Shown: piece by piece, positions 1 through 64,000 of the stretch
Position numbering within the stretch: the first letter of the stretch is position 1
Layout of the letters: the number at the start of each line of letters is the position of its first letter
Assembly (NCBI RefSeq): GCF_015207425.1
Contig: NZ_JADEWZ010000015.1
Coordinates: 62,001 to 126,000 of the forward strand
Origin: Lusitaniella coriacea LEGE 07157
Lineage (GTDB): Bacteria; Cyanobacteriota; Cyanobacteriia; Cyanobacteriales; Spirulinaceae
DNA: 64,000 nucleotides
Reading direction: 5' to 3'
Made by a program: the position numbers and the translations under genes
Notes under the pieces: generated by a model
Told to the model about the DNA's origin: nothing
What the model saw: the letters and a program-made list of their open reading frames with translations, nothing else
Databases searched by the model: none

Positions 1-1
1 T

Positions 2-256
2 GAAACCGATTCAGGATTAGATATCGACGCGCTTAAAGTTGTTGCTAATGGGGTGAACCAATTGGCTAACCCCGACAACGCCACGATTTTGATTACCCAC
101 TATCAACGCCTCCTCGATTACATCGAACCGGATTTCGTCCACGTCATGCAAAACGGACGGATTGTTACCAGTGGCGGAAAAGAACTCGCCCTTGAATTAG
201 AATCTCGCGGTTACGAATTCCTCGAACCCGAAGAACTCGCGGAGGTGAAGGGATAA
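2..256 (+). CDS. sufC: SufC, Fe-S cluster assembly ATPase (3' part)
   Basis: C-terminal part of the ABC-type ATPase of the SUF Fe-S cluster assembly complex; the 5' part is outside the window. The open frame runs from base 2 and reads [12 protein letters not shown], the region just after Walker B, then the switch-region histidine in [13 protein letters not shown]. The C-terminus, ending EELAEVKG, is typical of SufC. The stop overlaps the sufD start (TAATG), which implies translational coupling. SufC powers the SufBCD scaffold in the cytoplasm. The identification is secure from motif and synteny. Confidence 0.95.
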
Positions 257-1638
257 TGGCAGGTGAGGTATCCTCTCATTCCATCTCAAATTCCGAACAG
301 GACGATTCCCCAGCAAATCGCTATTTGCGGGAGTTACTGCGGCAAAGTGAGGAACAAAAAATTCCCATGCGCGCGGAAAATTCGGGTTTGTTGCAAGAAT
401 TGCGCCAAAGGGCAGCTTACGACGTAGCACAGCAACAAATGCCCACTCGAAAGGATGAGGATTGGCGCTTTACGGATTTGTCGGAATTGCGAGAAATCCA
501 TTTCCTTCGCGTCCAACCCGCCAAACTTTCTCCCGCAGACATTGCACCTTTTGTGCTTCCCGAAGCCCAACAAAGTTGCATCGTGTTCGTAAATGGGGTG
601 TATGAGCCTCAGTTATCCGACACGTCTGCCCTACCTTCAGGCCTTTTCGTGGGTAACCTCGCCCAACTGCGCGTAGAAGATAGTTTTGAAGCGATTAAAT
701 ATATCGCCCGTCAGGAGGGTAGCAAGGAAGTCTTTACCGCTTTGAATTCGACGGGGTTTCCCGATATTGCGATTCTCTGGGCAAAGGCGAACGCGGTTGT
801 TGAAGCGCCGATTCACCTGCTGTTTCTTACGGTGTTGGGAGATTCTCCAACATTTTGTCAACCGAGAGGGCTAGTTATTGCAGAAAAGGGTTCGAGTTTG
901 ACATTTGTCGAGCATTACGCAGTAATTGCTGAAGGGTGTTCCGATACGCCCCAAAACCGCGCTTATTTCACCAATTCCGTGATGGAAGTGTTTGTTAAGG
1001 AAAACGCGCGAGTCAATCATACCCGCAATCAACGGGAGTCCGGAGACGGATTTCACATCGGGAAGACGGCAGTTTCTCAAGAGAAAAATAGCCACTACAC
1101 TTGCAATGCTATTACCTTGGGCGGCAAACTATCGCGACACAATTTAGATGTGTGGCAAAAAGGCAAGCAAACGGAAACCCATCTCAACGGTTTAACCACA
1201 ATCGGGCAGCAGCAAGTTGCTGATACTCACAGCGCGATTCTTTTGGCTCATCCCCACGGCATGACGGATCAATTGCACAAGTGCATTGTAGACGATCGCG
1301 CCCGCGCCATTTTTAACGGTAAAGTCTGCGTCCCCAAAGACGCACAGCTTACTAATGCAGCGCAACTCAACCGCAATTTACTCCTCTCCCCCCGCGCTAG
1401 AGTCGATACCAAACCCGAATTGCAAATTACCGCAGATAACGTCAAATGCACCCACGGGGCAACCGTCAGTCAAATTGACTCCGACGAACTGTTTTACCTG
1501 CAAAGTCGAGGGATTAATGCTGATGATGCGCGACACCTTCTCCTCGATGCCTTTGCCGGGGAAATCCTAGAGCGCTTGCCCGTGGCATCTTTGCGCAAAG
1601 CCCTCGCCCAGTGCGTTGCTTGCCGCACCTACGATTAA
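256..1638 (+). CDS. sufD: SufD, Fe-S cluster assembly scaffold protein
   Basis: 460 residues, about the usual length for cyanobacterial SufD. It is a SufB/SufD beta-helix core protein, a component of the SufBC2D scaffold. Recognisable segments include the N-terminal motif [17 protein letters not shown] and the C-terminal SufBD core with [23 protein letters not shown]. Its start overlaps the sufC stop by one base, and sufS follows directly, so the three genes form a sufCDS operon (sufB would lie upstream of the window). It probably binds SufC and helps receive iron or sulfur. Nothing unusual was seen. Confidence 0.96.
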
Positions 1639-1646
1639 CCCATAAA

Positions 1647-2912
1647 ATGATGACTCTAACTCAAGAAAAAACCCTTGCTGCAACCGTTCGCCCGGACTTC
1701 CCAATTTTGCACCAGGACATTCATGAAAAGCCTTTGGTGTATTTGGATAATGCAGCGACATCCCAAAAACCCCTCGCAGTTTTAAATGCCCTGCGGGACT
1801 ATTACGAAGGCTATAACGCCAACGTTCACCGAGGCGCGCATACCCTAAGCGTTCGGGCAACGGAAGCCTATGAAGGGGCGCGGGATAAGGTGGCGAGGTT
1901 TGTCAACGCCGCGTCGCGCAACGAAATTGTATTTACGCGCAATGCCAGCGAAGCGATTAATTTAGTGGCATATAGTTGGGGACTTAATACGTTGCAAGCG
2001 GGAGATGAAATTATTCTCTCGGTCATGGAACACCATAGTAACTTAGTTCCTTGGCAAACGATCGCGCAAAAAACTGGAGCAATTCTCAAACACGTTCGCC
2101 TCAACGAACAGGAAGAATTTGATTTAGAGCATTTTAAATCTCTGCTCACCGAAAAAACCAAACTCGTTGCTGTCGTTCACATCTCCAATACCTTGGGGTG
2201 CATAAATCCTATTGAAGAAATTATCCCCCTCGCCCACAGCCACGGCGCAAAAGTGCTAATTGACGCTTGTCAAAGTGCGCCTCATCTCCCCCTCGACGTG
2301 CAGGGGATGGATTGCGATTGGTTGGTGGCATCGGGACATAAAATGTGCGCTTCAACAGGTGTTGGCTTCCTTTATGGAAAATTGAACATTTTGCAGGAAA
2401 TGCCGCCGTTTTTGGGCGGTGGAGAGATGATTCAAGAGGTTTTCTTGGACTATTCCACCTACGCCGATTTGCCCCATAAATTTGAGGCGGGAACCCCGGC
2501 GATTGGGGAAGCGATCGCGCTCGGTGCTGCGGTAGACTATTTGAGTGGAATTGGCATGGAACGGATTCACGCCTACGAGGAAGAATTAACGGCGTATCTC
2601 TACCAGCAATTGAGTGCCGTTCCCAAAGTTCGCATTTATGGCCCTCCCGCAACGCCTGAAGGGAAGGGAAGAGCGGCATTGTGCGCTTTTAATGTCGAAG
2701 GACTTGATGCTAGCGATGTGGCAACTCTGTTGGATAACGAAGGAGTGGCAATTCGTTCGGGACACCATTGCACGCAACCTTTGCATCGGTTTTTAGGCAT
2801 TACGGGAAGCGCGCGGGCGAGTCTGTATTTTTATAATACTCGCGAGGAGATCGATCGGTTTATTGTTGCTTTGAAGGAGACAATTGCATTTTTTAGCAGC
2901 GTTTTGGATTAA
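1647..2912 (+). CDS. sufS: SufS, cysteine desulfurase (PLP-dependent)
   Basis: Class V aminotransferase-fold cysteine desulfurase that mobilises sulfur from cysteine for the SUF pathway. The Schiff-base lysine lies in [12 protein letters not shown] and the catalytic persulfide cysteine in [12 protein letters not shown]; the C-terminal [14 protein letters not shown] motif is typical of group II desulfurases. An upstream in-frame start at 1611 would overlap sufD, but the ATG pair at 1647 and 1650, just after the sufD stop, fits the family N-terminus better. From 1647 the protein has 421 residues. It is the last gene of the suf operon here. Confidence 0.96.
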
Positions 2913-2995
2913 AGTACCTTGAATTCAAATCTAAGGTTAACCGCTCAAATTTACTGACTTTGGGATCTGCTAAAGGGTAGCATTCACAAGGAATT

Positions 2996-3934
2996 ATGAC
3001 TTTTTTCCGCAAAGACGACAAACTCGAACAACTGGGAACAGAAGTGTTAGAGGCAATATGGTCGGCATTTCCCGGACTGACGCGCACGCAGATTGCGATG
3101 ACTTGGATTGTTTACGATTTGCCGGCAATTGTGAATACGGGAGGGGCGATTTCCCCGGAAGAGTTTTGGACGCATTCAATGCGGGGTTTTAGCTATCGAG
3201 GAGTCGAGCGTATCTATCCGGCGAGTGTGGTCAAATTATTTTATTTGGTGGCAATTCACGAATGGTTAGAACGGGGTATGGTTGCGTCATCGAAAGAGTT
3301 GGAGCGAGCGATTGGGGACGCGATCGCGGACTCTAGTAATGATGCCACAAGTTTGCTCGTAGACGTACTGACCGGAACCACAAGCGGCCCAGAATTACCC
3401 GAAGAACCCTTCAAAACTTGGCAGAATCAACGCAATATCGTCAATCGCTATTTCCAATCCCTCGGTTGGCAAGAATTGGAAGGAATTAACGTCAACCAAA
3501 AAACCTGGGGAGATGGCCCTTATGGTAGAGAACGGGCATTTTTGGGGGAATTGATGGACAATCGCAATATGCTGACAACGGATGCAGTGGCAAAGTTGCT
3601 CCACGCAATTGTTGGGGGCGTGGCAGTTTCCGGCGCGCGATCGCGGGATATGATGGCATTACTCCAACGCAGCCTCCAACCCGTCGAACTCGAAGAAGGC
3701 GAAGAAAACCAAGTTCAAGGATTTTTGGGGGAAGGATTGCCCCAAACCGCGCGATTGTGGTCGAAGGCAGGATGGACGAGCAAAGTGCGTCACGATGCAG
3801 TATATGTTGAAATTCGCGATCGCGCGCCCTTTTTATTGGTAGTATTCATCGAAAATGCAACCTACAGCCAAGATAAAACCTTATTGCCCTACTTAATGAA
3901 AACCGTCCTTGCAGCGCAGGAAAAATTGTCATAA
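2996..3934 (+). CDS. Class A beta-lactamase-fold serine hydrolase
   Basis: 312 residues. Penicillin-binding/beta-lactamase-like motifs appear in the expected order: S-x-x-K in YPASVVKLFYL, an S-N-D in IADSSNDATS, and a KTG-like element KAGWTSKVRHDA. There is no signal peptide, so it is probably cytoplasmic and not a resistance enzyme; cyanobacteria carry such proteins with unknown substrates. AGGA lies just upstream of the ATG. It follows sufS after about 80 bases and precedes the delta' gene. Family assignment is good, substrate unknown. Confidence 0.8.
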   Translation: MTFFRKDDKLEQLGTEVLEAIWSAFPGLTRTQIAMTWIVYDLPAIVNTGGAISPEEFWTHSMRGFSYRGVERIYPASVVKLFYLVAIHEWLERGMVASSKELERAIGDAIADSSNDATSLLVDVLTGTTSGPELPEEPFKTWQNQRNIVNRYFQSLGWQELEGINVNQKTWGDGPYGRERAFLGELMDNRNMLTTDAVAKLLHAIVGGVAVSGARSRDMMALLQRSLQPVELEEGEENQVQGFLGEGLPQTARLWSKAGWTSKVRHDAVYVEIRDRAPFLLVVFIENATYSQDKTLLPYLMKTVLAAQEKLS

Positions 3935-3935
3935 C

Positions 3936-4013
3936 ACCCAAAACTTCAGTTGTGGCTGGGCGAATGCAATTCGCCCCTACTATACAAAATCAAGGATATC
4001 TCCCCGTCACCAA
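3936..4013. repeat. Intergenic palindrome GGGCGAAT...ATTCGCCC
   Basis: The 79-base gap between the serine hydrolase and holB contains GGGCGAATGCAATTCGCCC, an imperfect self-complementary hairpin, followed by CTAC. Short dispersed palindromes of this kind are common between cyanobacterial genes. It may act as a transcription attenuator, but the sequence shows no T-run after it. Confidence 0.5.
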
Positions 4014-4988
4014 ATGTTCGCCCCCCTCCTCGGACAACCCCAAGCCGTCGAACTCCTTCAACAAGCCGTCCGACAAAATCGGATTGCTCCCGCCTATCTT
4101 TTTGTCGGTTCTCCCGGTATCGGACGGCAACTCGCGGCAAAAGCCTTCAGCCTCCTTTTGTTAGGTCAAGGGATACCAGAAAAGTGGCACGCGCCCCTAC
4201 AACAGCGCTTGCAAGCAGGCAATCATCCAGATTTCCTCTGGGTGCAACCCACCTATCTCCATCAGGGCAAGCGTTTGACCGTTGCCGAAGCAGCCGCAGC
4301 AGGGATTGAGCGCAGAGGCGCACCCCAAATTCGTATCGAGCAAATTCGAGAGATTGCGCAATTTCTCAGCCGTCCTCCCTTAGAAGCACCCCGCGCAGTA
4401 GTGGCGATTGAGGAAGCGCAAACAATGGCAGAAGGGGCAGCAAATGCCCTCCTCAAAACCTTGGAAGAACCGGGACGCGCCACGCTGATTTTAATCGCCC
4501 CTAGAACGGATTCTCTGTTACCCACTCTCGTCTCTCGCTGTCAGTCTATTCCCTTTTATCCCTTGGCACTAGAACAGATGCGCCAAGTGTTAGAGCAAGA
4601 AGGGTACGCTGAAATTTTAGACTATCCAGAAATTTGCGCGATCGCGCAGGGCAGTCCCGGAGAAGCCATTCGCGCTTGGCAGCAATACCAAAAAATTTCC
4701 CCAGAGTTGTTGGCACAATTGACTCAGCCGCCGCCTAATACTTATCGCGCCCTAGAACTTGCCAAAGAAATCAACAAAACTTTAGAAATCGAAAATCAAC
4801 TGTGGCTCTTAGATTATCTGCAATACTCTTATTGGCAACAATTTTTAAAAGGTAAAATCTCTCACTCTCCCTTGCGCCAACTCGAACAAGCCCGCCAATC
4901 CCTCCTCTGTTACGCTCAACCCCGCCTCGTGTGGGAAGTTGTTCTTTTAGGATTAACTGGCTCAATCCCCTTTCAAACAATCTCTTGA
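4014..4988 (+). CDS. holB: DNA polymerase III subunit delta' (clamp loader)
   Basis: AAA+ clamp-loader subunit of the replicative polymerase. It starts MFAPLLGQPQAVELL and has a P-loop-like LFVGSPGIGRQLAAKAF segment (residues ~27-43) followed by the EEAQTMAEGAANALLKTLEEP motif that is diagnostic of delta'/gamma proteins. The longer in-frame start at 3909 would overlap the preceding gene and run through the intergenic palindrome, so the ATG at 4014 is preferred (324 residues). The P-loop has Arg instead of Lys in GIGR, consistent with a delta' that does not hydrolyse ATP. Confidence 0.9.
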   Translation: MFAPLLGQPQAVELLQQAVRQNRIAPAYLFVGSPGIGRQLAAKAFSLLLLGQGIPEKWHAPLQQRLQAGNHPDFLWVQPTYLHQGKRLTVAEAAAAGIERRGAPQIRIEQIREIAQFLSRPPLEAPRAVVAIEEAQTMAEGAANALLKTLEEPGRATLILIAPRTDSLLPTLVSRCQSIPFYPLALEQMRQVLEQEGYAEILDYPEICAIAQGSPGEAIRAWQQYQKISPELLAQLTQPPPNTYRALELAKEINKTLEIENQLWLLDYLQYSYWQQFLKGKISHSPLRQLEQARQSLLCYAQPRLVWEVVLLGLTGSIPFQTIS

Positions 4989-5066
4989 ACCCCAGTTATA
5001 GTTCTTCGCTCAAAATCGGGAATCCTAACATTAGCAGAGGATAATCGAAAAGCAGGAGTTAGGTGC

Positions 5067-7235
5067 ATGAAAGTTCTAATTGTTGATGCCAAAATTTCAC
5101 AGCACAACACATTAACATTAGTTCTGCGATCGCGGGGGTATCAAGTTACCGCCTGTCCCGATTGTCAAACCGCTTGGCAAGCCTATCAAGAACGCCCCTG
5201 CGAACTGCTTTTTCTCGATTGGCAGCAAAGTACAGAAGAAAAACAACATCTCCTACAACAAATTCGCGATCTCACCTCTCCCAATCCCGTAACCGTTGCC
5301 ATCCTAGCCGCCACAACCCCCTCCACAGAATTACAAGCGGCTCTTGATGCAGGGACGGACGATTATATTCTTCAACCTATTTCCACAGAATCTTTGCAGT
5401 TAAGACTCACTGTATTGGAAAAGCGCATTTGCACTTCTGCCAACGCTCCCACGCGCCGTCCTATCCTTTCCCTTGTCACGGCGGTTCCCTCAAGGTTCGA
5501 CCAGCATACTGTCCCATCGGTTCATCATAAAACAGCAGCACTTCAACAATTTCCCTACATCGCCAGCCATCACCTTCGACAATCGCTGGTTCAAGTGAAA
5601 AAGCAATTAACCGAACTCTTGGGACAAGCGGAACGTGCGGAATTACATCCTCACGCCACCCAACAATTACAGGGGATTCTCGATCGCGCGAGTTTTATGC
5701 AACAGTTGGTAAGCGACGTGCTGATTGATACCTGGAAAGATAGAAGCGATACCATTCTCAAACCTCGCCGCCAAAACTATATGATTCTCGATCCCCAACT
5801 GCGCATTCTTGAATATTCTCGCGATATTAAGCAGTTTGCGGAATGGTCTGAGGCGATCGCGATCGGTCAAGATATTCGTCGGGGATTCCCGGAATTCGTC
5901 GGTCTAGAAGACCTACTCGCAACAATTCTCGACGAACAACAAGAACATTTTGAATTGTCGGGGATTGCTCGTTCCACTCAAAATAACCCCAATCTCTTTT
6001 TCGATCTTGAAATCGTTCGCTACCAACACACGACGCACCACAATCCTTGTCTGATGGTACTCGTGAATGATGCAACGGAGCGGATGATTTTTCAGAAGCG
6101 ATTGGTGCAAAGTGCCAATCAAGCGGAATTATTACTCCGAAGACTCACTTGCACGAAGGATTACACCGAAAAAATTGTCAATTCAATGGCGGATGCTTTG
6201 ATCGTGACCGATCGCGCAGGCAAAATTGAAACCCTTAATTTAGCCACAGAAACCCTCTTTGGCTATCGCCAAGATGAGTTAATCACTCAACCGATTTCCC
6301 AACTCATTGCCCAAGAAAAGTCTTTAATTGAGGCGGCGCGAGCCAATCATAATGTAAAAATTGAAATCGTTTGTCAGAAGAAAACCGGAGAAACACTTAC
6401 CGTTTCTTTCTCTTGTGCTGCCATTGAAACAGAAGAGGAAACCGAAAACTTTATCTTTGTCGGTCGAGATGTCACCCAAGAAAAGCAAGCCAAAGCTCAA
6501 ATTCAGCAACTCAATGTATCTCTGCGACGGCGTACCCAAGAACTCGAAACAGCAAATCGAGACTTAGAGGCATTTTCTCGGAACGTTGCCCACGATTTGC
6601 GCGCGCCGATTTCTCATATTGAATTTTTCCGACAGGCGTTAGAAGAAGAGTATGCAGAACAATTAGAGGGAGAGGGAATTGATTATCTCCAGCAGATTGC
6701 AAATTCTTGTCAGCGCATGGGACAACTGATTAAGGACTTGTTGCAACTCTCTCAGGTCAATCGCACGGAAATGACGGTGGTTCCCATCGATCTGAGCGCG
6801 ATCGCGCGCTACATTGCTACCGGGCTTCAGGAACAGTCTCCCGAACGACAGGTCGAGTTTACCATTGCCCCCAATACGGAGCTGTATGGCAGTCCGGGGT
6901 TACTGAAGGTGGTTTTGGATAATTTGATGGGGAATGCTTGGAAATATTCCAGCAAACGCGCGATCGCGAAGATTGAATTTGGAATTGATTCAAAGTTAGA
7001 TAACGGCAAAAACCCCATTTATTTCGTGCGCGACAATGGTGCGGGATTTGATATGAACCACGCCCACAAACTCTTTCGCGCTTTCGGTCGATTGCACTCT
7101 CAAAGCGAGTTTGAAGGAACGGGAGTGGGTTTAGCCCTCGTTCAACGCATTATCGAACGCCACGGGGGACGAATTTGGGCAGAAGGAGAACGCGATCGCG
7201 GTGCAACCTTCTATTTCACGATTCCGATGAGCTAG
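5067..7235 (+). CDS. Hybrid receiver-PAS-PAS sensor histidine kinase
   Basis: 722 residues. An N-terminal receiver-like domain (~1-120) carries the phosphoacceptor Asp51 (LLFLDW) but has Gln103 in place of the conserved Lys before Pro (ILQPIS), so switching may be altered. Residues ~170-235 look like a helical, degenerate dimerisation segment (ASHHLRQSL). A PAS-like region (~240-345) and a clear PAS domain (~370-475, IVTDRAGKIETLN) follow. The phytochrome-type HisKA has His509 (VAHDLRAPISH), and the HATPase shows LDNLMGNAWKYS, DNGAGFD and GTGVGLALVQRI. No membrane segments are evident, so it is probably a soluble sensor. The signal and output regulator are unknown. Confidence 0.88.
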   Translation: MKVLIVDAKISQHNTLTLVLRSRGYQVTACPDCQTAWQAYQERPCELLFLDWQQSTEEKQHLLQQIRDLTSPNPVTVAILAATTPSTELQAALDAGTDDYILQPISTESLQLRLTVLEKRICTSANAPTRRPILSLVTAVPSRFDQHTVPSVHHKTAALQQFPYIASHHLRQSLVQVKKQLTELLGQAERAELHPHATQQLQGILDRASFMQQLVSDVLIDTWKDRSDTILKPRRQNYMILDPQLRILEYSRDIKQFAEWSEAIAIGQDIRRGFPEFVGLEDLLATILDEQQEHFELSGIARSTQNNPNLFFDLEIVRYQHTTHHNPCLMVLVNDATERMIFQKRLVQSANQAELLLRRLTCTKDYTEKIVNSMADALIVTDRAGKIETLNLATETLFGYRQDELITQPISQLIAQEKSLIEAARANHNVKIEIVCQKKTGETLTVSFSCAAIETEEETENFIFVGRDVTQEKQAKAQIQQLNVSLRRRTQELETANRDLEAFSRNVAHDLRAPISHIEFFRQALEEEYAEQLEGEGIDYLQQIANSCQRMGQLIKDLLQLSQVNRTEMTVVPIDLSAIARYIATGLQEQSPERQVEFTIAPNTELYGSPGLLKVVLDNLMGNAWKYSSKRAIAKIEFGIDSKLDNGKNPIYFVRDNGAGFDMNHAHKLFRAFGRLHSQSEFEGTGVGLALVQRIIERHGGRIWAEGERDRGATFYFTIPMS

Positions 7236-7526
7236 GTAGAGTTTAAAATAAAATTCTCTTCTCAGTGAATCGCGACAATTTTTGCAAAATATCATATAGT
7301 AATTATGTACTCTAGGCAGTGTCGAGTAGATTCAATCTCGATCGCGCGATCGCGCCTGGTAAAAATCACCACAAGCACAATTCTTAAAAGCGCCACGTAT
7401 AGCGTGTTACAGCACAAAAATTAGCATTTTTACTCTATCCATAGCGTTTTATCTGTTGTAAATTGGTCTGAATGCAACCAATAAGCGAACCTGCTTATCG
7501 GGAACTTATAAGATTCAACCCAGAAT
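7236..7526. other. nrdA upstream region with tandem HIP1
   Basis: A 291-base gene-free gap between the histidine kinase and nrdA. It holds two overlapping HIP1 palindromes near 7340-7357 (CGATCGCGCGATCGCG) and an AT-rich stretch ahead of nrdA that must contain its promoter. No convincing NrdR-box pair or riboswitch was recognised. An ORF starting at 7472 is a shadow of nrdA in another frame. Confidence 0.5.
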
Positions 7527-9860
7527 ATGCAACAAACGCTAACGTCACACAAGGCTACATCTACTCAGAGTCCTGCCAATATCCAAGCAATTCGGCGAGA
7601 TGGTTCCAAAACACCCCTCAACATTGCGAAAATCCGCCGAGTAGTCGAGTGGGCGACGGCTGGCTTAGACGCAAACCCAATCGCGCTGGAATCAGCCCTA
7701 ACAACTCGCTTGCGGGATGGAGTGACCACCAGAGAGATACAGGATAACTTAATTAATTGCGCTTTGGAAATGTGCGATCCGGAAAATCCGGATTGGCGCT
7801 ACGTTGCGGGACGGCTGCATATCTGGAGTTTGTGGAAAGATACCCTGGTGAGTCGCAGAGCAAAATCGGACATTTATGACGGGATGGCGCGAGATCCCGA
7901 ATCTTCTAAACTTGCCGAACAAATCTATGGAAATTATGCGGGAGTCGTCCGTCTGCTTGTTGAAGAAGGCTATTACGATCCGAAAATTGAAGAATCTTAC
8001 ACCCCCAAAGAATTAGCAGAAGCGGGTTCCTGGATTAATCCCGACTGGGATACCGATTACGACTACGCAGGAGCCGTTTTATTTTCCGCGCGGTATTTAC
8101 TCCCTGACGAACTTCCCCAAGAAGCACTCCTCACCTGTGCCTTGTTACTCGCCTCCGTTGAAGAGAAAGGAAAGCGTTTAGATTGGGCAAAAAAATTCTA
8201 TCGCGCGATCGCGCAACGACAAATATCCCTCGCCACCCCCATCCTCGCCAACCTCAGAATTCCAGGCGGTTCCCTGAGTTCTTGTTTCATCACGGCGATG
8301 GACGACAACCTAGAGAGCATCTACGAAACCCTTACCGATACCGCCCGAATCTCCAAAAATGGCGGCGGAGTGGGCGTAAACGTCTCTCGCATTCGCGCCA
8401 CCGGAAGCTGGGTGATGGGTAAGAAAAATGCCTCCGGGGGAGTCATTCCTTGGATCAAGTTGCTCAATGATACCGCGATCGCGGTCAACCAAGGCGGACG
8501 CAGAGCAGGTGCAGTCACCGTCAGTCTGGATATTTGGCATCTCGACGTTCCAGAATTCCTGGAAATGCAAGCCGAAAACGGCGACAGGCGGCGCAAAGCC
8601 TACGATATTTTCCCCCAACTCGTCATCTGCGACGAATTCATGCGTCGTGTCGAACAGAAACAGGATTGGATACTCGTCGATCCCTACGAAATTCGCGTCA
8701 AACTCGGCATCGAACTCGCCCAACTCTGGGGAGAAGCCTTTGAGGAAGCCTACCAGAAAATTGAAGCAGCCGTTGCTAGAGAAGCCCTCACCCTGTATAA
8801 AACCGTCAACGCTCGCGAACTATTCAAACACATCATGCGAGCGCAAGTTGAAACCGGAATGCCTTACTTGGCGTTCAAAGACACCATCAACCGCGAAAAT
8901 CCCAACCAACACAAAGGTTACATTCCCGGCGTAAATCTCTGCTGCGAATCCTTCAGCGTTGTTGTTCCCCACAAATACGCTCACTGCTGCAACCTCGTTT
9001 CCCTCAACCTCGCCAACATTGAATCCGACCTCTTACCCGAAATTTGCCAACTGAGCGTCCGAATGCTCGATAACACTATCGAACTCACTCAACCCCCGTT
9101 TGGTGCGGCACAGAGTCATAACGATCGGTTTCGGACGATCGGAGTTGGTGCGATGGGACTCGCAGACTGGCTGGCAAAAAACCGCCTTACCTACGCGAGT
9201 TTGCCCGAAATTAGCCATCTCTTTGAAGATATCGGTTACTACTGTACCGAAGCGTCAATGCACCTCGCCAAAGAACGCGGTGCGTATCCTGCATTCCCCG
9301 GAAGCGAGTGGAGTAAAGGTAAACTTGTCGGCGCAAAATCCGTTGATTGGTTCGTTAACAATGCCTACGATGTCGATCGTTGGATCTGGCTGGCGAACGA
9401 CATTCAGAAGTATGGGATTCGTAATTCTCACATTACCGCGATCGCGCCCAACACCTCCTCTTCCCTCGTACAAGGCTGTACCGCCAGCATCCTCCCCGTT
9501 TACTCCCGCTTCTTCTACGACAAATGGGCAAAAGGAACCGTCCCCATCGCACCGCCATTCATCAAAAACTGTTGGTGGTTCTACCAAGAAAACAAAACCC
9601 TCGATCAAAAGAAAGTCGTCCAAGCCGTCGCCACCATTCAACAATGGATTGACACCGGAATCTCAATGGAACTCCTTTTCAACCTCAACGCAGGCGTGTA
9701 CTTCCCCGAAGAACCCGAACGCTCCATCCAAGCCAAAGACATCTTTGAAACGCTCCTCATGGCGTGGAAAGAAGGGTGCAAAGCGGTTTATTACGTTCGT
9801 ACCGTTCAAAAGGACGACTTCAAAGAAAGTGACGACACCTGTGCGGCCTGTGCGAATTGA
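7527..9860 (+). CDS. nrdA: Ribonucleotide reductase class I, large subunit
   Basis: 777 residues. Catalyses reduction of ribonucleoside diphosphates to deoxy forms together with the radical-carrying NrdB (18532-19608). An ATP-cone covers residues ~20-110 (IRRDGSKTPLNIAKIRRVVEWA), pointing to allosteric activity control. The catalytic motif NLCCESF matches N-L-C-x-E, with partner cysteines in SLSSCFITAMDD and CCNLVSLNLA; the radical-transfer Tyr pair is in KAVYYVRTV and the C-terminal C-x-x-C in DTCAACAN. It sits alone, with the small subunit gene 8.7 kb downstream and accessory genes between. Confidence 0.95.
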   Translation: MQQTLTSHKATSTQSPANIQAIRRDGSKTPLNIAKIRRVVEWATAGLDANPIALESALTTRLRDGVTTREIQDNLINCALEMCDPENPDWRYVAGRLHIWSLWKDTLVSRRAKSDIYDGMARDPESSKLAEQIYGNYAGVVRLLVEEGYYDPKIEESYTPKELAEAGSWINPDWDTDYDYAGAVLFSARYLLPDELPQEALLTCALLLASVEEKGKRLDWAKKFYRAIAQRQISLATPILANLRIPGGSLSSCFITAMDDNLESIYETLTDTARISKNGGGVGVNVSRIRATGSWVMGKKNASGGVIPWIKLLNDTAIAVNQGGRRAGAVTVSLDIWHLDVPEFLEMQAENGDRRRKAYDIFPQLVICDEFMRRVEQKQDWILVDPYEIRVKLGIELAQLWGEAFEEAYQKIEAAVAREALTLYKTVNARELFKHIMRAQVETGMPYLAFKDTINRENPNQHKGYIPGVNLCCESFSVVVPHKYAHCCNLVSLNLANIESDLLPEICQLSVRMLDNTIELTQPPFGAAQSHNDRFRTIGVGAMGLADWLAKNRLTYASLPEISHLFEDIGYYCTEASMHLAKERGAYPAFPGSEWSKGKLVGAKSVDWFVNNAYDVDRWIWLANDIQKYGIRNSHITAIAPNTSSSLVQGCTASILPVYSRFFYDKWAKGTVPIAPPFIKNCWWFYQENKTLDQKKVVQAVATIQQWIDTGISMELLFNLNAGVYFPEEPERSIQAKDIFETLLMAWKEGCKAVYYVRTVQKDDFKESDDTCAACAN

Positions 9861-9982
9861 ATTGACTTGAACAAGTGATGCGGTGCGTTAGGATGGCAAG
9901 CGTTGTATTGTGGCTCTGGCGTCGGACAATCGCAATACGCGCGATCGCGCTTTTATCACCAAATACAGGGGGAAATTGCGCA

Positions 9983-10318
9983 ATGAAGAAGCTAGAGTTC
10001 TATCGTCAATGTGTCGAACGATTGTTAGCGCAATATGCACAAGGAACTCTAAAGACTGGAGAGATTGAGGTCCAAATGATTATAGAGCGGGAGCGCGATC
10101 GTTATTTAATCTTAGATGTGGGTTGGCAGGGAAATCGCCGCATCCATACTTGCACGGTGCATTTTAATATTGAAGATGGCAAAATTTGGATTCAGGAGAA
10201 TGTGACGGAAGCAGAGTTAGGTCAAGCGTTGGTGGAGATGGGAGTTGCACGAGAGGATATTATTTTGGGATTTCAAGTCCCCTCTGTTAGAGTGTACACT
10301 GCATTTGGTGTGGCTTGA
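9983..10318 (+). CDS. XisI-family protein, lone copy
   Basis: 111 residues from the ATG at 9983; the longer frame from 9875 lacks family similarity. The pattern fits XisI (fdxN-element excision controlling factor family): KLEFYRQCVERLLAQYA, RDRYLILDVGWQGNRRIH, KIWIQENVTE, GVAREDIILGFQVPSVR. XisI is normally encoded right after XisH; no xisH is visible upstream here. A second XisI lies at 33987-34328. In the Anabaena fdxN element these proteins help site-specific excision, but most cyanobacterial copies have no known role. Family confident, function not. Confidence 0.8.
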   Translation: MKKLEFYRQCVERLLAQYAQGTLKTGEIEVQMIIERERDRYLILDVGWQGNRRIHTCTVHFNIEDGKIWIQENVTEAELGQALVEMGVAREDIILGFQVPSVRVYTAFGVA

Positions 10319-10442
10319 AATGTGCAGATAATGATGAGGAAATTACTATAATTCAATATATTAGAATATCAGAAGTTTCTAAAACGACAAAATTGCACGG
10401 ATTACTATAAACTCAGAGAAGTTACGAGTAATAAACCAAAAA

Positions 10443-11402
10443 ATGAGTAATTTTCAATGGCTATTGGCAAGCATATTTCTTTTTGTTTTATCAGCTATTG
10501 TCTCATGGTTTATGCCCAATGGAGTTAATTTAATTAGTCAGCTATTTGGTCAAGAGGTTTATCCAATTACACCTCTAATTAGATTGTTTTCTTTTATGTT
10601 TTCTTTCTTGTTTTTAATTGGTATAGAGGTGATTATTTGGGTAAGAGTTGAAATAGGAAATTTTAAAAAAGAAATCCCTTTTTTGTTGACAAACAAAATA
10701 ATCTTGAGTACGAGAGAGGTTGTTGATAATGCTATTCTTAAGTTGTTTGTGAACTCCTTAAAAGATAGACCTCAAAATATAAAAGCTATTCATAAAATAC
10801 TTGAAGAATTCGCAAATCCACTTATTGAATTACCTAGTGAGGTTCTGGATTCATATTTGATTGTCATAGAAGGTTTTGCACGGCGATTCAACGAATATAT
10901 TAAAAATCTTGGTCAAGACGGTTGTCATGTTAATCTTAGAGAACATCTAGAAACTACAAAATGGCTCGCAGCTAAAAGTCAAACCTACTTGCAAATTCAG
11001 CGAAAAGCTTTTAAAGCTCCAGATGAATGGACGAACCAATGGTGTCAACTTCTCGATTGGCTTCAAAAACGCAGAATTTCCTGTGAGTATATCGTCCTCA
11101 TGGACAGAGAATCACTCGAGAATGAAAAAGAAAAGATCCAAAGCATGAATATGTATTTATCTCAACGAGGATTTATCTTTAAGTATTGTATATTAGAAGA
11201 TGTAGAAGATTCTTTGGGTGGAACACTACCAACAGAAGAAAATATAGAAGTATTTAATAATAAAATTGTAAAGCTTCAAGCTATTCCTATTGGTGGTTAC
11301 AAAGGAGGAATAACAATAAAAATGACTTTATTTGATATAAACACAAGGGATAAAATTCGCAGATTAGTTAATTATGTAACTGATTTCGCAGAAAAATGTT
11401 AA
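10443..11402 (+). CDS. AT-rich protein with two N-terminal membrane helices, unknown
   Basis: 319 residues, not recognised. Two hydrophobic helices (~4-24 and ~45-70) are followed by a soluble region. The C-terminal half (~200-319) has an alternating alpha/beta look: YIVLMDRESLENEKEKI, FKYCILEDVED, ITIKMTLFDINTRDKIRRL. This loosely recalls phospholipase-D-like or TIR-adjacent sensing domains, but no catalytic motif is visible. Base composition is clearly more AT-rich than the flanking core genes and the gene contains no HIP1 site, suggesting recent transfer. It stands between xisI and the convergent methyltransferase gene. Confidence 0.6.
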   Translation: MSNFQWLLASIFLFVLSAIVSWFMPNGVNLISQLFGQEVYPITPLIRLFSFMFSFLFLIGIEVIIWVRVEIGNFKKEIPFLLTNKIILSTREVVDNAILKLFVNSLKDRPQNIKAIHKILEEFANPLIELPSEVLDSYLIVIEGFARRFNEYIKNLGQDGCHVNLREHLETTKWLAAKSQTYLQIQRKAFKAPDEWTNQWCQLLDWLQKRRISCEYIVLMDRESLENEKEKIQSMNMYLSQRGFIFKYCILEDVEDSLGGTLPTEENIEVFNNKIVKLQAIPIGGYKGGITIKMTLFDINTRDKIRRLVNYVTDFAEKC

Positions 11403-11419
11403 TAATTAGTATTGAGTAA

Positions 11420-12277
11420 CTAAATCAAGGTAGCTATAATATCCCATCCGTCAGGGTACCCTTTCCAATAATCTAGAAGCTCTAACTGTCTTTTTGTTAA
11501 CTTCATTGAGTGATACTGAGACTTCCAACGTTGCCATACATAATCTAGAGGATAAATGACTTGCTCTACACTTTTAACTTTAAAACCAGCATTTTTAAGA
11601 AGTTCGCAAGCATCTCGACGGGTGTAGAAGCGATTGATGCGATAAAATGGCTTTTCTTTTCCTTCTTTATCTTGAAAATATCCTAAAGGGGTCACTTTTT
11701 TTTCTTCGTGAAAAGATGAGCAAGCATACCAAATCCCCTGTTCAGAATCATAATTATTATCTTCTTCAGAAAATACATCTTGAGTTTCCTTTGAAATAAA
11801 CGTCAATCGAATTTCCCCTCCTTTTCTTAAAAGTAATTTCATGTTCAATAAAGACTCTAATGCATCTGTATCTTGTAACATATTAACTGCTATTAATTTA
11901 TCAAGGTTTTGATAATATAAATGCTTTGATTGTTTTTTGCTTATATTTAGCTTTAAATATTTTGTAAGTACCAAAAAATTTTCTTCTTCTTCTATTTTTT
12001 GACGAGTAATATTTAGCATTTCTGAGGAAAGATCAATCAAGATAAAATATAAACTTTTGTCTGCATAGCTAACAGTTAATTGAGCTAGTTCCCCTTTTCC
12101 TATACCAATTTCACCAATACGATTCCCTTCACAAAGCCATTTAGCTGCTTTAGAACACCAATCAGCAAAATTACTAGGAGATAAAAAAGAAAAACTGTCT
12201 GAAGATAATGAGACTGTATCATAGTAGTTTTCAAAAGCTTTTTCTGGAGAACTTATGAACTTTATCTTTGGTTTCAT
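11420..12277 (-). CDS. Class I SAM-dependent methyltransferase
   Basis: 285 residues. The Rossmann methyltransferase motif I is IGEIGIGKGELA (~54-65), followed by the acidic ribose-binding motif FILIDLSSEML (Asp82). The C-terminal half (~170-285) carries the acceptor region with many aromatic and charged residues and is not diagnostic. The gene starts 21 bases after the dioxygenase gene upstream on the same strand, so the two are probably co-transcribed. AT-rich, without HIP1. Probably acts on a small molecule or amino acid; the substrate is unknown. Confidence 0.72.
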   Translation of the reverse strand: MKPKIKFISSPEKAFENYYDTVSLSSDSFSFLSPSNFADWCSKAAKWLCEGNRIGEIGIGKGELAQLTVSYADKSLYFILIDLSSEMLNITRQKIEEEENFLVLTKYLKLNISKKQSKHLYYQNLDKLIAVNMLQDTDALESLLNMKLLLRKGGEIRLTFISKETQDVFSEEDNNYDSEQGIWYACSSFHEEKKVTPLGYFQDKEGKEKPFYRINRFYTRRDACELLKNAGFKVKSVEQVIYPLDYVWQRWKSQYHSMKLTKRQLELLDYWKGYPDGWDIIATLI

Positions 12278-12298
12278 TTCTTAAACCTCGTATGGTGT

Positions 12299-13087
12299 TT
12301 ATAAATAAATTTGCACTCTTCTAAATAATCTATGACTATTTTCGGAGGATAAAGCAGTACGTCCGTGAAGAACTCTTTTATTGTCAATAATCAAACAATC
12401 ATAAGGCATAAGCTTTAAATATATTTTGCTGGATTCGATTGCCGAATTTAATCTATCTAATGCTTCAACTTGTAATAATGAAAGCTTAACATTGTAAAGT
12501 ATAGCTCCTCTATTTAACTCTAGACGATTATATCGGATAGAGAAATCATTCTCATTTTCTGTAAGAATGGAAACCTTACCGCAACGAGCTGGAAAAATTG
12601 GTTGTTTTAATATTTTTATAATATCGAGATCTAATTTAGAAATTACATCTTCCAGAAATACAATTATCGAGTCACCGCCATATTTGTCTGGGGTAACACA
12701 TTGTAAAATAACTATATCTATAGGATTGAGATCAAAATAGCCATCAGTATGGCAATCAAATGGTAAATGAGTAGTTGAAAGAATCAAAAAGCCATCACTG
12801 TCTTTTTTGTGCTGTTTTTGAACTTGAACTTTATGAATATAGTCATCAATTTCTTTTTCTGGACTAAATACATCGCTTCTTGAAACATTGCCAAAAGATG
12901 CACTTATTTTTTTTATGGCAATTTCATTCTCGATTTTTGATATATTTTGAACTAAAACTGCTTTGTGTGAGTTTGACCACTTTTTATCCCTGTAGGTTCG
13001 GTAGAGCCTTTTTTTATTTTGAATTGAGTTAAGCCATTTCATGTATATGTTATAGTTGACAGTTTCTATTCTATTTAGGTTGATCAT
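12299..13087 (-). CDS. TauD/TfdA-like Fe(II)/2-oxoglutarate dioxygenase
   Basis: 262 residues. The facial triad appears as H113-x-D115 (FDCHTDGYF) and distal H241 (RVLHGRTAL), with Arg253/256/257 placed to bind 2-oxoglutarate (HRLFRRVQIYL). The N-terminal ~90 residues are unusually divergent and Lys-rich. Such enzymes hydroxylate or desaturate amino acids, sulfonates or natural-product intermediates. First gene of a two-gene AT-rich unit with the methyltransferase. No precursor peptide or carrier-protein gene was seen nearby, so a product cannot be named. Confidence 0.75.
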   Translation of the reverse strand: MINLNRIETVNYNIYMKWLNSIQNKKRLYRTYRDKKWSNSHKAVLVQNISKIENEIAIKKISASFGNVSRSDVFSPEKEIDDYIHKVQVQKQHKKDSDGFLILSTTHLPFDCHTDGYFDLNPIDIVILQCVTPDKYGGDSIIVFLEDVISKLDLDIIKILKQPIFPARCGKVSILTENENDFSIRYNRLELNRGAILYNVKLSLLQVEALDRLNSAIESSKIYLKLMPYDCLIIDNKRVLHGRTALSSENSHRLFRRVQIYL

Positions 13088-13357
13088 GAAGATATCAATG
13101 GAAAATCTTAGTTTTTTTTATTGCTGATATTTGCTGTTTTTTGATTGTTTAATTTATAGCTTGCACCACTATCAAAATTTCTCTCTTAGACTTACAATCT
13201 AAACCCACATTAATAGAATCTGTCCTCAAGTTGAGGCAAACTTGAAACCTACTTCAGACCAATTTGCGTAAAAATCGCGTGAAATCCCTGATAACTGTGT
13301 AGGGTCGTATGATATACACCCTAGAAATATTGCTCCAGTTCAAGGTAGGGAAAGTCC
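13088..13357. promoter_or_regulatory. Divergent intergenic region before the STAND gene
   Basis: A 270-base gap between two divergently transcribed units (dioxygenase/methyltransferase leftward, STAND NTPase rightward). It is AT-rich near 13088-13200. The STAND gene is preceded by AAGGTAGGGAAAG about 10 bases before its ATG. No precursor-peptide ORF or inverted repeat of note was found. Confidence 0.4.
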
Positions 13358-15037
13358 ATGTCTGAATCCAACACCTCGCGTCTTGCTGTCGTTACCCCTC
13401 ATTTGAGTCGCAAGCTGCAAAAGGAGCGTAAGAGGAAGTACAAGTCTGTGGAGTCCTTGTTGGAGAAGTGGCAACAGGATGCAGACTACCTCGGTTCGCA
13501 ACCTTCCCAGGAGAAGGTGATTGAGGTTCTGAATTCCAGTACGCGGACGACGTGCCGATACGAGTTAATTAACGGGTTGTGTCAGATATTATTGGATCGT
13601 CCCTATCGGGATAATAGCAAGACGAAAGTTCCTCCAAGCCTAAAGCACCAGCTTTGCTGCGAGTTTGAAAAACGGTTTAAGGTGAGCGGACAAGTCTCTT
13701 GGAGTGAATTTTCCAATGCTTGGACTGAACGATTAAATGATTCCGAACCGCCGTCTTCCCAAACGCTGCGGAACTTTTTTAATAACCCCCAACGGGATAG
13801 CTGCGAACATTGGTTGATTGATGGATTGTGTCGGGTTTTGCTGGACTGTTCTTTTGGGGAGTGGCGAGAAGAGGCAAACCGGCAAAGTGTAATGCGATTG
13901 CAACCGATTGTACCTTCCCTAGACTGCGATATTACAAACTGGGTGGGTCGAGAAACATTAGTTAAGGAACTTCTTACTGCATTAACGGGAGACTGTCACT
14001 TACTTTCGTTGGTGGGAATGACGGGAATTGGGAAAACGGCTTTGGCGACAAAATTGATGTTGGAACCGGAATTAAGGCAATTACTTCCCACAGTCAAAAC
14101 GGTGAGTTTCGATGGCGACTTCCCCACCTTTGAGTTAGTCTCTCGAACTGTTTTAGGGGATGCTGCGGCGAACAGCGAGGAGTTACAGAAAGAATCCGAT
14201 CTCTTGGTTCGTTTAACTCTCGCGCAGTTGCGTTCGACTCCTTGTCTCCTTGTGTTGGATATGCTCGAAGTATTATTAGAATTTGATGGAGAGGGAGGAC
14301 ATCAATTTCGCGATCGCGCGTTTGGTCAATTTTTTGATGAAGTGGTGCGTACAGAAATGCCAAGTCGCATTATCGTCACGTCCCAGTACCAACTTCCCAC
14401 TCTAGCAGAAGGACGTTACCCCGCGCGATCGCGCGCCGAATTGCTTAAAGGCTTGACAAACACCGAAGCATTACAACTCTTTGCGCAGTGGGGAATCGAA
14501 GCAACCCCAGGAATTGAACTCGACTTCCTCAAACGAATTATCGCCGCCTACGAAGGTCATCCTCTGGCGCTGCGGGTCATTGCTGGGGAAATGCGCGAAC
14601 CGCCGTATAATGGAGATATTCTGAGCTATTGGCATGAATTTGGCAACGAGATTGAAGCCGTCGAACAACTGCAAAAAGAACCAGACGCGCGATCGCGCGA
14701 AGACAAACCTCGTTTAGATCGTTACAGTCCCCGCCTCAAAGATTTAGTCAAAACTCGCATTGAAAGCGCTTTCCACCGCCTGCATCAATCCTACCCCCTC
14801 GCCTGTCTGCTACTCTGTATGGGAGCAGTCGAACGCAGACCTATCGAACGAGCGCACTGGCTTTTTTTCATTGACGACTACGATAGAGAGGAACAAATCT
14901 GTGCCTTTGAAACCCTACAGCGTCGCTTTCTGCTAGAGTCGGAAAAAACAGAGCATCGCACCCTCTACCACCTCCATCCGCTCATTCGTCGCGTCGCACT
15001 CGATAATTTACCCGAAATTGAGGAAGAATTAAGCTAA
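13358..15037 (+). CDS. STAND (NB-ARC) NTPase with duplicated N-terminal domain
   Basis: 559 residues. The NB-ARC core shows the P-loop VGMTGIGKTALA (~219-230), Walker B CLLVLDMLEVL (~296-306), an RNBS-B-like SRIIVTSQ, the GLPL-like GHPLALRVIAGEM, and a winged-helix region ending HLHPLIRRVALDNL. The N-terminus contains two similar HTH-like modules, ~30-86 and ~115-170; compare YELINGLCQILLD with HWLIDGLCRVLLD. The sensor/TPR part usually fused to such NTPases is encoded by the next gene. The last codon and stop (AGC TAA) come from a MITE-like element at 15030-15155. Likely a signalling or defence switch; the effector is unknown. Confidence 0.8.
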   Translation: MSESNTSRLAVVTPHLSRKLQKERKRKYKSVESLLEKWQQDADYLGSQPSQEKVIEVLNSSTRTTCRYELINGLCQILLDRPYRDNSKTKVPPSLKHQLCCEFEKRFKVSGQVSWSEFSNAWTERLNDSEPPSSQTLRNFFNNPQRDSCEHWLIDGLCRVLLDCSFGEWREEANRQSVMRLQPIVPSLDCDITNWVGRETLVKELLTALTGDCHLLSLVGMTGIGKTALATKLMLEPELRQLLPTVKTVSFDGDFPTFELVSRTVLGDAAANSEELQKESDLLVRLTLAQLRSTPCLLVLDMLEVLLEFDGEGGHQFRDRAFGQFFDEVVRTEMPSRIIVTSQYQLPTLAEGRYPARSRAELLKGLTNTEALQLFAQWGIEATPGIELDFLKRIIAAYEGHPLALRVIAGEMREPPYNGDILSYWHEFGNEIEAVEQLQKEPDARSREDKPRLDRYSPRLKDLVKTRIESAFHRLHQSYPLACLLLCMGAVERRPIERAHWLFFIDDYDREEQICAFETLQRRFLLESEKTEHRTLYHLHPLIRRVALDNLPEIEEELS

Positions 15038-15155
15038 AACACATCAAAACTGTGTATTGAGCGCTTTCTATCATAGCCGTCAATTTCTCACCCCGTCACC
15101 CAGTCCCCCCGTCTCTCAGTCAGTTCAATTCCCAATTGAAATGCATAGCAGCTTA
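15030..15155. mobile_element. MITE-like element, copy A
   Basis: Starts TAAGCTAAAACACATC and ends GCATAGCAGCTTA, so the ends form imperfect terminal inverted repeats bounded by TA. The interior has TATTGAGCGCTTTCTAT and a pyrimidine-rich core of CACCCCGTC type. A close relative is at 31956-32065 and a left end at 60124. No ORF. It supplies the stop codon of the STAND gene and separates it from the TPR gene. TA bounds suggest mobilisation by a Tc1/IS630-like enzyme (inference). Confidence 0.7.
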
Positions 15156-15163
15156 TTGTTCCC

Positions 15164-16594
15164 ATGAATTGCACGACTAAACCCGTCGAATTACAAACAC
15201 TCTCTTCAAAAGAATTACTCAATATTCGCTACGACACTGGGGGGAAATTGGTTTTATTACAAGAAACCACTGCAATTTCTCCTCCTACCTCAAGACCTCT
15301 AAAAATCAGTGAAAAAGCGCGTTTGCGTTCCGCCTACTATTGGTTGAATTCCTATCAACCCGAACCCAACGCATCGAACCTCGAACAAGTACGCGGCTAC
15401 ATTGAAGCATTTCACCATCTGTGCGAACTTTCTGCTTGGCAAGAAGCCGCACAAATTCTCCTCACTCGCCTCAATTTCACCCTAGAAAAAACACTACACG
15501 AACAGATTGGAACCTGGGGATACTATCGCGAACAAATCGAACTATATCGCCGTTTGCTAGGAAAAATCGATCTCCAGTTTGATTGCCTCTGTTTGCAAGG
15601 CTTAGGTAATGCGTCTTGTTGGTTAGGCAAAATTGATGAAGCGATTGAATATCATCAACAGCAACTAGAAATTGCACGCAAAATCAAAAATAAAAAGATG
15701 GAAGCTTCTGCATTAGGCGGATTAGGTTTTGCTTACTCTTTGCTTGAGAAACTTAAAGTAGCAACGCACTACCATCAACAACAATTGGAAATTGCTCGCG
15801 AGCATGATTTCAGAGAAGAAGAAGTTCTTGCATTAGCTCATCTTGGACGCAATTTATGTTTATCTTTCAAAGAACGCGAGGCAATTAAAATGCTACAACA
15901 AGCGTTAAAATTGAGTAAAGCGCTAAACAACATTGAAGTAGAATCTTTTATTTTAGAGAAACTAAGCGATGCTTATTGTATGTTAGGAAAACCCAATAAT
16001 GCCATAAAACTTTTAAAACGGAATCTTGGAATCGATGAAAAACTAAACGATCTTCATGGAATGTGTTACACGTTCATAACATTAAGCAAAAGTTATATAA
16101 TGCTCGATCGGTTCGATCGAGCAGAAAAATATGGTCAAAATGCTCTAAAAATTGCTGAATTGATGGATTATGATTTTGATCGAGCAGTGGCATCAGGTAA
16201 CTTGGGATTAATTTACAGTCATCATGAAAATCAATACGATCGCGCGATCGCGTACTTTGAACAAGCACTTCAAACTTTTATCAATTTAGAACAAAAGACA
16301 AAAATAGGAATTATACTTACCAATCTTTCCTATTGTTATACAAAACTAAAGCAATATCAAACAGCAATGGATTACACTCGAAAATCCCTAGCCATTGCTC
16401 GCGAAATCAAAAACAAAGATATGAGGGGTCTTGCTATCTCAATGATGGCTAATGCGTATTGGCATCGCGGGCAACATTTACGAGGATTATTAACTGTTGC
16501 CTGGGCAATGATTATTCTTCCCCCTTGGAAAAGCGCAAACGGAAAATTCTTGTTCAAAAAAGCATTTGAGACGATCTTTAGCTTTCTCAAGTGA
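15164..16594 (+). CDS. TPR-repeat protein, partner of the STAND NTPase
   Basis: 476 residues, most of it tandem TPR units from ~residue 60 to 440, for example LGNASCWLGKIDEAIEYHQQ, LGGLGFAYSLLEKLKVATHY and LSYCYTKLKQYQTAMDYTRK. The N-terminal ~50 residues are linker-like. The segment AYHHLCEL-type helix before the TPRs (FHHLCELSAWQEAAQIL) is what normally follows NB-ARC and winged-helix domains in one-chain STAND proteins. No Shine-Dalgarno sequence is visible directly before the ATG. Probably the ligand-sensing half of a split STAND system. Confidence 0.78.
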   Translation: MNCTTKPVELQTLSSKELLNIRYDTGGKLVLLQETTAISPPTSRPLKISEKARLRSAYYWLNSYQPEPNASNLEQVRGYIEAFHHLCELSAWQEAAQILLTRLNFTLEKTLHEQIGTWGYYREQIELYRRLLGKIDLQFDCLCLQGLGNASCWLGKIDEAIEYHQQQLEIARKIKNKKMEASALGGLGFAYSLLEKLKVATHYHQQQLEIAREHDFREEEVLALAHLGRNLCLSFKEREAIKMLQQALKLSKALNNIEVESFILEKLSDAYCMLGKPNNAIKLLKRNLGIDEKLNDLHGMCYTFITLSKSYIMLDRFDRAEKYGQNALKIAELMDYDFDRAVASGNLGLIYSHHENQYDRAIAYFEQALQTFINLEQKTKIGIILTNLSYCYTKLKQYQTAMDYTRKSLAIAREIKNKDMRGLAISMMANAYWHRGQHLRGLLTVAWAMIILPPWKSANGKFLFKKAFETIFSFLK

Positions 16595-16642
16595 TATTTA
16601 AAGGGCTACTTTCCGGTGTTGTTCTATTTTTATTCTTAACCA

Positions 16643-17230
16643 CTACCCTTCATCCATCTCGAAATTCACTCTTCCATAGAGATCCCTAAAAGCAACCTGG
16701 AAATCGAGAGAGGCGAAGCTTATAACAGCGTCTTCTCCTGCATATTCCGTTAACACCCATTTTCCCTCTGTGTTTTTAGCAAACTGCTCCCCATAAAAAC
16801 TATATTGGTCGATGAGCAGATATTCTTGAAAGGTAGGAATCGAACGATACGCTTTAAATTTATCGCCGCGATCGTATCCTTGAGTTGAATTTGATAAAAC
16901 TTCTACAATCAACAAAGGGTTAGTAATTGTCGTCTTTCCCGTTCCCTCGTAGATTGGTTCCTCCTTAATGACCATGACATCGGGATAGGTATAGATGCGA
17001 TATTCAGGAATCCACAAACGGACATCGCCGATGTAAATCTCGTAGTCTTGGCTGTCGATGGTTAAAGGAAATTGCCGACAAAAGTTTCCTGCAATCTTAT
17101 TATGATTTGTGGTTTTGCCCGCGATCGCAATGATTTCTCCATCTCGATATTCGTGCTTGTATTCGGCTTCTTCTTCCAGTTCTAAATACTCTTCTGGGGT
17201 GTAGTAGCGCTTATCGATTTGGAGTTGCAT
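16643..17230 (-). CDS. Uma2-family (DUF820) putative endonuclease
   Basis: 195 residues, the standard length. Typical Uma2 features: YTPEEYLELEEEAEYKHEYRDGEI at the N-terminus, the PD-(D/E)XK-like YPDVMVIKEEP with LLIVEVLSNSTQGYDRGDKF, and YRSIPTFQEYLLIDQ. Many copies are scattered in cyanobacterial genomes; their biological role is not established. Stand-alone gene on the minus strand between the TPR gene and an RHH/RAYT segment. Confidence 0.9.
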   Translation of the reverse strand: MQLQIDKRYYTPEEYLELEEEAEYKHEYRDGEIIAIAGKTTNHNKIAGNFCRQFPLTIDSQDYEIYIGDVRLWIPEYRIYTYPDVMVIKEEPIYEGTGKTTITNPLLIVEVLSNSTQGYDRGDKFKAYRSIPTFQEYLLIDQYSFYGEQFAKNTEGKWVLTEYAGEDAVISFASLDFQVAFRDLYGRVNFEMDEG

Positions 17231-17529
17231 TGTCTTCTACTCTTTGAAGGAATTTGAGTCTTAAATTTGAATTCAAGGCTATTTGGATATCCTAGCGAAT
17301 CGTTGAGAGTATGGGATTTTGAAGGGCTTGCGGGCATTGCCTGCCCCACTTTATTAGAAAGCGCGATCGCGCTTCGGGTGGTCTAGACCCTTGACGCGGC
17401 GTTTTTATGTTGTCTATTGCAGAATATCAAAAAAAGCATAATTTGCATATATTTCCATAAAAAAACAAATTGTTGAAATATGCATCGCAAAAAACGCATA
17501 ATGTTTACGAGGAACACAACTTATGCGAC
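17231..17529. promoter_or_regulatory. Regulatory region of the RHH gene
   Basis: AT-rich 299-base gap. It contains an imperfect inverted repeat TGCATATATTTC (17444-17455) and GAAATATGCA (17475-17484), plus two GCATAAT boxes near 17436 and 17496. These lie just upstream of a small ribbon-helix-helix protein and could be its operator (inference). A HIP1 site and the core-like segment near 17340-17400 are the only other features. Confidence 0.4.
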
Positions 17530-17685
17530 ATGGCGACACAAAAACAGAGAACGACCGTTAGTTTTGACCCCAGCGACTACGAGGAGATAAAACAGTGGGC
17601 AGATGAGGAATTTAGGTCTGTACCGCAGTTAATTCAGGTCATTGTGCAAAAAGCACTCATCGAGCGCCGAAAGAAAGTCAAATAA
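17530..17685 (+). CDS. Small ribbon-helix-helix (CopG-like) protein
   Basis: 51 residues from ATG 17530: a beta-strand QRTTVSFDPSDYEEI followed by two helices (KQWADEEF, VPQLIQVIVQKALIER), the ribbon-helix-helix plan of CopG/MetJ-type DNA-binding proteins. The longer in-frame start at 17470 adds a tail without family similarity. GAGG lies about 17 bases upstream, longer than usual. No toxin partner is next to it; the RAYT gene follows after 74 bases and a REP-like hairpin. May be an orphan antitoxin or an autoregulator. Confidence 0.6.
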   Translation: MATQKQRTTVSFDPSDYEEIKQWADEEFRSVPQLIQVIVQKALIERRKKVK

Positions 17686-17716
17686 TATTATGAGTTGCAA
17701 GATCGGCAATTAGTAG

Positions 17717-17735
17717 GGTGCGTTAATAACGCACC
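17717..17735. repeat. REP-like hairpin upstream of the RAYT gene
   Basis: GGTGCGTTAATAACGCACC is a 9-bp perfect stem with a one-base centre, preceded by TAGTAG. It lies 24 bases before the RAYT start codon. An inverted related hairpin lies after the gene, as expected for a REPtron. Confidence 0.75.
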
Positions 17736-17759
17736 ATTCAGCTCGAAAAATCATTAAAG

Positions 17760-18311
17760 ATGCCCAACTACAGAAGAATTACCATAACAGGCGGCACGTA
17801 TTTCTTCACTCAAGTCACGTACCAACGTTATCCTTGGTTATGCGGCGCTCTTGCCCGTTCTACTCTCCGAGCAAGTATTGAAAAAGTACGTGAAAAATAT
17901 CCATTTGCGATTGATGCTTTTGTCCTTTTACCCGACCATTTTCACTGCATTTTTACGCTCCCCGAAGAAGACAGCGATTATGCAACTCGATTGCGACTTA
18001 TCAAAACCTTCGTGACCAAAACGTGTAAAGACAAACTTAAGCTTAAAACAAAAACCACCCAATCTCGCAAAAAACGGAAAGAAAGCAATCTTTGGCAGCG
18101 TCGATATTGGGAACACGTTATTCGAGATGAAGAGGATTTTGCTCGGCATTGCGATTATATTTATTACAACCCCGTGAAGCATGGTTTATGCAAAACGCCC
18201 CAACACTGGAGATTTTCTAGTATTCATCGCTTTATCGCACAAGGAATTTATCCTGAATCTTGGGGACGCGACCGCGTGCCAGATATTCCGATGAATGTGG
18301 GGTATGAATAA
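17760..18311 (+). CDS. rayT: REP-associated tyrosine transposase (RAYT, Y1-type)
   Basis: 183 residues. HUH-type single-strand nuclease fold: the H-x-H motif is in LLPDHFHCIF (His60, His62) and the catalytic Tyr lies in CDYIYYNPVKHGL (~133-136). The N-terminus YRRITITGGTYFFTQVTY is typical of RAYTs. It is flanked by REP-like hairpins in inverted orientation (17717-17735 and 18324-18350). These enzymes nick REP/BIME sequences and are single-copy domesticated relatives of IS200/IS605 transposases. The full length and motifs suggest an active protein. Confidence 0.9.
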   Translation: MPNYRRITITGGTYFFTQVTYQRYPWLCGALARSTLRASIEKVREKYPFAIDAFVLLPDHFHCIFTLPEEDSDYATRLRLIKTFVTKTCKDKLKLKTKTTQSRKKRKESNLWQRRYWEHVIRDEEDFARHCDYIYYNPVKHGLCKTPQHWRFSSIHRFIAQGIYPESWGRDRVPDIPMNVGYE

Positions 18312-18323
18312 TCGTTGATTCCC

Positions 18324-18350
18324 GGTGCATTACGCTTGCGCTAACGCACC
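18324..18350. repeat. REP-like hairpin downstream of the RAYT gene
   Basis: GGTGCATTA and TAACGCACC pair (one mismatch) around a 9-base loop CGCTTGCGC, followed by CTACT. Its reverse complement begins AGTAGGGTGCGTTAG, the same start as the upstream hairpin at 17717, so the two flank the RAYT gene as an inverted pair. Confidence 0.75.
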
Positions 18351-18531
18351 CTACTGATGACTAGCTTTCCCATTACGATAAGATTGAATGATTGATGTTG
18401 ACCTTAACAATCGCTAGCCGATCGGCAGTTTCCAGCTAAAATGGTTGCTGCAAGAATTCTGTAGTGGGTAGATGATTTGCCGTCTACATACTACTATTTT
18501 TTTCGTCGCTCTATCTAATCGCTATAACCTC

Positions 18532-19608
18532 ATGAACCCAAATCTACACCTAAAAAATTCTCACCCCCAAGGGATGCCAACCAACCCCATTTTTAATCCT
18601 AGGGGAAATGACGATGTTGCTCACCGTTCTGTTTGGTTTGGTAACACGACAAATCTGATGCAATTGAACGATGTTCGCTATTCTTGGGCGATTGGATTGT
18701 ATAGCCAAATGAGAGAAAATTTCTGGATCCCGCAGAAATTAGATGTCACCCAAGATGTTACAGACTATTGGAATTTAACACCAGAAGAAAGGTACGCTTA
18801 CGACGGCGTACTGAGCTATCTCACTTTTCTTGATTCCGTTCAAACCTGTAACCTCCCTCACATTAAGAGTAGCGTTACTGCTCCGGAAGTGAGCTTGTGT
18901 ATGGCAGAACAAATCTCTCAAGAAGCCATGCACAATCAAAGCTATCAATACATTATTGAAACCGTCATTCCTCCCGAACGGCGCAGTATTGTGTATGAGT
19001 TTTGGAGAACGGATAAGGTTCTACTAGAGCGATGTGAGTTTATCGCTACGCTGTATCAAAACTACATTGATTTTCCCACTCAAGAAAATTACTTTGTGGC
19101 TCTTCTTGCAGACTTTTTGTTGGAAGGAATGTATTTCTACAATGGATTTATCTACTTCTACAATCTGGCATCAAGAATGTTAATGCCGGGAAGCGCTGAT
19201 ATTTTCAAAATGATTAATCGCGACGAACTTTCTCATGTTCGCCTTTACCAAAAACTGATTCCCATTGCAATGCAAACGTTTCCTCATTCTATCGAACAGA
19301 TTTATGAAATGTTTGATAAAGCAGTGCAGCACGAATGCCGTTGGACAAATCATATTATTGGAGATAATATTCTGGGGATTACTGAAAGTTCGACAGAACA
19401 ATATACTAAATATTTGGCAAATATGCGCCTGCGTTCGATTGGTTTAGAAGCACTTTATCCCGATGTAAAATACCAAAAGAGTCCTTACGCTCACCTCGAA
19501 CGCTTTTCTGATACGAAAAAAGAAGCCCATACGAAAGCTAATTTCTTTGAAGCTAGCGTGACGAGTTATGTGATGTCTTCAGGGGTTAGTGGTTGGGAGG
19601 AAATCTAA
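18532..19608 (+). CDS. nrdB: Ribonucleotide reductase class I, small subunit
   Basis: Di-iron radical subunit partnering NrdA (7527-9860). Ligands are recognisable: Asp in TFLDSVQTC, E-x-x-H in ISQEAMHNQSY, Glu in LLEGMYFYNGF, and E-x-x-H in NRDELSHVRLY. The radical Tyr corresponds to NQSYQYII. Start 18532 (MNPNLHLKN) gives 358 residues; an in-frame ATG at 18472 adds 20 residues of non-conserved sequence, and 18574 (MPTNPIFNP) is another option. It is separated from nrdA by accessory genes. Downstream is a repeat-rich gap. Confidence 0.93.
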   Translation: MNPNLHLKNSHPQGMPTNPIFNPRGNDDVAHRSVWFGNTTNLMQLNDVRYSWAIGLYSQMRENFWIPQKLDVTQDVTDYWNLTPEERYAYDGVLSYLTFLDSVQTCNLPHIKSSVTAPEVSLCMAEQISQEAMHNQSYQYIIETVIPPERRSIVYEFWRTDKVLLERCEFIATLYQNYIDFPTQENYFVALLADFLLEGMYFYNGFIYFYNLASRMLMPGSADIFKMINRDELSHVRLYQKLIPIAMQTFPHSIEQIYEMFDKAVQHECRWTNHIIGDNILGITESSTEQYTKYLANMRLRSIGLEALYPDVKYQKSPYAHLERFSDTKKEAHTKANFFEASVTSYVMSSGVSGWEEI

Positions 19609-19832
19609 GTTTCAGCGCTAATTTTTCAAGGAAAAACTAAATGCTCGTGTTGGGTGGGTTGTGCCACGATTTGATGGATACAAAATCTGTTGACTTTTGT
19701 CTTTGTCGTAACCCACCACAATCGTGGTCTGTCAGTTGTCAATTTGTGGGTCAAATTTTTCACTGCTAGGTTGGCTTGCGTTCTCTCCCAGTCACCGCGT
19801 CATCCTCAACTGACAGACAATATTAAGATCGA
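19609..19832. repeat. Intergenic inverted-repeat element
   Basis: A perfect 12-bp inverted repeat, GTCTGTCAGTTG (19727-19738) and CAACTGACAGAC (19807-19818), encloses about 68 bases. These include TAGGTTGGCTTGCGTTCTCT, also found with two changes at 60205. Just upstream, GGTGGGTT (19653-19660) and AACCCACC (19710-19717) form another inverted pair. No ORF. It looks like a short non-autonomous element or composite terminator after nrdB. Confidence 0.55.
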
Positions 19833-20363
19833 CTAACCACTAGCCTCTGCCAACCGCCGATACCGCGATGCCAATTCTTTGGGTGTCACTTGTTCGTAGG
19901 GTTCAAAGGGTTGGTGAATCCAGGGATTGTCGGGTAAATAATCCACAGAGTAATCCGGCGCGATTTCCGAACAACTTTTATGCCAAATTGTTGCGGTGCG
20001 AATTGCTGCAATCTCGTTGCCATAACGATCTTGCAACCAAAGGATTGCTTCTCGAAGGCTGATTCCAGAATCAACCAAATCGTCTACTAATAAAATGCGA
20101 TTTCCCAAGGTTTTCTCTGTCATCGAGAGGTGTTGGGAAAATTCGATTTGACCCCGGATGCGATTGTCTGCACCGCCGTAAGAGGAAGCTGAGAGAATTG
20201 CCAAAGGTTTATCGTAAATACGGCAAAGGAGATCGCCAACCCGCAATCCGCCTTTTGCAAGACAAACAATTTGATTGAAATCCCAAGCGGATTGGTAAAT
20301 TTGGGCGGCAAGAATTTCGATTTTTTGATGGTACTCCGACCAAGACACATAAAGCTCTGGCAT
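19833..20363 (-). CDS. Phosphoribosyltransferase family protein
   Basis: 176 residues from ATG 20363 (MPELYVSWSEYHQK). The type I PRTase signature is RILLVDDLVDSGISLREA, preceded by the substrate-loop region IVCLAKGGLRVGDLL. It resembles bacterial hypoxanthine/xanthine-guanine PRTases, possibly purine salvage. A longer frame up to 20486 would overlap the divergent transporter gene, so the internal start is preferred. Substrate not determinable. Confidence 0.82.
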   Translation of the reverse strand: MPELYVSWSEYHQKIEILAAQIYQSAWDFNQIVCLAKGGLRVGDLLCRIYDKPLAILSASSYGGADNRIRGQIEFSQHLSMTEKTLGNRILLVDDLVDSGISLREAILWLQDRYGNEIAAIRTATIWHKSCSEIAPDYSVDYLPDNPWIHQPFEPYEQVTPKELASRYRRLAEASG

Positions 20364-20489
20364 AAGAAGCGTAATGAAAGGCGTAAAGTGAATGTTACAA
20401 CTGCTAGAGTATTCCAATTTTTCCCGATCTTTCTGTATTGGTTGCACATTGCCTAAAGATTGAGAGAAAACCTTCAACCCCCCCAAACA

Positions 20490-22154
20490 ATGAGTGACGC
20501 TTCAACTTCTAATTTAAATCCTCCTGCTGCCCCAAAGCGCGAAAAGCTTAATTTTTCCACGAAATTAGCTTATGGTTCTGGGGATATGGGTCCTGCGATT
20601 ACGGCGAATGTTCTTGTCTTTTTTCTGCTGTATTTTTTCACGAATGTCGCGGGATTGCCTGCGGGTTTAGCGGGGAGTATTTTAGCGATTGGCAAAATTG
20701 CCGATGCGATTAACGATCCGATTATGGGTATTATGAGCGATCGCACGCGATCGCGCTGGGGTCGTCGTCTCCCCTGGATGATTTGGGGTGCGTTGCCTTT
20801 TGGGTTACTTTTTTTCTTGCAGTTTCTCGTTCCCCAATTCAGTAGCGATGATGGGGTCAATAATTGGCTGCTATTTGCTTACTACGTTTTCATTGCAATC
20901 CTCTTCAACATTGCGTACACAGCCGTTAACCTCCCCTACACTGCCTTAACCCCCGAATTGACTCAGGACTATAACGAACGCACGAGTTTGAATAGCTTTC
21001 GTATGGCGTTTTCCATTGGGGGAAGCATTTTATCCTTAATTTTGGCGCAGATTATTTTTGCCATCTATCCCGATAACCCGGCAAAACAATATTGGGTGTT
21101 GGGATTGTTGTGTAGCGCTATCTCAATTATTGCAATTTTTTGGTGCGCCCTTCGCATTCAAGAAAGGGGCAAAGAACCGATTTTAAACGGACGGCAAAAG
21201 CGCATCTTAGGCATTATATTAATTGGATTGGGAGGGTTCGCGATCGCGTTTGGTATTGGAAAAACCGTTGCTGAGTCTTTTAATATCACCAGTCTCATCG
21301 GAATTCTGTTGGGTTTACAGTTAATTCCTTGCGGTCTAACCCTCTTCTTTTCCAAGTCCGAAGCCCATCTCCTGTACCGTCCCGCAAAAGCCAACGCTAC
21401 GCCAACCGAGACAACACCCTCTCTTCCCTTTCTCGAACAACTGCGAATTGCCTTTCAAAACAAACCGTTTCTATACGTCATTGGTATTTATCTCTGTTCC
21501 TGGCTAGCCGTTCAACTCACCGGGTCAATTCTGATTTACTTTGTCGTTAGTTGGATGGGGATGTCAGAAGCAACCTTTCCTCAAGTCGCCATTGCGGTGC
21601 AAGGAACGGCGTTAATTATGCTATTTATCTGGAAAGCAGTCAGCGATCGCGTGGGGAAAAAAGCTGTCTATTTTATGGGAACGGCTATCTGGATTATCGC
21701 CCAAGGCGGGTTATTTCTCCTGCAACCCGGTCAAATTCTCCAAATGTACGTCCTCGCCGTTCTTGCTGGGTTTGGCGTATCCGTCGCCTACCTCATCCCC
21801 TGGTCGATGATTCCCGATGTCATCGAACTCGACGAACTGAACACCGGACAGCGCCGCGAAGGAATTTTCTACGGATTTATGGTTTTACTGCAAAAATTCG
21901 GTCTAGCCCTTGCTTTGTGGATTGTGGGGATTGCCCTAGAACTTTCGCAGTTTATTGAAAGACCGCCCGGAGGAGAAATCCCCATTCAACCCGATAGCGC
22001 CCTTCTCGCCATCCGCGTTGCCATTGGTCCCCTTCCCACGGTTATTTTAATCGGAGGGTTAATTCTCGCCTACTTCTATCCCATCACCCGCGACGTTCAC
22101 GCCCAAATCCTCTTGCAACTCCAAGAACGACGAGAGAAGAATTCAGATGACTGA
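20490..22154 (+). CDS. GPH-family (MelB-like) sugar:cation symporter
   Basis: 554 residues from ATG 20490 (MSDASTSN). MFS fold of the glycoside-pentoside-hexuronide group: LAYGSGDMGPAITANVL at the first helix, the cation-site region ADAINDPIMGIMSDRTRSRWGRR, and about 12 hydrophobic helices. An insertion around residues 235-300 carries extra hydrophobic segments. Inner-membrane protein, substrate unknown. Divergent from the phosphoribosyltransferase. Confidence 0.85.
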   Translation: MSDASTSNLNPPAAPKREKLNFSTKLAYGSGDMGPAITANVLVFFLLYFFTNVAGLPAGLAGSILAIGKIADAINDPIMGIMSDRTRSRWGRRLPWMIWGALPFGLLFFLQFLVPQFSSDDGVNNWLLFAYYVFIAILFNIAYTAVNLPYTALTPELTQDYNERTSLNSFRMAFSIGGSILSLILAQIIFAIYPDNPAKQYWVLGLLCSAISIIAIFWCALRIQERGKEPILNGRQKRILGIILIGLGGFAIAFGIGKTVAESFNITSLIGILLGLQLIPCGLTLFFSKSEAHLLYRPAKANATPTETTPSLPFLEQLRIAFQNKPFLYVIGIYLCSWLAVQLTGSILIYFVVSWMGMSEATFPQVAIAVQGTALIMLFIWKAVSDRVGKKAVYFMGTAIWIIAQGGLFLLQPGQILQMYVLAVLAGFGVSVAYLIPWSMIPDVIELDELNTGQRREGIFYGFMVLLQKFGLALALWIVGIALELSQFIERPPGGEIPIQPDSALLAIRVAIGPLPTVILIGGLILAYFYPITRDVHAQILLQLQERREKNSDD

Positions 22155-22164
22155 AAAGTCATCC

Positions 22165-22923
22165 CTAACTGATTGCCTGTACTGCAATCCGAATCGCTCG
22201 CTCTACCGCCTCTTCCTTGCGCTCTAGGGCGACGGTTTCTGCTTCTGTGCGTTGGGCAACGACCGCGCAAATACAAGCCGCAGAAAAGCCATAAACCCCT
22301 GCCATTTTCAACAGCGTTCCCGATTCCATTTCGTAGTTCAGAATGTTCAATTGGCGGTATTCTTCTGTTATTCCTTGAAGATGGCGCAAAAGGTGTGGAT
22401 TAGCGGAAGAATTGGTGCGTTCCTGCCCTTCATAAAAGGTATCCACTGAGGCGGTAATACCCAGGTGATGGTCAATGCCTAAAGTCGAGGCGGCTTTAAC
22501 GAGGGCAACGGTGAGGAAGGGGTCGGCAGAAGCGGGATACTCTGGAGGGGCAATATCATTCGCTGCCCCCTGTCGGCATAGCGCCGCTTGAGTGATGACA
22601 ACGCTCCCTACTTTGACATTGGGTTGAATCGAACCGCAAGTTCCGATGCGAATAATTTGGGTGATGCCAACCTGGACTAATTCATTAACAATAATACTCA
22701 AAGAAGGCGCGCCCATACCACTGGTTGCGGAGAGTACGGGTTGCCCATTTTTTAAGTAACCGAGATAGCTATCGAGTCCGCGATTTTTCGAGAGGAGGCG
22801 GCTGTTTTTCAGGTGGGTTTGGGCGATGGTTTTCGCGCGATCGCGATCGCCACTCAACAACGCGAGTTTGGGAAGTGGAGAACCCAGATCCGCCAAGTCA
22901 AAACCAAGATGATAATGCTTCAT
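22165..22923 (-). CDS. Nucleoside phosphorylase (uridine phosphorylase-like)
   Basis: 252 residues. PNP/UDP superfamily motifs: LLSGDRDRAKTIA (phosphate site Arg), SATSGMGAPSLSIIVNEL, IIRIGTCGSIQPNVKVGSVVI and the ribose-binding NYEMESGTLLKMAG. Catalyses phosphorolysis of nucleosides for base salvage. Convergent with the symporter, 10 bases apart. The leader (22928-22967) contains an 8-bp inverted repeat AAGAGCG/CGCTCTT with a long loop, of uncertain role. Confidence 0.88.
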   Translation of the reverse strand: MKHYHLGFDLADLGSPLPKLALLSGDRDRAKTIAQTHLKNSRLLSKNRGLDSYLGYLKNGQPVLSATSGMGAPSLSIIVNELVQVGITQIIRIGTCGSIQPNVKVGSVVITQAALCRQGAANDIAPPEYPASADPFLTVALVKAASTLGIDHHLGITASVDTFYEGQERTNSSANPHLLRHLQGITEEYRQLNILNYEMESGTLLKMAGVYGFSAACICAVVAQRTEAETVALERKEEAVERAIRIAVQAIS

Positions 22924-23109
22924 AAAGTTAAGAGCGCTAGATCCATTGAATTGGAAATAACGCTCTTAGAGGGATTTTTTTTATTATGTTTAGGGTCTTT
23001 ATTTTGGCTGACCCCATTTGAGCTATGGATACTATGATGGCAGCAAATTCTTGTGTTCTTTTGTTTCTTAAGTATTTCTTTGTATTTACATTTGTTTTGA
23101 TTTGCGATC

Positions 23110-23643
23110 TTATTTTAAGTTTTGTTGCTGCCCCGCGATTGAAACCCCCAACCACTGAGAGATGAGAACTTCAAAATTGCGCAGTGCATAGAACTTCGGC
23201 GCGATCGCGGGATCGATCATCGGTTCGACCAAAATAGAAAACATTCCCAAACGATTGCCCGCCCAAACATCTGTAAACAGGCGATCTCCGACCATTGCCA
23301 CCTGTTTGAAAGGCAGGTTCATCTCCTCAACCGCTTGCCTCAATTTGCGACGAGAGGGCTTGCGCGCGCCCAAAATATAGGGAAGATCGAGGGATTTCGC
23401 AATACCCCCAATGCGATTTTCACTCAGATTATTACTTACCAGCCACAGAGACGCACAAGACCGAATTTCTTGTATCCAAACTTGCACCTCTTGCGACACC
23501 TCCCGTTCTCGCAGGGGAACGAGGGTTTCATCCACATCCAACACCAATCCTTTAAGGCGATATTGCTTGAGGAGATCCGGAGTCAAATTGGTAATTGGAC
23601 CACCGAGGACGAGATTGGGTTGTAAACGAGCTTCCCAAGACAT
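23110..23643 (-). CDS. YqeG-family HAD phosphatase
   Basis: 177 residues, full length. HAD motif I is GLVLDVDETLVP, motif II LWLVSNNLSEN, motif III with GARKPSRRKL, and motif IV AMVGDRLFTDVWAGNRLGM. HAD subfamily IIIA as in bacterial YqeG and plant PGP phosphatases, suggesting phosphatidylglycerophosphate dephosphorylation (family knowledge). Starts 3 bases after mltG ends, so it is co-transcribed with it. Confidence 0.88.
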   Translation of the reverse strand: MSWEARLQPNLVLGGPITNLTPDLLKQYRLKGLVLDVDETLVPLREREVSQEVQVWIQEIRSCASLWLVSNNLSENRIGGIAKSLDLPYILGARKPSRRKLRQAVEEMNLPFKQVAMVGDRLFTDVWAGNRLGMFSILVEPMIDPAIAPKFYALRNFEVLISQWLGVSIAGQQQNLK

Positions 23644-23646
23644 GAT

Positions 23647-24735
23647 TTATTCAGGTTTATTCTTTAACGCTTTTCGTTGCTGCCGAATGGCATTAACTGC
23701 CGCTTTGTGTTCTTCTAGGGTTTTTGTAAAGAGATGCGTCCCATCATAACGCGCGACAAAGTAGCGATAGTCAGTTTTTTCTGGAGACAGGGTTGCTTTG
23801 AGACTAGATAAACCGGGACTGGCAATAGGCGTTGGGGGAAGTCCGGGATAGCGATAGGTGTTGTAGGGAGAAGTAATTTGTATCTGCTTGTTCGTTAGGG
23901 GTTTGTCGGGGGTTTGCCGAATGCCGAGGGCATATTCAACGGTGGGGTCTGCTTCCAATTTCATCCCATCTGCCAAGCGTCCGGAGAATACGCCAGCAAT
24001 GCGATCGCGTTCTTCTGCAAGGACGGCTTCTTTTTCCACGATACTGGAGAGAGTGACCCATTCGAGCAAACTGAGTGTTGTTTTATCCTTTTGCTGCTGA
24101 TAAAGGGGGAGTGCGACTCCCTGAAAGCGATTGAGCATTAGGGTGATGACCTGTTGCGGGGTCACGCGATCGCTTGCCAATTCGTAGGTATCGGGATACA
24201 AAAAACCTTCCAAATGCTCGATCCCATCGGGCAACCACGGATAGCGGTCTTTGGGAATTTGGGAAATTGCTTTGATAAATTCTTCTTCGCTAAAGTAGCC
24301 TTGTGCGTCAAAATACTTTGCCATGTCCCATCGCGACCATCCTTCGGGAACGGTGAAACTCAGCCGCATCACCTGTCCTTGCCAAATGTCGTCCGCGATC
24401 GCGGGAAGGGACTCGCGGGTTGAAAGTTTGTAGGTTCCCGCCTTGAACGCACCTTCAGGATTGCGAACCGTCAGCCAAGAAGCCCATATTTTCCAAGCGA
24501 GGGTAGAGTGGATCAAACCGCTCGATCTGAGGTCTTTGCCGATTTGCTGGGTTGAGGTTCCCGAAGGAATATTGAGTTGAATGGTTTCTCCTACTGTTTC
24601 AGCCAGATTCGTCGGTGTTGTGGGAGAGATAACCCAATTCCACCACGCCCATCCTTGCCATCCACAAAAAACAAGCGCGATCGGCAATATCAGCAGATAA
24701 TAAGTCCATTTAGAAATTCGTTCGGTCGTATTCAT
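23647..24735 (-). CDS. mltG: Endolytic murein transglycosylase MltG
   Basis: 362 residues from ATG 24735 (MNTTERISKW); a start at 24756 is also possible. One N-terminal membrane helix (~10-30, YLLILPIALVFCGWQGW), then a LysM-like region and the YceG core with the catalytic Glu in LSSIVEKEAVLAEER, plus SPYNTYRYPGLPPTPIASPG. Cleaves nascent glycan strands at the inner membrane and limits their length. Sits between DUF3727 and yqeG on the minus strand, an arrangement I recall from other cyanobacteria. Confidence 0.92.
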   Translation of the reverse strand: MNTTERISKWTYYLLILPIALVFCGWQGWAWWNWVISPTTPTNLAETVGETIQLNIPSGTSTQQIGKDLRSSGLIHSTLAWKIWASWLTVRNPEGAFKAGTYKLSTRESLPAIADDIWQGQVMRLSFTVPEGWSRWDMAKYFDAQGYFSEEEFIKAISQIPKDRYPWLPDGIEHLEGFLYPDTYELASDRVTPQQVITLMLNRFQGVALPLYQQQKDKTTLSLLEWVTLSSIVEKEAVLAEERDRIAGVFSGRLADGMKLEADPTVEYALGIRQTPDKPLTNKQIQITSPYNTYRYPGLPPTPIASPGLSSLKATLSPEKTDYRYFVARYDGTHLFTKTLEEHKAAVNAIRQQRKALKNKPE

Positions 24736-24763
24736 AAGTGAGAGAGCGTTGTGCAAATCAGAA

Positions 24764-25336
24764 CTATTCTTCAGAGAGCCATTCTTCTAGAAAAGGCTGA
24801 ATTTTCCGAAATTCCTCGTCTTCCGGGGAGAGAAGTTCTAATTCTCCCGCAGAACTCGCCCTAGCAAAGAAGAGAAAAGGAGACAGAGGGGTATAAAGTT
24901 CGTATTCTTGCCCTTGATTATAGAAGCTGGCTAAAAACTGAAAATCGTCTGAGATGACTTCGCCTCCGTCATTCTCAATTTCAATGGTCAGAATATCCTC
25001 TTCATCTAGTGCGGATAATTCTCCTTCCACTGTGAGAGTGAAGGCTGCATTTTTCAAGCTGAGATCCCGTTCTGCTAGAACGGCTTTGGCATCGGGAAAG
25101 ATTCGAGCAATTTCCTCGCTGTCTTCAATCCAAGTCGCACTGTCCTCGTCTTTTTTGCCATCCCAGGCAACAATGGCAACAGGCGCATCAACCGGAAGTA
25201 GCAAGACATAAGTCGAATCCTCAACAGTGAAAGACCGTTCGATATAGCAAGGGAGCGATCGTCCTAAATCGTCGTCAAGGTTGACAATTTCTGCACTCGA
25301 TTGTCCGTTGGGTTCGGAAAAATGGGAGAGAGACAT
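24764..25336 (-). CDS. DUF3727-domain protein
   Basis: 190 residues from ATG 25336 (MSLSHFSEPN); the frame is open up to 25384. Highly acidic, with a DUF1292-like segment (YVLLLPVDAPVAIVAWDG) followed by the DUF3727 region LSLKNAAFTLTVEGEL, YNQGQEYELYTPLSPFLFFAR. Conserved in cyanobacteria and plastid lineages; function not known. Ends 28 bases before the mltG start, probably the first gene of a DUF3727-mltG-yqeG operon. Confidence 0.82.
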   Translation of the reverse strand: MSLSHFSEPNGQSSAEIVNLDDDLGRSLPCYIERSFTVEDSTYVLLLPVDAPVAIVAWDGKKDEDSATWIEDSEEIARIFPDAKAVLAERDLSLKNAAFTLTVEGELSALDEEDILTIEIENDGGEVISDDFQFLASFYNQGQEYELYTPLSPFLFFARASSAGELELLSPEDEEFRKIQPFLEEWLSEE

Positions 25337-25449
25337 AAATAGGAAGGGTAAAGGGGAAGGGTTAATAGGGAAAACGTCGGACAAATACGCGAAGCAGGAG
25401 ACAGGGGGACGCGATGAGGAAGAATGGGAAGATTGTTGATGGGGTTTAT

Positions 25450-26268
25450 TTATAACCCATAGAGCGAAGGATTATTCAGTAATTGGTCAACGCTACGGAC
25501 ATCGGTAAGATTATATTGTAGAGGGGTAATTGTAATATAGTTTTCTTGAATCGCTCGAACGTCTGTGGGAATGCCGTCTGGAAGGTGCAGGCGATCTGAT
25601 TGCTCGATGTCTTCGATGACTTCTCCTGCAAGCCAGTAGTAACTTTTGCCGCGAGGATCGATGCGTTTTTCAAACTGTTCGATGTAGCGCCGCAAGCCTT
25701 GGCGCGCGATCGTCACTCCCGCGATCGCGTCTGGGGTAACGGGAGGGACGTTGATATTGAGTAAAGTGGCTTCTTTTAGGGGATTTTGAGCAAATTTCGC
25801 CAATAAAGTTCGAGCAAACTGCGCGGCGGTGGGAAACTCAGAAGACTTGAAACTCGCCAAACTCAAGGCAACACTGGGAATGCCTTCGATCACTCCTTCC
25901 ATTGCTGCCGAAACCGTTCCGGAGTACAGCACGTCGGTTCCCAGGTTAGAGCCGTGGTTAATCCCAGAGAGGACAAAATCGGGTCGTACCTCCAATAGGG
26001 CGTGGAGCGCGAGCTTAACGCAATCTGAGGGGGTTCCAGAGCAAGACCAAGCAGTGACGTTGGGATGGAAAATCGAATCGACTCGATTGGCTCGAATCGG
26101 TTGGTGTAGCGTCAATCCGTGTCCGGTTGCCGAACGTTCGCGATCGGGACAAACCACGGTAACATGATGACCGGCTTTTGCTAAAGTATCCGCAAGGGTT
26201 CGCACTCCCATTGCGAAAATGCCATCATCGTTGCTGATTAACAGGTTGAAAGGTCGATCGTTCGTCAT
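25450..26268 (-). CDS. surE: SurE, 5'/3'-nucleotidase
   Basis: 272 residues. The N-terminal metal-binding motif [12 protein letters not shown] (Asp14, Asp15), [14 protein letters not shown], and [26 protein letters not shown] are all diagnostic. Dephosphorylates nucleoside 5' and 3' monophosphates and exopolyphosphate. Divergent from pheS with about 100 bases between them. Confidence 0.95.
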
Positions 26269-26368
26269 GGAGTAGCAAATTGTCGTACATTAAGCAAAGC
26301 TTCGATCGCCGCCTGATGGCAGCACTCTCAATTGAACCACAAGCGAATTGTTTTAATTTCAACTTTCT

Positions 26369-27358
26369 ATGGAAATCGAGCAGCAACTGAGCGAACTGCA
26401 ACAAGACGCAACTCGCGCGATCGCGTCACTGACAACCCTTGAGGAACTCGACCCCTTGCGCGTCAGCTATTTGGGCAAAAAAGGGAAACTTTCGCAAATT
26501 TTGCGGGGGATGGGCAAACTTAGTGGGGAAGAACGACCGCGAATTGGCGCGATCGCGAACGAGATTAAAGAAGCCCTCCAAACCGGACTAGAACAAGCCA
26601 AAAACCGCCTCGAACAGGCACAAATTGCCGCACAACTCGAAGCAGAAACCCTCGATGTCACCATGCCGGGAGTCTACCGTCCCCTCGGTCGCGTCCATCC
26701 CCTCAACAGTACCATCGACCGCGCGATCGACATCTTCATCGGTTTGGGATACACCGTTGCAGAAGGGCCCGAAATGGAATCGGAGTACTATAATTTTGAA
26801 GCCCTCAACACCCCCGCAGACCACCCCGCGCGGGATATGCAAGACACCTTCTATCTTACCGATGGCAACCTCCTGCGCACCCAAACCTCCTCGGTACAAA
26901 TCCGCTACATGGAAACCCACGAACCGCCGATTTGCGTTGTTGCCCCCGGTCGGGTGTATCGTCGGGATACAGTAGATGCGACCCACTCCGCAGTTTTCCA
27001 TCAACTCGAACTCCTCGTTGTTGACAAAGGCATTACCTTTACCGACCTGAAAGGAACCGTTAAAGAATTCATCCGCCAGATGTTCGGAGAAGACCTAGAA
27101 ACCGTCTTCCGCGCCAGCTACTTCCCCTTCACCGAACCCTCCGCAGAAGTAGACGTGCGGTGGAAAGGGAAATGGCTTGAAATGGGGGGATGCGGCATGG
27201 TTGACCCCAACGTTCTCAAAGCGGTGGGGTACGATCCAGAAGTTTATACGGGATTTGCCGCCGGGTTTGGGGTGGAACGCTTCGCAATGGTTCTCCATCA
27301 AATCGACGACATTCGCCGCCTCTACAATAGCGATTTGCGCTTTTTGCGGCAATTTTAA
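26369..27358 (+). CDS. pheS: Phenylalanine-tRNA ligase alpha subunit
   Basis: 329 residues, full length. N-terminal coiled-coil arm (~1-85), then the class II synthetase core: [29 protein letters not shown], motif 2 region [19 protein letters not shown], and motif 3 [22 protein letters not shown]. Charges tRNA-Phe as alpha2beta2 with PheT, which is not in the window. Single gene divergent from surE. Confidence 0.97.
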
Positions 27359-27672
27359 GCGGTTGGAGGTTCTTTCCCACTCTCGATCTTAAGGGCTTTT
27401 TATTAGAGGACGCGATCGCGCCAGAAGCTAAGTGCTTGCGGAACATCGATCTACTCCTTCTGCTGACTGCTCGACGCGATAAACCTGAACTTATCAAACA
27501 AATTATTTCATCTTGTATCTTCTCATACGCAAAGTTTTGGCAACTCCGTTATTGTAGGGAAGGAGTGCTAGATTCTTAAATAATAGTTAAGGAACGAACC
27601 TCTATTTCAGTGATAACCGTCAAGTTCTCTATCCCGTCAGTTTTGTGCGCGATCGCGCAATTAGAAACTTTT
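27359..27672. other. Gene-free gap after pheS
   Basis: About 310 bases without a supportable ORF. It contains two HIP1 sites (near 27412 and 27650). No hairpin with a T-run was recognised after pheS. Confidence 0.4.
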
Positions 27673-27882
27673 ATGACTCCAATAATACTGCGTCAACTTT
27701 GGTCTCTAATTGAAAATACTCATACCAGTATTTTATTGGGACAGGATGATTCGAGTTTAGTAGACTGGTTGCTCAATCGCTTAAAAGCACAGCAATCTCT
27801 CGAACAATACGACACAGAAGTCCTCAGTGGCTATATCCGCTCTCGAACCTCCCTCATTCGCGACATAGCCGCACAGCGCTAG
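27673..27882 (+). CDS. Small conserved-looking helical protein
   Basis: 69 residues from ATG 27673: MTPIILRQLWSLIENTHTSI, then LLGQDDSSLVDWLLNRLKAQ and SRTSLIRDIAAQR. The composition and helical pattern resemble short uncharacterised proteins known from other cyanobacteria (recollection, not verified). An upstream start at 27610 adds non-conserved sequence that overlaps a HIP1 site. Function unknown; the ABC substrate-binding gene follows 100 bases later. Confidence 0.55.
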   Translation: MTPIILRQLWSLIENTHTSILLGQDDSSLVDWLLNRLKAQQSLEQYDTEVLSGYIRSRTSLIRDIAAQR

Positions 27883-27983
27883 TCGTCTTATCAGCTTTGA
27901 ATAGAACTCCCCTAGAGGACTCACCAATCGCTGCCTATAATAGAGAGCTATATCGAAATCTATGGTAACGGGAAATTTTTGGT

Positions 27984-29066
27984 GTGAAACTAATGTTGAA
28001 ATGGGGTTCCCTTGTAACAGCGACTTTAGTGCTGGCTGTATCTCTAACATCCTGCGCGACTCCCAATACAAACAGTTCGACTGAAGGAGGGAGGTCAGCC
28101 ACCGCTTCTGGAGGGAAAAGCCGCCTTGATATTGTCAAAGAGCGCGGAGAATTGATTTGTGGCGTTGATGGGAAAATTCCCGGTTTTAGTTTCGTTGACG
28201 AGACAGGGGAATATTCCGGTTTAGATGTAGATGTGTGTAAAGCCGTTGCAGCCGCAGTTCTCGGCGATGCCAGCAAAGTTCAATATCGACCCCTCGACTC
28301 CACCGAACGCTTCACCGCACTATCCGGAGGAGAAGTTGATATGCTCTCGCGCAATACAACCTGGACGCTGAGTCGCGATACCTCAGTGGGTTTGGAATTT
28401 GCTCCCACAACCTTTTTCGACGGTCAGGGAATGATGGTACCCACTAATAGCAATATTGCAGATTTAAAAGCATTTCAAGGAAAAAGTATTTGTGTTGAAG
28501 CGGGAACGACCACAGAATTGAATCTGACAGATAATTTGCGCAAAGCAGGGGTTGAAGCAGAAATTTCCACTTTTCAACAAGCCGACCAAGCTTACAATGC
28601 TTACCTGGAAGGTCGCTGTCAGGGGATGACCTCCGATAAATCTCAACTGCTGGCGCGTCGCAGTAAGTTTCCCAACCCAGACGAACACATTTTGCTCGAT
28701 GTCACAATGTCCAAGGAACCTTTAGGGCCGGTAACCATTAATAATGATTCTGCTTGGTTTGATGTGGTCAAGTGGGTGACCTACGGATTGATTGAAGCAG
28801 AAGAATTTGGCATTATGCAAGCCAATGTCGAGGAAATGCTCGAAAGTGACGACCCGAATATTCGCCGTTTCCTGGGTGTCGAACAGGGATTAGGTGAGGG
28901 AATTGGTTTAGAAGACGACTTCATGGTTAAGGCGATTGAAGCGGTGGGAAATTATGGCGAGGTGTACGACCGCAATTTAGGGGAACAATCCACTTTCAAC
29001 TTACCCAGGGGACAAAACGATTTGTGGACGAATGGGGGATTGATGTATTCTCCGCCGTTCCGTTAA
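27984..29066 (+). CDS. Polar amino-acid ABC transporter, substrate-binding lipoprotein
   Basis: 360 residues from GTG 27984, or 357 from ATG 27993. Lipoprotein signal with the lipobox ending LTSC. Family 3 solute-binding fold of the AapJ/BztA/NatF group: RGELICGVDGKIPGFSFVDE, VDVCKAVAAAVLGD, RNTTWTLSRDT, GKSICVEAGTTTELNL, and the C-terminal RGQNDLWTNGGLMYSPPFR. Binds acidic or neutral polar amino acids in the periplasm. The permease gene follows after 38 bases. Confidence 0.9.
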   Translation: MKLMLKWGSLVTATLVLAVSLTSCATPNTNSSTEGGRSATASGGKSRLDIVKERGELICGVDGKIPGFSFVDETGEYSGLDVDVCKAVAAAVLGDASKVQYRPLDSTERFTALSGGEVDMLSRNTTWTLSRDTSVGLEFAPTTFFDGQGMMVPTNSNIADLKAFQGKSICVEAGTTTELNLTDNLRKAGVEAEISTFQQADQAYNAYLEGRCQGMTSDKSQLLARRSKFPNPDEHILLDVTMSKEPLGPVTINNDSAWFDVVKWVTYGLIEAEEFGIMQANVEEMLESDDPNIRRFLGVEQGLGEGIGLEDDFMVKAIEAVGNYGEVYDRNLGEQSTFNLPRGQNDLWTNGGLMYSPPFR

Positions 29067-29104
29067 CCGCAACTATTACTCCAAACTGATGGCTGATAAC
29101 TGAA

Positions 29105-30274
29105 GTGACCCATAATTCCGAACATAAAATTCCCCTCTGGCGAGACGACCGCTTTTGGAAAATAGTACTGCAAGTTTTGGCAGCCGTTGTCGCAATTTCC
29201 CTGGTTTCCCTGCTTTGGTATAACGTAACGGTCAATATGCAGAATCAGGGGATTCAATTTGGCTTTGGGTTTCTGAAAGATCAAGCCTCCTTTGCCATTC
29301 AGGAAAGTCCGATCTCCTACAATCCGGCGCGAGATCCTTACCGCCGGGTGTTATTTGCCGGATTACTCAATTCCTTACGAGTAATGGTATCGGGAATCGT
29401 TTTAACGACGATTTTGGGAGTGGCAATGGGGGTTGCTAGCTTTTCTGGGAATTGGCTGCTGCGCAAAGGGAGTCAGGTTTATGTGGAGGTGGTGCGGAAC
29501 ATCCCTTTATTGCTGCAATTGTTCTTTTGGTATAAGGTTGTTTTTCTCAAGTTTCCCAATCCTAGCAATCGGATTGAATGGTTGGGATCGATTTATCTGA
29601 GCAATCGCGGCGTGTTTTTACCTTGGTTCCCGGTGAATTGGAATTTTGTGGCTTGGATGGGTGTTTTGGTTGGGTGCGCGATCGCGTCTATTCTACTTTG
29701 GCGGTGGCGAATCCAACAAATGCTCGAACGCGGTCAATCGGGTCGGGTTCAATTGCTGGGACTCGCAGTCTTGGGAATTGCAGCAATTTTAATCATTCTT
29801 TTCGGGTTGGGATGGCAAGCACCTCAAGAAATCGCAACGGGTACGATAACTGGCGGTTTGCGCTTGAGTATTGAATTTTCTGCTTTGTTGGTGGGGTTAG
29901 TCGTCTACACCGGTGCTTATATTGCTGAAATTGTTCGTGCAGGCATTCAATCGGTGAGTCAAGGACAGTGGGAAGCGGCGAGAGCGTTGGGACTGCGACC
30001 GGGACTCACAATGCGCCTAGTGGTCTTTCCCCAAGCGTTGCGCGTGATGATTCCCCTGCTGAATAGTCAGTATATGAATTTGGCGAAAAATTCCAGTCTC
30101 GCGATCGCGATTGGTTACGCAGATATCTACTCTATCGCCAATACAACCTACAATCAAACGGGTCGTCCCGTGGAAGTGATGTTTATTATCATGATGACCT
30201 ATCTGATTATTAACCTGGCGATCTCCCTGTCGATGAATGGGTTAAACAAAATGGTACAGCTACAAGAACGTTGA
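29105..30274 (+). CDS. Polar amino-acid ABC transporter permease (AapQ/BztB/NatG-like)
   Basis: 389 residues from a GTG start. His/Glu/Gln/Arg/opine-type permease with the extended first periplasmic loop of the AapQ/BztB group (LPLWRDDRFWK-like start). Several membrane helices and the EAA motif EAARALGLRPGLTMRLVVFPQALRVMIP. The second permease (AapM/NatH) and the ATPase are missing: an acetyltransferase gene comes next. The ATPase may be encoded elsewhere, as for BgtA in Anabaena. Confidence 0.9.
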   Translation: MTHNSEHKIPLWRDDRFWKIVLQVLAAVVAISLVSLLWYNVTVNMQNQGIQFGFGFLKDQASFAIQESPISYNPARDPYRRVLFAGLLNSLRVMVSGIVLTTILGVAMGVASFSGNWLLRKGSQVYVEVVRNIPLLLQLFFWYKVVFLKFPNPSNRIEWLGSIYLSNRGVFLPWFPVNWNFVAWMGVLVGCAIASILLWRWRIQQMLERGQSGRVQLLGLAVLGIAAILIILFGLGWQAPQEIATGTITGGLRLSIEFSALLVGLVVYTGAYIAEIVRAGIQSVSQGQWEAARALGLRPGLTMRLVVFPQALRVMIPLLNSQYMNLAKNSSLAIAIGYADIYSIANTTYNQTGRPVEVMFIIMMTYLIINLAISLSMNGLNKMVQLQER

Positions 30275-30311
30275 GAGATTTAGTTTTATTAGAGCGAAAC
30301 GAAGCGTATCA

Positions 30312-30782
30312 ATGTGCGATCTCAATATTGTCGTAGTCTCCTACTCCCAAGCCTTGAGGGAGATTCAAAAAATTCGACGTACCGTTTTCCAAGAAGAGCA
30401 AGGAGTCGCGCCAGAACTCGAATTTGACGGTCAAGATGACATCGCAGAGCATTTTCTTGCTTATTGGCAAGGTCAGGCAGTGGGGACGGCGAGAATGCGA
30501 CAGTTGGATGAGAGTACGGTAAAAATCGAGCGTCTTGCGGTTCTTAAATCGGCGAGAGGTCAGGGGATTGGACGAAAATTGATGGAAAAAGTGCTAGATC
30601 GCGCAATTTCACAAAATTACAGTAAAGCTGTGGCGAACGCTCAGGAATATGTCAAGTCATTGTATGAAAAATTAGGTTTCGAGCCAGTGGGGGAGCGCTT
30701 TGAGGAAGCGGGAATTCCCCACCGAAAAATGGTGAAACAGCTATCCGACTCAACCCCAAGGTCGAGCGGAGAACAACCATAA
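30312..30782 (+). CDS. GNAT-family N-acetyltransferase
   Basis: 156 residues. GNAT core: IRRTVFQEEQGVAPELEFDG at the N-terminus, GTARMRQLD, the acetyl-CoA loop VLKSARGQGIGRKLM (Q/R-x-x-G-x-G/A), and YEKLGFEPVGERFEEAGIPH. Looks like the ElaA/YjcF group. The 3' end overlaps the convergent TPR-TM gene by 33 bases. Substrate unknown. Confidence 0.85.
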   Translation: MCDLNIVVVSYSQALREIQKIRRTVFQEEQGVAPELEFDGQDDIAEHFLAYWQGQAVGTARMRQLDESTVKIERLAVLKSARGQGIGRKLMEKVLDRAISQNYSKAVANAQEYVKSLYEKLGFEPVGERFEEAGIPHRKMVKQLSDSTPRSSGEQP

Positions 30783-31280
30783 TCCCCCTAAAATGAGGAG
30801 AATGGCAACCAACGCAATTCCGGTAAAGTGATTGTCTTTCGTATCTACTTGCGTTAAATCGACGGGTTCGGGTTGGTATTTTTTTTTCGGTTCTTGGGTG
30901 GGTTTACTGCGGATAAAACGATCCTCTCGGCTGCTATCGGACAAATTTTTCAAGTCGGGGATTTCTGTCATCCACTCCTTGGGGCGTTTGAGAATCGGTG
31001 CTTTAATAATTTCTAAGAGCCGTTTTGCCTGCTGTCGGGTTGCGGAATGGGGATGTTGCAAAAGCGATTCGCACAGCGCGATCGCGTCCGCACTTTCACC
31101 CGCTGCTTGATAGGCTGTTACTAACCAAAGTTGCGTCTCTCCACCCAAACGCGAGGAGGTAATAGTCAGTTCGCACGCAGCTTTAAGGCGTTCAATGCTG
31201 GCGCGATATTGCCCGCGTTCAAAGGCTTGCTTTCCAGCTTGGTATTGTTTTTGAAAGGCTTCTTGACTCTCTAGACTCAC
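30750..31280 (-). CDS. TPR-like protein with C-terminal membrane anchor
   Basis: 176 residues. The N-terminal ~90 residues form two or three TPR-like helix pairs (KQYQAGKQAFERGQYRASIERL, LWLVTAYQAAGESADAIAL). A polar linker with KPTQEPKKKYQPEPVDL follows, then one C-terminal membrane helix (GIALVAILLILGGLWLF). Tail-anchored topology with a cytoplasmic TPR is likely. Conserved in cyanobacteria; function unknown. Confidence 0.7.
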   Translation of the reverse strand: MSLESQEAFQKQYQAGKQAFERGQYRASIERLKAACELTITSSRLGGETQLWLVTAYQAAGESADAIALCESLLQHPHSATRQQAKRLLEIIKAPILKRPKEWMTEIPDLKNLSDSSREDRFIRSKPTQEPKKKYQPEPVDLTQVDTKDNHFTGIALVAILLILGGLWLFSARPWG

Positions 31281-31393
31281 AATTTTTTGCGGGTTGGGAA
31301 CTTTTTGTTTGCGTTACTCGACGTTGGTTTTAGACGACACGTTTGAATCGCGCGATCGCGCTTAAGTTCCTATTATTATTCTTCCCTAGAATC

Positions 31394-31897
31394 ATGTTCA
31401 ACTCTCTTTCGATTCCCTTTAAAAATTTTATCGCTCCCTTAGCGATGAGTGCCGCCATTCTGTCCCTCAGCATCACTGATGTTCTAGCCAATCCCATTAT
31501 TATTCACCGCTCTCCCCGCGCCTATCCGCAAACGGGAAACTTTATCTATGGCAGTCCAATTCCCACGGCAATTCCCCTCAATCCCGTCACGGGAAAACCT
31601 GCGCGGTTCGATACTAATACGGGTTTCCCCTACCATCAACAAGGAATAAGAGGTAGAACGCACCGTCGAGGTTCGCACCATTCCAATCGCGACAACACCA
31701 TCATTATCAATCCCACAATTATCATTCCTCACAGACGGCATTACTATCCTTCTCACAGCAGAAGATCCGTCTACTACGGTTCCCCCACCAACATTGTTCC
31801 TCACAGACAACATTACTATCCCTCAACACCGTCTCATCGCCGAAGATCTGTCTACTACGGATCTCCCACAGGAGTGCAAATTCAATTTGGAAATTAA
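31394..31897 (+). CDS. Secreted His/Tyr/Arg-rich repeat protein
   Basis: 167 residues from ATG 31394; a start at 31343 is less likely. Signal peptide (~1-34, FIAPLAMSAAILSLSITDVLA, cleavage before NPI). The mature part has FIYGSPIPTAIPLNP and imperfect repeats of the type PHRRHYYPS and RRSVYYGSPT (two copies each). Strongly basic, low-complexity, probably a surface or cell-wall protein. Function unknown. Confidence 0.65.
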   Translation: MFNSLSIPFKNFIAPLAMSAAILSLSITDVLANPIIIHRSPRAYPQTGNFIYGSPIPTAIPLNPVTGKPARFDTNTGFPYHQQGIRGRTHRRGSHHSNRDNTIIINPTIIIPHRRHYYPSHSRRSVYYGSPTNIVPHRQHYYPSTPSHRRRSVYYGSPTGVQIQFGN

Positions 31898-31928
31898 AAT
31901 CTAAGCAATCTCTACAGGAAGTATGATA

Positions 31929-31949
31929 GGGACGCAATGGTTGCGTCCC
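31929..31949. terminator. Hairpin GGGACGCAA/TTGCGTCCC
   Basis: Perfect 9-bp stem with a 3-base loop (TGG), followed by TACG and not by a T-run. It lies 31 bases after the secreted-protein gene and just before MITE copy B. Could terminate transcription or be one of the dispersed cyanobacterial palindromes. Confidence 0.45.
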
Positions 31950-31955
31950 TACGTG

Positions 31956-32065
31956 TAAGCTAAAACACATTCAAATTGGGTATTGAGCGCTCTGTATCAA
32001 AGCCGTCAATCTCTCACCGTGTCTCCGCGTCACCCTAAGTCACAATTTAAATGCACAACAGCTTA
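31956..32065. mobile_element. MITE-like element, copy B
   Basis: TAAGCTAAAACACATTCAAA at the left and AAATGCACAACAGCTTA at the right form imperfect terminal inverted repeats bounded by TA. The left half, with TATTGAGCGCTCTGTATCAA and GCCGTCAATCTCTCACC, matches copy A (15030-15155) closely; the pyrimidine-rich core is shorter. No ORF. Confidence 0.7.
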
Positions 32066-32365
32066 TTGATGTCCGATTCAGTTAGAAATAAGAAAAAGCG
32101 ATCGCTTTTGGAGGTTGGGTTAGGTTAGACAGGTAGGAGTCTTAACTCAAGCGATCGCGTCTCCTGACCCAGCTATGACAATTGGTTAACGATTGTATTA
32201 ACGCTTTTAGACCTGAGTTTATCCTGAGAAAAATGTGAGAGCTTACTAAAAACATTCAACAATCTAAATAGTTATTCGCGATCGCGCGCGTGAGATTTTG
32301 GCAATTTTTTATAACAAAGTGTTGCACGAGAAAAAAGAAGAGACAATAATAGTCTCCATAGTGCA
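32066..32365. other. Gene-free gap before the Ycf66-like gene
   Basis: 300 bases with three HIP1 sites (two at ~32100 and ~32153 bracket a GGTTGGGTTAGGTTAG stretch, one at ~32280). The segment just before the GTG start is AT-rich and purine-rich (GAGAAAAAAGAAGAGAC). No RNA gene was recognised. Confidence 0.4.
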
Positions 32366-32665
32366 GTGGTGAATGTTGGTTCCAGGTTGGGTACGTTAAT
32401 TGGTCTGCTTTACATTCTTTTAGCCTTCGGGTACTTTATTGTGATGATAATCGCGATCGCGCGATCGTCAAATAATTCCTTCAGAAATACCGGGCTATAT
32501 ATCATTCAAAGTGTTGTTATCCCCATTCTTCTCTTCCTACCAGGGGTGATCTTGCTGTGGAGTGGATGGCGTTTACAGCCAAGCCTAGAATTCGCTCAAG
32601 TGTTACAAGCCATTGCCGTTATTTATTTGACCCTTAGAGATGCGTTCGTCAAATTCTCTCGATAG
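32366..32665 (+). CDS. Small Ycf66-like membrane protein
   Basis: 99 residues from a GTG start. The N-terminus MVNVGSRLGTLIGLLYILLA and the later GVILLWSGWRLQPSLEFAQVL match the Ycf66_N family plan (membrane helices then GWRLDPILQFGQ-like motif). About three hydrophobic helices. Ycf66 proteins occur in cyanobacteria and some plastids; function unknown. This copy has an insertion between the first helices compared with the usual form. Confidence 0.65.
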   Translation: MVNVGSRLGTLIGLLYILLAFGYFIVMIIAIARSSNNSFRNTGLYIIQSVVIPILLFLPGVILLWSGWRLQPSLEFAQVLQAIAVIYLTLRDAFVKFSR

Positions 32666-32685
32666 TTATTGGGACGCGATCGCGC

Positions 32686-32928
32686 TTATTCATCTTCTCC
32701 TTCCAACAATTCTCCCAAATAAAGCCGCACAAACGCCTCAGCCGCCGTTGGATTGAGTCTTCGTAAGGCTTGAGTTATTTCCGCGATCGTATTCCCTGTG
32801 GGGTCTACTTGCCCGTGGAACCAACGTCCCACATTCGAGCGTCGGGTTCCCATCGCAACTGCTAACTGATTTTGTGTAATTCCGTAAGTTTCTAGCACTT
32901 GTTTGAGTGCTTCCCCTGCTTTGCCCAT
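32686..32928 (-). CDS. XRE-family HTH regulator
   Basis: 80 residues from ATG 32928 (MGKAGEALKQVL); the frame is open up to 32955. Classic Cro/C1 HTH: YGITQNQLAVAMGTRRSNVGRWFHG, then a helical C-terminus NPTAAEAFVRLYLGELLEG. Faces a divergent small gene across a region with two 18-bp direct repeats, which suggests it controls both. No toxin gene is directly linked. Confidence 0.82.
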   Translation of the reverse strand: MGKAGEALKQVLETYGITQNQLAVAMGTRRSNVGRWFHGQVDPTGNTIAEITQALRRLNPTAAEAFVRLYLGELLEGEDE

Positions 32929-32994
32929 ACCTTGGTTTGCGCCGTGCGTTCCCAAGGAATCATCGTGGCAGAGATAGATCGCATCGTAAATGCT

Positions 32995-33049
32995 TCATAT
33001 ATGTGTACATCATGTATAATTCCATAAAGTCTCATATATGTGTACATCA
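32995..33049. promoter_or_regulatory. Two 18-bp operator-like direct repeats
   Basis: TCATATATGTGTACATCA occurs exactly twice, at 32995-33012 and 33032-33049, 37 bases start to start. The core ATGTGTACAT is nearly palindromic. The repeats lie between the divergent XRE and 84-aa genes, the second ending 2 bases before ATG 33052. They are good candidates for binding sites of the XRE protein (inference). Confidence 0.6.
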
Positions 33050-33051
33050 AG

Positions 33052-33306
33052 ATGGCAATAAATTTTTTAACTCAATCCTCCGAAACCTCCACCGTTCGTC
33101 TCTCCCGCGAACCCATCGCTACGCCACAACCCCATCGAGAAACTGTTAAAATCCTCCTCATCGGTTCTCCCCAAGGCGTGACAAACATTATCCATACATT
33201 GCATTACTTAGGTTTTGCAGAAGTCGGTGCGTGGAGTCCCCCACAACCCACAGGCAATCCTGGAGAAGTGGTTAGCCTTCTGCTGCGTCAGTTGATGCTT
33301 CGTTAA
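33052..33306 (+). CDS. Small uncharacterised cyanobacterial protein
   Basis: 84 residues from ATG 33052 (MAINFLTQSSE). A variable N-terminus is followed by a compact domain TVKILLIGSPQGVTNIIHTLHYLGFAEVGAWSPP and GNPGEVVSLLLRQLML. The pattern resembles short proteins found repeatedly in cyanobacterial genomes (recollection). An ATG at 33040 lies inside the operator-like repeat and is less likely. Function unknown; probably regulated by the divergent XRE protein. Confidence 0.6.
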   Translation: MAINFLTQSSETSTVRLSREPIATPQPHRETVKILLIGSPQGVTNIIHTLHYLGFAEVGAWSPPQPTGNPGEVVSLLLRQLMLR

Positions 33307-33346
33307 TTGTTGAGTAATATTTGACTTTATTTATTGTGCTGCGCTG

Positions 33347-33616
33347 CTATAACTGCTCTAGCAACTTGTTGTACTCTGCGTGTGAACCAACCCAAAACCA
33401 AATCACTGTATCTCCATCCAATTGACCTACTGCTCGATAGCTTTTGTTAATACGGGCAGAGTAAATTGGCAACTCTGGATGCACCTTCTTAAAACGAAGA
33501 CTTGGATAGCTTGGGTTTTCCTTAAACTGACGATACGCTGTACGGGTTTGCTCTTGAACTTGTTTGGGTAAATTAGCGAACAATTTACGAAACTCTTTAG
33601 TAGTGCGCGATCTCAC
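33347..33616 (-). CDS. RelE/ParE-fold toxin
   Basis: 89 residues. RelE/ParE superfamily pattern: TKEFRKLFANLPKQVQEQTR, SLRFKKVHPELPIYSARINKSYRAVG and the C-terminal DTVIWFWVGSHAEYNKLL. Its ATG overlaps the antitoxin stop by 4 bases. Forms a type II toxin-antitoxin pair; the toxin would inhibit translation or gyrase, which the sequence cannot resolve. Confidence 0.85.
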   Translation of the reverse strand: MRSRTTKEFRKLFANLPKQVQEQTRTAYRQFKENPSYPSLRFKKVHPELPIYSARINKSYRAVGQLDGDTVIWFWVGSHAEYNKLLEQL

Positions 33617-33831
33617 AATGTCTCTGGGTCAAGTTCTTGTGTTTTACCTGCACGATACTCAGCCATTGCAGAAGCTGCGAGTTTTGCAAGAATATCTGGC
33701 GATCGCGAAAATGCTTCATCCCAACGTCGCTCGTCCTCGATCTCGTCCAAGATTATTGACGCGATCGCGTTTTGTTCGCTTTCGGGTAAAGTTTGCAGCC
33801 TAGCAATGGCACGCTCAAGTAACTCAGTCAT
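33613..33831 (-). CDS. Antitoxin of the RelE/ParE pair
   Basis: 72 residues from ATG 33831 (MTELLERAIARL); the frame extends upstream only through a TTG. Helical N-terminus LQTLPESEQNAIASIILDEIEDERRWDEAF, and an acidic tail GKTQELDPETL that would wrap the toxin. This resembles the short antitoxins often paired with cyanobacterial RelE/ParE toxins. ATGA overlap with the toxin gene supports the pairing. Confidence 0.78.
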   Translation of the reverse strand: MTELLERAIARLQTLPESEQNAIASIILDEIEDERRWDEAFSRSPDILAKLAASAMAEYRAGKTQELDPETL

Positions 33832-33857
33832 CGCTACCCCACTCAAAATATTAAATA

Positions 33858-33983
33858 CTACACTTTATCCATTCTCGCCGCTTGCAGGCAGATTGAGCCT
33901 GCTTCGCACGCGCGTTTGAAATTGCAAGCCTTACAAGTGTATCCCTGTTCGAAGATGGTGGGATTGAGAGAAGCTGAGGTCAT
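33858..33983 (-). CDS. 41-residue four-cysteine ORF (possible remnant)
   Basis: Too short for standard ORF calls. Encodes MTSASLNPTIFEQG, then YTCKACNFKRACEAGSICLQ and AARMDKV, with Cys17, 20, 26 and 32 (C-x2-C-x5-C-x5-C). Its ATG lies 3 bases after the xisI stop on the same strand. The spacing recalls the C-terminal Fe-S or zinc cysteine clusters of Cas4/RecB-type nucleases, so it may be a leftover tail of a larger gene, or a genuine zinc-finger microprotein. Uncertain. Confidence 0.35.
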   Translation of the reverse strand: MTSASLNPTIFEQGYTCKACNFKRACEAGSICLQAARMDKV

Positions 33984-33986
33984 AGG

Positions 33987-34328
33987 TTAAGCAATTGCAA
34001 ATTCAGTCAAGGGGCGTTTACTAGGATGCTGAAAGCCGAGAACAATGTCTTCAGGAGGAACTCCAGCCTCCAGTAGATCGTTGGCGATGCCTTGCTTTGT
34101 CCAATCTTCTTCGATCCAAATTTTGCTGTTTTCCATGCGAAGACAGACCGTCACCCCAAAATCTCGCTGTTTGCCATCCCAGCCAACATTAAACCAGAAG
34201 TAATGATCGCGTTCTTCATCAAAAGCAACACATTCTTGCACGCCAATTTGGTTCGAGCCTGCTGCCCAATCTCGATATTCGGTCAGAATTTTTTGGATGA
34301 TTTGGCGATACTGAGTTAGTTTAGCCAT
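33987..34328 (-). CDS. XisI-family protein, second copy
   Basis: 113 residues: MAKLTQYRQIIQKILTEYRD, ERDHYFWFNVGWDGKQRDFG, KIWIEEDWTKQGIANDLLEAG and PPEDIVLGFQHPSKRPLTEFA, the full XisI plan. Its start codon lies inside the end of a truncated xisH frame (34316-34451), the overlap normal for xisH-xisI pairs, so this copy lost its partner by deletion. Paralogue of the protein at 9983-10318. Confidence 0.85.
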   Translation of the reverse strand: MAKLTQYRQIIQKILTEYRDWAAGSNQIGVQECVAFDEERDHYFWFNVGWDGKQRDFGVTVCLRMENSKIWIEEDWTKQGIANDLLEAGVPPEDIVLGFQHPSKRPLTEFAIA

Positions 34329-34451
34329 TGCACAATCTCCTGTTCATCAATGTTGACTACAAAAAATTTGATTTGACTGGATTGAACTAGAAACTCAATG
34401 CCTTCACGTTTGAAGAAGTTATCGTGTAAATAGTAGAGAATGATTCTAGCA
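34316..34451 (-). pseudogene. xisH remnant (C-terminal fragment)
   Basis: Reading the minus strand from 34451 gives ARIILYYLHDNFFKREGI, then EFLVQSSQIKFFVVNIDEQE and IVQWLN followed by TAA. This matches the C-terminus expected for XisH (RxLYLA...FF...L...IKLIVFDPEQEVIVQWI). The N-terminal ~95 residues are gone: directly upstream are a HIP1 site and the end of the next gene. The frame overlaps the xisI start, as in intact pairs. Confidence 0.7.
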
Positions 34452-34481
34452 GAGGTGAGAATGGTTGGGACGCGATCGCGC

Positions 34482-34841
34482 CTATACAGAAGACTCAGAT
34501 AATAACCCCGACAGATCCAACACGCGATCCGACCAATCTTTTGCTTGCTCTGCTACATTCAATCGTTGTTCGGGATCGTTCCAAATCTTAACCCAATGGT
34601 ATTGCCATCGAACTAACTGACGTTGCAACTCAACTAATTCCGCAGCAGTTTCTATCTCTGCATCGGGTGCTGTCCACTCAATAAAATATTTACTTTCTTG
34701 CAGCAAACCCTCAACTAACTCGCAATGTTCTATATCTTGAGAAAAGGATTTAACTCTTGCCAAATTAGCAGCTAACCCTCCAATACGAATGGGTAACTCA
34801 TCCCGTAAATAACGTTCTTTCAAAGCCGCCCAATTTCTCAT
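34482..34841 (-). CDS. Small conserved helical protein paired with DUF5674
   Basis: 119 residues, helical, not recognised by domain: MRNWAALKERYLRDELPIRI, LARVKSFSQDIEHCELVEG, RWQYHWVKIWNDPEQRLNVA. Its ATG overlaps the stop of the DUF5674 gene by 4 bases, so the two are translationally coupled and probably form a complex. The tandem resembles toxin-antitoxin layouts, but no toxin fold is evident. Confidence 0.65.
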   Translation of the reverse strand: MRNWAALKERYLRDELPIRIGGLAANLARVKSFSQDIEHCELVEGLLQESKYFIEWTAPDAEIETAAELVELQRQLVRWQYHWVKIWNDPEQRLNVAEQAKDWSDRVLDLSGLLSESSV

Positions 34842-35179
34842 GTGCCTACGCCTCCTAGTATTTGTCGAGCAATCTGCTCTACTCGCTCTCGAATGACAGG
34901 ATCGAGGATTTCCATCGAGCGATTATTCTGACGGGGACGGATATTGATGAGTGCTTCGTAAGTCACTTTTTGTGTAAAAGGGTTCCAGTCTGCTCCCCAA
35001 ATATTTTCCTGCTGACTGCCATTTTCAAGCAAAACCTGTTCGCAGTCAGCATGAAGTTCTCCTCCTCCTGCGAGAATCCCCTGCTCGATGTCTACTGCCA
35101 GTTTAATGTATGCTCCAAGTATCTGAAGCATTTCGTCAATTTGCGCTTGTGTCGCGTGATCGCGAATTAAGTGAATCAT
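34838..35179 (-). CDS. DUF5674-family protein
   Basis: 113 residues from ATG 35179; the GTG at 35185 forms part of the Shine-Dalgarno-like GTGGGA. Distinctive motifs: KLAVDIEQGILAGGGELHADC, QENIWGADWNPFTQKVTYEAL and NIRPRQNNRSMEILDPVIR, which I recognise from DUF5674. Function unknown. First gene of a coupled pair within the accessory island. Confidence 0.8.
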   Translation of the reverse strand: MIHLIRDHATQAQIDEMLQILGAYIKLAVDIEQGILAGGGELHADCEQVLLENGSQQENIWGADWNPFTQKVTYEALINIRPRQNNRSMEILDPVIRERVEQIARQILGGVGT

Positions 35180-35254
35180 TCCCACTCAACGTTATAATCT
35201 AACCAAACAGATTGTACGCGATCGCGCTTAGGGGCTTGCGGTTAAATAACGTCC

Positions 35255-35295
35255 CAATTGTAGGATGTGTTAGGCGACAGCCGTAACGTATTAAG
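35255..35295. repeat. REP-like palindrome near 35.27 kb
   Basis: GTAGGATGTGTTAGGCGACA followed by GCCGTAACGTATTAAGG. The halves GTTAGGC and GCCGTAAC form a short imperfect stem. It resembles the dispersed GTAGG...GTTA...TAAC repeats beside the RAYT gene, in a 110-base gap before the protease gene. Confidence 0.5.
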
Positions 35296-35734
35296 GTTGT
35301 GGCGATCGCTCTATGGCAGCTAATTTAGGAACGACCTCGAACTGCAACTGCGAACGGTAGAAACAGACATCAAACTCCATAAAGAAGTTAACCTGTCCCA
35401 GAATAAGCGGCACGTTGCTAGCCTGTGTCCAGGCGAATACCAACTGCACAGGCTCGAATTGACCCACAATTGCCTGAATCAGCACGACCCGTGCCTCATA
35501 CTGAGCTAAATTGCCTGTTAAACTTAACGCTGTGGTCTGTCTTTCCCATTCGTAACCCAGCTCGATACCGACTGAATAGGGTAGCACGTTGACGCTAGCT
35601 CCAGTGTCAAATAGACCTGAGACTGTGACGGAATTTTGTTGATGGACTAAAGTGAATGGCAAGTAGGGGCGAAAGCTGGCTTCGCCAAGGGCAATGTTGC
35701 TAGAGACAAAGGAGTATCGCTCGCCATTACGCAT
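35291..35734 (-). CDS. Retropepsin-like aspartic protease
   Basis: 147 residues from ATG 35734 (MRNGERYSFVSS), which overlaps the stop of the preceding gene by 8 bases; ATG 35755 is an alternative. The catalytic motif is GLFDTGASVNVLPYSVG (Asp-Thr-Gly-Ala), with the later hydrophobic-Gly motif VPLILGQVNFFMEFDV. Single-domain, would act as a dimer. Part of a three-frame operon with 35727-35942 and a broken gene upstream. Confidence 0.85.
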   Translation of the reverse strand: MRNGERYSFVSSNIALGEASFRPYLPFTLVHQQNSVTVSGLFDTGASVNVLPYSVGIELGYEWERQTTALSLTGNLAQYEARVVLIQAIVGQFEPVQLVFAWTQASNVPLILGQVNFFMEFDVCFYRSQLQFEVVPKLAAIERSPQP

Positions 35735-35942
35735 TATCTTGAGCCTTAGCAGCATCTAGCACTTTTAACATCGTATCTGCCGCCTCAAAGGCATCAGAGG
35801 GCGACCACACGGGGTAAGACTGGTCAGGCTTAATCAAATCTGTTTCCTGCTGGGCTAGTTCCGAGAGCAGAATCTGCATGATGTAAAACTTGTCTGAACG
35901 GCTCAGTTCCTTTAAGGTCGAGATTAATTCTGATGAAACCAT
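35727..35942 (-). CDS. Small protein upstream of the aspartic protease
   Basis: 71 residues: MVSSELISTLKELSRSDKFY, then IMQILLSELAQQETDLIKP, SYPVWSPSDAFEAADTMLK. Helical with a conserved-looking WSP motif; common in cyanobacteria ahead of retropepsin-like proteases. Coupled by overlapping ends with the genes on both sides. Might be a partner or antitoxin-like component; function unknown. Confidence 0.7.
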   Translation of the reverse strand: MVSSELISTLKELSRSDKFYIMQILLSELAQQETDLIKPDQSYPVWSPSDAFEAADTMLKVLDAAKAQDNA

Positions 35943-36256
35943 GTCAAATTTACTCGTGGTAATAACAGACGCTCGGACAAACGATCTTCATCAAGAGCAG
36001 TTTTCAAAAAGTTCCAAGCTTGCTGATGTTCTGCTTCCTCCTCATCGTCACCAAGCCATGAATCTAAAAGGTCTACTGCGGCTTGGTTTTTCCGTGCTTG
36101 TTCGGGATTAACGATAGTTGGGGGAGTTGATGTAACTTCCTGTCGAAACTAGCGCAAGAGACTCAATAAGTCCGCCCAGGAGGATTTAGGGGTTGCCTCA
36201 ATTTCATGAAGCAACAATTCAAGGAATGTTGAAGATGAGCAAGAAGAGTTTGTCAT
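35924..36256 (-). pseudogene. Gene with in-frame TAG, upstream of the protease pair
   Basis: One continuous frame of 110 codons from ATG 36256 to TAA 35924-35926, interrupted by a single TAG at 36149-36151 (codon 36). Before it: MTNSSCSSSTFLELLLHEIE and ATPKSSWADLLSLLR. After it: FRQEVTSTPPTIVNPEQARK, NQAAVDLLDSWLGDDEEEAE and HQQAWNFLKTALDEDRLSER. The DEDRLSxR ending is one I recall from small cyanobacterial proteins in such operons. The stop overlaps the next gene by 19 bases. A nonsense pseudogene, unless a shorter product starts downstream. Confidence 0.7.
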
Positions 36257-36447
36257 CGGGAAAAAACTTGCTACAAAGCCGCCAGTCCAGTTAATTCTAG
36301 CGTAGCTCAATGTTTGATGAGATAGCTTCTATCGCGCTCTTGCTTGGCTTTTATGGTATAACCGAATCTAATTTCTAAATAATCTAACTTGCTTCGTTAG
36401 TATCCCTGTTTTTCAATATACTCACAATTAGAAGCAATACAAATAAT

Positions 36448-37377
36448 TTACCTAATGAATTTTGCTTTAAGCTTGCCAGACTTCAGATCGACATGAGACG
36501 TAACATAAAAAACTCTGTTTTTCTCCAATGCTGTAAGTATATCTTTTCCTAATTGACTACGATCTTCAATTTTATTTCTATTTTTAAACATATACATAGC
36601 TTGACGCTTAACGTAGTCAAACTGTTTTTGTGATTTAGATAAACGTGCTGTATCTGTTTTAGACTCAAAAACGAAGTAAATTGCTGTACTTTTATTATTG
36701 TATAACCAATTTTCAACATCATTTCTACTTATCAACATATTCACTGCATCTAAAGAGTATGGTTGTCCTCCTTCAAAAGGTCTACTTGCCACAACCGTTT
36801 TGTATTGTGGATGTCGATCCAAGAATTCTTTGGCAGCCTTATATGCTAACTGTTCAGTGCTTGTTTCAATAGATAGACCGACTTTTCCTTCAAGAAAGTA
36901 GATATCTGAAAATAACTTATCCTGTACAATATGGCACAAACTCTCACCCAAAGCACCTTTTGCTTGATTCATATTTGGAAATGCTAAAGAACTATTTTTA
37001 GATTCCAGAACAGATTGAATTAATTTGAAAAAATTACCATCTTCAACAGACTTCAGATTAATTTCTAATGTGTCTAAAGCGCTCAGGTTCAAAGACGAGG
37101 GTGTAATGTTTGAGGAAGATTTTTGAGATAACTGTCTTGAATAACTTTGAAGTGGCTCTGAACCCCATCTAGTATTAACTTCAATCAGTTGCTTACCAGC
37201 CCGTTTAATTTCTACGGAAGCTTGCTCACATAAATCTTGTAATTGAGTGAGTTGCTCGTACATCCCCTCAACCGTACATTCATTCAACTTACTAGATATC
37301 CCTCTAGCCTCTTCAAGTTTATCTACAGCTCTAGTAATATTTCTGCTAAATTCTCCAATGTCATCTGTCAAAGGCAT
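36448..37377 (-). CDS. Helical adaptor domain fused to a PD-(D/E)XK nuclease
   Basis: 309 residues from ATG 37377, preceded by GGGGATAAAATA. Residues 1-72 align without gaps to the whole 72-residue protein encoded just upstream, and both end in Trp-Gly. After a Ser-rich linker (~73-100) a C-terminal domain shows the PD-(D/E)XK plan: Glu145 in GALGESLCH, Asp210 in YSLDAVNML, Glu238-x-Lys240 in YFVFESKTD, and Gln250 in KSQKQFDY. Probably a DNase effector. Last gene of the five-gene AT-rich cassette; HIP1-free. Nuclease activity is inferred from motifs. Confidence 0.7.
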   Translation of the reverse strand: MPLTDDIGEFSRNITRAVDKLEEARGISSKLNECTVEGMYEQLTQLQDLCEQASVEIKRAGKQLIEVNTRWGSEPLQSYSRQLSQKSSSNITPSSLNLSALDTLEINLKSVEDGNFFKLIQSVLESKNSSLAFPNMNQAKGALGESLCHIVQDKLFSDIYFLEGKVGLSIETSTEQLAYKAAKEFLDRHPQYKTVVASRPFEGGQPYSLDAVNMLISRNDVENWLYNNKSTAIYFVFESKTDTARLSKSQKQFDYVKRQAMYMFKNRNKIEDRSQLGKDILTALEKNRVFYVTSHVDLKSGKLKAKFIR

Positions 37378-37381
37378 TATT

Positions 37382-37600
37382 TTATCCCCATTCATCGCGA
37401 ATTTCTTCTAAAAGCTCAGTTGCAGTTCTAAGTTCAGTATCTACCTCTTCTAAGCTCTCCATCAAACTTGAAAACTTACGGCTTAGCTGCTCTGCTTCTG
37501 TGGAAGAAATTGTGCGAGATGAGTTGTTTACCCCTTCTAGTTTTTCCACTAACTGATTAATCTTTGTGCGAAATTCTTCGATGCTTGAAGACAGAGTCAT
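37382..37600 (-). CDS. 72-residue helical protein ending Trp-Gly
   Basis: Two long amphipathic helices: SSIEEFRTKINQLVEKLEG and a second, AEQLSRKFSSLMESLEEVDT, continuing to LLEEIRDEWG. Size and hairpin-like heptad pattern resemble WXG100/ESX-type small proteins, although the central WxG turn is absent and the Trp-Gly is terminal. Paralogous to residues 1-72 of the nuclease protein downstream (~25% identity, no gaps by eye). Lies between the FtsK-like ATPase and the nuclease gene. A shared docking domain or immunity/adaptor partner is likely. Confidence 0.7.
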   Translation of the reverse strand: MTLSSSIEEFRTKINQLVEKLEGVNNSSRTISSTEAEQLSRKFSSLMESLEEVDTELRTATELLEEIRDEWG

Positions 37601-37637
37601 AAAAACTACTCCAAATTATCTACGATAAGAACTCATT

Positions 37638-39668
37638 TCATTTAGAAATAAAATGGTGCCAAAGAGTATCTTCTATAGGGATAGTCGATCCTTCAGGTTT
37701 TTTCATTTTCGGCACATTTACAAACATCCTACCTGCATAGCCATCCAACCAAGCACGACCACGCACATTTTTGGGAATAGTGCCAGCAACTGTGTCATCC
37801 AGAATACGTTGACTTGCATCAGGTGTGACTCTGAAAACAGTTTTTTCTCCACATTGATCGGTAACTTGTTTAGTAACCACTTCTGTTGTTGGGCGCTGAG
37901 TACAATAAAGAACATGAATGCCAAATGTACGTCCTTTACGTGCATATTCTTTCAGCCTCTTTTCTATAGATTCGCGCAACTTATAGGAAAAGTCTGCAAT
38001 ATCGGCAGCTTCATCAATCACCCAAAGACTTCGATCTATATCTACACCTTCTTCTTGCAATAATTTAAGGCTAGATACTCCATATTTTTTCATCAAATTC
38101 AATCTGTCTACATATTCTCGCGCATAAATCTTTTCAACTAATTCCTTACTATCTTCTGGGGTGTCAATAATCTCAACATTGATATCGAGGTTCTGTAAAT
38201 ATAAGAAATCAGTACCCTTAAAATCAGCAATATAAACCTTTCGCTGAGGATTAACATACAAAAATTGAAAAATTATCCAGTGTAAGAAATTAGTCTTGCC
38301 TGCTCCTGTTTCTCCAGCGATGAGGCGGTGGGGAATTTCAGTCCAGTGAGAAGTGATGGGCTTTTTATTATCATCAAGCCCTACAATGTAAGTATCCTTT
38401 GTAATCAGATGGTGATGCTTGAAAAAGATTTCTTCTGCTGACGTAGTAAAGAATTCAATTTCACTACTTGATACGCCAGGAGAGAAAGCTTGAAAAAAGC
38501 CAACAACTTCTTGATATGTAGTGATGTGGTGTAATGGTTTCAGATGTTCTACTTTTGGAATTTGTGTCTCAAATATCTTTGAGAGAGAAGAATCTTTCCC
38601 TAATGTTAAATCACCTGAATTTTGATTTTCTATAGATTCACTTGGGTTAGGTAGGGTGCGATTAGTGTTGTAGGATTGGTTGAACTGACCTAAGTTAGAT
38701 GGCAATATTGGAAAAGATAGAGAACCATCATCAAGGCTACAGAGAAAACCACTCGATTTTACAGTTTCTTTAATAAGTTTTTTCTCCAAGTTTTTACCAA
38801 TTCTTTTTTCCCAACCATCCCACTGCATACCTTTAAAAATTTGAACATTTTTAGTTGCGTCTAAACTCTTTATAAAGCTAGGCTGTTCGGGACTGAGTGT
38901 AAGAGGAATTAGATTAAGTATCCGACGTGCTTTTTTCTTACTACCGACTATTTCTCCTAAAGTTTGCAAAATAGCAATCGTATCTACTGTGTTTTCACCT
39001 AATGCCTTTATGCTGTAATGAAAAAGCTGATTTTCAGAGTAGTTATCTTGGTAATTTCTATATAGCTCAAGAGCATATTTTACGGAGTTACTTTTAGAAC
39101 CATAATCACTAAGACAATTTACTAAATCGTTGATCGCGTTATTCCAGCCAGCCTGCTCTTTTGGAGAATTGTAAGCTTCCAGGGAAAAGTCTAAGATTAA
39201 ATTCTCACAACTTGTTGCTTCTAATAACTTTAGTAGATTAAAATTATTGGTAATTAGTTCAGTAGAAAAAAGATGAGGTAAATAGCCTGTGAATTCTGGT
39301 TGCTTAATAAACTCTCCATACTTAAGCATTTCACTAATTGAAGTTACCCAATTGTGCTGAGGGAATCCTTCTGGTTTATAAGTGAGATTATAAAATCTAT
39401 TCAAGCTTCCTTTAATTAATCCCTCTATTATTTCAACTTTTTCGCTATTATCGATTTCAACAATTGGATTAATGAGAATAAATGAACTCAGCTTTTTTTT
39501 GTCTAATGGTGTATAAAGATGGCGCAGTGAAAACACAAATTTGTCGCAAGCTTGAGTTAAAGAGTTCAATAGTGTTTCATAGGCAAAGATGTGAAACTTT
39601 GACTCTGAAATACTGCCAATTTTGTCTTTAAGATGGGCTTCAAAACATATAGGAAACTTTTGAATCAT
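37638..39668 (-). CDS. FtsK/HerA-type ATPase of the AT-rich cassette
   Basis: 676 residues without membrane helices. The C-terminal ATPase has Walker A GETGAGKT (452-459), YIADFKGTDF strand, Walker B SLWVIDEAAD (547-556, Asp552/Glu553), the RTFGIHVLYCTQRP sensor motif (580-593) and a C-terminal VRGRAWLDGYAGRMFV, all as in FtsK/SpoIIIE-type translocases. The N-terminal ~430 residues are not recognised. Single ATPase domain and no gamma domain, unlike chromosomal FtsK, and no membrane anchor, unlike EccC/EssC. Partners in the operon are a membrane protein, a small WG protein and a nuclease. Confidence 0.82.
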   Translation of the reverse strand: MIQKFPICFEAHLKDKIGSISESKFHIFAYETLLNSLTQACDKFVFSLRHLYTPLDKKKLSSFILINPIVEIDNSEKVEIIEGLIKGSLNRFYNLTYKPEGFPQHNWVTSISEMLKYGEFIKQPEFTGYLPHLFSTELITNNFNLLKLLEATSCENLILDFSLEAYNSPKEQAGWNNAINDLVNCLSDYGSKSNSVKYALELYRNYQDNYSENQLFHYSIKALGENTVDTIAILQTLGEIVGSKKKARRILNLIPLTLSPEQPSFIKSLDATKNVQIFKGMQWDGWEKRIGKNLEKKLIKETVKSSGFLCSLDDGSLSFPILPSNLGQFNQSYNTNRTLPNPSESIENQNSGDLTLGKDSSLSKIFETQIPKVEHLKPLHHITTYQEVVGFFQAFSPGVSSSEIEFFTTSAEEIFFKHHHLITKDTYIVGLDDNKKPITSHWTEIPHRLIAGETGAGKTNFLHWIIFQFLYVNPQRKVYIADFKGTDFLYLQNLDINVEIIDTPEDSKELVEKIYAREYVDRLNLMKKYGVSSLKLLQEEGVDIDRSLWVIDEAADIADFSYKLRESIEKRLKEYARKGRTFGIHVLYCTQRPTTEVVTKQVTDQCGEKTVFRVTPDASQRILDDTVAGTIPKNVRGRAWLDGYAGRMFVNVPKMKKPEGSTIPIEDTLWHHFISK

Positions 39669-39744
39669 AAGCTTGTGCGTCGCAATACCATCAAAATTGA
39701 GTTACATAGATACTATATTTAAACCGATCTAACGTCTAAATTTT

Positions 39745-39930
39745 CTACTGTTCTGAAAGCCGCTTGAGATCGTAACCCAAATTATCACAGTGTCGTTGCA
39801 GCAGACTTGCTTTATTCTTATCTTTATCGGAACGAATGGATAAAATAATTCCTGTCACAAAGCATATTCCGCCTATGATCAAGGCAGGAAAACGAATCCA
39901 CGGTATCATAACGACTATCAACTCATCCAT
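39745..39930 (-). CDS. 61-residue single-helix membrane protein
   Basis: One membrane helix (~11-32, WIRFPALIIGGICFVTGII) followed by a charged cytoplasmic-type tail RSDKDKNKASLLQRHCDN. Lies 29 bases after the 508-residue gene and 76 bases before the ATPase gene, all on the same strand. No family recognised. Its conserved position within the cassette would have to be tested in other genomes. Confidence 0.6.
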   Translation of the reverse strand: MDELIVVMIPWIRFPALIIGGICFVTGIILSIRSDKDKNKASLLQRHCDNLGYDLKRLSEQ

Positions 39931-39959
39931 AATATAAAAATACTCCTTGAGCCATTAAA

Positions 39960-41486
39960 TTAACCAACGTCACCAGCCAAAGCTATAATAATTCCGACAA
40001 TAATCAGAACCACCAAAACAAGAGATGCTATGACTTCTGCAAAAATTCCTATAGCAACAAAAATAGCTCCATACTTAAACATTTCTTTTGTCATCTCGTC
40101 TTTTTTTGAATAAGATAACTTTAATTTACTAACTTCATTATTAAGACTACTCAATTTGCTAGACAAAGATGATTGAATTACTTGCTTGATTTCGATCAGT
40201 TGCTTGTTTGCTGAATTATGTTCTTCTTGTGTTCTTGCTAAAGAACTATGCAGTCTTTGTATACGTGAGTTTATATCATTTGAGATTTGTAAGTAGAGTG
40301 CTGCATCATAGCTTTTGATTGAGTTAAGAATATTACCTATAAGTTCAATATTATTTTTTTGAGAAATTGACGAAGCTGAGATGACTTTTTTCTGCTGTTC
40401 AATTTTTTCAATCCAAGAGATCACTAAGTTGATGTGTTTGTTCTTTTTTTGGAACAAAAAGTCACTTATGGCTCTCTCACTGGATACGGTTATAGCAGAC
40501 GAAAAAGTAGATAATATTTCTTGATGAAGAGATTGTAATCGATTGATTTCCTGTCTGATTTTTTCGATAGTCCATCGCGAAAGCATCGAATAATCTAGAT
40601 CATATTCGGGTATTTCATAAATAAAGGCACGAACCAGAATTTGCAAATCAGACTCACTATTGTGGTTTTCTTGCAGAAATCGCTTTAAGCTATTACCCAA
40701 CTCCCTTTTGAATTCACCTTGCTCAGAATTCTCATATTGTCTAAATATGAAATCAACTTTACTTAAGGACTCCTCTTGAACCTGATGATTACTTGAATTC
40801 AAACCAAGTTGTACACCTCTTATCTGAGTCCAGTGGAGAATATCTTTGACAATCTCAAGATAGTTAGCGGTAGTAAGATTTACGTTAAAAAATTCAGATG
40901 TAGGACCATAAGCCCAAAACTCTAAAAACCTTTCGTATTCAGCCGTAAATTCTCTCCGACTATCAGAACGAAAACGTTGAATCTTATTAATTTGTTGAAT
41001 TTTACGATCTAGAATTTCATTTTGAATCCGTCTAGGAGTTTCGGATAGATTGCCACCTTGAGGATGGTGGATATTATCTGGCAAAAATCCTATTTCCTTT
41101 AAAGCTTCTGCTGCTGACCAAGCTGTCAAGGCACTACTTCGCTTTCGATTTTCGATCTCATTGCAAAACAGTTTTAATAGCTCTTGACTTACTCCAGGTT
41201 TACAACTAGCCAATTCTTGCTTATATGATAGATGAGAATCAGAAATTTTACCAAACCCCCGTAGAGCTAGTGCTTTGAGAGGTAACCTTGTTTCATTTCT
41301 AAGAATTGTACTGAAAACGGTCATTGCTGTCTCAGGTTGTCCCTCAGCAAAGGAAAAGAACATCTCAATCTGATCTCCTACGTTTGCCCGACTACCAAAG
41401 GTAGCAATTAGGTCAGCAGCAGTTCTAATGGAGGTTGGCTGAAGTTTCCCAATTGGCGATACAGGTTGAATGTCTGAAAATTCCAT
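39960..41486 (-). CDS. HEAT-like/coiled-coil membrane protein of the cassette
   Basis: 508 residues. N-terminal helical-repeat region (~40-150) with HEAT-like units (TVFSTILRNETRLPLKALAL, LTAWSAAEALKEIGF), a middle all-helical region with aromatic residues, a long coiled coil (~390-465), and a strongly hydrophobic C-terminus (YGAIFVAIGIFAEVIASLV onward) anchoring it in the membrane. Not recognised as a known family. First gene of the five-gene unit; probably the membrane platform or sensor. AT-rich, no HIP1. Confidence 0.65.
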   Translation of the reverse strand: MEFSDIQPVSPIGKLQPTSIRTAADLIATFGSRANVGDQIEMFFSFAEGQPETAMTVFSTILRNETRLPLKALALRGFGKISDSHLSYKQELASCKPGVSQELLKLFCNEIENRKRSSALTAWSAAEALKEIGFLPDNIHHPQGGNLSETPRRIQNEILDRKIQQINKIQRFRSDSRREFTAEYERFLEFWAYGPTSEFFNVNLTTANYLEIVKDILHWTQIRGVQLGLNSSNHQVQEESLSKVDFIFRQYENSEQGEFKRELGNSLKRFLQENHNSESDLQILVRAFIYEIPEYDLDYSMLSRWTIEKIRQEINRLQSLHQEILSTFSSAITVSSERAISDFLFQKKNKHINLVISWIEKIEQQKKVISASSISQKNNIELIGNILNSIKSYDAALYLQISNDINSRIQRLHSSLARTQEEHNSANKQLIEIKQVIQSSLSSKLSSLNNEVSKLKLSYSKKDEMTKEMFKYGAIFVAIGIFAEVIASLVLVVLIIVGIIIALAGDVG

Positions 41487-41824
41487 TGCTGCAAATCGTT
41501 AGAAATAAAGAGGGTTAGTGTAAAAGGACGACAACACAGGGAAGTTCGACTGCATTTACTGTTCCGGTAAGTCTTAAAGACGTAACGATAAGCTTAGGCA
41601 AATCGCGAATCGTGTTGTAGCGTTATCATTTCTGCTTGTCCACTACCAGTATTCCCATCTTGATAGGGAAATGCACCACCAATTTTTTCAATTTTTTATT
41701 TTCACCAGAAATTTAATGTGAGCTTGAATCTAGATTCCAGTAAAGAGAACTGCCGCTGCGCTCCCACCAATAACTTAGTGATATAGACTTTTATCATACC
41801 TATGCAAGAGTTTGCAACTTCGGA
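41487..41824. promoter_or_regulatory. Upstream region of the five-gene cassette
   Basis: 338 bases between the cassette start (minus strand) and the end of the RND gene, also minus. AT-rich in the middle (CAATTTTTTCAATTTTTTA around 41680). It should contain the cassette promoter and the RND operon terminator, but no clear hairpin or operator was recognised and no ORF is supportable. Confidence 0.4.
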
Positions 41825-44800
41825 TCAATTCAAATCCCCATTCTGTGTCACGATCTCTTCCTCCTGCAAAAGAGGTAACGTCCGCACTGACTTCTTGCCT
41901 CGGAACAGGCGACCCAGCCAGTGGACGACACTATCCACGTAGGTGAAGAGAACGGGAACGACGATGAGGGTGAGCAGGGTTGAGGTGGAAAAGCCGCCGA
42001 TGACGGCGATTGCCATTGGACTCCTAACTTCTCCATCCGCGCCAAATTCCAAGGCGATGGGCATCATTCCCGCAATGGTTGAGATGGAGGTCATGAGGAT
42101 TGGTCGCAGGCGAGAGACTCCCGCTTGGACGACGGCTTTGAATTGGGGTTTCCCCTCCTGTTGTGCGGCGAGGGCAAAATCCACCAGGAGAATGGCGTTT
42201 TTGGTGACCAATCCCATTAAGAGGACGATGCCAATCAAGGCGAAGAGTCCCATCTCTTTTTGGGTGACGAGCAATCCCAATAACGCGCCGCCAATGGAGA
42301 GGGGAAGGGCGGATAAAATGGCGAAGGGGTAGAGGAAGTTGTTGTAGAGCAGGACTAGGATTGCATAGATCGAGAGGACTGCAAAGCCTAACGCCGACCC
42401 GAAGCGCGTGAAAATATCTCGCATGATTTTCGCATCCCCGGCGGGTTCTTCTTCAACTTCTGGGGGAAGGGGGTTCATTTCCGGTAAGGCTCTGATTTGC
42501 GCGATGGCATCCCCCAAGGAAATGCCTTCTAGGTTGGCTTCTAGGGATACCTGGCGGCTGCGGTCGAAGCGTTTGATTTCAGCAGGACCACTCCCCAAAC
42601 GGAGGTTGGCGACGGCTTTGAGAGGAACGAGGCTGCCGTTGGCGCTGGGAACGCGCAGGGTTTGTAGGGTTTCCAATCTTTCCCCAGCTTCCGGGGCGAT
42701 TTGGACGCGAATGGGAATTTGGCGGTCGGGAAGGTTGAATTTCGCGAGGCTGGATTCGTTGTCGCCGATGAGGGCGAGGGATGCCGTGCGGGCGATGGAT
42801 TGAACGGAAACCCCTAAATCTGACGCGCGATCGCGCGCCGGTTCGATAATAATCTCAGGCTTAACTAAACTCAGGCTCGAAGTCACGTCTACCAACCCTG
42901 GAATCTCGCCCATTTTGGTTTCGATAGCGTTGGCGGTTTGAGTTAAAACTTGAGGATTGTCGCTTTTGAGGACGATAGAAACGTCTTTCGCACTTCCCCC
43001 AGGCCCGCTACTGCGGAATGCCACTCGCGCACCCGGAATCTTTTGGAAGACTCCTCGCATTTGCTTCTCGAATTCTCGTTGATGGATGCGTTCGTCTTTG
43101 GGGACGAGTTTGACATAAGCTAGTCCGGAATCGACACTATTTGCCCTGGCGACGACGCGATTGACTGCGGGATTTTCGAGCAAATCTTGAGTGAGGTTTT
43201 TAAGAATGTCTGTGGTTTCGCTCAAGGTGGAACCGGGGGGTAAATCGACCATGACAGTGCTGATTCCCGTATCCCCTTCATCGAATAATCCTTTGGGGAT
43301 GAAAGGAACGAGTTGCAAGCTACCGATAAAAAACGCGATCGCGACTAGTAAGGTTGTAATGCGATGGCGTAGCGCCCAAGTGAGAGCGGTTTGATAGGGA
43401 CGTTTTTTGTGGGGAGAAGTGGAAAACGCAGAAGAACCATTGCCATTGACGTTCTCTTTAGGTCGCAACAAATAGGCACTAAGCATAGGAGTCATGGTGC
43501 AGGCGACCAGGGTTGAAAACATGGTCGATACCGCCACCGTTACCCCAAAGGGTTGGAAAAATTGACCGGGAATCCCTCCCATAAATGCCACGGGAAGGAA
43601 TACGGCAACGATGGTTGCAGTGGTTGCCACAACCGCCAACCCAATCTCTCTCGCCCCATCCCACGCTGCTTGCAAGGGCGTTTTGCCCATTTGCAAATGT
43701 TGGTCGATATTTTCAATCATGCAGATGGCATCATCGACGAGGTTCCCAATTGCCAACGCCAAGGCGAGAAGGGTCATGCCGTTGAGGGTGTAGCCGAGGA
43801 CTTTCATCACCCCAAATGTGGGAATAATTGAAAGGGGAAGTGCCAGTCCTGTAATGAGGGTTGCTCGCCATTCCCGCAGAAAAATCCCCACGGTAATTAC
43901 GGTCAGGACGCAACCGATGAGGAGTGCGTTAATTGTGGCGTTGTAGGTGCCGCGAATCGATTGAGCGCGGGTGAAAGTGAGGTCTAATTCGACATCTTCG
44001 GGTAAGGTTTTTTTGAGCTGTTCGACGGCTTTGCGAACGCCACTTTCAACGGTCACCAAAGTACTACCGGGACTGCGCAGAACGGAAAAAGCAACGATAG
44101 GTTTGCCGTTGAGAAATGCCGCTTTTCGGGGTTCGGCAAAATGGTCTTCCACTGAACCCAAGCTAGTGAGGGGAACGGTGTCGCCGTTGGGAAGAACAAT
44201 GCGAGAGTTGCCCAAGTCTTCAACAGTTTCGGCGCTGCCTAGGGTTCTCACATTTTGTTCGCTGCCGCCAATTTCAGTACGACCGCCGGGGAGATTGATA
44301 TTCAAGCGGCGAATTTGGTCGTTGACTTGGGTGGCGGTAATGCCATAGGCTTGCAGGCGGCTGGGGTCGAGATCGATGCGAATTTCTCGGTCTACGCCCC
44401 CTAAACGATCGATTTGGGCGACCCCTGGTACATTGAGCAGCGCCCGACCGATCGTGCGATCGACTAAATCGCTCAATTCCTCAACAGAGCGTCGTTCTGA
44501 GATGACGGCGTAGGTCATAATCGAGCCGCCGGAAAATTCGAGGCGCTTGACGATGGGTTCGTTGATGTCTTCGGGGAGAGAGGTGCGAATTTGGGCAACG
44601 GCGTTGCGTACGTCATTGGTGGCTTCGTTACTGTCGGTACCGAGAACGAAGTTGATGGTGGTGGTGGAGTTGCCGTCGTTGACGTTGGAGACGATCTCAT
44701 CGATGTTGCCCAATCCTGCAACTGCGTCTTCAATTTTCTTAGTAACTTGGGTTTCCAGTTCTTCTGGGCCGGCACCCGGTTGAGTCACAGTAATTATGAC

Positions 44801-44938
44801 CGCAGGTACGTCGATGTTGGGCTGCTGGTCGATCCCCATTGTTTTGAAGGAGAAGAAGCCAACAATCGCCAGAATGAGGAACATGACGATGGTGGGGACG
44901 GGTTTTTTGATGGACCAGGAGGAGACGTGGAAAGACAT
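41825..44938 (-). CDS. RND-family efflux pump inner-membrane transporter
   Basis: 1037 residues, the full HAE1-type length with two repeats of six helices and two periplasmic loops. N-terminus WSIKKPVPTIVMFLILAIVG, porter domain with GVDREIRIDLDPSRLQAYGI, the proton-relay pair in GNLVDDAICMIENI, and the second-half LVTKNAILLVDFALAAQQEGK. Works with the membrane-fusion protein encoded upstream and an outer-membrane TolC-type channel not in this window. Substrates unknown, likely drugs or lipophilic compounds. Confidence 0.95.
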   Translation of the reverse strand: MSFHVSSWSIKKPVPTIVMFLILAIVGFFSFKTMGIDQQPNIDVPAVIITVTQPGAGPEELETQVTKKIEDAVAGLGNIDEIVSNVNDGNSTTTINFVLGTDSNEATNDVRNAVAQIRTSLPEDINEPIVKRLEFSGGSIMTYAVISERRSVEELSDLVDRTIGRALLNVPGVAQIDRLGGVDREIRIDLDPSRLQAYGITATQVNDQIRRLNINLPGGRTEIGGSEQNVRTLGSAETVEDLGNSRIVLPNGDTVPLTSLGSVEDHFAEPRKAAFLNGKPIVAFSVLRSPGSTLVTVESGVRKAVEQLKKTLPEDVELDLTFTRAQSIRGTYNATINALLIGCVLTVITVGIFLREWRATLITGLALPLSIIPTFGVMKVLGYTLNGMTLLALALAIGNLVDDAICMIENIDQHLQMGKTPLQAAWDGAREIGLAVVATTATIVAVFLPVAFMGGIPGQFFQPFGVTVAVSTMFSTLVACTMTPMLSAYLLRPKENVNGNGSSAFSTSPHKKRPYQTALTWALRHRITTLLVAIAFFIGSLQLVPFIPKGLFDEGDTGISTVMVDLPPGSTLSETTDILKNLTQDLLENPAVNRVVARANSVDSGLAYVKLVPKDERIHQREFEKQMRGVFQKIPGARVAFRSSGPGGSAKDVSIVLKSDNPQVLTQTANAIETKMGEIPGLVDVTSSLSLVKPEIIIEPARDRASDLGVSVQSIARTASLALIGDNESSLAKFNLPDRQIPIRVQIAPEAGERLETLQTLRVPSANGSLVPLKAVANLRLGSGPAEIKRFDRSRQVSLEANLEGISLGDAIAQIRALPEMNPLPPEVEEEPAGDAKIMRDIFTRFGSALGFAVLSIYAILVLLYNNFLYPFAILSALPLSIGGALLGLLVTQKEMGLFALIGIVLLMGLVTKNAILLVDFALAAQQEGKPQFKAVVQAGVSRLRPILMTSISTIAGMMPIALEFGADGEVRSPMAIAVIGGFSTSTLLTLIVVPVLFTYVDSVVHWLGRLFRGKKSVRTLPLLQEEEIVTQNGDLN

Positions 44939-45158
44939 TTTTACTTTAGAGGGCAGACGGCAGGAGGCAGAGGGCAGAAGGGAGAGAAGGGCTGAGTGCT
45001 ATAACATTGAAACCTTCACCAGCTACCCCCTTACGGCAGGGGTGCGGGGAGGTCGTAACGTCAACGGACGGTTCTGATGTGCGCCCGCAGGTGGCGCACC
45101 CACGTCCTCCCCGCCAGGGGGCTTGGGTTTTGAGCCGAGCGCTATTCTTGGTTAGCAT
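44939..45158. ncRNA. GC-rich structured spacer within the efflux operon
   Basis: A 220-base spacer between the adaptor and pump genes with strong nested pairing. Hairpin CCCCT/AGGGG (45027-45031 with 45038-45042); an enclosing 9-bp stem GCGGGGAGG (45044-45052) with CCTCCCCGC (45106-45114); and inside it a 7-bp hairpin GTGCGCC/GGCGCAC (45079-45085 with 45093-45099). A purine tract GGCAGACGGCAGGAGGCAGA lies beside it. It looks like a mobile-element end or structured RNA, possibly the remnant of a TnpB-type insertion; whether it is transcribed is unknown. Confidence 0.35.
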
Positions 45159-46601
45159 TTAGTTCTCAATCACTGAAACGCGATCGCGGTCTTTAAGATA
45201 AGATGCCCCTTTAAGGATCGCGCGATCGCGCGGCTTCAATCCGCTTTTAATTTCGACGCGCCCGTTGGGGAGAATTTGCCCGGTTTCCACGGTTTGCGCC
45301 TTAACGGTATTATCCGGTTGCAGGACAAACGCGATCGCGCTGCCGTCGGTTTGGGGCAAAATCGCATCAGCCGGAACGGTTACACCGGGAGTCGCACTGG
45401 TAATAATCGCCGCGCGCAAAAACATTCCCGGTTTGAGGTTGGCATTATTGGGCAAGTTTACATTAACCGTTGCCTGACGGGATTCAGAATCCACAATCGG
45501 ATCGATATCTCGTACCGTTCCTGTTAGGCGTAACTGGCTATCGGAATCGGAGGTAATCTCAACCTTTTGACCCGGACGAATTTGCGGCAGTTGCGTTTCT
45601 GGGACTTTCACCTGCAATTCCAAGCGTCCGTTCTGCACGATTTTAAACAGAGTTGTAGAAGAAGAGGTAGTCTCCCCCACGCGAGCATTTCGTTCGGCAA
45701 TTTTGCCGCCCCTCGGCGCAACCACTTGGGTATCTGCCAACTGTGCGGTCACCAGTTGTACCTGTCCCTTCGCTTGAGACAATTGCGCCTGCGCTTGGGC
45801 GATCTCCTCCGGACGGGAACCCGCTCGTACCTGGGCGAGTTGTTGCTGGGCTTCCCGCAATCGGGCTTGGGCGCTATCCAGAGCAGCTTGACTGTTGCGT
45901 TCGATGGTTAATACTTCATTGAGACGATCGCGCGCGATCGCGCCTTCTGATGCCAACATCCGATTGCTCTTGGCTCGCTGCCGCGCTAAGGTTAAATCGG
46001 ACTGCGCCTGTCGCACTGCCGCTTCCGCACTGCTCGCGCTTTCCCTTGCCCTGGCAACCTCTTCGGTTCGACTGCCCGCCCGCAACTGGGCTAAACGCGC
46101 CTCTGCCTGTTGTACTCCCGCCTGTGCCTGTACCAATTGCGCCTGCAAAATCGAATTATCGAGGCGTGCTAAAAGTTGCCCTTTTTGGACGATATCTCCC
46201 TCATCCACCAATACCGACTGAATTTTCAGCCCCGTCGCTTCTGCCATCACCGGAATCATTTCAAAGGCTTCAACCGTTCCCGTCGCATCCAAGGTACGGT
46301 TAACCGCCTGTGACTCCACCTCCGCAACCGTAACGCTGCGCGCGGGGGCTTGAGATTCTGCTGCTGGAGTCTCTGGTTTTTGGGCATCGTTCGCACTTCC
46401 TGGCTGTACGATTCGACTGCCAATTAATGCAAAAAAGAGTCCCAACCCAACTCCCAATACAACCCCTCGCCCGCCAGAAAGCCAGGATGATTTTTTCGAT
46501 GAAACGAGCGGTTCGGCAATCTCTACCTTCCGTTCGGATTCGGTTGGCTCAATCACTTTTCCATTGAGCTGAATTTTTTCGTCTTCTGCGGCGCGATCCA
46601 T
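45159..46601 (-). CDS. RND efflux periplasmic adaptor (membrane fusion protein)
   Basis: 480 residues from ATG 46601 (MDRAAEDEK); a TTG at 46628 would add nine. One N-terminal membrane helix (~GVVLGVGLGLFFALIGSRI), lipoyl half-motifs (AEATGLKIQSVLVDEGDIV and TQVVAPRGGKIAERNARVG) flanking a long Ala/Gln-rich coiled-coil hairpin, then beta-barrel and membrane-proximal domains ending SVIEN. HlyD/AcrA family. Transcribed before the pump gene. Confidence 0.93.
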   Translation of the reverse strand: MDRAAEDEKIQLNGKVIEPTESERKVEIAEPLVSSKKSSWLSGGRGVVLGVGLGLFFALIGSRIVQPGSANDAQKPETPAAESQAPARSVTVAEVESQAVNRTLDATGTVEAFEMIPVMAEATGLKIQSVLVDEGDIVQKGQLLARLDNSILQAQLVQAQAGVQQAEARLAQLRAGSRTEEVARARESASSAEAAVRQAQSDLTLARQRAKSNRMLASEGAIARDRLNEVLTIERNSQAALDSAQARLREAQQQLAQVRAGSRPEEIAQAQAQLSQAKGQVQLVTAQLADTQVVAPRGGKIAERNARVGETTSSSTTLFKIVQNGRLELQVKVPETQLPQIRPGQKVEITSDSDSQLRLTGTVRDIDPIVDSESRQATVNVNLPNNANLKPGMFLRAAIITSATPGVTVPADAILPQTDGSAIAFVLQPDNTVKAQTVETGQILPNGRVEIKSGLKPRDRAILKGASYLKDRDRVSVIEN

Positions 46602-46811
46602 CGCTTCACTCTCCCTGCATTTTGTCAAGCTTTATGGGTGTTTAGAAGTCTAGTTAGACTTTCTTGTTTCCCTCTATCTTAATATTACTTAAAATTTATC
46701 AAAACTTTTCTTTATCTTTCCCAAACCGAAAACTCTCCCACGACGAACAACGCGATCGGCTATGATGCAGAAAAGAAGATATCAATTTTTAGGTGGGCTT
46801 TAGGTAAATTT

Positions 46812-47462
46812 ATGACATCTTATGCGGCTGCCTCTGCCAGGGCTGAGATGAGCGAACTGAGACGTTTAAAAACGCTACTTCCCCCAGAACTTCAAAGCTG
46901 GGTCATGGTAGAAGGTTCGACAGAAATCAACCCCCCCCTCATTCGTTGTGAGGAAATCGGCAGAGATGAAGTAGAAATCCAAATCGATTTAGCCAAGTGG
47001 GAAAATCTCGCGATCGATCAGCGCAATCTCCTCTTTTGGCACGAAGTCGGTCGAATTCAAAACGATACCATTCCCAAAGAAGGCTGGGAAATGGCAGCCC
47101 TCGCCATTGGTTTAGGCGGTGCGGTAGGAGAACTCTGGGTGCAAGATGGCTTACTCCTGCTGTTAGCCCTTGCTTTGTGCGGCGTATCGGGTTATCGCAT
47201 TTGGCAGAAAAACAATGGCGCGCGCTTGATTGAAGAAGGAATCGAAGCCGATGGAAAAGCGATCGCGCTGGCAACTCGCTTCGGTTATACACTCCCCAAC
47301 GCTTACAAAAGTTTGGGAAGCGCCCTCAAAACCCTAGTCGAGCAAACCCCAAATCGACGACAGCGCAAGAAATACGAGGAACGCTTGCAGGCGCTCAGAC
47401 GCAGTGCGGCGAAAGCTAAGGCGAAAATGCAGTCTCAACGGGAAAGCAACGTTCCCATTTAG
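46812..47462 (+). CDS. DUF3318 protein
   Basis: 216 residues. Cyanobacterial DUF3318 features: MSELRRLKTLLPPELQSWVM, the signature LLFWHEVGRIQNDTIPKEGW, two adjacent membrane helices (~97-136, LAIGLGGAVGELWVQDGLLL) and a basic C-terminal helix RRQRKKYEERLQALRR. Function unknown. Stand-alone on the plus strand. Confidence 0.85.
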   Translation: MTSYAAASARAEMSELRRLKTLLPPELQSWVMVEGSTEINPPLIRCEEIGRDEVEIQIDLAKWENLAIDQRNLLFWHEVGRIQNDTIPKEGWEMAALAIGLGGAVGELWVQDGLLLLLALALCGVSGYRIWQKNNGARLIEEGIEADGKAIALATRFGYTLPNAYKSLGSALKTLVEQTPNRRQRKKYEERLQALRRSAAKAKAKMQSQRESNVPI

Positions 47463-47723
47463 GGAATGCGCCGATACCCCTTGGGACAGTGGAATAGTCA
47501 GTGCTGTATCTACCTTCTGCTCCCGGGCGCGTGCTGCGTGCCGATGGAATAGAAGCTCAGAGTTTAACCCTATCGTAGATTCAAGTGCGTTGTTACGATA
47601 GGACTGCGGTCAACATTGTCTGTCTTAGTATCCTGGCGAGCGCAAAATGCTGGCGAACAATAGAGATAGTAAAACTCAATATCATTCCCAGATATAGATA
47701 ACCCCTAGCTGAATATCGGGTAT
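47463..47723. repeat. Intergenic region with CCTATCGTA/TACGATAGG hairpin
   Basis: 261-base gap. CCTATCGTA (47569-47577) and TACGATAGG (47594-47602) form a perfect 9-bp stem with a 16-base loop, without a T-run. It may be a regulatory site ahead of the STAS-sugar transferase gene or a dispersed repeat. No ORF is supportable. Confidence 0.4.
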
Positions 47724-48725
47724 ATGAATAGCCAAATCCCAGAAGATCGGTTCCCGATTAACGTCTCTGACGATACGCCTGTTATCCAAATGCCTCCTCG
47801 CTTGAGCGTGTTAGAAGCCGTCGCTTTCGAGCATAGCTATCAACCGCTATTACAGCAAGATTCCAGCGCTAAACGAATTATTCTCAACCTCGAAAACACG
47901 ACATTTATTGATAGTAGTGGCGTGGGGGCATTAGTCCGCAGTTTTAAAGCGATGGATGCGAGTGGAGTCAAACTGATTCTCCAAAATGTGAATACTCCGG
48001 TGATGGGGGTATTGTCGATGACGAATCTCGATCGCGTGTTGACCATCGAACATATCATCCCTGCTGAAAACGCGGTACCGCGCCCCAAAGCGCAGCGCAG
48101 TCAATTGCCGGAGACGCATCCTTCGGTGCGTTCCTGGATTAAGCGATTCATTGATGTGATTGGCAGTCTTGTGGGGTTGGGCATTACTGCCATTTTATTC
48201 GTTCCGATCGCGATCGCGATTAAACTCGACAGTCCGGGACCCATTTTCTTCGAGCAAACCCGTTGTGGCTGGATGGGAAAGCATTTTACCATTTGGAAAT
48301 TCCGCTCCATGTGCAACGATGCAGAAGCCCTAAAAAACAGAATCGACAACCAAGCCAGCGGTGCATTTTTCAAAAATAAAAACGATCCCCGCGTCACGCA
48401 AGTGGGTTACTTCTTGCGCCGTACCAGTCTGGATGAATTGCCTCAATTCTGGAACGTTCTTAAAGGGGAAATGAGTTTGGTGGGAACCCGTCCCCCCACG
48501 CCCAATGAAGTCGAAATTTATAAAATTCCTGAATGGCAGCGATTGGATGTTAAACCGGGAATGACGGGAGAGTGGCAGGTGAACGGGCGATCGCGCGTGA
48601 GTAATTTTGAAGATGTCATTCGCCTCGATTTACGCTACCAAACAAACTGGAGTTTGCGGTACGATATTCAACTTATTCTCAAAACCATCGCGATCGTCTT
48701 CAATCGAGACAGTGGTGCCTATTAA
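47724..48725 (+). CDS. STAS domain fused to a bacterial sugar transferase
   Basis: 333 residues. Residues ~1-125 form a STAS (anti-sigma-factor antagonist-like) domain with the phospho-acceptor region FIDSSGVGALVR. Residues ~135-333 are a WcaJ/ExoY-type polyisoprenyl-phosphate sugar phosphotransferase: KRFIDVIGSLVGLGIT helix, KLDSPGPIFFEQTRCGWMGK, IWKFRSMCNDAE, RRTSLDELPQFWNVLKGEMS and LVGTRPPTPNEV, LDVKPGMTGEWQVNGRS. It would start exopolysaccharide repeat units at the inner membrane. The STAS fusion suggests control by the anti-sigma-type kinase encoded 13 bases downstream. Confidence 0.9.
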   Translation: MNSQIPEDRFPINVSDDTPVIQMPPRLSVLEAVAFEHSYQPLLQQDSSAKRIILNLENTTFIDSSGVGALVRSFKAMDASGVKLILQNVNTPVMGVLSMTNLDRVLTIEHIIPAENAVPRPKAQRSQLPETHPSVRSWIKRFIDVIGSLVGLGITAILFVPIAIAIKLDSPGPIFFEQTRCGWMGKHFTIWKFRSMCNDAEALKNRIDNQASGAFFKNKNDPRVTQVGYFLRRTSLDELPQFWNVLKGEMSLVGTRPPTPNEVEIYKIPEWQRLDVKPGMTGEWQVNGRSRVSNFEDVIRLDLRYQTNWSLRYDIQLILKTIAIVFNRDSGAY

Positions 48726-48738
48726 ACCTTTTACTTGA

Positions 48739-49176
48739 ATGCAACAACCCACTCCCAACGAGCATTTCAAGCTTCAACTCCCCACAGAATTAGAAGCTTT
48801 GCCTCAAGCATTGCAATGGTTCGAGAAAATTGCCCTGCCATTACTCCCCCAACAAGCTTACTGGCAGTGTCAAGTTGCCCTTGCGGAAGGATTTACCAAT
48901 GTTGTTCGCCACGCCCATCAAGGTTTGCCTCCCACCACCTCAATCGATCTGGAAATTCTCTTATGGGATCGCTGTTTTGAAATTCGGATTTGGGATTGGG
49001 GAAAACCTTTCGATCTCAAGGCAAAACTCCAAGAATTAAATCCCAATAATCTCAACGATCCCTTTTATGAAGGGGGACGCGGACTGATGTTCATTCAAAA
49101 GCTCACTGACGAATTACACTACTGCCGTCAGGCGGATAAGCGCAATTGTCTGACGATGCGTAAGGGACTTATCTGA
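48739..49176 (+). CDS. RsbW/SpoIIAB-type serine kinase (anti-sigma regulatory factor family)
   Basis: 145 residues. GHKL ATPase of the HATPase_c_2 class: N-box ALAEGFTNVVRHAHQGLP, G1-like IWDWGKPFDL, and glycine-rich lid GGRGLMFIQKLTD. Such proteins phosphorylate the serine of STAS-domain antagonists. The gene lies 13 bases after the STAS-sugar transferase gene on the same strand, so it is the natural partner in a switch controlling polysaccharide initiation (inference). Confidence 0.85.
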   Translation: MQQPTPNEHFKLQLPTELEALPQALQWFEKIALPLLPQQAYWQCQVALAEGFTNVVRHAHQGLPPTTSIDLEILLWDRCFEIRIWDWGKPFDLKAKLQELNPNNLNDPFYEGGRGLMFIQKLTDELHYCRQADKRNCLTMRKGLI

Positions 49177-49187
49177 GTTCCGTTTTT

Positions 49188-50126
49188 TTATCCACCGCAG
49201 CCGCCGCAGCCGCCACAGCCCCCGCAACCGCCTCCACAGCTACTTCCGCCACCGCAACTGGTGCCACAGCCGCTGCTACCACCAAAACTGCTGCCACTCG
49301 ATTGAGAGGGAACAGTAAAACGAGAAAATAACGTGGAATAACTTTGGAACAGGGCTTCAGGAAGATAACCCCAACCAAAAAGCGCGATCGCGAGCATTGT
49401 ATTGTAATCTGATTCGGGCGTTGGAATCGCCTCAACCTTTAATCCCGCAAACACTTGATTCAATTGTTGGAGATAGGTTTTTCCGCGAGTCGTCAAGCCG
49501 GTTTTCCGTTGTTCGATTATTACCCACAATGCGAATAGGGAGAAGAATGCCATTGCCATGAGAAATCCGACATTGTGGTGTCCTCGCGAGGTGGCAATGA
49601 GAAATTTATAGCCCCCTAAACCCAGAATAATTCCAGCCGCGATCGCGCTCAATTTCGGCTTTAATGATAACAGTTGAGTCGCTTGAGAATGTAGAAGCTT
49701 CTCTTTTTGCAAACAACTTTGGTATTCTTCTCGAACCTTGTCTCGCAGTGCGAGATCGCGACTCATATCTCCCCCCTTCTTCGCCGATGAAAACCAGTCA
49801 AAAACAGCTCGTTCCAAAGGCTTTAGTTCAAAGACATTAGAGGGATTCGTTGCTTGTTTGATATCTTTGTCCTGAATTTCTAAATACCCTTTTCGTACAA
49901 GCGTCCAACCCACTAACTCCAACACTTCGGTTTCGCCACCGCGTAGGTAGGCAATTTCGTAAGGATCGGGTTGTTCGGGAATTAAAGGAGAAGGTAGATT
50001 GGTTGTGGTATCCCGCGACAAAAAATGATAAACCCCGATTAAGGTAGCAGCAATCACCGCGCCGTAGAACCCTAAAAATTCGGGACCATACATATCGGCG
50101 ATGAAGTTGTGACTTAAGATATTCAC
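49188..50126 (-). CDS. TIGR04222-like membrane protein with Gly/Cys-rich tail
   Basis: 312 residues. N-terminal membrane helix (~15-37), a soluble region with DPYEIAYLRGGETEVLELV, and LVRKGYLEIQDKDI, two further helices (~160-205), a TTRGKTYLQQLNQVFAGLK stretch, and a C-terminal ~35-residue tail made almost only of Gly, Ser and Cys (GGCGGCGGCGGCGG). This matches the TIGR04222 plan (recollection). The Cys repeats may bind metal or become modified. Convergent with the anti-sigma gene. Confidence 0.75.
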   Translation of the reverse strand: MNILSHNFIADMYGPEFLGFYGAVIAATLIGVYHFLSRDTTTNLPSPLIPEQPDPYEIAYLRGGETEVLELVGWTLVRKGYLEIQDKDIKQATNPSNVFELKPLERAVFDWFSSAKKGGDMSRDLALRDKVREEYQSCLQKEKLLHSQATQLLSLKPKLSAIAAGIILGLGGYKFLIATSRGHHNVGFLMAMAFFSLFALWVIIEQRKTGLTTRGKTYLQQLNQVFAGLKVEAIPTPESDYNTMLAIALFGWGYLPEALFQSYSTLFSRFTVPSQSSGSSFGGSSGCGTSCGGGSSCGGGCGGCGGCGGCGG

Positions 50127-50328
50127 GATCGCGTCCTCCTCAGACTGTTATTAACGATCTACAATTTTCATTGCGGCATTTCCTCATCTTGTGTCAAGAA
50201 TACATAATTTACGCTTAATGTGTATTAGAAGCTAAAGCCCTTACTCTGTGGTAATTTCTTCTAACTCTTCCCTGTTCCCTGTTCCCTTGTCCTAGCCAGG
50301 GTTTCAGGGTGTTCACATCAGACGTAAT

Positions 50329-51246
50329 TTATGAAATATTTTGTGCAGCATCAATAATTTGCTGTCGCAACCACTGGTGTTGAGGATTATTATTATTGCG
50401 CTGATGCCAAACCATCGATACAGTAAAGCCGTCTATTTCTATGGGGGGTGCGAGTAACTTTAAATTCATCGCCTTGGCACACTGCTGCGCCATACGCTTG
50501 GGAAGTAATGCCGCACAGTCTGAATTTGCTAAGAGAAATGGAACCGTCATAAAGTGAGAAGTAGACCAAATGACTTGTCGAGATTGCTGTTGTCGTTCTA
50601 GGATTTTATCTCCTGCTCCCTGGAAATCGTCGCGCATCGACACTAAAATATGGTTTTGGTCGAGATAATCCGCAATAGGTAACTCTGTCAAAGAATCATT
50701 TCCTCTCAGCACGCAAACAAACTCTTCTCGATACAACTCTTCTCGAACGTGCCAACTTTTCAGGGATAATTGAGGATTAATTGCCAGATCGAGTTGATTA
50801 TTATCCAATGCATTCATAACGGTTTCTTTCGCTAGATTGCTAATACGAATGCGAATACCCGGTGCTTGATTGGTTAGCTGTCCTATTAAACGAGTCCCTA
50901 TTGTCGCCTCAACATAGTCGCTGGCAGCGATTTTGAAAATCTTTTTAGCCATCGCGGGATTGAATACTTCATTTTCTAATAAAGTGGACTGAATTTCTGT
51001 CAGAATTTGACGCACGCGATCGCCAATTTGACGAGCATAAGTTGTAACTTCCATGTTTCTTGAGGTGCGAACGAGAATCTCATCATTCAAAATCACTCGC
51101 AACCGTTTTAGGGAATAACTCATTGCAGATTGACTCATCTTCAATCTTTCGGCTGCCCGCGTGACGCTCGCTTCTGCAATCAAAGCATCAAGGGCAACTA
51201 ATAAATTGAGATCGAGTTGGCGAAGATGAGTGTAGTCAATATTCAT
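50329..51246 (-). CDS. LysR-type transcriptional regulator
   Basis: 305 residues from ATG 51246 (MNIDYTHLRQLDLN). Winged HTH: LLVALDALIAEASVTRAAER, LKMSQSAMSYSLKRLRVILN. Effector-binding domain ~95-300 with FKIAASDYVEATIGTRLI, closest in style to NodD/SyrM-like LysR proteins. Divergent from the SDR gene at 51415, which it most likely regulates; the 168-base gap has several AT-rich dyads but no certain T-N11-A site. Confidence 0.9.
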   Translation of the reverse strand: MNIDYTHLRQLDLNLLVALDALIAEASVTRAAERLKMSQSAMSYSLKRLRVILNDEILVRTSRNMEVTTYARQIGDRVRQILTEIQSTLLENEVFNPAMAKKIFKIAASDYVEATIGTRLIGQLTNQAPGIRIRISNLAKETVMNALDNNQLDLAINPQLSLKSWHVREELYREEFVCVLRGNDSLTELPIADYLDQNHILVSMRDDFQGAGDKILERQQQSRQVIWSTSHFMTVPFLLANSDCAALLPKRMAQQCAKAMNLKLLAPPIEIDGFTVSMVWHQRNNNNPQHQWLRQQIIDAAQNIS

Positions 51247-51414
51247 AGAGCATAAACTTAAAATCGATACCATCAATATCTACCATCCATGACATTTGTT
51301 TGACAAATACAATTGATTTCATTAATCTACAGAAGCAACTCTAAAGTCACAATTTTTCATCATTAGTAACAATCGCTATTGCAAGTTGTCTATATCTAAT
51401 CAGCAGGAAAAATC

Positions 51415-52173
51415 ATGAATCGATTTGAAGATAAAGTTGCTTTAGTGACAGGTGGTGGTTCCGGTATTGGTCGTGCTACTGCTCTTAAGTTTGCCTCAGA
51501 AGGCGCATCTGTTGTAATTGGCAATCGCAGCGAAAAAGCAGGTCAAGAAACAGTGAATTTAATTCAAAAAGCGGGCGGTAAAGCTAGTTTTTTCAAAACT
51601 GATGTCACTCAATTGGAAAACGTTCAAAAGTTAATTAAATACACAGTCGATACCTATGGGGGGTTGCACGCTGCATTTAATAACGCAGGAGTAGATGACC
51701 CTCAAGCAATGACTCCAGACCAAACAGAAGCTACTTTCGATCGGGTGATGAACGTCAATGTCAAAGGAGTTTGGTACTCCATGAAATGCGAAATCGAGCA
51801 GATGTTAAATAATGGGGGTGGCGCAATTGTTAATACTTCCTCTATTGCGGGATTGACTGGTTTTCCGGGGCATATAACCTACACTGCATCGAAGCACGCT
51901 GTTTTGGGTTTGACTAAAACGGCTGCTTTAGAATACGCCAAACAAGGAATTCGTATTAATGCAGTTTGTCCGGGCGCAATTGAAACCCAAATGCTTGATG
52001 ATTTGACGGGAGGAGATCATGAAGCGCGGGAATATATGACATCCTTGCATCCTATTGGTCGATTGGGCAAACCAGAAGAAATTGCGAACGCTGTTGTTTG
52101 GCTGTGTTCCGATGAAGCTTCTTTTATTCTCGGACAAGGTGTTGCAGTAGACGGAGGATTTACGGCAATTTAA
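51415..52173 (+). CDS. Short-chain dehydrogenase/reductase (classical)
   Basis: 252 residues. TGGGSGIGRA cofactor motif, NNAG (FNNAGVDD), catalytic Ser in NTSSIAGLTG, Tyr-x-x-x-Lys in YTASKHAVLG, and a C-terminal LGQGVAVDGGFTAI. NAD(P)-dependent glucose-dehydrogenase-like type. CAGGA precedes the start. First gene of a redox-type cluster divergent from LysR; substrate unknown. Confidence 0.93.
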   Translation: MNRFEDKVALVTGGGSGIGRATALKFASEGASVVIGNRSEKAGQETVNLIQKAGGKASFFKTDVTQLENVQKLIKYTVDTYGGLHAAFNNAGVDDPQAMTPDQTEATFDRVMNVNVKGVWYSMKCEIEQMLNNGGGAIVNTSSIAGLTGFPGHITYTASKHAVLGLTKTAALEYAKQGIRINAVCPGAIETQMLDDLTGGDHEAREYMTSLHPIGRLGKPEEIANAVVWLCSDEASFILGQGVAVDGGFTAI

Positions 52174-52229
52174 AGGCTGTTAGACTTTTTGATAGTATTT
52201 GTACACAGAAAAGGCATAAATATTAACTC

Positions 52230-52532
52230 ATGGCTAAAATTGCTCGTTTCCATGAACTTGGCAATCCTAATATTCTTCATTTATGATGCCGTTGCAAGCT
52301 CACTCAGCGAACAATTGGCAAATGCTGTAGCGATACGGGGAATCCCAGTCTTAAGTTACCAGGAGATGAAGACGCTTTCGATCGCGCCAAGCAGTTTATT
52401 GCAGCAGGATTAGCAGATGGGTCTTTTTCAGTCATAATCGATTGTGAATTTCAAGGGATAGAAAGTCTAGTAGATGCTTTGAAATATATGGCATCCAATC
52501 AAGCTAGCGGAAAGATTGTCATCACAATTTAA
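52230..52532 (+). pseudogene. Remnant of zinc-type NADPH:quinone oxidoreductase (MDR family)
   Basis: From ATG 52230 the frame gives MAKIARFHELGNPNILHL and then TGA, a typical MDR oxidoreductase N-terminus. In the same frame, after about 65 bases, it resumes with a C-terminus: LPGDEDAFDRAKQFIAAGLA, DGSFSVIIDCEFQGIESLVD and ALKYMASNQASGKIVITI, TAA at 52530-52532. About 240 internal residues are missing, so an internal deletion is likely. The ORF at 52189-52413 is a shadow in another frame. Confidence 0.75.
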
Positions 52533-52553
52533 TTATTTTATCAGAGAAAAAAT

Positions 52554-53111
52554 ATGCCATTTCATGACATTACTGAATTGCCATCAGGATTCTGCGATCC
52601 CAATACCGTCACAAGTGAAAAATTATCTGTAGAAGATAGAGTTCAAATTACCGAATTACTCCACCGCATCTATTTATGTGAAGATAGTCGGGATTATGAT
52701 GCACTAGAAAAAATTTTAGTCTCTGACTATATTAACGAGCATCCTTTATTCGGTAAACATGAGAGTGCAAGCAGCTTTATTGATTGGTTTAAAAATACCC
52801 CTGCTGGCTTCGATGGTATTCGACATAATTGCTTAAATTCAATAACTCACGGAATTAGGGAGAATGTAGCTGAATCAGTCAGTTATATTCTGGTACTTCA
52901 ACTTTTTCCTGCCAAATCTCGTAACGAGTCCCCCACTGAAAAACTAGATTCACTGCTACCTCGTATCATTGGTCATGGTGTTGTGCGCGATCGCTGGATA
53001 CGGCAAGAAGATCGTTGGTATTTAAAACATCGTGTTTATCAGCAAATGTCTATTAATGCTGCTTTTTTACCAGATAAAGCTATGCGAGAAAAAGCTGCGC
53101 AAAATCCTTGA
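52554..53111 (+). CDS. SnoaL-like (NTF2-fold) protein
   Basis: 185 residues. NTF2-like pattern: VEDRVQITELLHRIYLCEDS, RDYDALEKILVSDYINEHPL, FIDWFKNTPAGFDGIRHNCL and VRDRWIRQEDRWYLKHRVYQ. Members are small-molecule isomerases, hydrolases or hydroxylase partners. Lies within the SDR cluster, 21 bases after the oxidoreductase remnant. Function unknown. Confidence 0.8.
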   Translation: MPFHDITELPSGFCDPNTVTSEKLSVEDRVQITELLHRIYLCEDSRDYDALEKILVSDYINEHPLFGKHESASSFIDWFKNTPAGFDGIRHNCLNSITHGIRENVAESVSYILVLQLFPAKSRNESPTEKLDSLLPRIIGHGVVRDRWIRQEDRWYLKHRVYQQMSINAAFLPDKAMREKAAQNP

Positions 53112-53287
53112 ATAAGATTTAATATTATCGAATATCAAAAGTTGGACTAAACGCGATCGCGCCTTGACTGGCTAAAGAACTTAAAGAATGGAAGTTTCCA
53201 AAACAAATTCTTTGCGGAAATACGTAAATTTGATGGCACAGTTGTGCCACCTTGATACAAAAAAATTAACGAACAGGAGATTTAATA

Positions 53288-53929
53288 ATGAAAATTGGAT
53301 TTATTGGCTACGGAAGTATGGCTGAAGCGTTGGCTTCAAAGTGGGTTGAAAAACACTCGCTCTTTATTGGCGGGCGCAATAGAGAAAAAGCTGAGAAGTT
53401 GGCGAAAAAGCTTGGGAAAGCTGTTGAATTTGGTTCGGAAAAAGAAGCTGCTTCTTTCGGAGATGTTGTGGTTTTAGCTACGCCCCATGAAGCGGTTTTC
53501 GACGCAATAGAAGCGGCTGGGGGAAGCGATGCTTTTGCGGGTAAGGTTTTACTCGATATTAATAATCCAGTAGAGCTATCTGATTTTTTGGCTAAAAGTT
53601 ATGATGGCGTTTCTTTAGCGGAAGCGATTGCCAAAGCTGTTCCCAATGCCCACGTTGTCAAGGCTTTTAATATGTGCCAAGCGAAGGTATGGCAGATGAA
53701 TCCTCCCAAGTTTGACGATCGTCTTTTGGTTGTTATGTATTGCGGAGATGACGAGAAAGCGAAACAGAAAATTGCAGTTTTGATTGAAGATGTGGGTTGT
53801 GAGGCTAAAGATATCGGCGATTTGAAATATTCTCGAATGCTCGAACCTGCTGCTGCAATCGTGATTAAATTACTCTTTTCCGGACACGGTACTTATACTG
53901 TTTTGAATTTGATCCAGCCAGAGGTATAG
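53288..53929 (+). CDS. NADPH-dependent F420 reductase-like dehydrogenase
   Basis: 213 residues. N-terminal Rossmann motif KIGFIGYGSMAEALASKW, basic residues after strand two (GGRNREKAEK) pointing to NADP, then VVVLATPHEAVFDAI, VLLDINNPVELS and VPNAHVVKAFNM. Belongs to the F420:NADP oxidoreductase-like group, which outside F420 producers are NADP-dependent reductases of unknown substrate. AGGAG precedes the ATG. A TGGCACA/TGTGCCA hairpin (53234-53249) lies upstream. Confidence 0.85.
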   Translation: MKIGFIGYGSMAEALASKWVEKHSLFIGGRNREKAEKLAKKLGKAVEFGSEKEAASFGDVVVLATPHEAVFDAIEAAGGSDAFAGKVLLDINNPVELSDFLAKSYDGVSLAEAIAKAVPNAHVVKAFNMCQAKVWQMNPPKFDDRLLVVMYCGDDEKAKQKIAVLIEDVGCEAKDIGDLKYSRMLEPAAAIVIKLLFSGHGTYTVLNLIQPEV

Positions 53930-54208
53930 CTATAGTCAGGAAGATTAGGACATCGGTGAAGGTAAGCTGAGTGAAAGATACTGTGAATTCAGACTGTCTT
54001 ATACGAAATCGCGAAAACAGCGCTACAAATCTTTCACCCCGTCCCCCCGTCTCTCTGTCTCCCCGTCAGCCTTGTGTAGCAAATTTAAAACCATTTCATA
54101 TTAACTGTTGCGGTTACAGCGATAAAAGCGATTTGAACAAAGCTTAGTCACTCTCTGAGTCCCTGCACAAGATTTAATAAGACAATGAGATAAAAAACTC
54201 CGTCATTT
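53930..54208. repeat. Repeat-rich gap upstream of rsmE
   Basis: 279 bases. A 36-base sequence beginning ATAGTCAGGAAGATTAGGAC (53932-53967) recurs at 54919-54954 with 30 of 36 matches, so copies flank rsmE in the same orientation. A CACCCCGTC-type pyrimidine tract at ~54028-54064 is like those inside the MITE elements. No ORF. Confidence 0.5.
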
Positions 54209-54934
54209 ATGCAGCGATTTGTCATTTCTCCCCAGCAAAAACGTGCCGAACAAATTCAACTGACTCGCGAACAACAACATTACCTTTATCGGGTACTGCG
54301 GTTGCAACGGGGCGATCGCGCGATCGCGTTGGATGGAGAGGGAACAGCCTGGATTGTGCAATTACAGGAGGATTCAGCCGTTATTATTGAGTTGCTAAAC
54401 GTTCAAACTGAACTCCCAATCTCGGTGACATTAATCGCCGCCTTACCCAAAGGCAATATTTTTGATGAGGTGGTACGCAGTGCAACGGAATTGGGAGTGA
54501 CAACCATTCTCCCCACCCTCAGCGATCGCGCGTTGCTCAAACCCAGTCCCCAAAAACTCGAACGCTGGCGGCGCATCGCCAAAGAAGCGGCGGAACAGTC
54601 AGAACGGCAAATCGTTCCCACCCTTCTCGATCCTGTCTCTTTCAACGATGCACTGCACCTCACCGCCGAAACACGCGATCGCTATCTCTGCGTTGCGCGG
54701 GGGAACCCCCAACATCTCCTCGCCTCCTTGCAAAACTTCACCTCCCACTCCTTGGTTATTGCTATTGGGCCAGAAGGGGGCTGGACGAGTCTGGAAGTCG
54801 ATCGCGCGATCGCGTCTGGTTTTCAAACCGTTTCCTTGGGTAAGCGCGTTCTGCGAGCGGCAACCGCACCTTTAGCAGCTTTGTCTCTCATTGCTGCTGT
54901 TTTGGAGAGTTATAGCAATAGCCAGGAGTATTAG
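54209..54934 (+). CDS. rsmE: 16S rRNA m3U1498 methyltransferase RsmE
   Basis: 241 residues. SPOUT-class: PUA-like N-terminus (REQQHYLYRVLRLQRGDRA), ALPKGNIFDEVVRSATELGV, and the C-terminal knot with IAIGPEGGWTSLEVDRA, and SLGKRVLRAATAPLAALSL. Methylates N3 of U1498 in 16S rRNA. Flanked by near-identical 36-base direct repeats, one right after its stop codon. Confidence 0.95.
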   Translation: MQRFVISPQQKRAEQIQLTREQQHYLYRVLRLQRGDRAIALDGEGTAWIVQLQEDSAVIIELLNVQTELPISVTLIAALPKGNIFDEVVRSATELGVTTILPTLSDRALLKPSPQKLERWRRIAKEAAEQSERQIVPTLLDPVSFNDALHLTAETRDRYLCVARGNPQHLLASLQNFTSHSLVIAIGPEGGWTSLEVDRAIASGFQTVSLGKRVLRAATAPLAALSLIAAVLESYSNSQEY

Positions 54935-55001
54935 GATATTGGTGAAGGTGAGCGGGGGGAGTTGGGAAACTGTGACTTTGGATGTCCTAACTATTTTGGA
55001 G

Positions 55002-55021
55002 AACTAATTAAAAAATTAGTT
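55002..55021. terminator. AT-rich hairpin between rsmE and the AI-2E gene
   Basis: AACTAATT and AATTAGTT form a perfect 8-bp stem with a 4-base A loop, overlapping the stop codon of the convergent AI-2E gene. A weak, possibly bidirectional terminator. Confidence 0.45.
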
Positions 55022-56098
55022 AGTTATGCGTTCCCAAAGAGATTTGCTTTCATCCCTACGCGGACGATCCCAACGATCTAAAATATCCTGCAACACAACC
55101 TCCTCAATCCAAGTTTTAGCCACAACCGTTAGAGGTAGTGCCAAAATCAATCCCAACAAGCCAAAAGATTTGGCAAAGAAAAATTGTGCCGTCAGCGTCA
55201 CCGCAGGCAACAGCGAGACTTTATTTTGCATCACTGTGGGGGAAAGCCAGTAACTTTCAATATTCTGGATGATGAAATAGACCAGCAACACCGCAGCCAC
55301 TTTCCACGGCGCATCCAACAGCGCAATCATTACGGGGAAAATCGCACTCGCCAACGGCCCGATATTGGGAATAAAGTTGAGAATTCCCGCCATTAGCGCG
55401 TGAACCAGAACTAAAGGAACTTGTAATATCCACAAACTAATCCCACTCGCAATGCCGATAAACAGGCAATTGACGACCATCCCGCTTAACCAACTACCCA
55501 ATGCCGCTTCTGATTTAGAGAGAATCTCATCTGCGCGTTGGCGATAGAACGAGGGAAATAGTTTCAAAAACACCTGGCGGTATTGAACGGGATTGACCAG
55601 CATCATCAACGTCAATACGAGAACGATCAGGAGTTTGGTGAGGGTCGCGATCGAGGTGGAAAATAAGGTGAAAAAGTTTGCAACCAGTTGCGTGCTGAGG
55701 GGTTGTAATTGCACGATTAAATCGGACAAGCTTGAGGGTGCTGGGAGAAAGTTGGGGAGTTGACCTTCTAGCTGAATGAGTTTCGATCGCAGTTTCCAAA
55801 ACACCGCAGGTACGAGATCGAGAAGATTTTGGAATTGCTCGATGAAGGGGGGAATAACTAACCAAACAAATAGGACGGCGAGTAAGAAGCAAGCACTCAA
55901 AGTGAGCGCGATCGCGCGATTGTTTCTAATCCCCACACGTTTGAATTGGCGTACAATACGATTGAGGGCAGTGGCAAGAACTACAGCCGTAAAAACGAGC
56001 AACAACAGTTGTCGAACCTGCCACAAAATGTAGAAGGAAGCAATCAGAACGCAAAAACCTAACCACCTACCTAAGATCGCGCTTTCTTTGGACTCCAC
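55016..56098 (-). CDS. AI-2E family permease (PF01594 type)
   Basis: 360 residues with about eight membrane helices: an N-terminal pair (LGFCVLIASFYILWQV, LLLLVFTAVVLATALNRIV), a periplasmic amphipathic segment, then helices with VLVHALMAGILNFIPNIGPL and SPTVMQNKVSLLPAVTLTAQ, ending GLLGLILALPLTVVAKTWIEE. Substrate in cyanobacteria unknown; some family members are Na+/H+ antiporters. Nine bases separate it from the thioredoxin-like gene upstream. Confidence 0.9.
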   Translation of the reverse strand: MESKESAILGRWLGFCVLIASFYILWQVRQLLLLVFTAVVLATALNRIVRQFKRVGIRNNRAIALTLSACFLLAVLFVWLVIPPFIEQFQNLLDLVPAVFWKLRSKLIQLEGQLPNFLPAPSSLSDLIVQLQPLSTQLVANFFTLFSTSIATLTKLLIVLVLTLMMLVNPVQYRQVFLKLFPSFYRQRADEILSKSEAALGSWLSGMVVNCLFIGIASGISLWILQVPLVLVHALMAGILNFIPNIGPLASAIFPVMIALLDAPWKVAAVLLVYFIIQNIESYWLSPTVMQNKVSLLPAVTLTAQFFFAKSFGLLGLILALPLTVVAKTWIEEVVLQDILDRWDRPRRDESKSLWERITN

Positions 56099-56107
56099 AT
56101 TACAAAC

Positions 56108-56683
56108 TCAATATTCCGGTTCATTTCCAGACTTCCACTTGATATTACAGCCTATGCTGGGCTTCTGGTCTGTATCGATGGGTTGATTTGCTAGGAGGCG
56201 CGCGATCGCTTCTCGTAAATCTTTGCCATTTACGGGTTTGTCATTACTCGGACGACTATCATCCAATTGTCCCCGATAAACGAGCCTTTTTTCGGCATCA
56301 AACAGGAAAAAATCGGGAGTACAAGCTGCCGTATAAGCCTTTGCCACCGCTTGGGTTTCGTCGTAACACAGGGGAAATTTAAATGCTAATTCTTGCGCGA
56401 GTGCTTTTAATTTGTCCGGCGCATCGTCGGGGTAATTCGCCGCATCGTTGGCACTAATTGCCACAATTCCCAACTCCGTATTGGCGTAATCTTCCCCAAT
56501 TCGTGCTAATTCATGCTGAATATGTTTGACGAAGGGACAATGGCGACAGATGAACATGACCAGTAATGCCTGTTTCCCCGCAAAGGTATCTAAGGAAATG
56601 GTTTCGCCTGAAACCACGTCTGGCAGTTGAAAAGGGGGTGCTGGCGTGGATAGCGGCAGCATTGTTGAGGGGGTGAGAACCAT
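56108..56683 (-). CDS. Thioredoxin-family (peroxiredoxin-like) protein
   Basis: 191 residues from ATG 56683 (MVLTPSTMLPL); the longer frame to 56824 would overlap the upstream gene. AhpC/TSA fold: FQLPDVVSGETISLDTFAGK, the redox motif FICRHCPFVKHI (C-x-x-C), ISANDAANYPDDAPDKLKAL, and PDFFLFDAEKRLVYRGQLDD. Thiol-disulfide or peroxide-reducing function, cytoplasmic. Operon with the AI-2E permease. Confidence 0.88.
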   Translation of the reverse strand: MVLTPSTMLPLSTPAPPFQLPDVVSGETISLDTFAGKQALLVMFICRHCPFVKHIQHELARIGEDYANTELGIVAISANDAANYPDDAPDKLKALAQELAFKFPLCYDETQAVAKAYTAACTPDFFLFDAEKRLVYRGQLDDSRPSNDKPVNGKDLREAIARLLANQPIDTDQKPSIGCNIKWKSGNEPEY

Positions 56684-56717
56684 CGATATGTACTCCAAGA
56701 AAAAGTCTTCAGCAATA

Positions 56718-57554
56718 CTATCGCAACTGTTGGGAGTCGGGATGCGCGCGATCGATTTCATCTGAAAACCCCAAGATAGAAGGCATATCAAAACCGGGTG
56801 GCTCAACGCGCATATACCGCTCACCGCAAAGTACGCTGGGATCTCTATCTATAGGCGGAAACATCACTTTCACTTGTCGCTCAGCCCAATTTATGACTTC
56901 CTGGCGCTCTACTGGATTGAGTTCTTGGGCAATTTTTCGTAGCACTCGAACTGGAAAAGTGTTACGTCGAGCTTGGCTCATTAGTGTTACCTCCATACAT
57001 CTGGATGACTTGCCACCAAGGGGATTGGGTGGAGCAATATCAAAAATTTCATATCGAGCTTCCTCGAAGTTGCGATAGAGTTTTTCAATATCGGGTACGA
57101 GTGGCTCTAAGACAGCCGGAGGTGGAATTCGATCGTGTCGTTGGAGAAGAAAGGTTAACCTCAAAACCGAATGCCAGTGGCAGAGAGGAGTATGACTCTC
57201 GTGGGGTCGAAAATAACGCCTCACCCAGCGCTCTAATTCCAAGGCGACTGCAACTCCTCCTTGCTCGGCAAGTTGGTGCATTGCCTGCAAAATCCCCAAC
57301 GGATAGATTGTTTCCAATTCCTCTCTAGTTATAGGTTCTGGGCTTTCGGATATAACTTTGAGCGCAGCAAGGTTTTGGAGATAGATTTCTTCCCAGAGGG
57401 AGGAGTTATCTTGCACGAGTTGGGGAATGTCTAGGAGGGGAAGAAAAGGCTTAACCCAAGGAAGAACGGGTAGAGACAAGGCTCGTAACCATTGGAACTG
57501 ACTTAATTCTTCCCGCAGTTTCTGTGAAATTTGACTATCTTTTGCATTCTTCAT
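56718..57554 (-). CDS. Uncharacterised cyanobacterial protein
   Basis: 278 residues, not recognised. Hydrophobic-aromatic N-terminus (FQWLRALSLPVLPWVKPFLP), a helical middle (LETIYPLGILQAMHQLAEQG) and a C-terminal part with RNTFPVRVLRKIAQELNPVE and YMRVEPPGFDMPSILG. No signal peptide or clear membrane helix. 35 bases upstream of the thioredoxin-like gene on the same strand. Function unknown. Confidence 0.6.
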   Translation of the reverse strand: MKNAKDSQISQKLREELSQFQWLRALSLPVLPWVKPFLPLLDIPQLVQDNSSLWEEIYLQNLAALKVISESPEPITREELETIYPLGILQAMHQLAEQGGVAVALELERWVRRYFRPHESHTPLCHWHSVLRLTFLLQRHDRIPPPAVLEPLVPDIEKLYRNFEEARYEIFDIAPPNPLGGKSSRCMEVTLMSQARRNTFPVRVLRKIAQELNPVERQEVINWAERQVKVMFPPIDRDPSVLCGERYMRVEPPGFDMPSILGFSDEIDRAHPDSQQLR

Positions 57555-57788
57555 TGTTGAGACTTAGTTCCTCATCTAAATTAACTCCAACTTGCTAGTT
57601 ATTAGCCCAACCCTTGTTGTCATGATGAAACAAACAAAGAACGAAGATTTATTTTGAAAGAAAAGAGAAACATCATGCGGATTAAGATTTAGGAATATAG
57701 CGCTTCTCTAATTCATGAGGTAGATATTCTAATGCCCATTGCCTCAAGCTTTAAGCTTTGTACCTTACCAGACTGAGAAACGCCTTAA
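57555..57788. other. Gene-free gap with a short C-terminal gene remnant
   Basis: 234 bases. On the minus strand 57682-57747 reads SLRQWALEYLPHELEKRYIP and KS followed by TAA, which looks like the tail of a lost gene because a stop precedes it immediately. Nothing else was recognised. Confidence 0.3.
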
Positions 57789-58571
57789 TTACTTTTTAGG
57801 ACGAAATTGTTTCTCAATGATTTTGACCACGGCTTCTCTGGGAAGAAAACGGGAGATGTTCGCGATCGCGTGATTTCCCATTTCCCCAATCACCACACTA
57901 CAATGTCCCTTATCCATCGCCTTTAGGGCTTCTTTCGCCACGTATTCCGGAGTTACAGATTCTTTCTCTGCATCCTTACTATTCTCAAAAGGATCGAACC
58001 CCGCCACCTCAAAAAACTTCGTTTTAGTGGGGCCCGGACACACTGCAAGGATATTAACTCCCGTATCCTGATTTTCTGCCCAAAGTGCCTCGCTGAAGTG
58101 GAGAATAAACGCCTTAGTTGCCGCATAAACCGCTAAATAGGGCATGGGTTGAAAGGCGGTAATTGAAGAAATATTGAGGATGTGTCCGCGCCCGCGCTGT
58201 TGCATCAAAGGCAAGAAATGATAGGTTAAATCCACCAATGCCAGTACATTGAGATGCAGGATTCCCAGTTGTTTCGTTCGGGAATTTTGGGCAAATTTCC
58301 CATAGTCTCCAAACCCCGCGTTATTGATTAAAAGATCGATTTCAATGCCCTTTTGTTGTACCCGCTCAAAGACATTTTCAACCGCATTGGGTTCGGTTAA
58401 ATCCCGAACGATAACCTCAACTCGAACCCGATCGCGCAACTGTTGAGCCAATTGTTCTAGTTTATCGCGCGATCGCGCCACCAACACCAAATTTATCCCG
58501 CGTTCGGCAAGGGCTTTCGCCAATGCCTCGCCAATTCCAAAAGAAGCACCCGTAATTAAAGCTGTAGACAT
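57789..58571 (-). CDS. Short-chain dehydrogenase/reductase (DltE/YohF-like)
   Basis: 260 residues from ATG 58571 (MSTALITGASFGIG); the upstream frame to 58760 is open but lies over the divergent helicase start. TGASFGIGEA, LINNAGFGDYG, catalytic ISSITAFQPMPYLAVYAATK with Ser and Tyr-x-x-x-Lys, then VCPGPTKTKFFEVAG. SDR c-type with a C-terminal extension PREAVVKIIEKQFRPKK. Substrate unknown, possibly lipid or ketone reduction. Confidence 0.9.
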   Translation of the reverse strand: MSTALITGASFGIGEALAKALAERGINLVLVARSRDKLEQLAQQLRDRVRVEVIVRDLTEPNAVENVFERVQQKGIEIDLLINNAGFGDYGKFAQNSRTKQLGILHLNVLALVDLTYHFLPLMQQRGRGHILNISSITAFQPMPYLAVYAATKAFILHFSEALWAENQDTGVNILAVCPGPTKTKFFEVAGFDPFENSKDAEKESVTPEYVAKEALKAMDKGHCSVVIGEMGNHAIANISRFLPREAVVKIIEKQFRPKK

Positions 58572-58657
58572 CGATTCTGTGCGCGCGACTTCACCAATTT
58601 TCCCACGATCGCGCGACTCCCTTAAACTAAAAGGTAGACTCACCGCGATCGCGTCCA

Positions 58658-60103
58658 ATGAACTCCAACCCCATTGACTGGCAACGCATTGCCGCAGAAT
58701 ACGCCCAAAAAACCCGTTCTCCCCGCCTTGCCGAACCCAAAAGCCCCTACCGCACCTCACCCACCGGAACGCCCCAAATCCCCGCCTCCCAACCGCTCAG
58801 AGACTATCAACACCAAGCCGTCCTGCGCTGGTTGCAAAACCAAGGACGCGGAACCCTAAAAATGGCAACCGGAAGCGGAAAAACCATCGTTGCCCTCGCC
58901 ATCACCACCGAACTCTACGAAAAAATTCGCCTGCAAGTTCTCCTCGTCGTTTGCCCCTATCGCCATCTCGTAACCCAGTGGGCAAGGGAATGCGAAAAAT
59001 TCAACCTCCATCCCCTACTCGCCTTTGAAAGCGTTCGCCAGTGGCAAAATCAACTCTCAACGCAACTATACAACATTCAATCCGCCCAACAACCTTTCCT
59101 CACCCTCATCACCACCAACTCCACCTTTCTCACAGAAAGCTTTCAATCCCAACTCAAATTTTTCCCCGCAAAAACCCTCATCATCGGTGATGAAGCCCAT
59201 AACCTCGGTTCGCCGCAACTCGAAGCTAAACTCCCCCGCACCATTGGACTGCGCCTCGCCCTTTCCGCCACCCCCGAACGCTACTTTGACGATCGCGGAA
59301 CAGATCTGTTACTCAATTACTTTGGGGACATCCTGCAACCCGAATTCACCCTCGCCGATGCCATCCAACAAGGCGCACTCGTCCCCTACCTCTACTACCC
59401 CTTATTTGTCCATCTCAGCGAAGCAGAAACCCGCACCTACGCCAAACTCACCCAGCGAATTGGCTGGGCAATGGCAGAAAATGAGAACATGGTAACCAAC
59501 ACTACCTTAACCGCGTTGTTGATGCAGCGATCGCGCCTGATTGGTTCTGCGGTTAACAAACTCGCAACATTGCGCTATTTAATGAGCCAGCGATTGCACA
59601 CCACCCACACCCTCTTCTACTGCGGCGACGGTTATATTGAAGGCGGTTCCAAACGCCAACTCGCTGCCGTTACTCGCCTGCTAGGATCGGAATTAGGCTA
59701 TCGCGTTAACACCTATACCGCCGATACCCCCCTCAAAGAACGGGAACGGATGCGCGAACAATTTGAACGGGGAGAATTGCAAGGATTAATCGCCATTCGC
59801 TGCTTAGACGAAGGGATCGATATTCCTGCGATTCAAAACGCCGTAATCCTCGCGAGTACAAGCAACCCTCGTCAATTTATTCAGCGTCGCGGACGAATCC
59901 TGCGTCCCCATCCCGGCAAAAAACGGGCAACCCTTTTCGATACAATTGTCATTCCACCGGAGTTAGATCGCGAAACCTGGGAAATCGAACGTAACTTATT
60001 GCGCAAAGAATTACAGCGTTTTCTGGAATTTGCCGAATTAGCCGACAACGCCACCGAAGCGAAAACAAAATTATTGGCTCTTCAGGAAGAATACGAATTA
60101 TAG
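58658..60103 (+). CDS. SF2 DEAD/DEAH helicase of the Dnd-restriction-associated type
   Basis: 481 residues. Q-like region PLRDYQHQAVLRWLQNQGRG, motif I LKMATGSGKTIVALA, Ia VVCPYRHLVTQWARECEKFN, II LIIGDEAHNLGS, III LALSATPERYFDDRGT, and C-terminal motifs V/VI IRCLDEGIDIPAIQNAVILA, NPRQFIQRRGRILRPHPGKK. It resembles the helicases annotated as DNA phosphorothioation system restriction enzymes in cyanobacteria (TIGR04095, recollection), but no dnd genes are in the window. A role in DNA repair or restriction is plausible. Confidence 0.82.
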   Translation: MNSNPIDWQRIAAEYAQKTRSPRLAEPKSPYRTSPTGTPQIPASQPLRDYQHQAVLRWLQNQGRGTLKMATGSGKTIVALAITTELYEKIRLQVLLVVCPYRHLVTQWARECEKFNLHPLLAFESVRQWQNQLSTQLYNIQSAQQPFLTLITTNSTFLTESFQSQLKFFPAKTLIIGDEAHNLGSPQLEAKLPRTIGLRLALSATPERYFDDRGTDLLLNYFGDILQPEFTLADAIQQGALVPYLYYPLFVHLSEAETRTYAKLTQRIGWAMAENENMVTNTTLTALLMQRSRLIGSAVNKLATLRYLMSQRLHTTHTLFYCGDGYIEGGSKRQLAAVTRLLGSELGYRVNTYTADTPLKERERMREQFERGELQGLIAIRCLDEGIDIPAIQNAVILASTSNPRQFIQRRGRILRPHPGKKRATLFDTIVIPPELDRETWEIERNLLRKELQRFLEFAELADNATEAKTKLLALQEEYEL

Positions 60104-60386
60104 TAATTCTCTATCTGGTGAGATAAGCTAAAACACATCTAAATTGGGTACTGGGCGCTCTGTATCAAAGCCATCTCCCCATCTCCCCATCTCCCCATCT
60201 CCCCTAGGTCGGCTTGCGTCCTCTGAGGAGGTGGCGACATCTGAGGTTTCCTCAGATGCTTGTGACCGCCGTGAAACCTCAGAGACGTTCCGACCTCTCC
60301 CCGTCACCCGGTCACTGAGCGTGTCGAAGTGCCGTCACCCCGTCTCCGTGTCTCCCCGTCTCCGTTTCCGCCCTAACTAAGGCGAT
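60104..60386. repeat. Composite repeat region with MITE left end and nested element
   Basis: TAAGCTAAAACACATCTAAA at 60124 starts a left end like the MITE copies at 15030 and 31956, through GGGCGCTCTGTATCAAAGCC; no matching right end follows. After CATCTCCC tandem repeats comes an element bounded by AGGTCGG (60206-60212) and CCGACCT (60290-60296). It contains the perfect hairpin ATCTGAGG/CCTCAGAT (60239-60246 with 60250-60257). More CACCCCGTC-type tract follows. No ORF. Confidence 0.55.
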
Positions 60387-61358
60387 TCAAACGGATTTTA
60401 TACCACTTGCCTGTAATTGTTGCATGAAGAAATCTTCAAGGGAATATCGGGCGCGACTCATGCTGACGAGTTCGGCATTCATCAAGCGCAAGGTTGCGAG
60501 GAATTCTTGCGGTTCGCTGTTGAGTTGTCCGTGCCAGCCATCGTATTTAAAGGTTAAATTTGCGACCCAACGCTGGAGGATTTCTTCGGTACCGCCACGA
60601 CCGACAACTTGGTAAGCATCAGTCGTACCGAGAAGTTCGTCAAGGGAACCGGAACAGATGAGTTCGCCGCGATTTAGAATGGCAACGCGATCGCAGATTT
60701 GCTCGACATCTGCCAAAATGTGAGAGTTGAAGAAGACGGTTTTTCCTTGGTCTTGAAGAGAGAGGATAATTTGCCGCATTCGGTAGCGTCCCATTGGGTC
60801 TAAACCGGACATGGGTTCGTCGAGAAAGACCAATTCGGGGTCGTTAATGAGCGCTTGCGCCATGCCGACGCGCTGTAACATTCCTTTGGAATACTGGCGC
60901 AATTGTTTATTTTTGACGGTGGATTGTTCCAATCCTACCAAGTCGAGTAATTGGGGAATCCGATCGCGCCGCACCGATGGCGAGAGTTGAAATAACCCCC
61001 CGACAAATTCCAGGAATTCCCAACCCGTAAGATAGTCGTAGAAGTAGGGATTTTCTGGCAAGTAACCGAGGCGTTGCTTTGCCGCGCGATCGCCCAAAGG
61101 ACTGCCAAAGATACTACCGCGTCCGGAGGTGCGCCGCACGATGCCCAGCAGAACTTTTAGGAGGGTGGTTTTCCCCGCACCATTGGGCCCTAGCAAACCG
61201 AAGGTTTCTCCGGGATAAACGCTGAGGGAGCAGCGTTTGAGGGATTCGATTTTTTGATTCATCCAAAACCCCGTGCGGTAAACCTTTCGCAGTTTCCACG
61301 TCTGGACGATGGGTTCGGGTCGATCTGAAGTAGGGGTTGGGTTAACAGCAGAATCCAT
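60387..61358 (-). CDS. ABC transporter ATP-binding protein
   Basis: 323 residues. Walker A GLLGPNGAGKTTLLKVLLG, Q-loop YLPENPYFYDYLTG, signature RQYSKGMLQRVGMAQAL, Walker B ELVFLDEPMSGLDPMGR and switch His in VFFNSHILADVEQICDR. The C-terminal ~90 residues form an extension seen in ABC-2-type exporters. No permease is adjacent; the PucC-like gene is upstream, 5 bases away, on the same strand. Confidence 0.93.
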   Translation of the reverse strand: MDSAVNPTPTSDRPEPIVQTWKLRKVYRTGFWMNQKIESLKRCSLSVYPGETFGLLGPNGAGKTTLLKVLLGIVRRTSGRGSIFGSPLGDRAAKQRLGYLPENPYFYDYLTGWEFLEFVGGLFQLSPSVRRDRIPQLLDLVGLEQSTVKNKQLRQYSKGMLQRVGMAQALINDPELVFLDEPMSGLDPMGRYRMRQIILSLQDQGKTVFFNSHILADVEQICDRVAILNRGELICSGSLDELLGTTDAYQVVGRGGTEEILQRWVANLTFKYDGWHGQLNSEPQEFLATLRLMNAELVSMSRARYSLEDFFMQQLQASGIKSV

Positions 61359-61363
61359 AACGA

Positions 61364-62830
61364 TCAGTCTAACTCGCCTTCCATGACTGCCGCGATCGCG
61401 GCTTTGGCATTATCTTGGAATTCTCGAATATTGACGCGATTGAGAAACCAAATTGAGGCAATCATTCCCACTGCTTGCAGAGCAAAAACGCTGCTGTAGG
61501 CGAGAACGGGCAAATCAAAGACAATTTTACCCAAATTTAGCACGCCGCCGCCGAGAACGGTTGCTAGACCTCGCGCAACTGCTTGAGAGAGTCCCCACGC
61601 CCCAATGAATGTCCCGGCAGTTTCGGCTGCGGTTAAATCGAGCATTAAACTGGTTGCCCCGGCGGTAATAATCCCAGCCGATAGACCGAAGAATAGCAAA
61701 CTCGCTCTCAATAAATTGGGATTAACGGTAAATCCAGACAAAATAATCAAACCAAAGCAAACCGCGGCGGCGATACAGCCGAGTTTTGTCGTTCGTTTTT
61801 TACCCAAACGCGGAAGCAGTAAGAACCCCGTTGAGCTAATACCCAGTAGCGTTCCCGTCCCGAAGGGAATATTGAGTTTCGTGGTGTCGGCAATGCACAG
61901 CCCAAAAACTTCGCCGCCGTAGGGTTCCAAGACCGCATCTTGCATAAAAAGGCTAATGGTGAGGACGAGGAGAAAGCTGAAAAATAGCCCGGTTTGTCGG
62001 CTGGCGGTGAGGACGCGCAGGGCGCGAGAGAGGGTTACTTTGTCTTCCCGCGCGATCGCGCTTGCACGGGAACGATAGCGAGAATACTTGTTTTCCACCC
62101 CAACCGTCGCCACCAAACACAACCCGAAAACAATCGCAGGCATAACCATAAACACCGGATTGATTTTCCCTTGCAGTTGGGGAATATTAGCAATTTTGCC
62201 CGTTTGCGAGGGGTCGTAGGATAAAATTGCCGTTCCGCACACTTCCGGCTGATCCAGCAGCGTCCCGCCAACGATCGCGCCAATAATAATTCCTACCATC
62301 AGCATCGACCAAACAATCCCCACCAACTGCGAGCGATTATCTTCGTCGGAAACATCTACGAGTAAGGCAGCAAAGGGCGTGGAACTGGCACTGAGAGCTA
62401 AACCGTAGAGCGCAAAAATCAATGCCAGCAGCCCCAACCAAGAATAGGTTACAAGGCTCCACCCCGTTTCTTGCAAACTCAGACCGATTTGCCACACCAC
62501 TTGCAAGGCAACAAAGGATAGGATCGTAAACAACGCTGCACCGCACCATACATAGCCCGTGCGATGGTGACCGAAGAGAGATTTTCCATCGGACATTTGC
62601 CCGAACCACACCCGTGCGGGGGAAACAAACTGGTGCATCGCGATCGCGAGTCCCACTAAAAAAGGCGATACCGCTAGCTCGTCAATGGTGATACGATTGA
62701 GAACTCCTAGGGTAAGCAAGGACATAATTCCCAACCCCATTTGGAACAGTCCCAAGCGGAACATTGTTAACAAATTAATTTTGGGAAGGGGTCGATCTGA
62801 AGGAGAGGAAGAATCGACAAGATTAGACAT
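61364..62830 (-). CDS. PucC/BCH-type MFS transporter
   Basis: 488 residues with ~12 membrane helices. N-terminus MFRLGLFQMGLGIMSLLTLG, VLNRITIDELAVSPFLVGLA and FVSPARVWFGQMSDGKSLFG, HHRTGYVWCGAALF are characteristic of the PUCC/LhaA family, implicated in bacteriochlorophyll or chlorophyll handling during light-harvesting assembly in phototrophs. The role in cyanobacteria is unproven. Coupled with the ABC ATPase gene. Confidence 0.9.
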   Translation of the reverse strand: MSNLVDSSSPSDRPLPKINLLTMFRLGLFQMGLGIMSLLTLGVLNRITIDELAVSPFLVGLAIAMHQFVSPARVWFGQMSDGKSLFGHHRTGYVWCGAALFTILSFVALQVVWQIGLSLQETGWSLVTYSWLGLLALIFALYGLALSASSTPFAALLVDVSDEDNRSQLVGIVWSMLMVGIIIGAIVGGTLLDQPEVCGTAILSYDPSQTGKIANIPQLQGKINPVFMVMPAIVFGLCLVATVGVENKYSRYRSRASAIAREDKVTLSRALRVLTASRQTGLFFSFLLVLTISLFMQDAVLEPYGGEVFGLCIADTTKLNIPFGTGTLLGISSTGFLLLPRLGKKRTTKLGCIAAAVCFGLIILSGFTVNPNLLRASLLFFGLSAGIITAGATSLMLDLTAAETAGTFIGAWGLSQAVARGLATVLGGGVLNLGKIVFDLPVLAYSSVFALQAVGMIASIWFLNRVNIREFQDNAKAAIAAVMEGELD

Positions 62831-63126
62831 TTTGATAGAATCGCAAGCGCCCTCAATGACAGTAACCTAGGCGGACAGTTTAACACGCGGGCGAGGGCTT
62901 GCGCGGCAGAGGCTAACGATCTTTAATTCATCTTTGGGATATAGAACTTTGCGCGACGGTAAAAGGGAATAGGGAATTAGGGAATAGAGTTTTAGAAATA
63001 AAGCTGCTAATCTTTCTCCGTGTCCCCGCGTCTCCCACTCCCCAGCCTCCCCAGCTCCCCCAGCTTCCACTGCCTAGCGATTCGAGTTATCTTAGGAATG
63101 TCCTCAACTCGTATTTTTTGCTCCTC
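62831..63126. other. Intergenic gap with pyrimidine-rich tract
   Basis: About 296 bases between the divergent PucC-like gene and the next gene. It holds GGGAATAGGGAATTAGGGAA (62966-62985) and a CTCCCCAGC-type tract at ~63012-63070, like the cores of the dispersed elements. No hairpin pair like the MITE ends and no ORF. Confidence 0.4.
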
Positions 63127-63624
63127 ATGCTGACCCATCACCGCAGACCCGTGTGTCTTTCTTTAATTTCTACGGATCTTCCAGTTTGGTCTACGATTGA
63201 AACGGCTGCAACCCTTTATCAAAAGGACAACGAACGATTTCATCTGCTTTTGAGTCAGCCACCTTTTCCCCAGTCCGATTCCGACGCTCAACCGGATGCA
63301 TTTCCTCTGATGAATCCGCTTTCTGAAGAGAAAAAAGGATTGCTGTGGCTGGAACTTTCCCCCTACCGCGTAATCATGACCATGCAGGGTAATGGGAAAC
63401 TCGGCTATCGCCATTTTTGGGAGCGTGGCGTGTATGGGATAACCCGCTATTGGTTGCACAGCGATGTGGTTGAGCGCAGTGGTTCGTTTCGCTTGCGCAA
63501 CTTTACACACAGTTTGCAACTCGAAGGAGGACCCTTACCCCATAGTTTGCGACTGGAGTATGAGTTGTGGTCTGACCGCGTGCGTCTGGGCTGTTATGTT
63601 TTAAGTTTAGAGATCCACCACTAA
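63127..63624 (+). CDS. Uncharacterised protein
   Basis: 165 residues from ATG 63127 (MLTHHRRPVCLSL). Beta-rich pattern: HLLLSQPPFPQSDSDAQPDA, GLLWLELSPYRVIMTMQGNG, FRLRNFTHSLQLEGGPLPHS, LRLEYELWSDRVRLGCYVLS. No signal peptide or membrane helix. Looks like a cyanobacterial hypothetical protein; function unknown. Convergent with the SLH gene. Confidence 0.6.
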   Translation: MLTHHRRPVCLSLISTDLPVWSTIETAATLYQKDNERFHLLLSQPPFPQSDSDAQPDAFPLMNPLSEEKKGLLWLELSPYRVIMTMQGNGKLGYRHFWERGVYGITRYWLHSDVVERSGSFRLRNFTHSLQLEGGPLPHSLRLEYELWSDRVRLGCYVLSLEIHH

Positions 63625-63641
63625 AACTGCTCTACAATCTT

Positions 63642-64000
63642 TTACTGCTCAGATTGTTCTGCAAACTTCAAGGCTTGGTAGAGCATTGAGGCTAATTCAG
63701 CGCGGGTTGCAGGTTGAGAGGGGTTGAGTTGTTTGGGATTGGGAAGTTCGTCGGTGAGTCCCGCTTCCGTTGCAGCCGCGATTTGTTTGACTGCCCAGTC
63801 GTCAATTTTTTCGCGATCGCGGTACTTCTCTAATATTTCTCCCGGTGCAGCAGGAGAGTCAAGATTCAGTCCCGTTGCCAAAGTCACGAGAGCTTCGAGG
63901 CGAGTAATTTCTTTGTTGGGGCGGAAAACATCTCCCGGATACCCTTGCATAAAGCCCATTTGAACCGTTTCATCGATCCTCGGAGCCGCCCAAAAGTCCT
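63642..64000 (-). CDS. SLH-domain protein (3' part)
   Basis: Partial; the 5' end is beyond the window, and the frame continues upstream of the ATG at 63959 as DFWAAPRIDETVQMG. S-layer homology repeats: MGFMQGYPGDVFRPNKEITR LEALV and the next repeat IDDWAVKQIAAATEAGLTDE with ATRAELASMLYQAL. Such domains anchor outer-membrane porins or surface proteins to peptidoglycan in cyanobacteria. Identity of the full protein cannot be set. Confidence 0.85.
   Translation of the reverse strand, partial: DFWAAPRIDETVQMGFMQGYPGDVFRPNKEITRLEALVTLATGLNLDSPAAPGEILEKYRDREKIDDWAVKQIAAATEAGLTDELPNPKQLNPSQPATRAELASMLYQALKFAEQSEQ

Follow-up and report, generated by a model that had tools for sequence, protein, structure and literature searches.

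A STAS–phosphoglycosyl transferase fusion and its neighbouring RsbW-type kinase suggest a partner switch at the first enzyme of cyanobacterial polysaccharide synthesis

Polysaccharide synthesis begins with a committed step that uses a shared lipid carrier, and the post-translational control of this step is described as incompletely understood (PMC12802240). A locus of the cyanobacterium Lusitaniella coriacea LEGE 07157 raises the question of whether this step can be governed by a phosphorylation switch built into the enzyme. The window, as we call the whole stretch of 64,000 nucleotides analysed, contains a gene at 47724-48725 (+ strand) for a 333-residue protein in which a STAS domain at the N-terminus precedes a monotopic phosphoglycosyl transferase (PGT) at the C-terminus. 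A co-directional open reading frame at 48739-49176 (+ strand), starting 13 nt past the fusion gene, encodes an RsbW/SpoIIAB-type kinase. The original prediction, made on these letters, was that the kinase phosphorylates the STAS serine and thereby controls exopolysaccharide initiation at the enzyme, not through a sigma factor. The features of the locus are the following.

46812..47462, + strand: DUF3318 gene, a conserved upstream neighbour (PF11780, 4.3e-47)
47724..48725, + strand: STAS-PGT fusion gene, 333 residues (open reading frame, Pfam, NCBIfam, PDB relatives)
47769..48047, + strand: STAS domain, residues 16-108 (PF01740, 1.1e-11; relatives SpoIIAA, RsbV and TM1442)
47913..47915, + strand: codon of Ser64, the predicted phospho-acceptor in DSSG (present in 190/190 fusion loci; helix-start residue in the AF2 model)
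48057..48119, + strand: linker between STAS and PGT, residues 112-132 (pLDDT below 50 in a modest-confidence AF2 model)
48141..48701, + strand: Bac_transf (monotopic PGT) catalytic domain, residues 140-326 (PF02397, 7.4e-67; relatives WbaP and PglC)
48432..48437, + strand: codons of the Asp237-Glu238 dyad (DE present in 190/190 loci)
48739..49176, + strand: RsbW/SpoIIAB-type serine kinase gene, 145 residues (PF13581, 7.9e-25; RsbW 6m36_A, 4.8e-6)
48886..48888, + strand: Glu50 codon of the kinase; the residue aligns with the N-box Glu of both RsbW and SpoIIAB (RsbW alignment; 63/63 adjacent kinases)
49164..49181, + strand: terminator-like hairpin and T-run overlapping the kinase stop codon (consensus scan only)

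The predicted fusion of a STAS domain (DSSGVGAL) to a sugar transferase is confirmed, with PF01740 and PF02397 on one open reading frame. The STAS part carries the motif D63-S64-S65-G-V-G and scores 44.9 bits against PF01740 (cut-off 22.6) and 57.3 against TIGR00377 (cut-off 53.45), which identifies the STAS fold. Its nearest solved relatives are TM1081, TM1442, SpoIIAA and RsbV, and its model superposes on 1th8_B with a VIA Z of 14.4 and an rmsd of 2.4 over 106 residues. In the AF2 model Ser64 opens helix 64-79, so that the D-S pair sits at the helix start as in SpoIIAA/RsbV-type STAS proteins. Those proteins have a single domain; here a PGT is attached.

The PGT part matches Bac_transf with 224.8 bits (curated cut-off 27), and its nearest solved relatives are WbaP first, then PglC. 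Asp237 and Glu238 we take to be the catalytic dyad, from work on PglC. The transferase had been described as WcaJ-type, a label that proves loose: the WcaJ equivalog score is 237.3 against a cut-off of 410.75, the N-terminus is a STAS domain and not a transmembrane bundle, and the nearest catalytic domains are those of WbaP and PglC. We therefore reject WcaJ as a family label. The large-monoPGT cut-off for WbaP is missed as well (228.3 versus 403), and STAS occupies the place of the four-TM bundle and cytoplasmic DUF that large PGTs carry at their N-terminus.

The RsbW-like kinase gene expected behind the fusion is also present (PF13581, 7.9e-25, after a 13-nt gap). Its product is a HATPase_c_2 protein with the N-box E50..N54, D86.G88 and the G2 glycine G115. 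The nearest solved relative is RsbW of the RsbV-RsbW complex, and SpoIIAB is also related; the kinase nevertheless scores below the RsbW equivalog cut-offs (42.7 versus 145 for PRK04069, 39.7 versus 155.05 for TIGR01924). The consensus scan gave no terminator-like hairpin on the + strand between the two genes; the call of a terminator at the end of the kinase gene is weak, because six hairpins were found in the region and 3.8 are expected. Modelled individually, the folds match SpoIIAA/RsbV, SpoIIAB/RsbW and PglC. AF2 models of the fusion (32 rows; pLDDT 65.5, pTM 0.44) and of a read-through STAS-PGT plus kinase (16 rows; pTM 0.37) place neither the domains nor the partners relative to each other.

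The arrangement is not peculiar to the Lusitaniella genome, a possibility that we rejected since the fusion recurs across cyanobacteria. Among 388 genomes drawn from the class, 325 match the query at 1e-40, many through the PGT part only; judged by eye, well over 100 of the matches listed cover nearly the whole fusion. We assembled 190 fusion loci, the window's own included, from 80 related loci (the best 80 of 388 candidates) and 110 loci of the class-genome draw (30 loci plus 80 further stretches, among the matches listed). They comprise 188 distinct sequences, the two sets overlapping by two identical pairs, and a few are paralogs of one genome. The related loci bear cyanobacterial titles throughout, except for one titled Gracilibacteria (L043); this MAG contig is very likely misbinned, given its 69% identity and its cyanobacterial neighbours and gene order.

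The STAS residues D63-S64 and the PGT D-E pair occur in all 190 loci. The serine is not required for the STAS fold, because three stand-alone STAS open reading frames of the window genome read DHFG, DHFG and NHFG at the phospho-acceptor site. A kinase gene lies downstream on the same strand within 1 kb in 63 of the 190 loci (25/80 in the related set, 38/110 in the class draw, the latter spanning 13 family codes by hand tally), and 127 loci are without an adjacent kinase. With the fusion recurring across cyanobacteria and a kinase behind it this often, the gene pair is far above chance. Ser64 is kept equally in the 127 kinase-less loci, so serine conservation alone does not point to the kinase; there, a kinase acting in trans or another role would maintain it.

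The two genes are tightly spaced. In 51/63 loci the kinase open frame, measured between stop codons, overlaps the PGT stop or opens no more than 20 nt beyond it; by first ATG, which was found in 41 of the 63 kinases, the start is at most 60 nt away in 29. E50, N54, G88 and G115 are present in every adjacent kinase and D86 in 61 of them, the other two having Asn for Asp. For a tree of the fusions we dropped rows shorter than 250 residues and rows sharing 88% identity or more with one already retained, leaving 121 nonredundant sequences, 48 of them with a kinase. Adjacency changes 7 times on this quick tree, which leaves many forks open, against a shuffled mean of 38.

The kinases themselves are more sharply divided. 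When the 48 adjacent kinases are placed in one tree with 38 other cyanobacterial kinases, adjacency changes twice, against 28 times when shuffled. The other kinases come from the window genome and 19 of 20 genomes, ten of these genomes having no adjacent kinase at the fetched fusion locus; the tree omits others scoring below 60, L235-L239, G375 and the single kinases of G334, G304 and G225. By eye, its main groups correspond to those on the fusion tree, and kinases of related genomes that lack the adjacency are not among the adjacent groups. Judged by their sequences, the fusion-adjacent kinases are distinct groups. Eleven of the 38 others share a tree half with them. One, L298, falls within the adjacent groups, although no fusion was found in its stretch of 3.6 kb; the other ten lie outside these groups. 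Eight of the ten (L022, L246, L261, L265, L273, L275, L279 and L285) adjoin a PP2C gene on the opposite strand, L270 adjoins a stand-alone STAS gene and L256 adjoins neither.

Co-variation gives a softer signal. Partial Mantel correlations are 0.54 for STAS with kinase and 0.36 for PGT with kinase over 47 pairs (L227 dropped; L014 read as its neighbour L011), and the bootstrapped difference of -0.03 to 0.33 is not significant, which leaves any STAS-kinase co-variation over and above shared ancestry suggestive only. Another kinase subfamily (L240, L243, L247, L252, L287, L290 and L294, also L255, L258 and L276) has no PP2C or STAS gene within about 1.5 kb on either side; its members are candidates for trans action on STAS-PGT proteins that have no kinase of their own. 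Two peculiarities of the adjacent kinases may be added: one STAS-PGT gene is followed by two tandem kinase genes (L048:8911-10161, + strand), and a G2 box resembling EAHWG takes the place of GGRGL in L160, L184, L185, L194, L196, L197, L219 and L228, with the key glycine kept.

What ties the kinase to a switch is the company it keeps. A PP2C phosphatase gene, a stand-alone STAS gene or both lie nearby in 12/63 loci with a kinase and in 1/127 without. The clustering persists among nonredundant rows (11/48 versus 1/73; Fisher 1.5e-4, a test that ignores kinship) and among loci with flanks of at least 2.4 kb (12/50 versus 1/90); the loci concerned represent perhaps five or six clades. Pfam confirmed three of the stand-alone STAS and seven of the PP2C proteins; the other eight STAS and three PP2C proteins were assigned by local HMMs, of which the STAS model took in one wrong-strand open reading frame (L006). 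All seven Pfam-scanned phosphatases are SpoIIE proteins, and six have a sensor domain above cut-off: a receiver in L160, L162 and L212, PAS in L092, GAF and PAS in L068 and L102. The seventh (L173) has a partial receiver below cut-off. This clustering is the strongest evidence that the kinase would act in a phospho-switch tied to the PGT.

All four parts, STAS-PGT, kinase, PP2C and stand-alone STAS, occur together at eight loci. They follow in this order, the last on the other strand, in L068, L092 and L102. In L160, L177 and L194, of family f6, the stand-alone STAS gene comes directly after the kinase and the PP2C gene follows in opposite orientation; in L196 and L212 the stand-alone STAS and PP2C genes are upstream. 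Two further loci have PP2C only (L162, L173) and two stand-alone STAS only (L197, L200). In L200 the stand-alone STAS gene (4033-4428, - strand) abuts the STAS-PGT start and its ARLSVIEA loop resembles that of the fused STAS, as if the fused domain had been duplicated.

At the window locus there are a kinase and a fused STAS only. No phosphatase gene and no glycan gene is found among the scanned neighbours, and SpoIIE genes are encoded elsewhere in the 5.86-Mb genome, which has 4 Bac_transf, 15 STAS, 13 HATPase_c_2 and 9 SpoIIE matches at 1e-3.

Support for a glycan role of the enzyme comes from other loci. Separate Alg14-like and GT28-C-like genes are both found upstream in 10/63 loci with a kinase and 6/127 without, a count restricted to separate upstream open reading frames since the marker HMMs matched all 190 loci through contamination by GT-STAS-PGT fusions. 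At L194, the one locus checked with Pfam, a family-2 glycosyltransferase, Alg14 and Glyco_tran_28_C lie upstream. A glycosyltransferase that we presume to be WcaI-like follows within 2 kb in 22/190 fusion loci. In addition, natural fusions extend the protein at its front: Alg14/GT28-STAS-PGT in L157:3478-5502 (- strand) and L158:2397-4619 (+ strand), WecG-STAS-PGT in L076:1609-3504 (- strand) and GT28C-STAS-PGT in L187:3035-4456 (- strand). Such proteins would join two steps of glycan assembly on one chain, with STAS between them. Both the gene context and the fusions support the glycan role of the enzyme, not its link to the kinase.

From these observations we propose the following mechanism. 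The STAS-PGT would prime an exported polysaccharide by transferring the first sugar-1-phosphate to the lipid carrier, and its N-terminal STAS would be the output of a partner switch, joined covalently to the enzyme. The kinase encoded downstream would bind this STAS and phosphorylate Ser64; a SpoIIE/PP2C phosphatase, encoded elsewhere in the window genome and at the locus in several relatives, would remove the phosphate. Phosphorylation and kinase binding would then gate the PGT through the flexibly linked STAS. That Ser64 is the kinase's substrate we consider likely. If it is, we lean slightly towards the unphosphorylated STAS being the active form, a polarity assumed from SiaC, SypA and HmpV. 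The mechanism as a whole, a partner switch with its output domain built into a polysaccharide-priming enzyme, is in our judgement reasonably probable, and it suggests that the first enzyme may itself be the point at which polysaccharide production is turned on or off. A broader version, in which sensor-PP2C, stand-alone STAS, dedicated kinase and STAS-PGT form a self-contained four-part valve on polysaccharide priming that works post-translationally and without a sigma factor, and of which the window would hold a reduced two-gene form, is put forward tentatively, at slightly under even confidence.

The predicted control at the enzyme thus stands in part. It is favoured by the distinct kinase groups, by adjacency clustered on the fusion tree, by the kept Ser64 and kinase residues and by phosphatase and stand-alone STAS genes at the same locus in several lineages; the 127/190 loci without an adjacent kinase speak against it, as does the separate STAS that in some loci offers a competing substrate. 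A further objection comes from the putative kinase-binding surface. In SypA, and also in SpoIIAA and RsbV, two acidic residues (Asp in SypA) are described as contacting the kinase (PMC10120452), and in SypA this pair probably lies in the loop equivalent to GELD of SpoIIAA. With the STAS part alone aligned by HMMER, the GELD loop falls on P-R26-L-S28 of the window protein, where R26 and S28 replace the acidic E and D; R26 is found in 54/63 loci with a kinase and 83/127 without. The objection is weak, because the loop Asp is kept in 5 of the 11 stand-alone STAS proteins of fusion loci and the loop is thus variable in cyanobacteria. So weakened, it roughly cancels against the Alg14/GT28 genes in kinase-less loci and leaves our estimate where it was. 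We considered whether R26 and an acidic residue close to the start of the kinase form a compensatory charge swap, and dropped the idea, since a similar acidic residue occurs in non-adjacent related kinases; alignments to solved structures did not reach this residue.

The same genes can be read in other ways. The kinase might hold the STAS-PGT inactive until an unphosphorylated stand-alone STAS draws it away, the PGT taking the place of a sigma factor. Stand-alone STAS genes (DSSG or DSAG) and PP2C genes do adjoin the STAS-PGT and kinase genes in several loci, and a fused STAS whose loop differs from GELD may bind the kinase differently; but 51 of the 63 kinase loci have no second STAS or PP2C gene within the stretch examined, and the fused STAS retains its phospho-acceptor in 190/190 loci. 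We hold sequestration unlikely. Alternatively, STAS could be a module for scaffolding, dimerisation or localisation, with the serine kept for the fold and the neighbouring kinase acting on some other STAS. Retention of the serine in 127/190 loci without an adjacent kinase would fit, as would the position of STAS between two enzymes in the GT-STAS-PGT fusions. The fold, however, can do without the serine, as the DHFG and NHFG proteins of the same genome illustrate, and neither the distinct kinase groups nor the phosphatase clustering is explained; we consider a purely structural role distinctly unlikely.

A conventional anti-sigma switch, in which the target of the kinase is a far-off sigma factor and the fused STAS does no more than titrate the kinase, would agree with RsbW and SpoIIAB, both anti-sigma kinases, being the nearest solved relatives. 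Yet the RsbW equivalog score is missed widely (42.7 versus 145), and in 13/13 genomes of 13 families no sigma-factor gene was found on the same contig at a distance of 10 kb or less, a search bounded by contig ends (at 7.5 kb on one side in G305, for example). The nearest one on the same contig is 11.4 kb off (G018) or farther, and six contigs have none. Over roughly 11 kb before and 6 kb after the window locus, with the open reading frame 51415-52173 excepted, the scanned neighbours likewise include no sigma factor and no polysaccharide cluster. A sigma factor encoded far away is compatible with both objections; even so, this reading is highly improbable, and the predicted independence from a sigma factor gains support within the distances covered. 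Gating of the PGT through its fused STAS remains the reading that we prefer.

Two elements of this preferred reading are already in print. The STAS-PGT architecture is that of all4160 of Anabaena PCC 7120, described in a review as a glycosyltransferase with an N-terminal STAS (PMC8256260) and listed among the genes on which the heterocyst envelope polysaccharide depends (PMC4390870). The statements on all4160 in these two papers mention no kinase partner, and in our survey the loci titled Nostoc, Anabaena or Calothrix have no adjacent kinase; all4160 presumably belongs to this kinase-less clade. Direct phospho-control of an initiating PGT is known from EpsW-EpsZ of Myxococcus xanthus, where a phospho-regulated partner acts on the enzyme; the same account mentions CapM and notes that small monoPGTs can carry receiver domains (PMC12802240). 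EpsW, unlike the fused STAS, is a separate receiver-domain regulator, and EpsZ is a large PGT carrying a TM bundle and a DUF.

Other partner switches are alike in part. In SiaABC-SiaD, HsbA-HsbD and BgrV-BgrR, phosphorylation of a STAS or STAS-like protein is reported to control an enzyme, a diguanylate cyclase, and not a sigma factor (PMC8457831); there the STAS is separate and the enzyme makes c-di-GMP, whereas the window protein joins its STAS to a PGT. HmpU-HmpW-HmpV of Nostoc punctiforme and SypE-SypA of Vibrio fischeri are STAS-output switches in motility and polysaccharide or in biofilm formation, but with a STAS that stands alone; the effector of HmpV is called undefined and the target of SypA unknown in these sources (PMC6495340, PMC8256260). 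At a guess, HmpW may fall in the other half of our kinase tree. RsbW-RsbV and SpoIIAB-SpoIIAA share domain folds, phospho-acceptor and kinase motifs with the window pair, and differ in their sigma-factor output, their unfused STAS and their GELD loop, which is PRLS in the window fusion. In the open-access literature searched we found no report of a kinase coupled to a STAS-PGT or of the four-part module. A widespread locus in which the STAS output is covalently part of the initiating enzyme offers a directly testable case, of relevance to cyanobacterial sheaths, blooms, biofilms and the engineering of exopolysaccharides.

The genes around the window pair are of mixed kinds: two proteins without a Pfam match, an FtsK-like protein, RND and HlyD efflux components, DUF3318, a TIGR04222 membrane protein, LysR, SnoaL, an F420-type oxidoreductase and an RNA methyltransferase. 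The DUF3318 gene recurs in the same orientation no more than 2 kb ahead of the STAS-PGT in 80/190 loci (29 with a kinase, 51 without), and its product may belong to the same pathway. On the other side, the TIGR04222 protein gene (49188-50126, - strand) lies tail to tail with the kinase gene and encodes a Cys/Gly-rich C-terminal tail.
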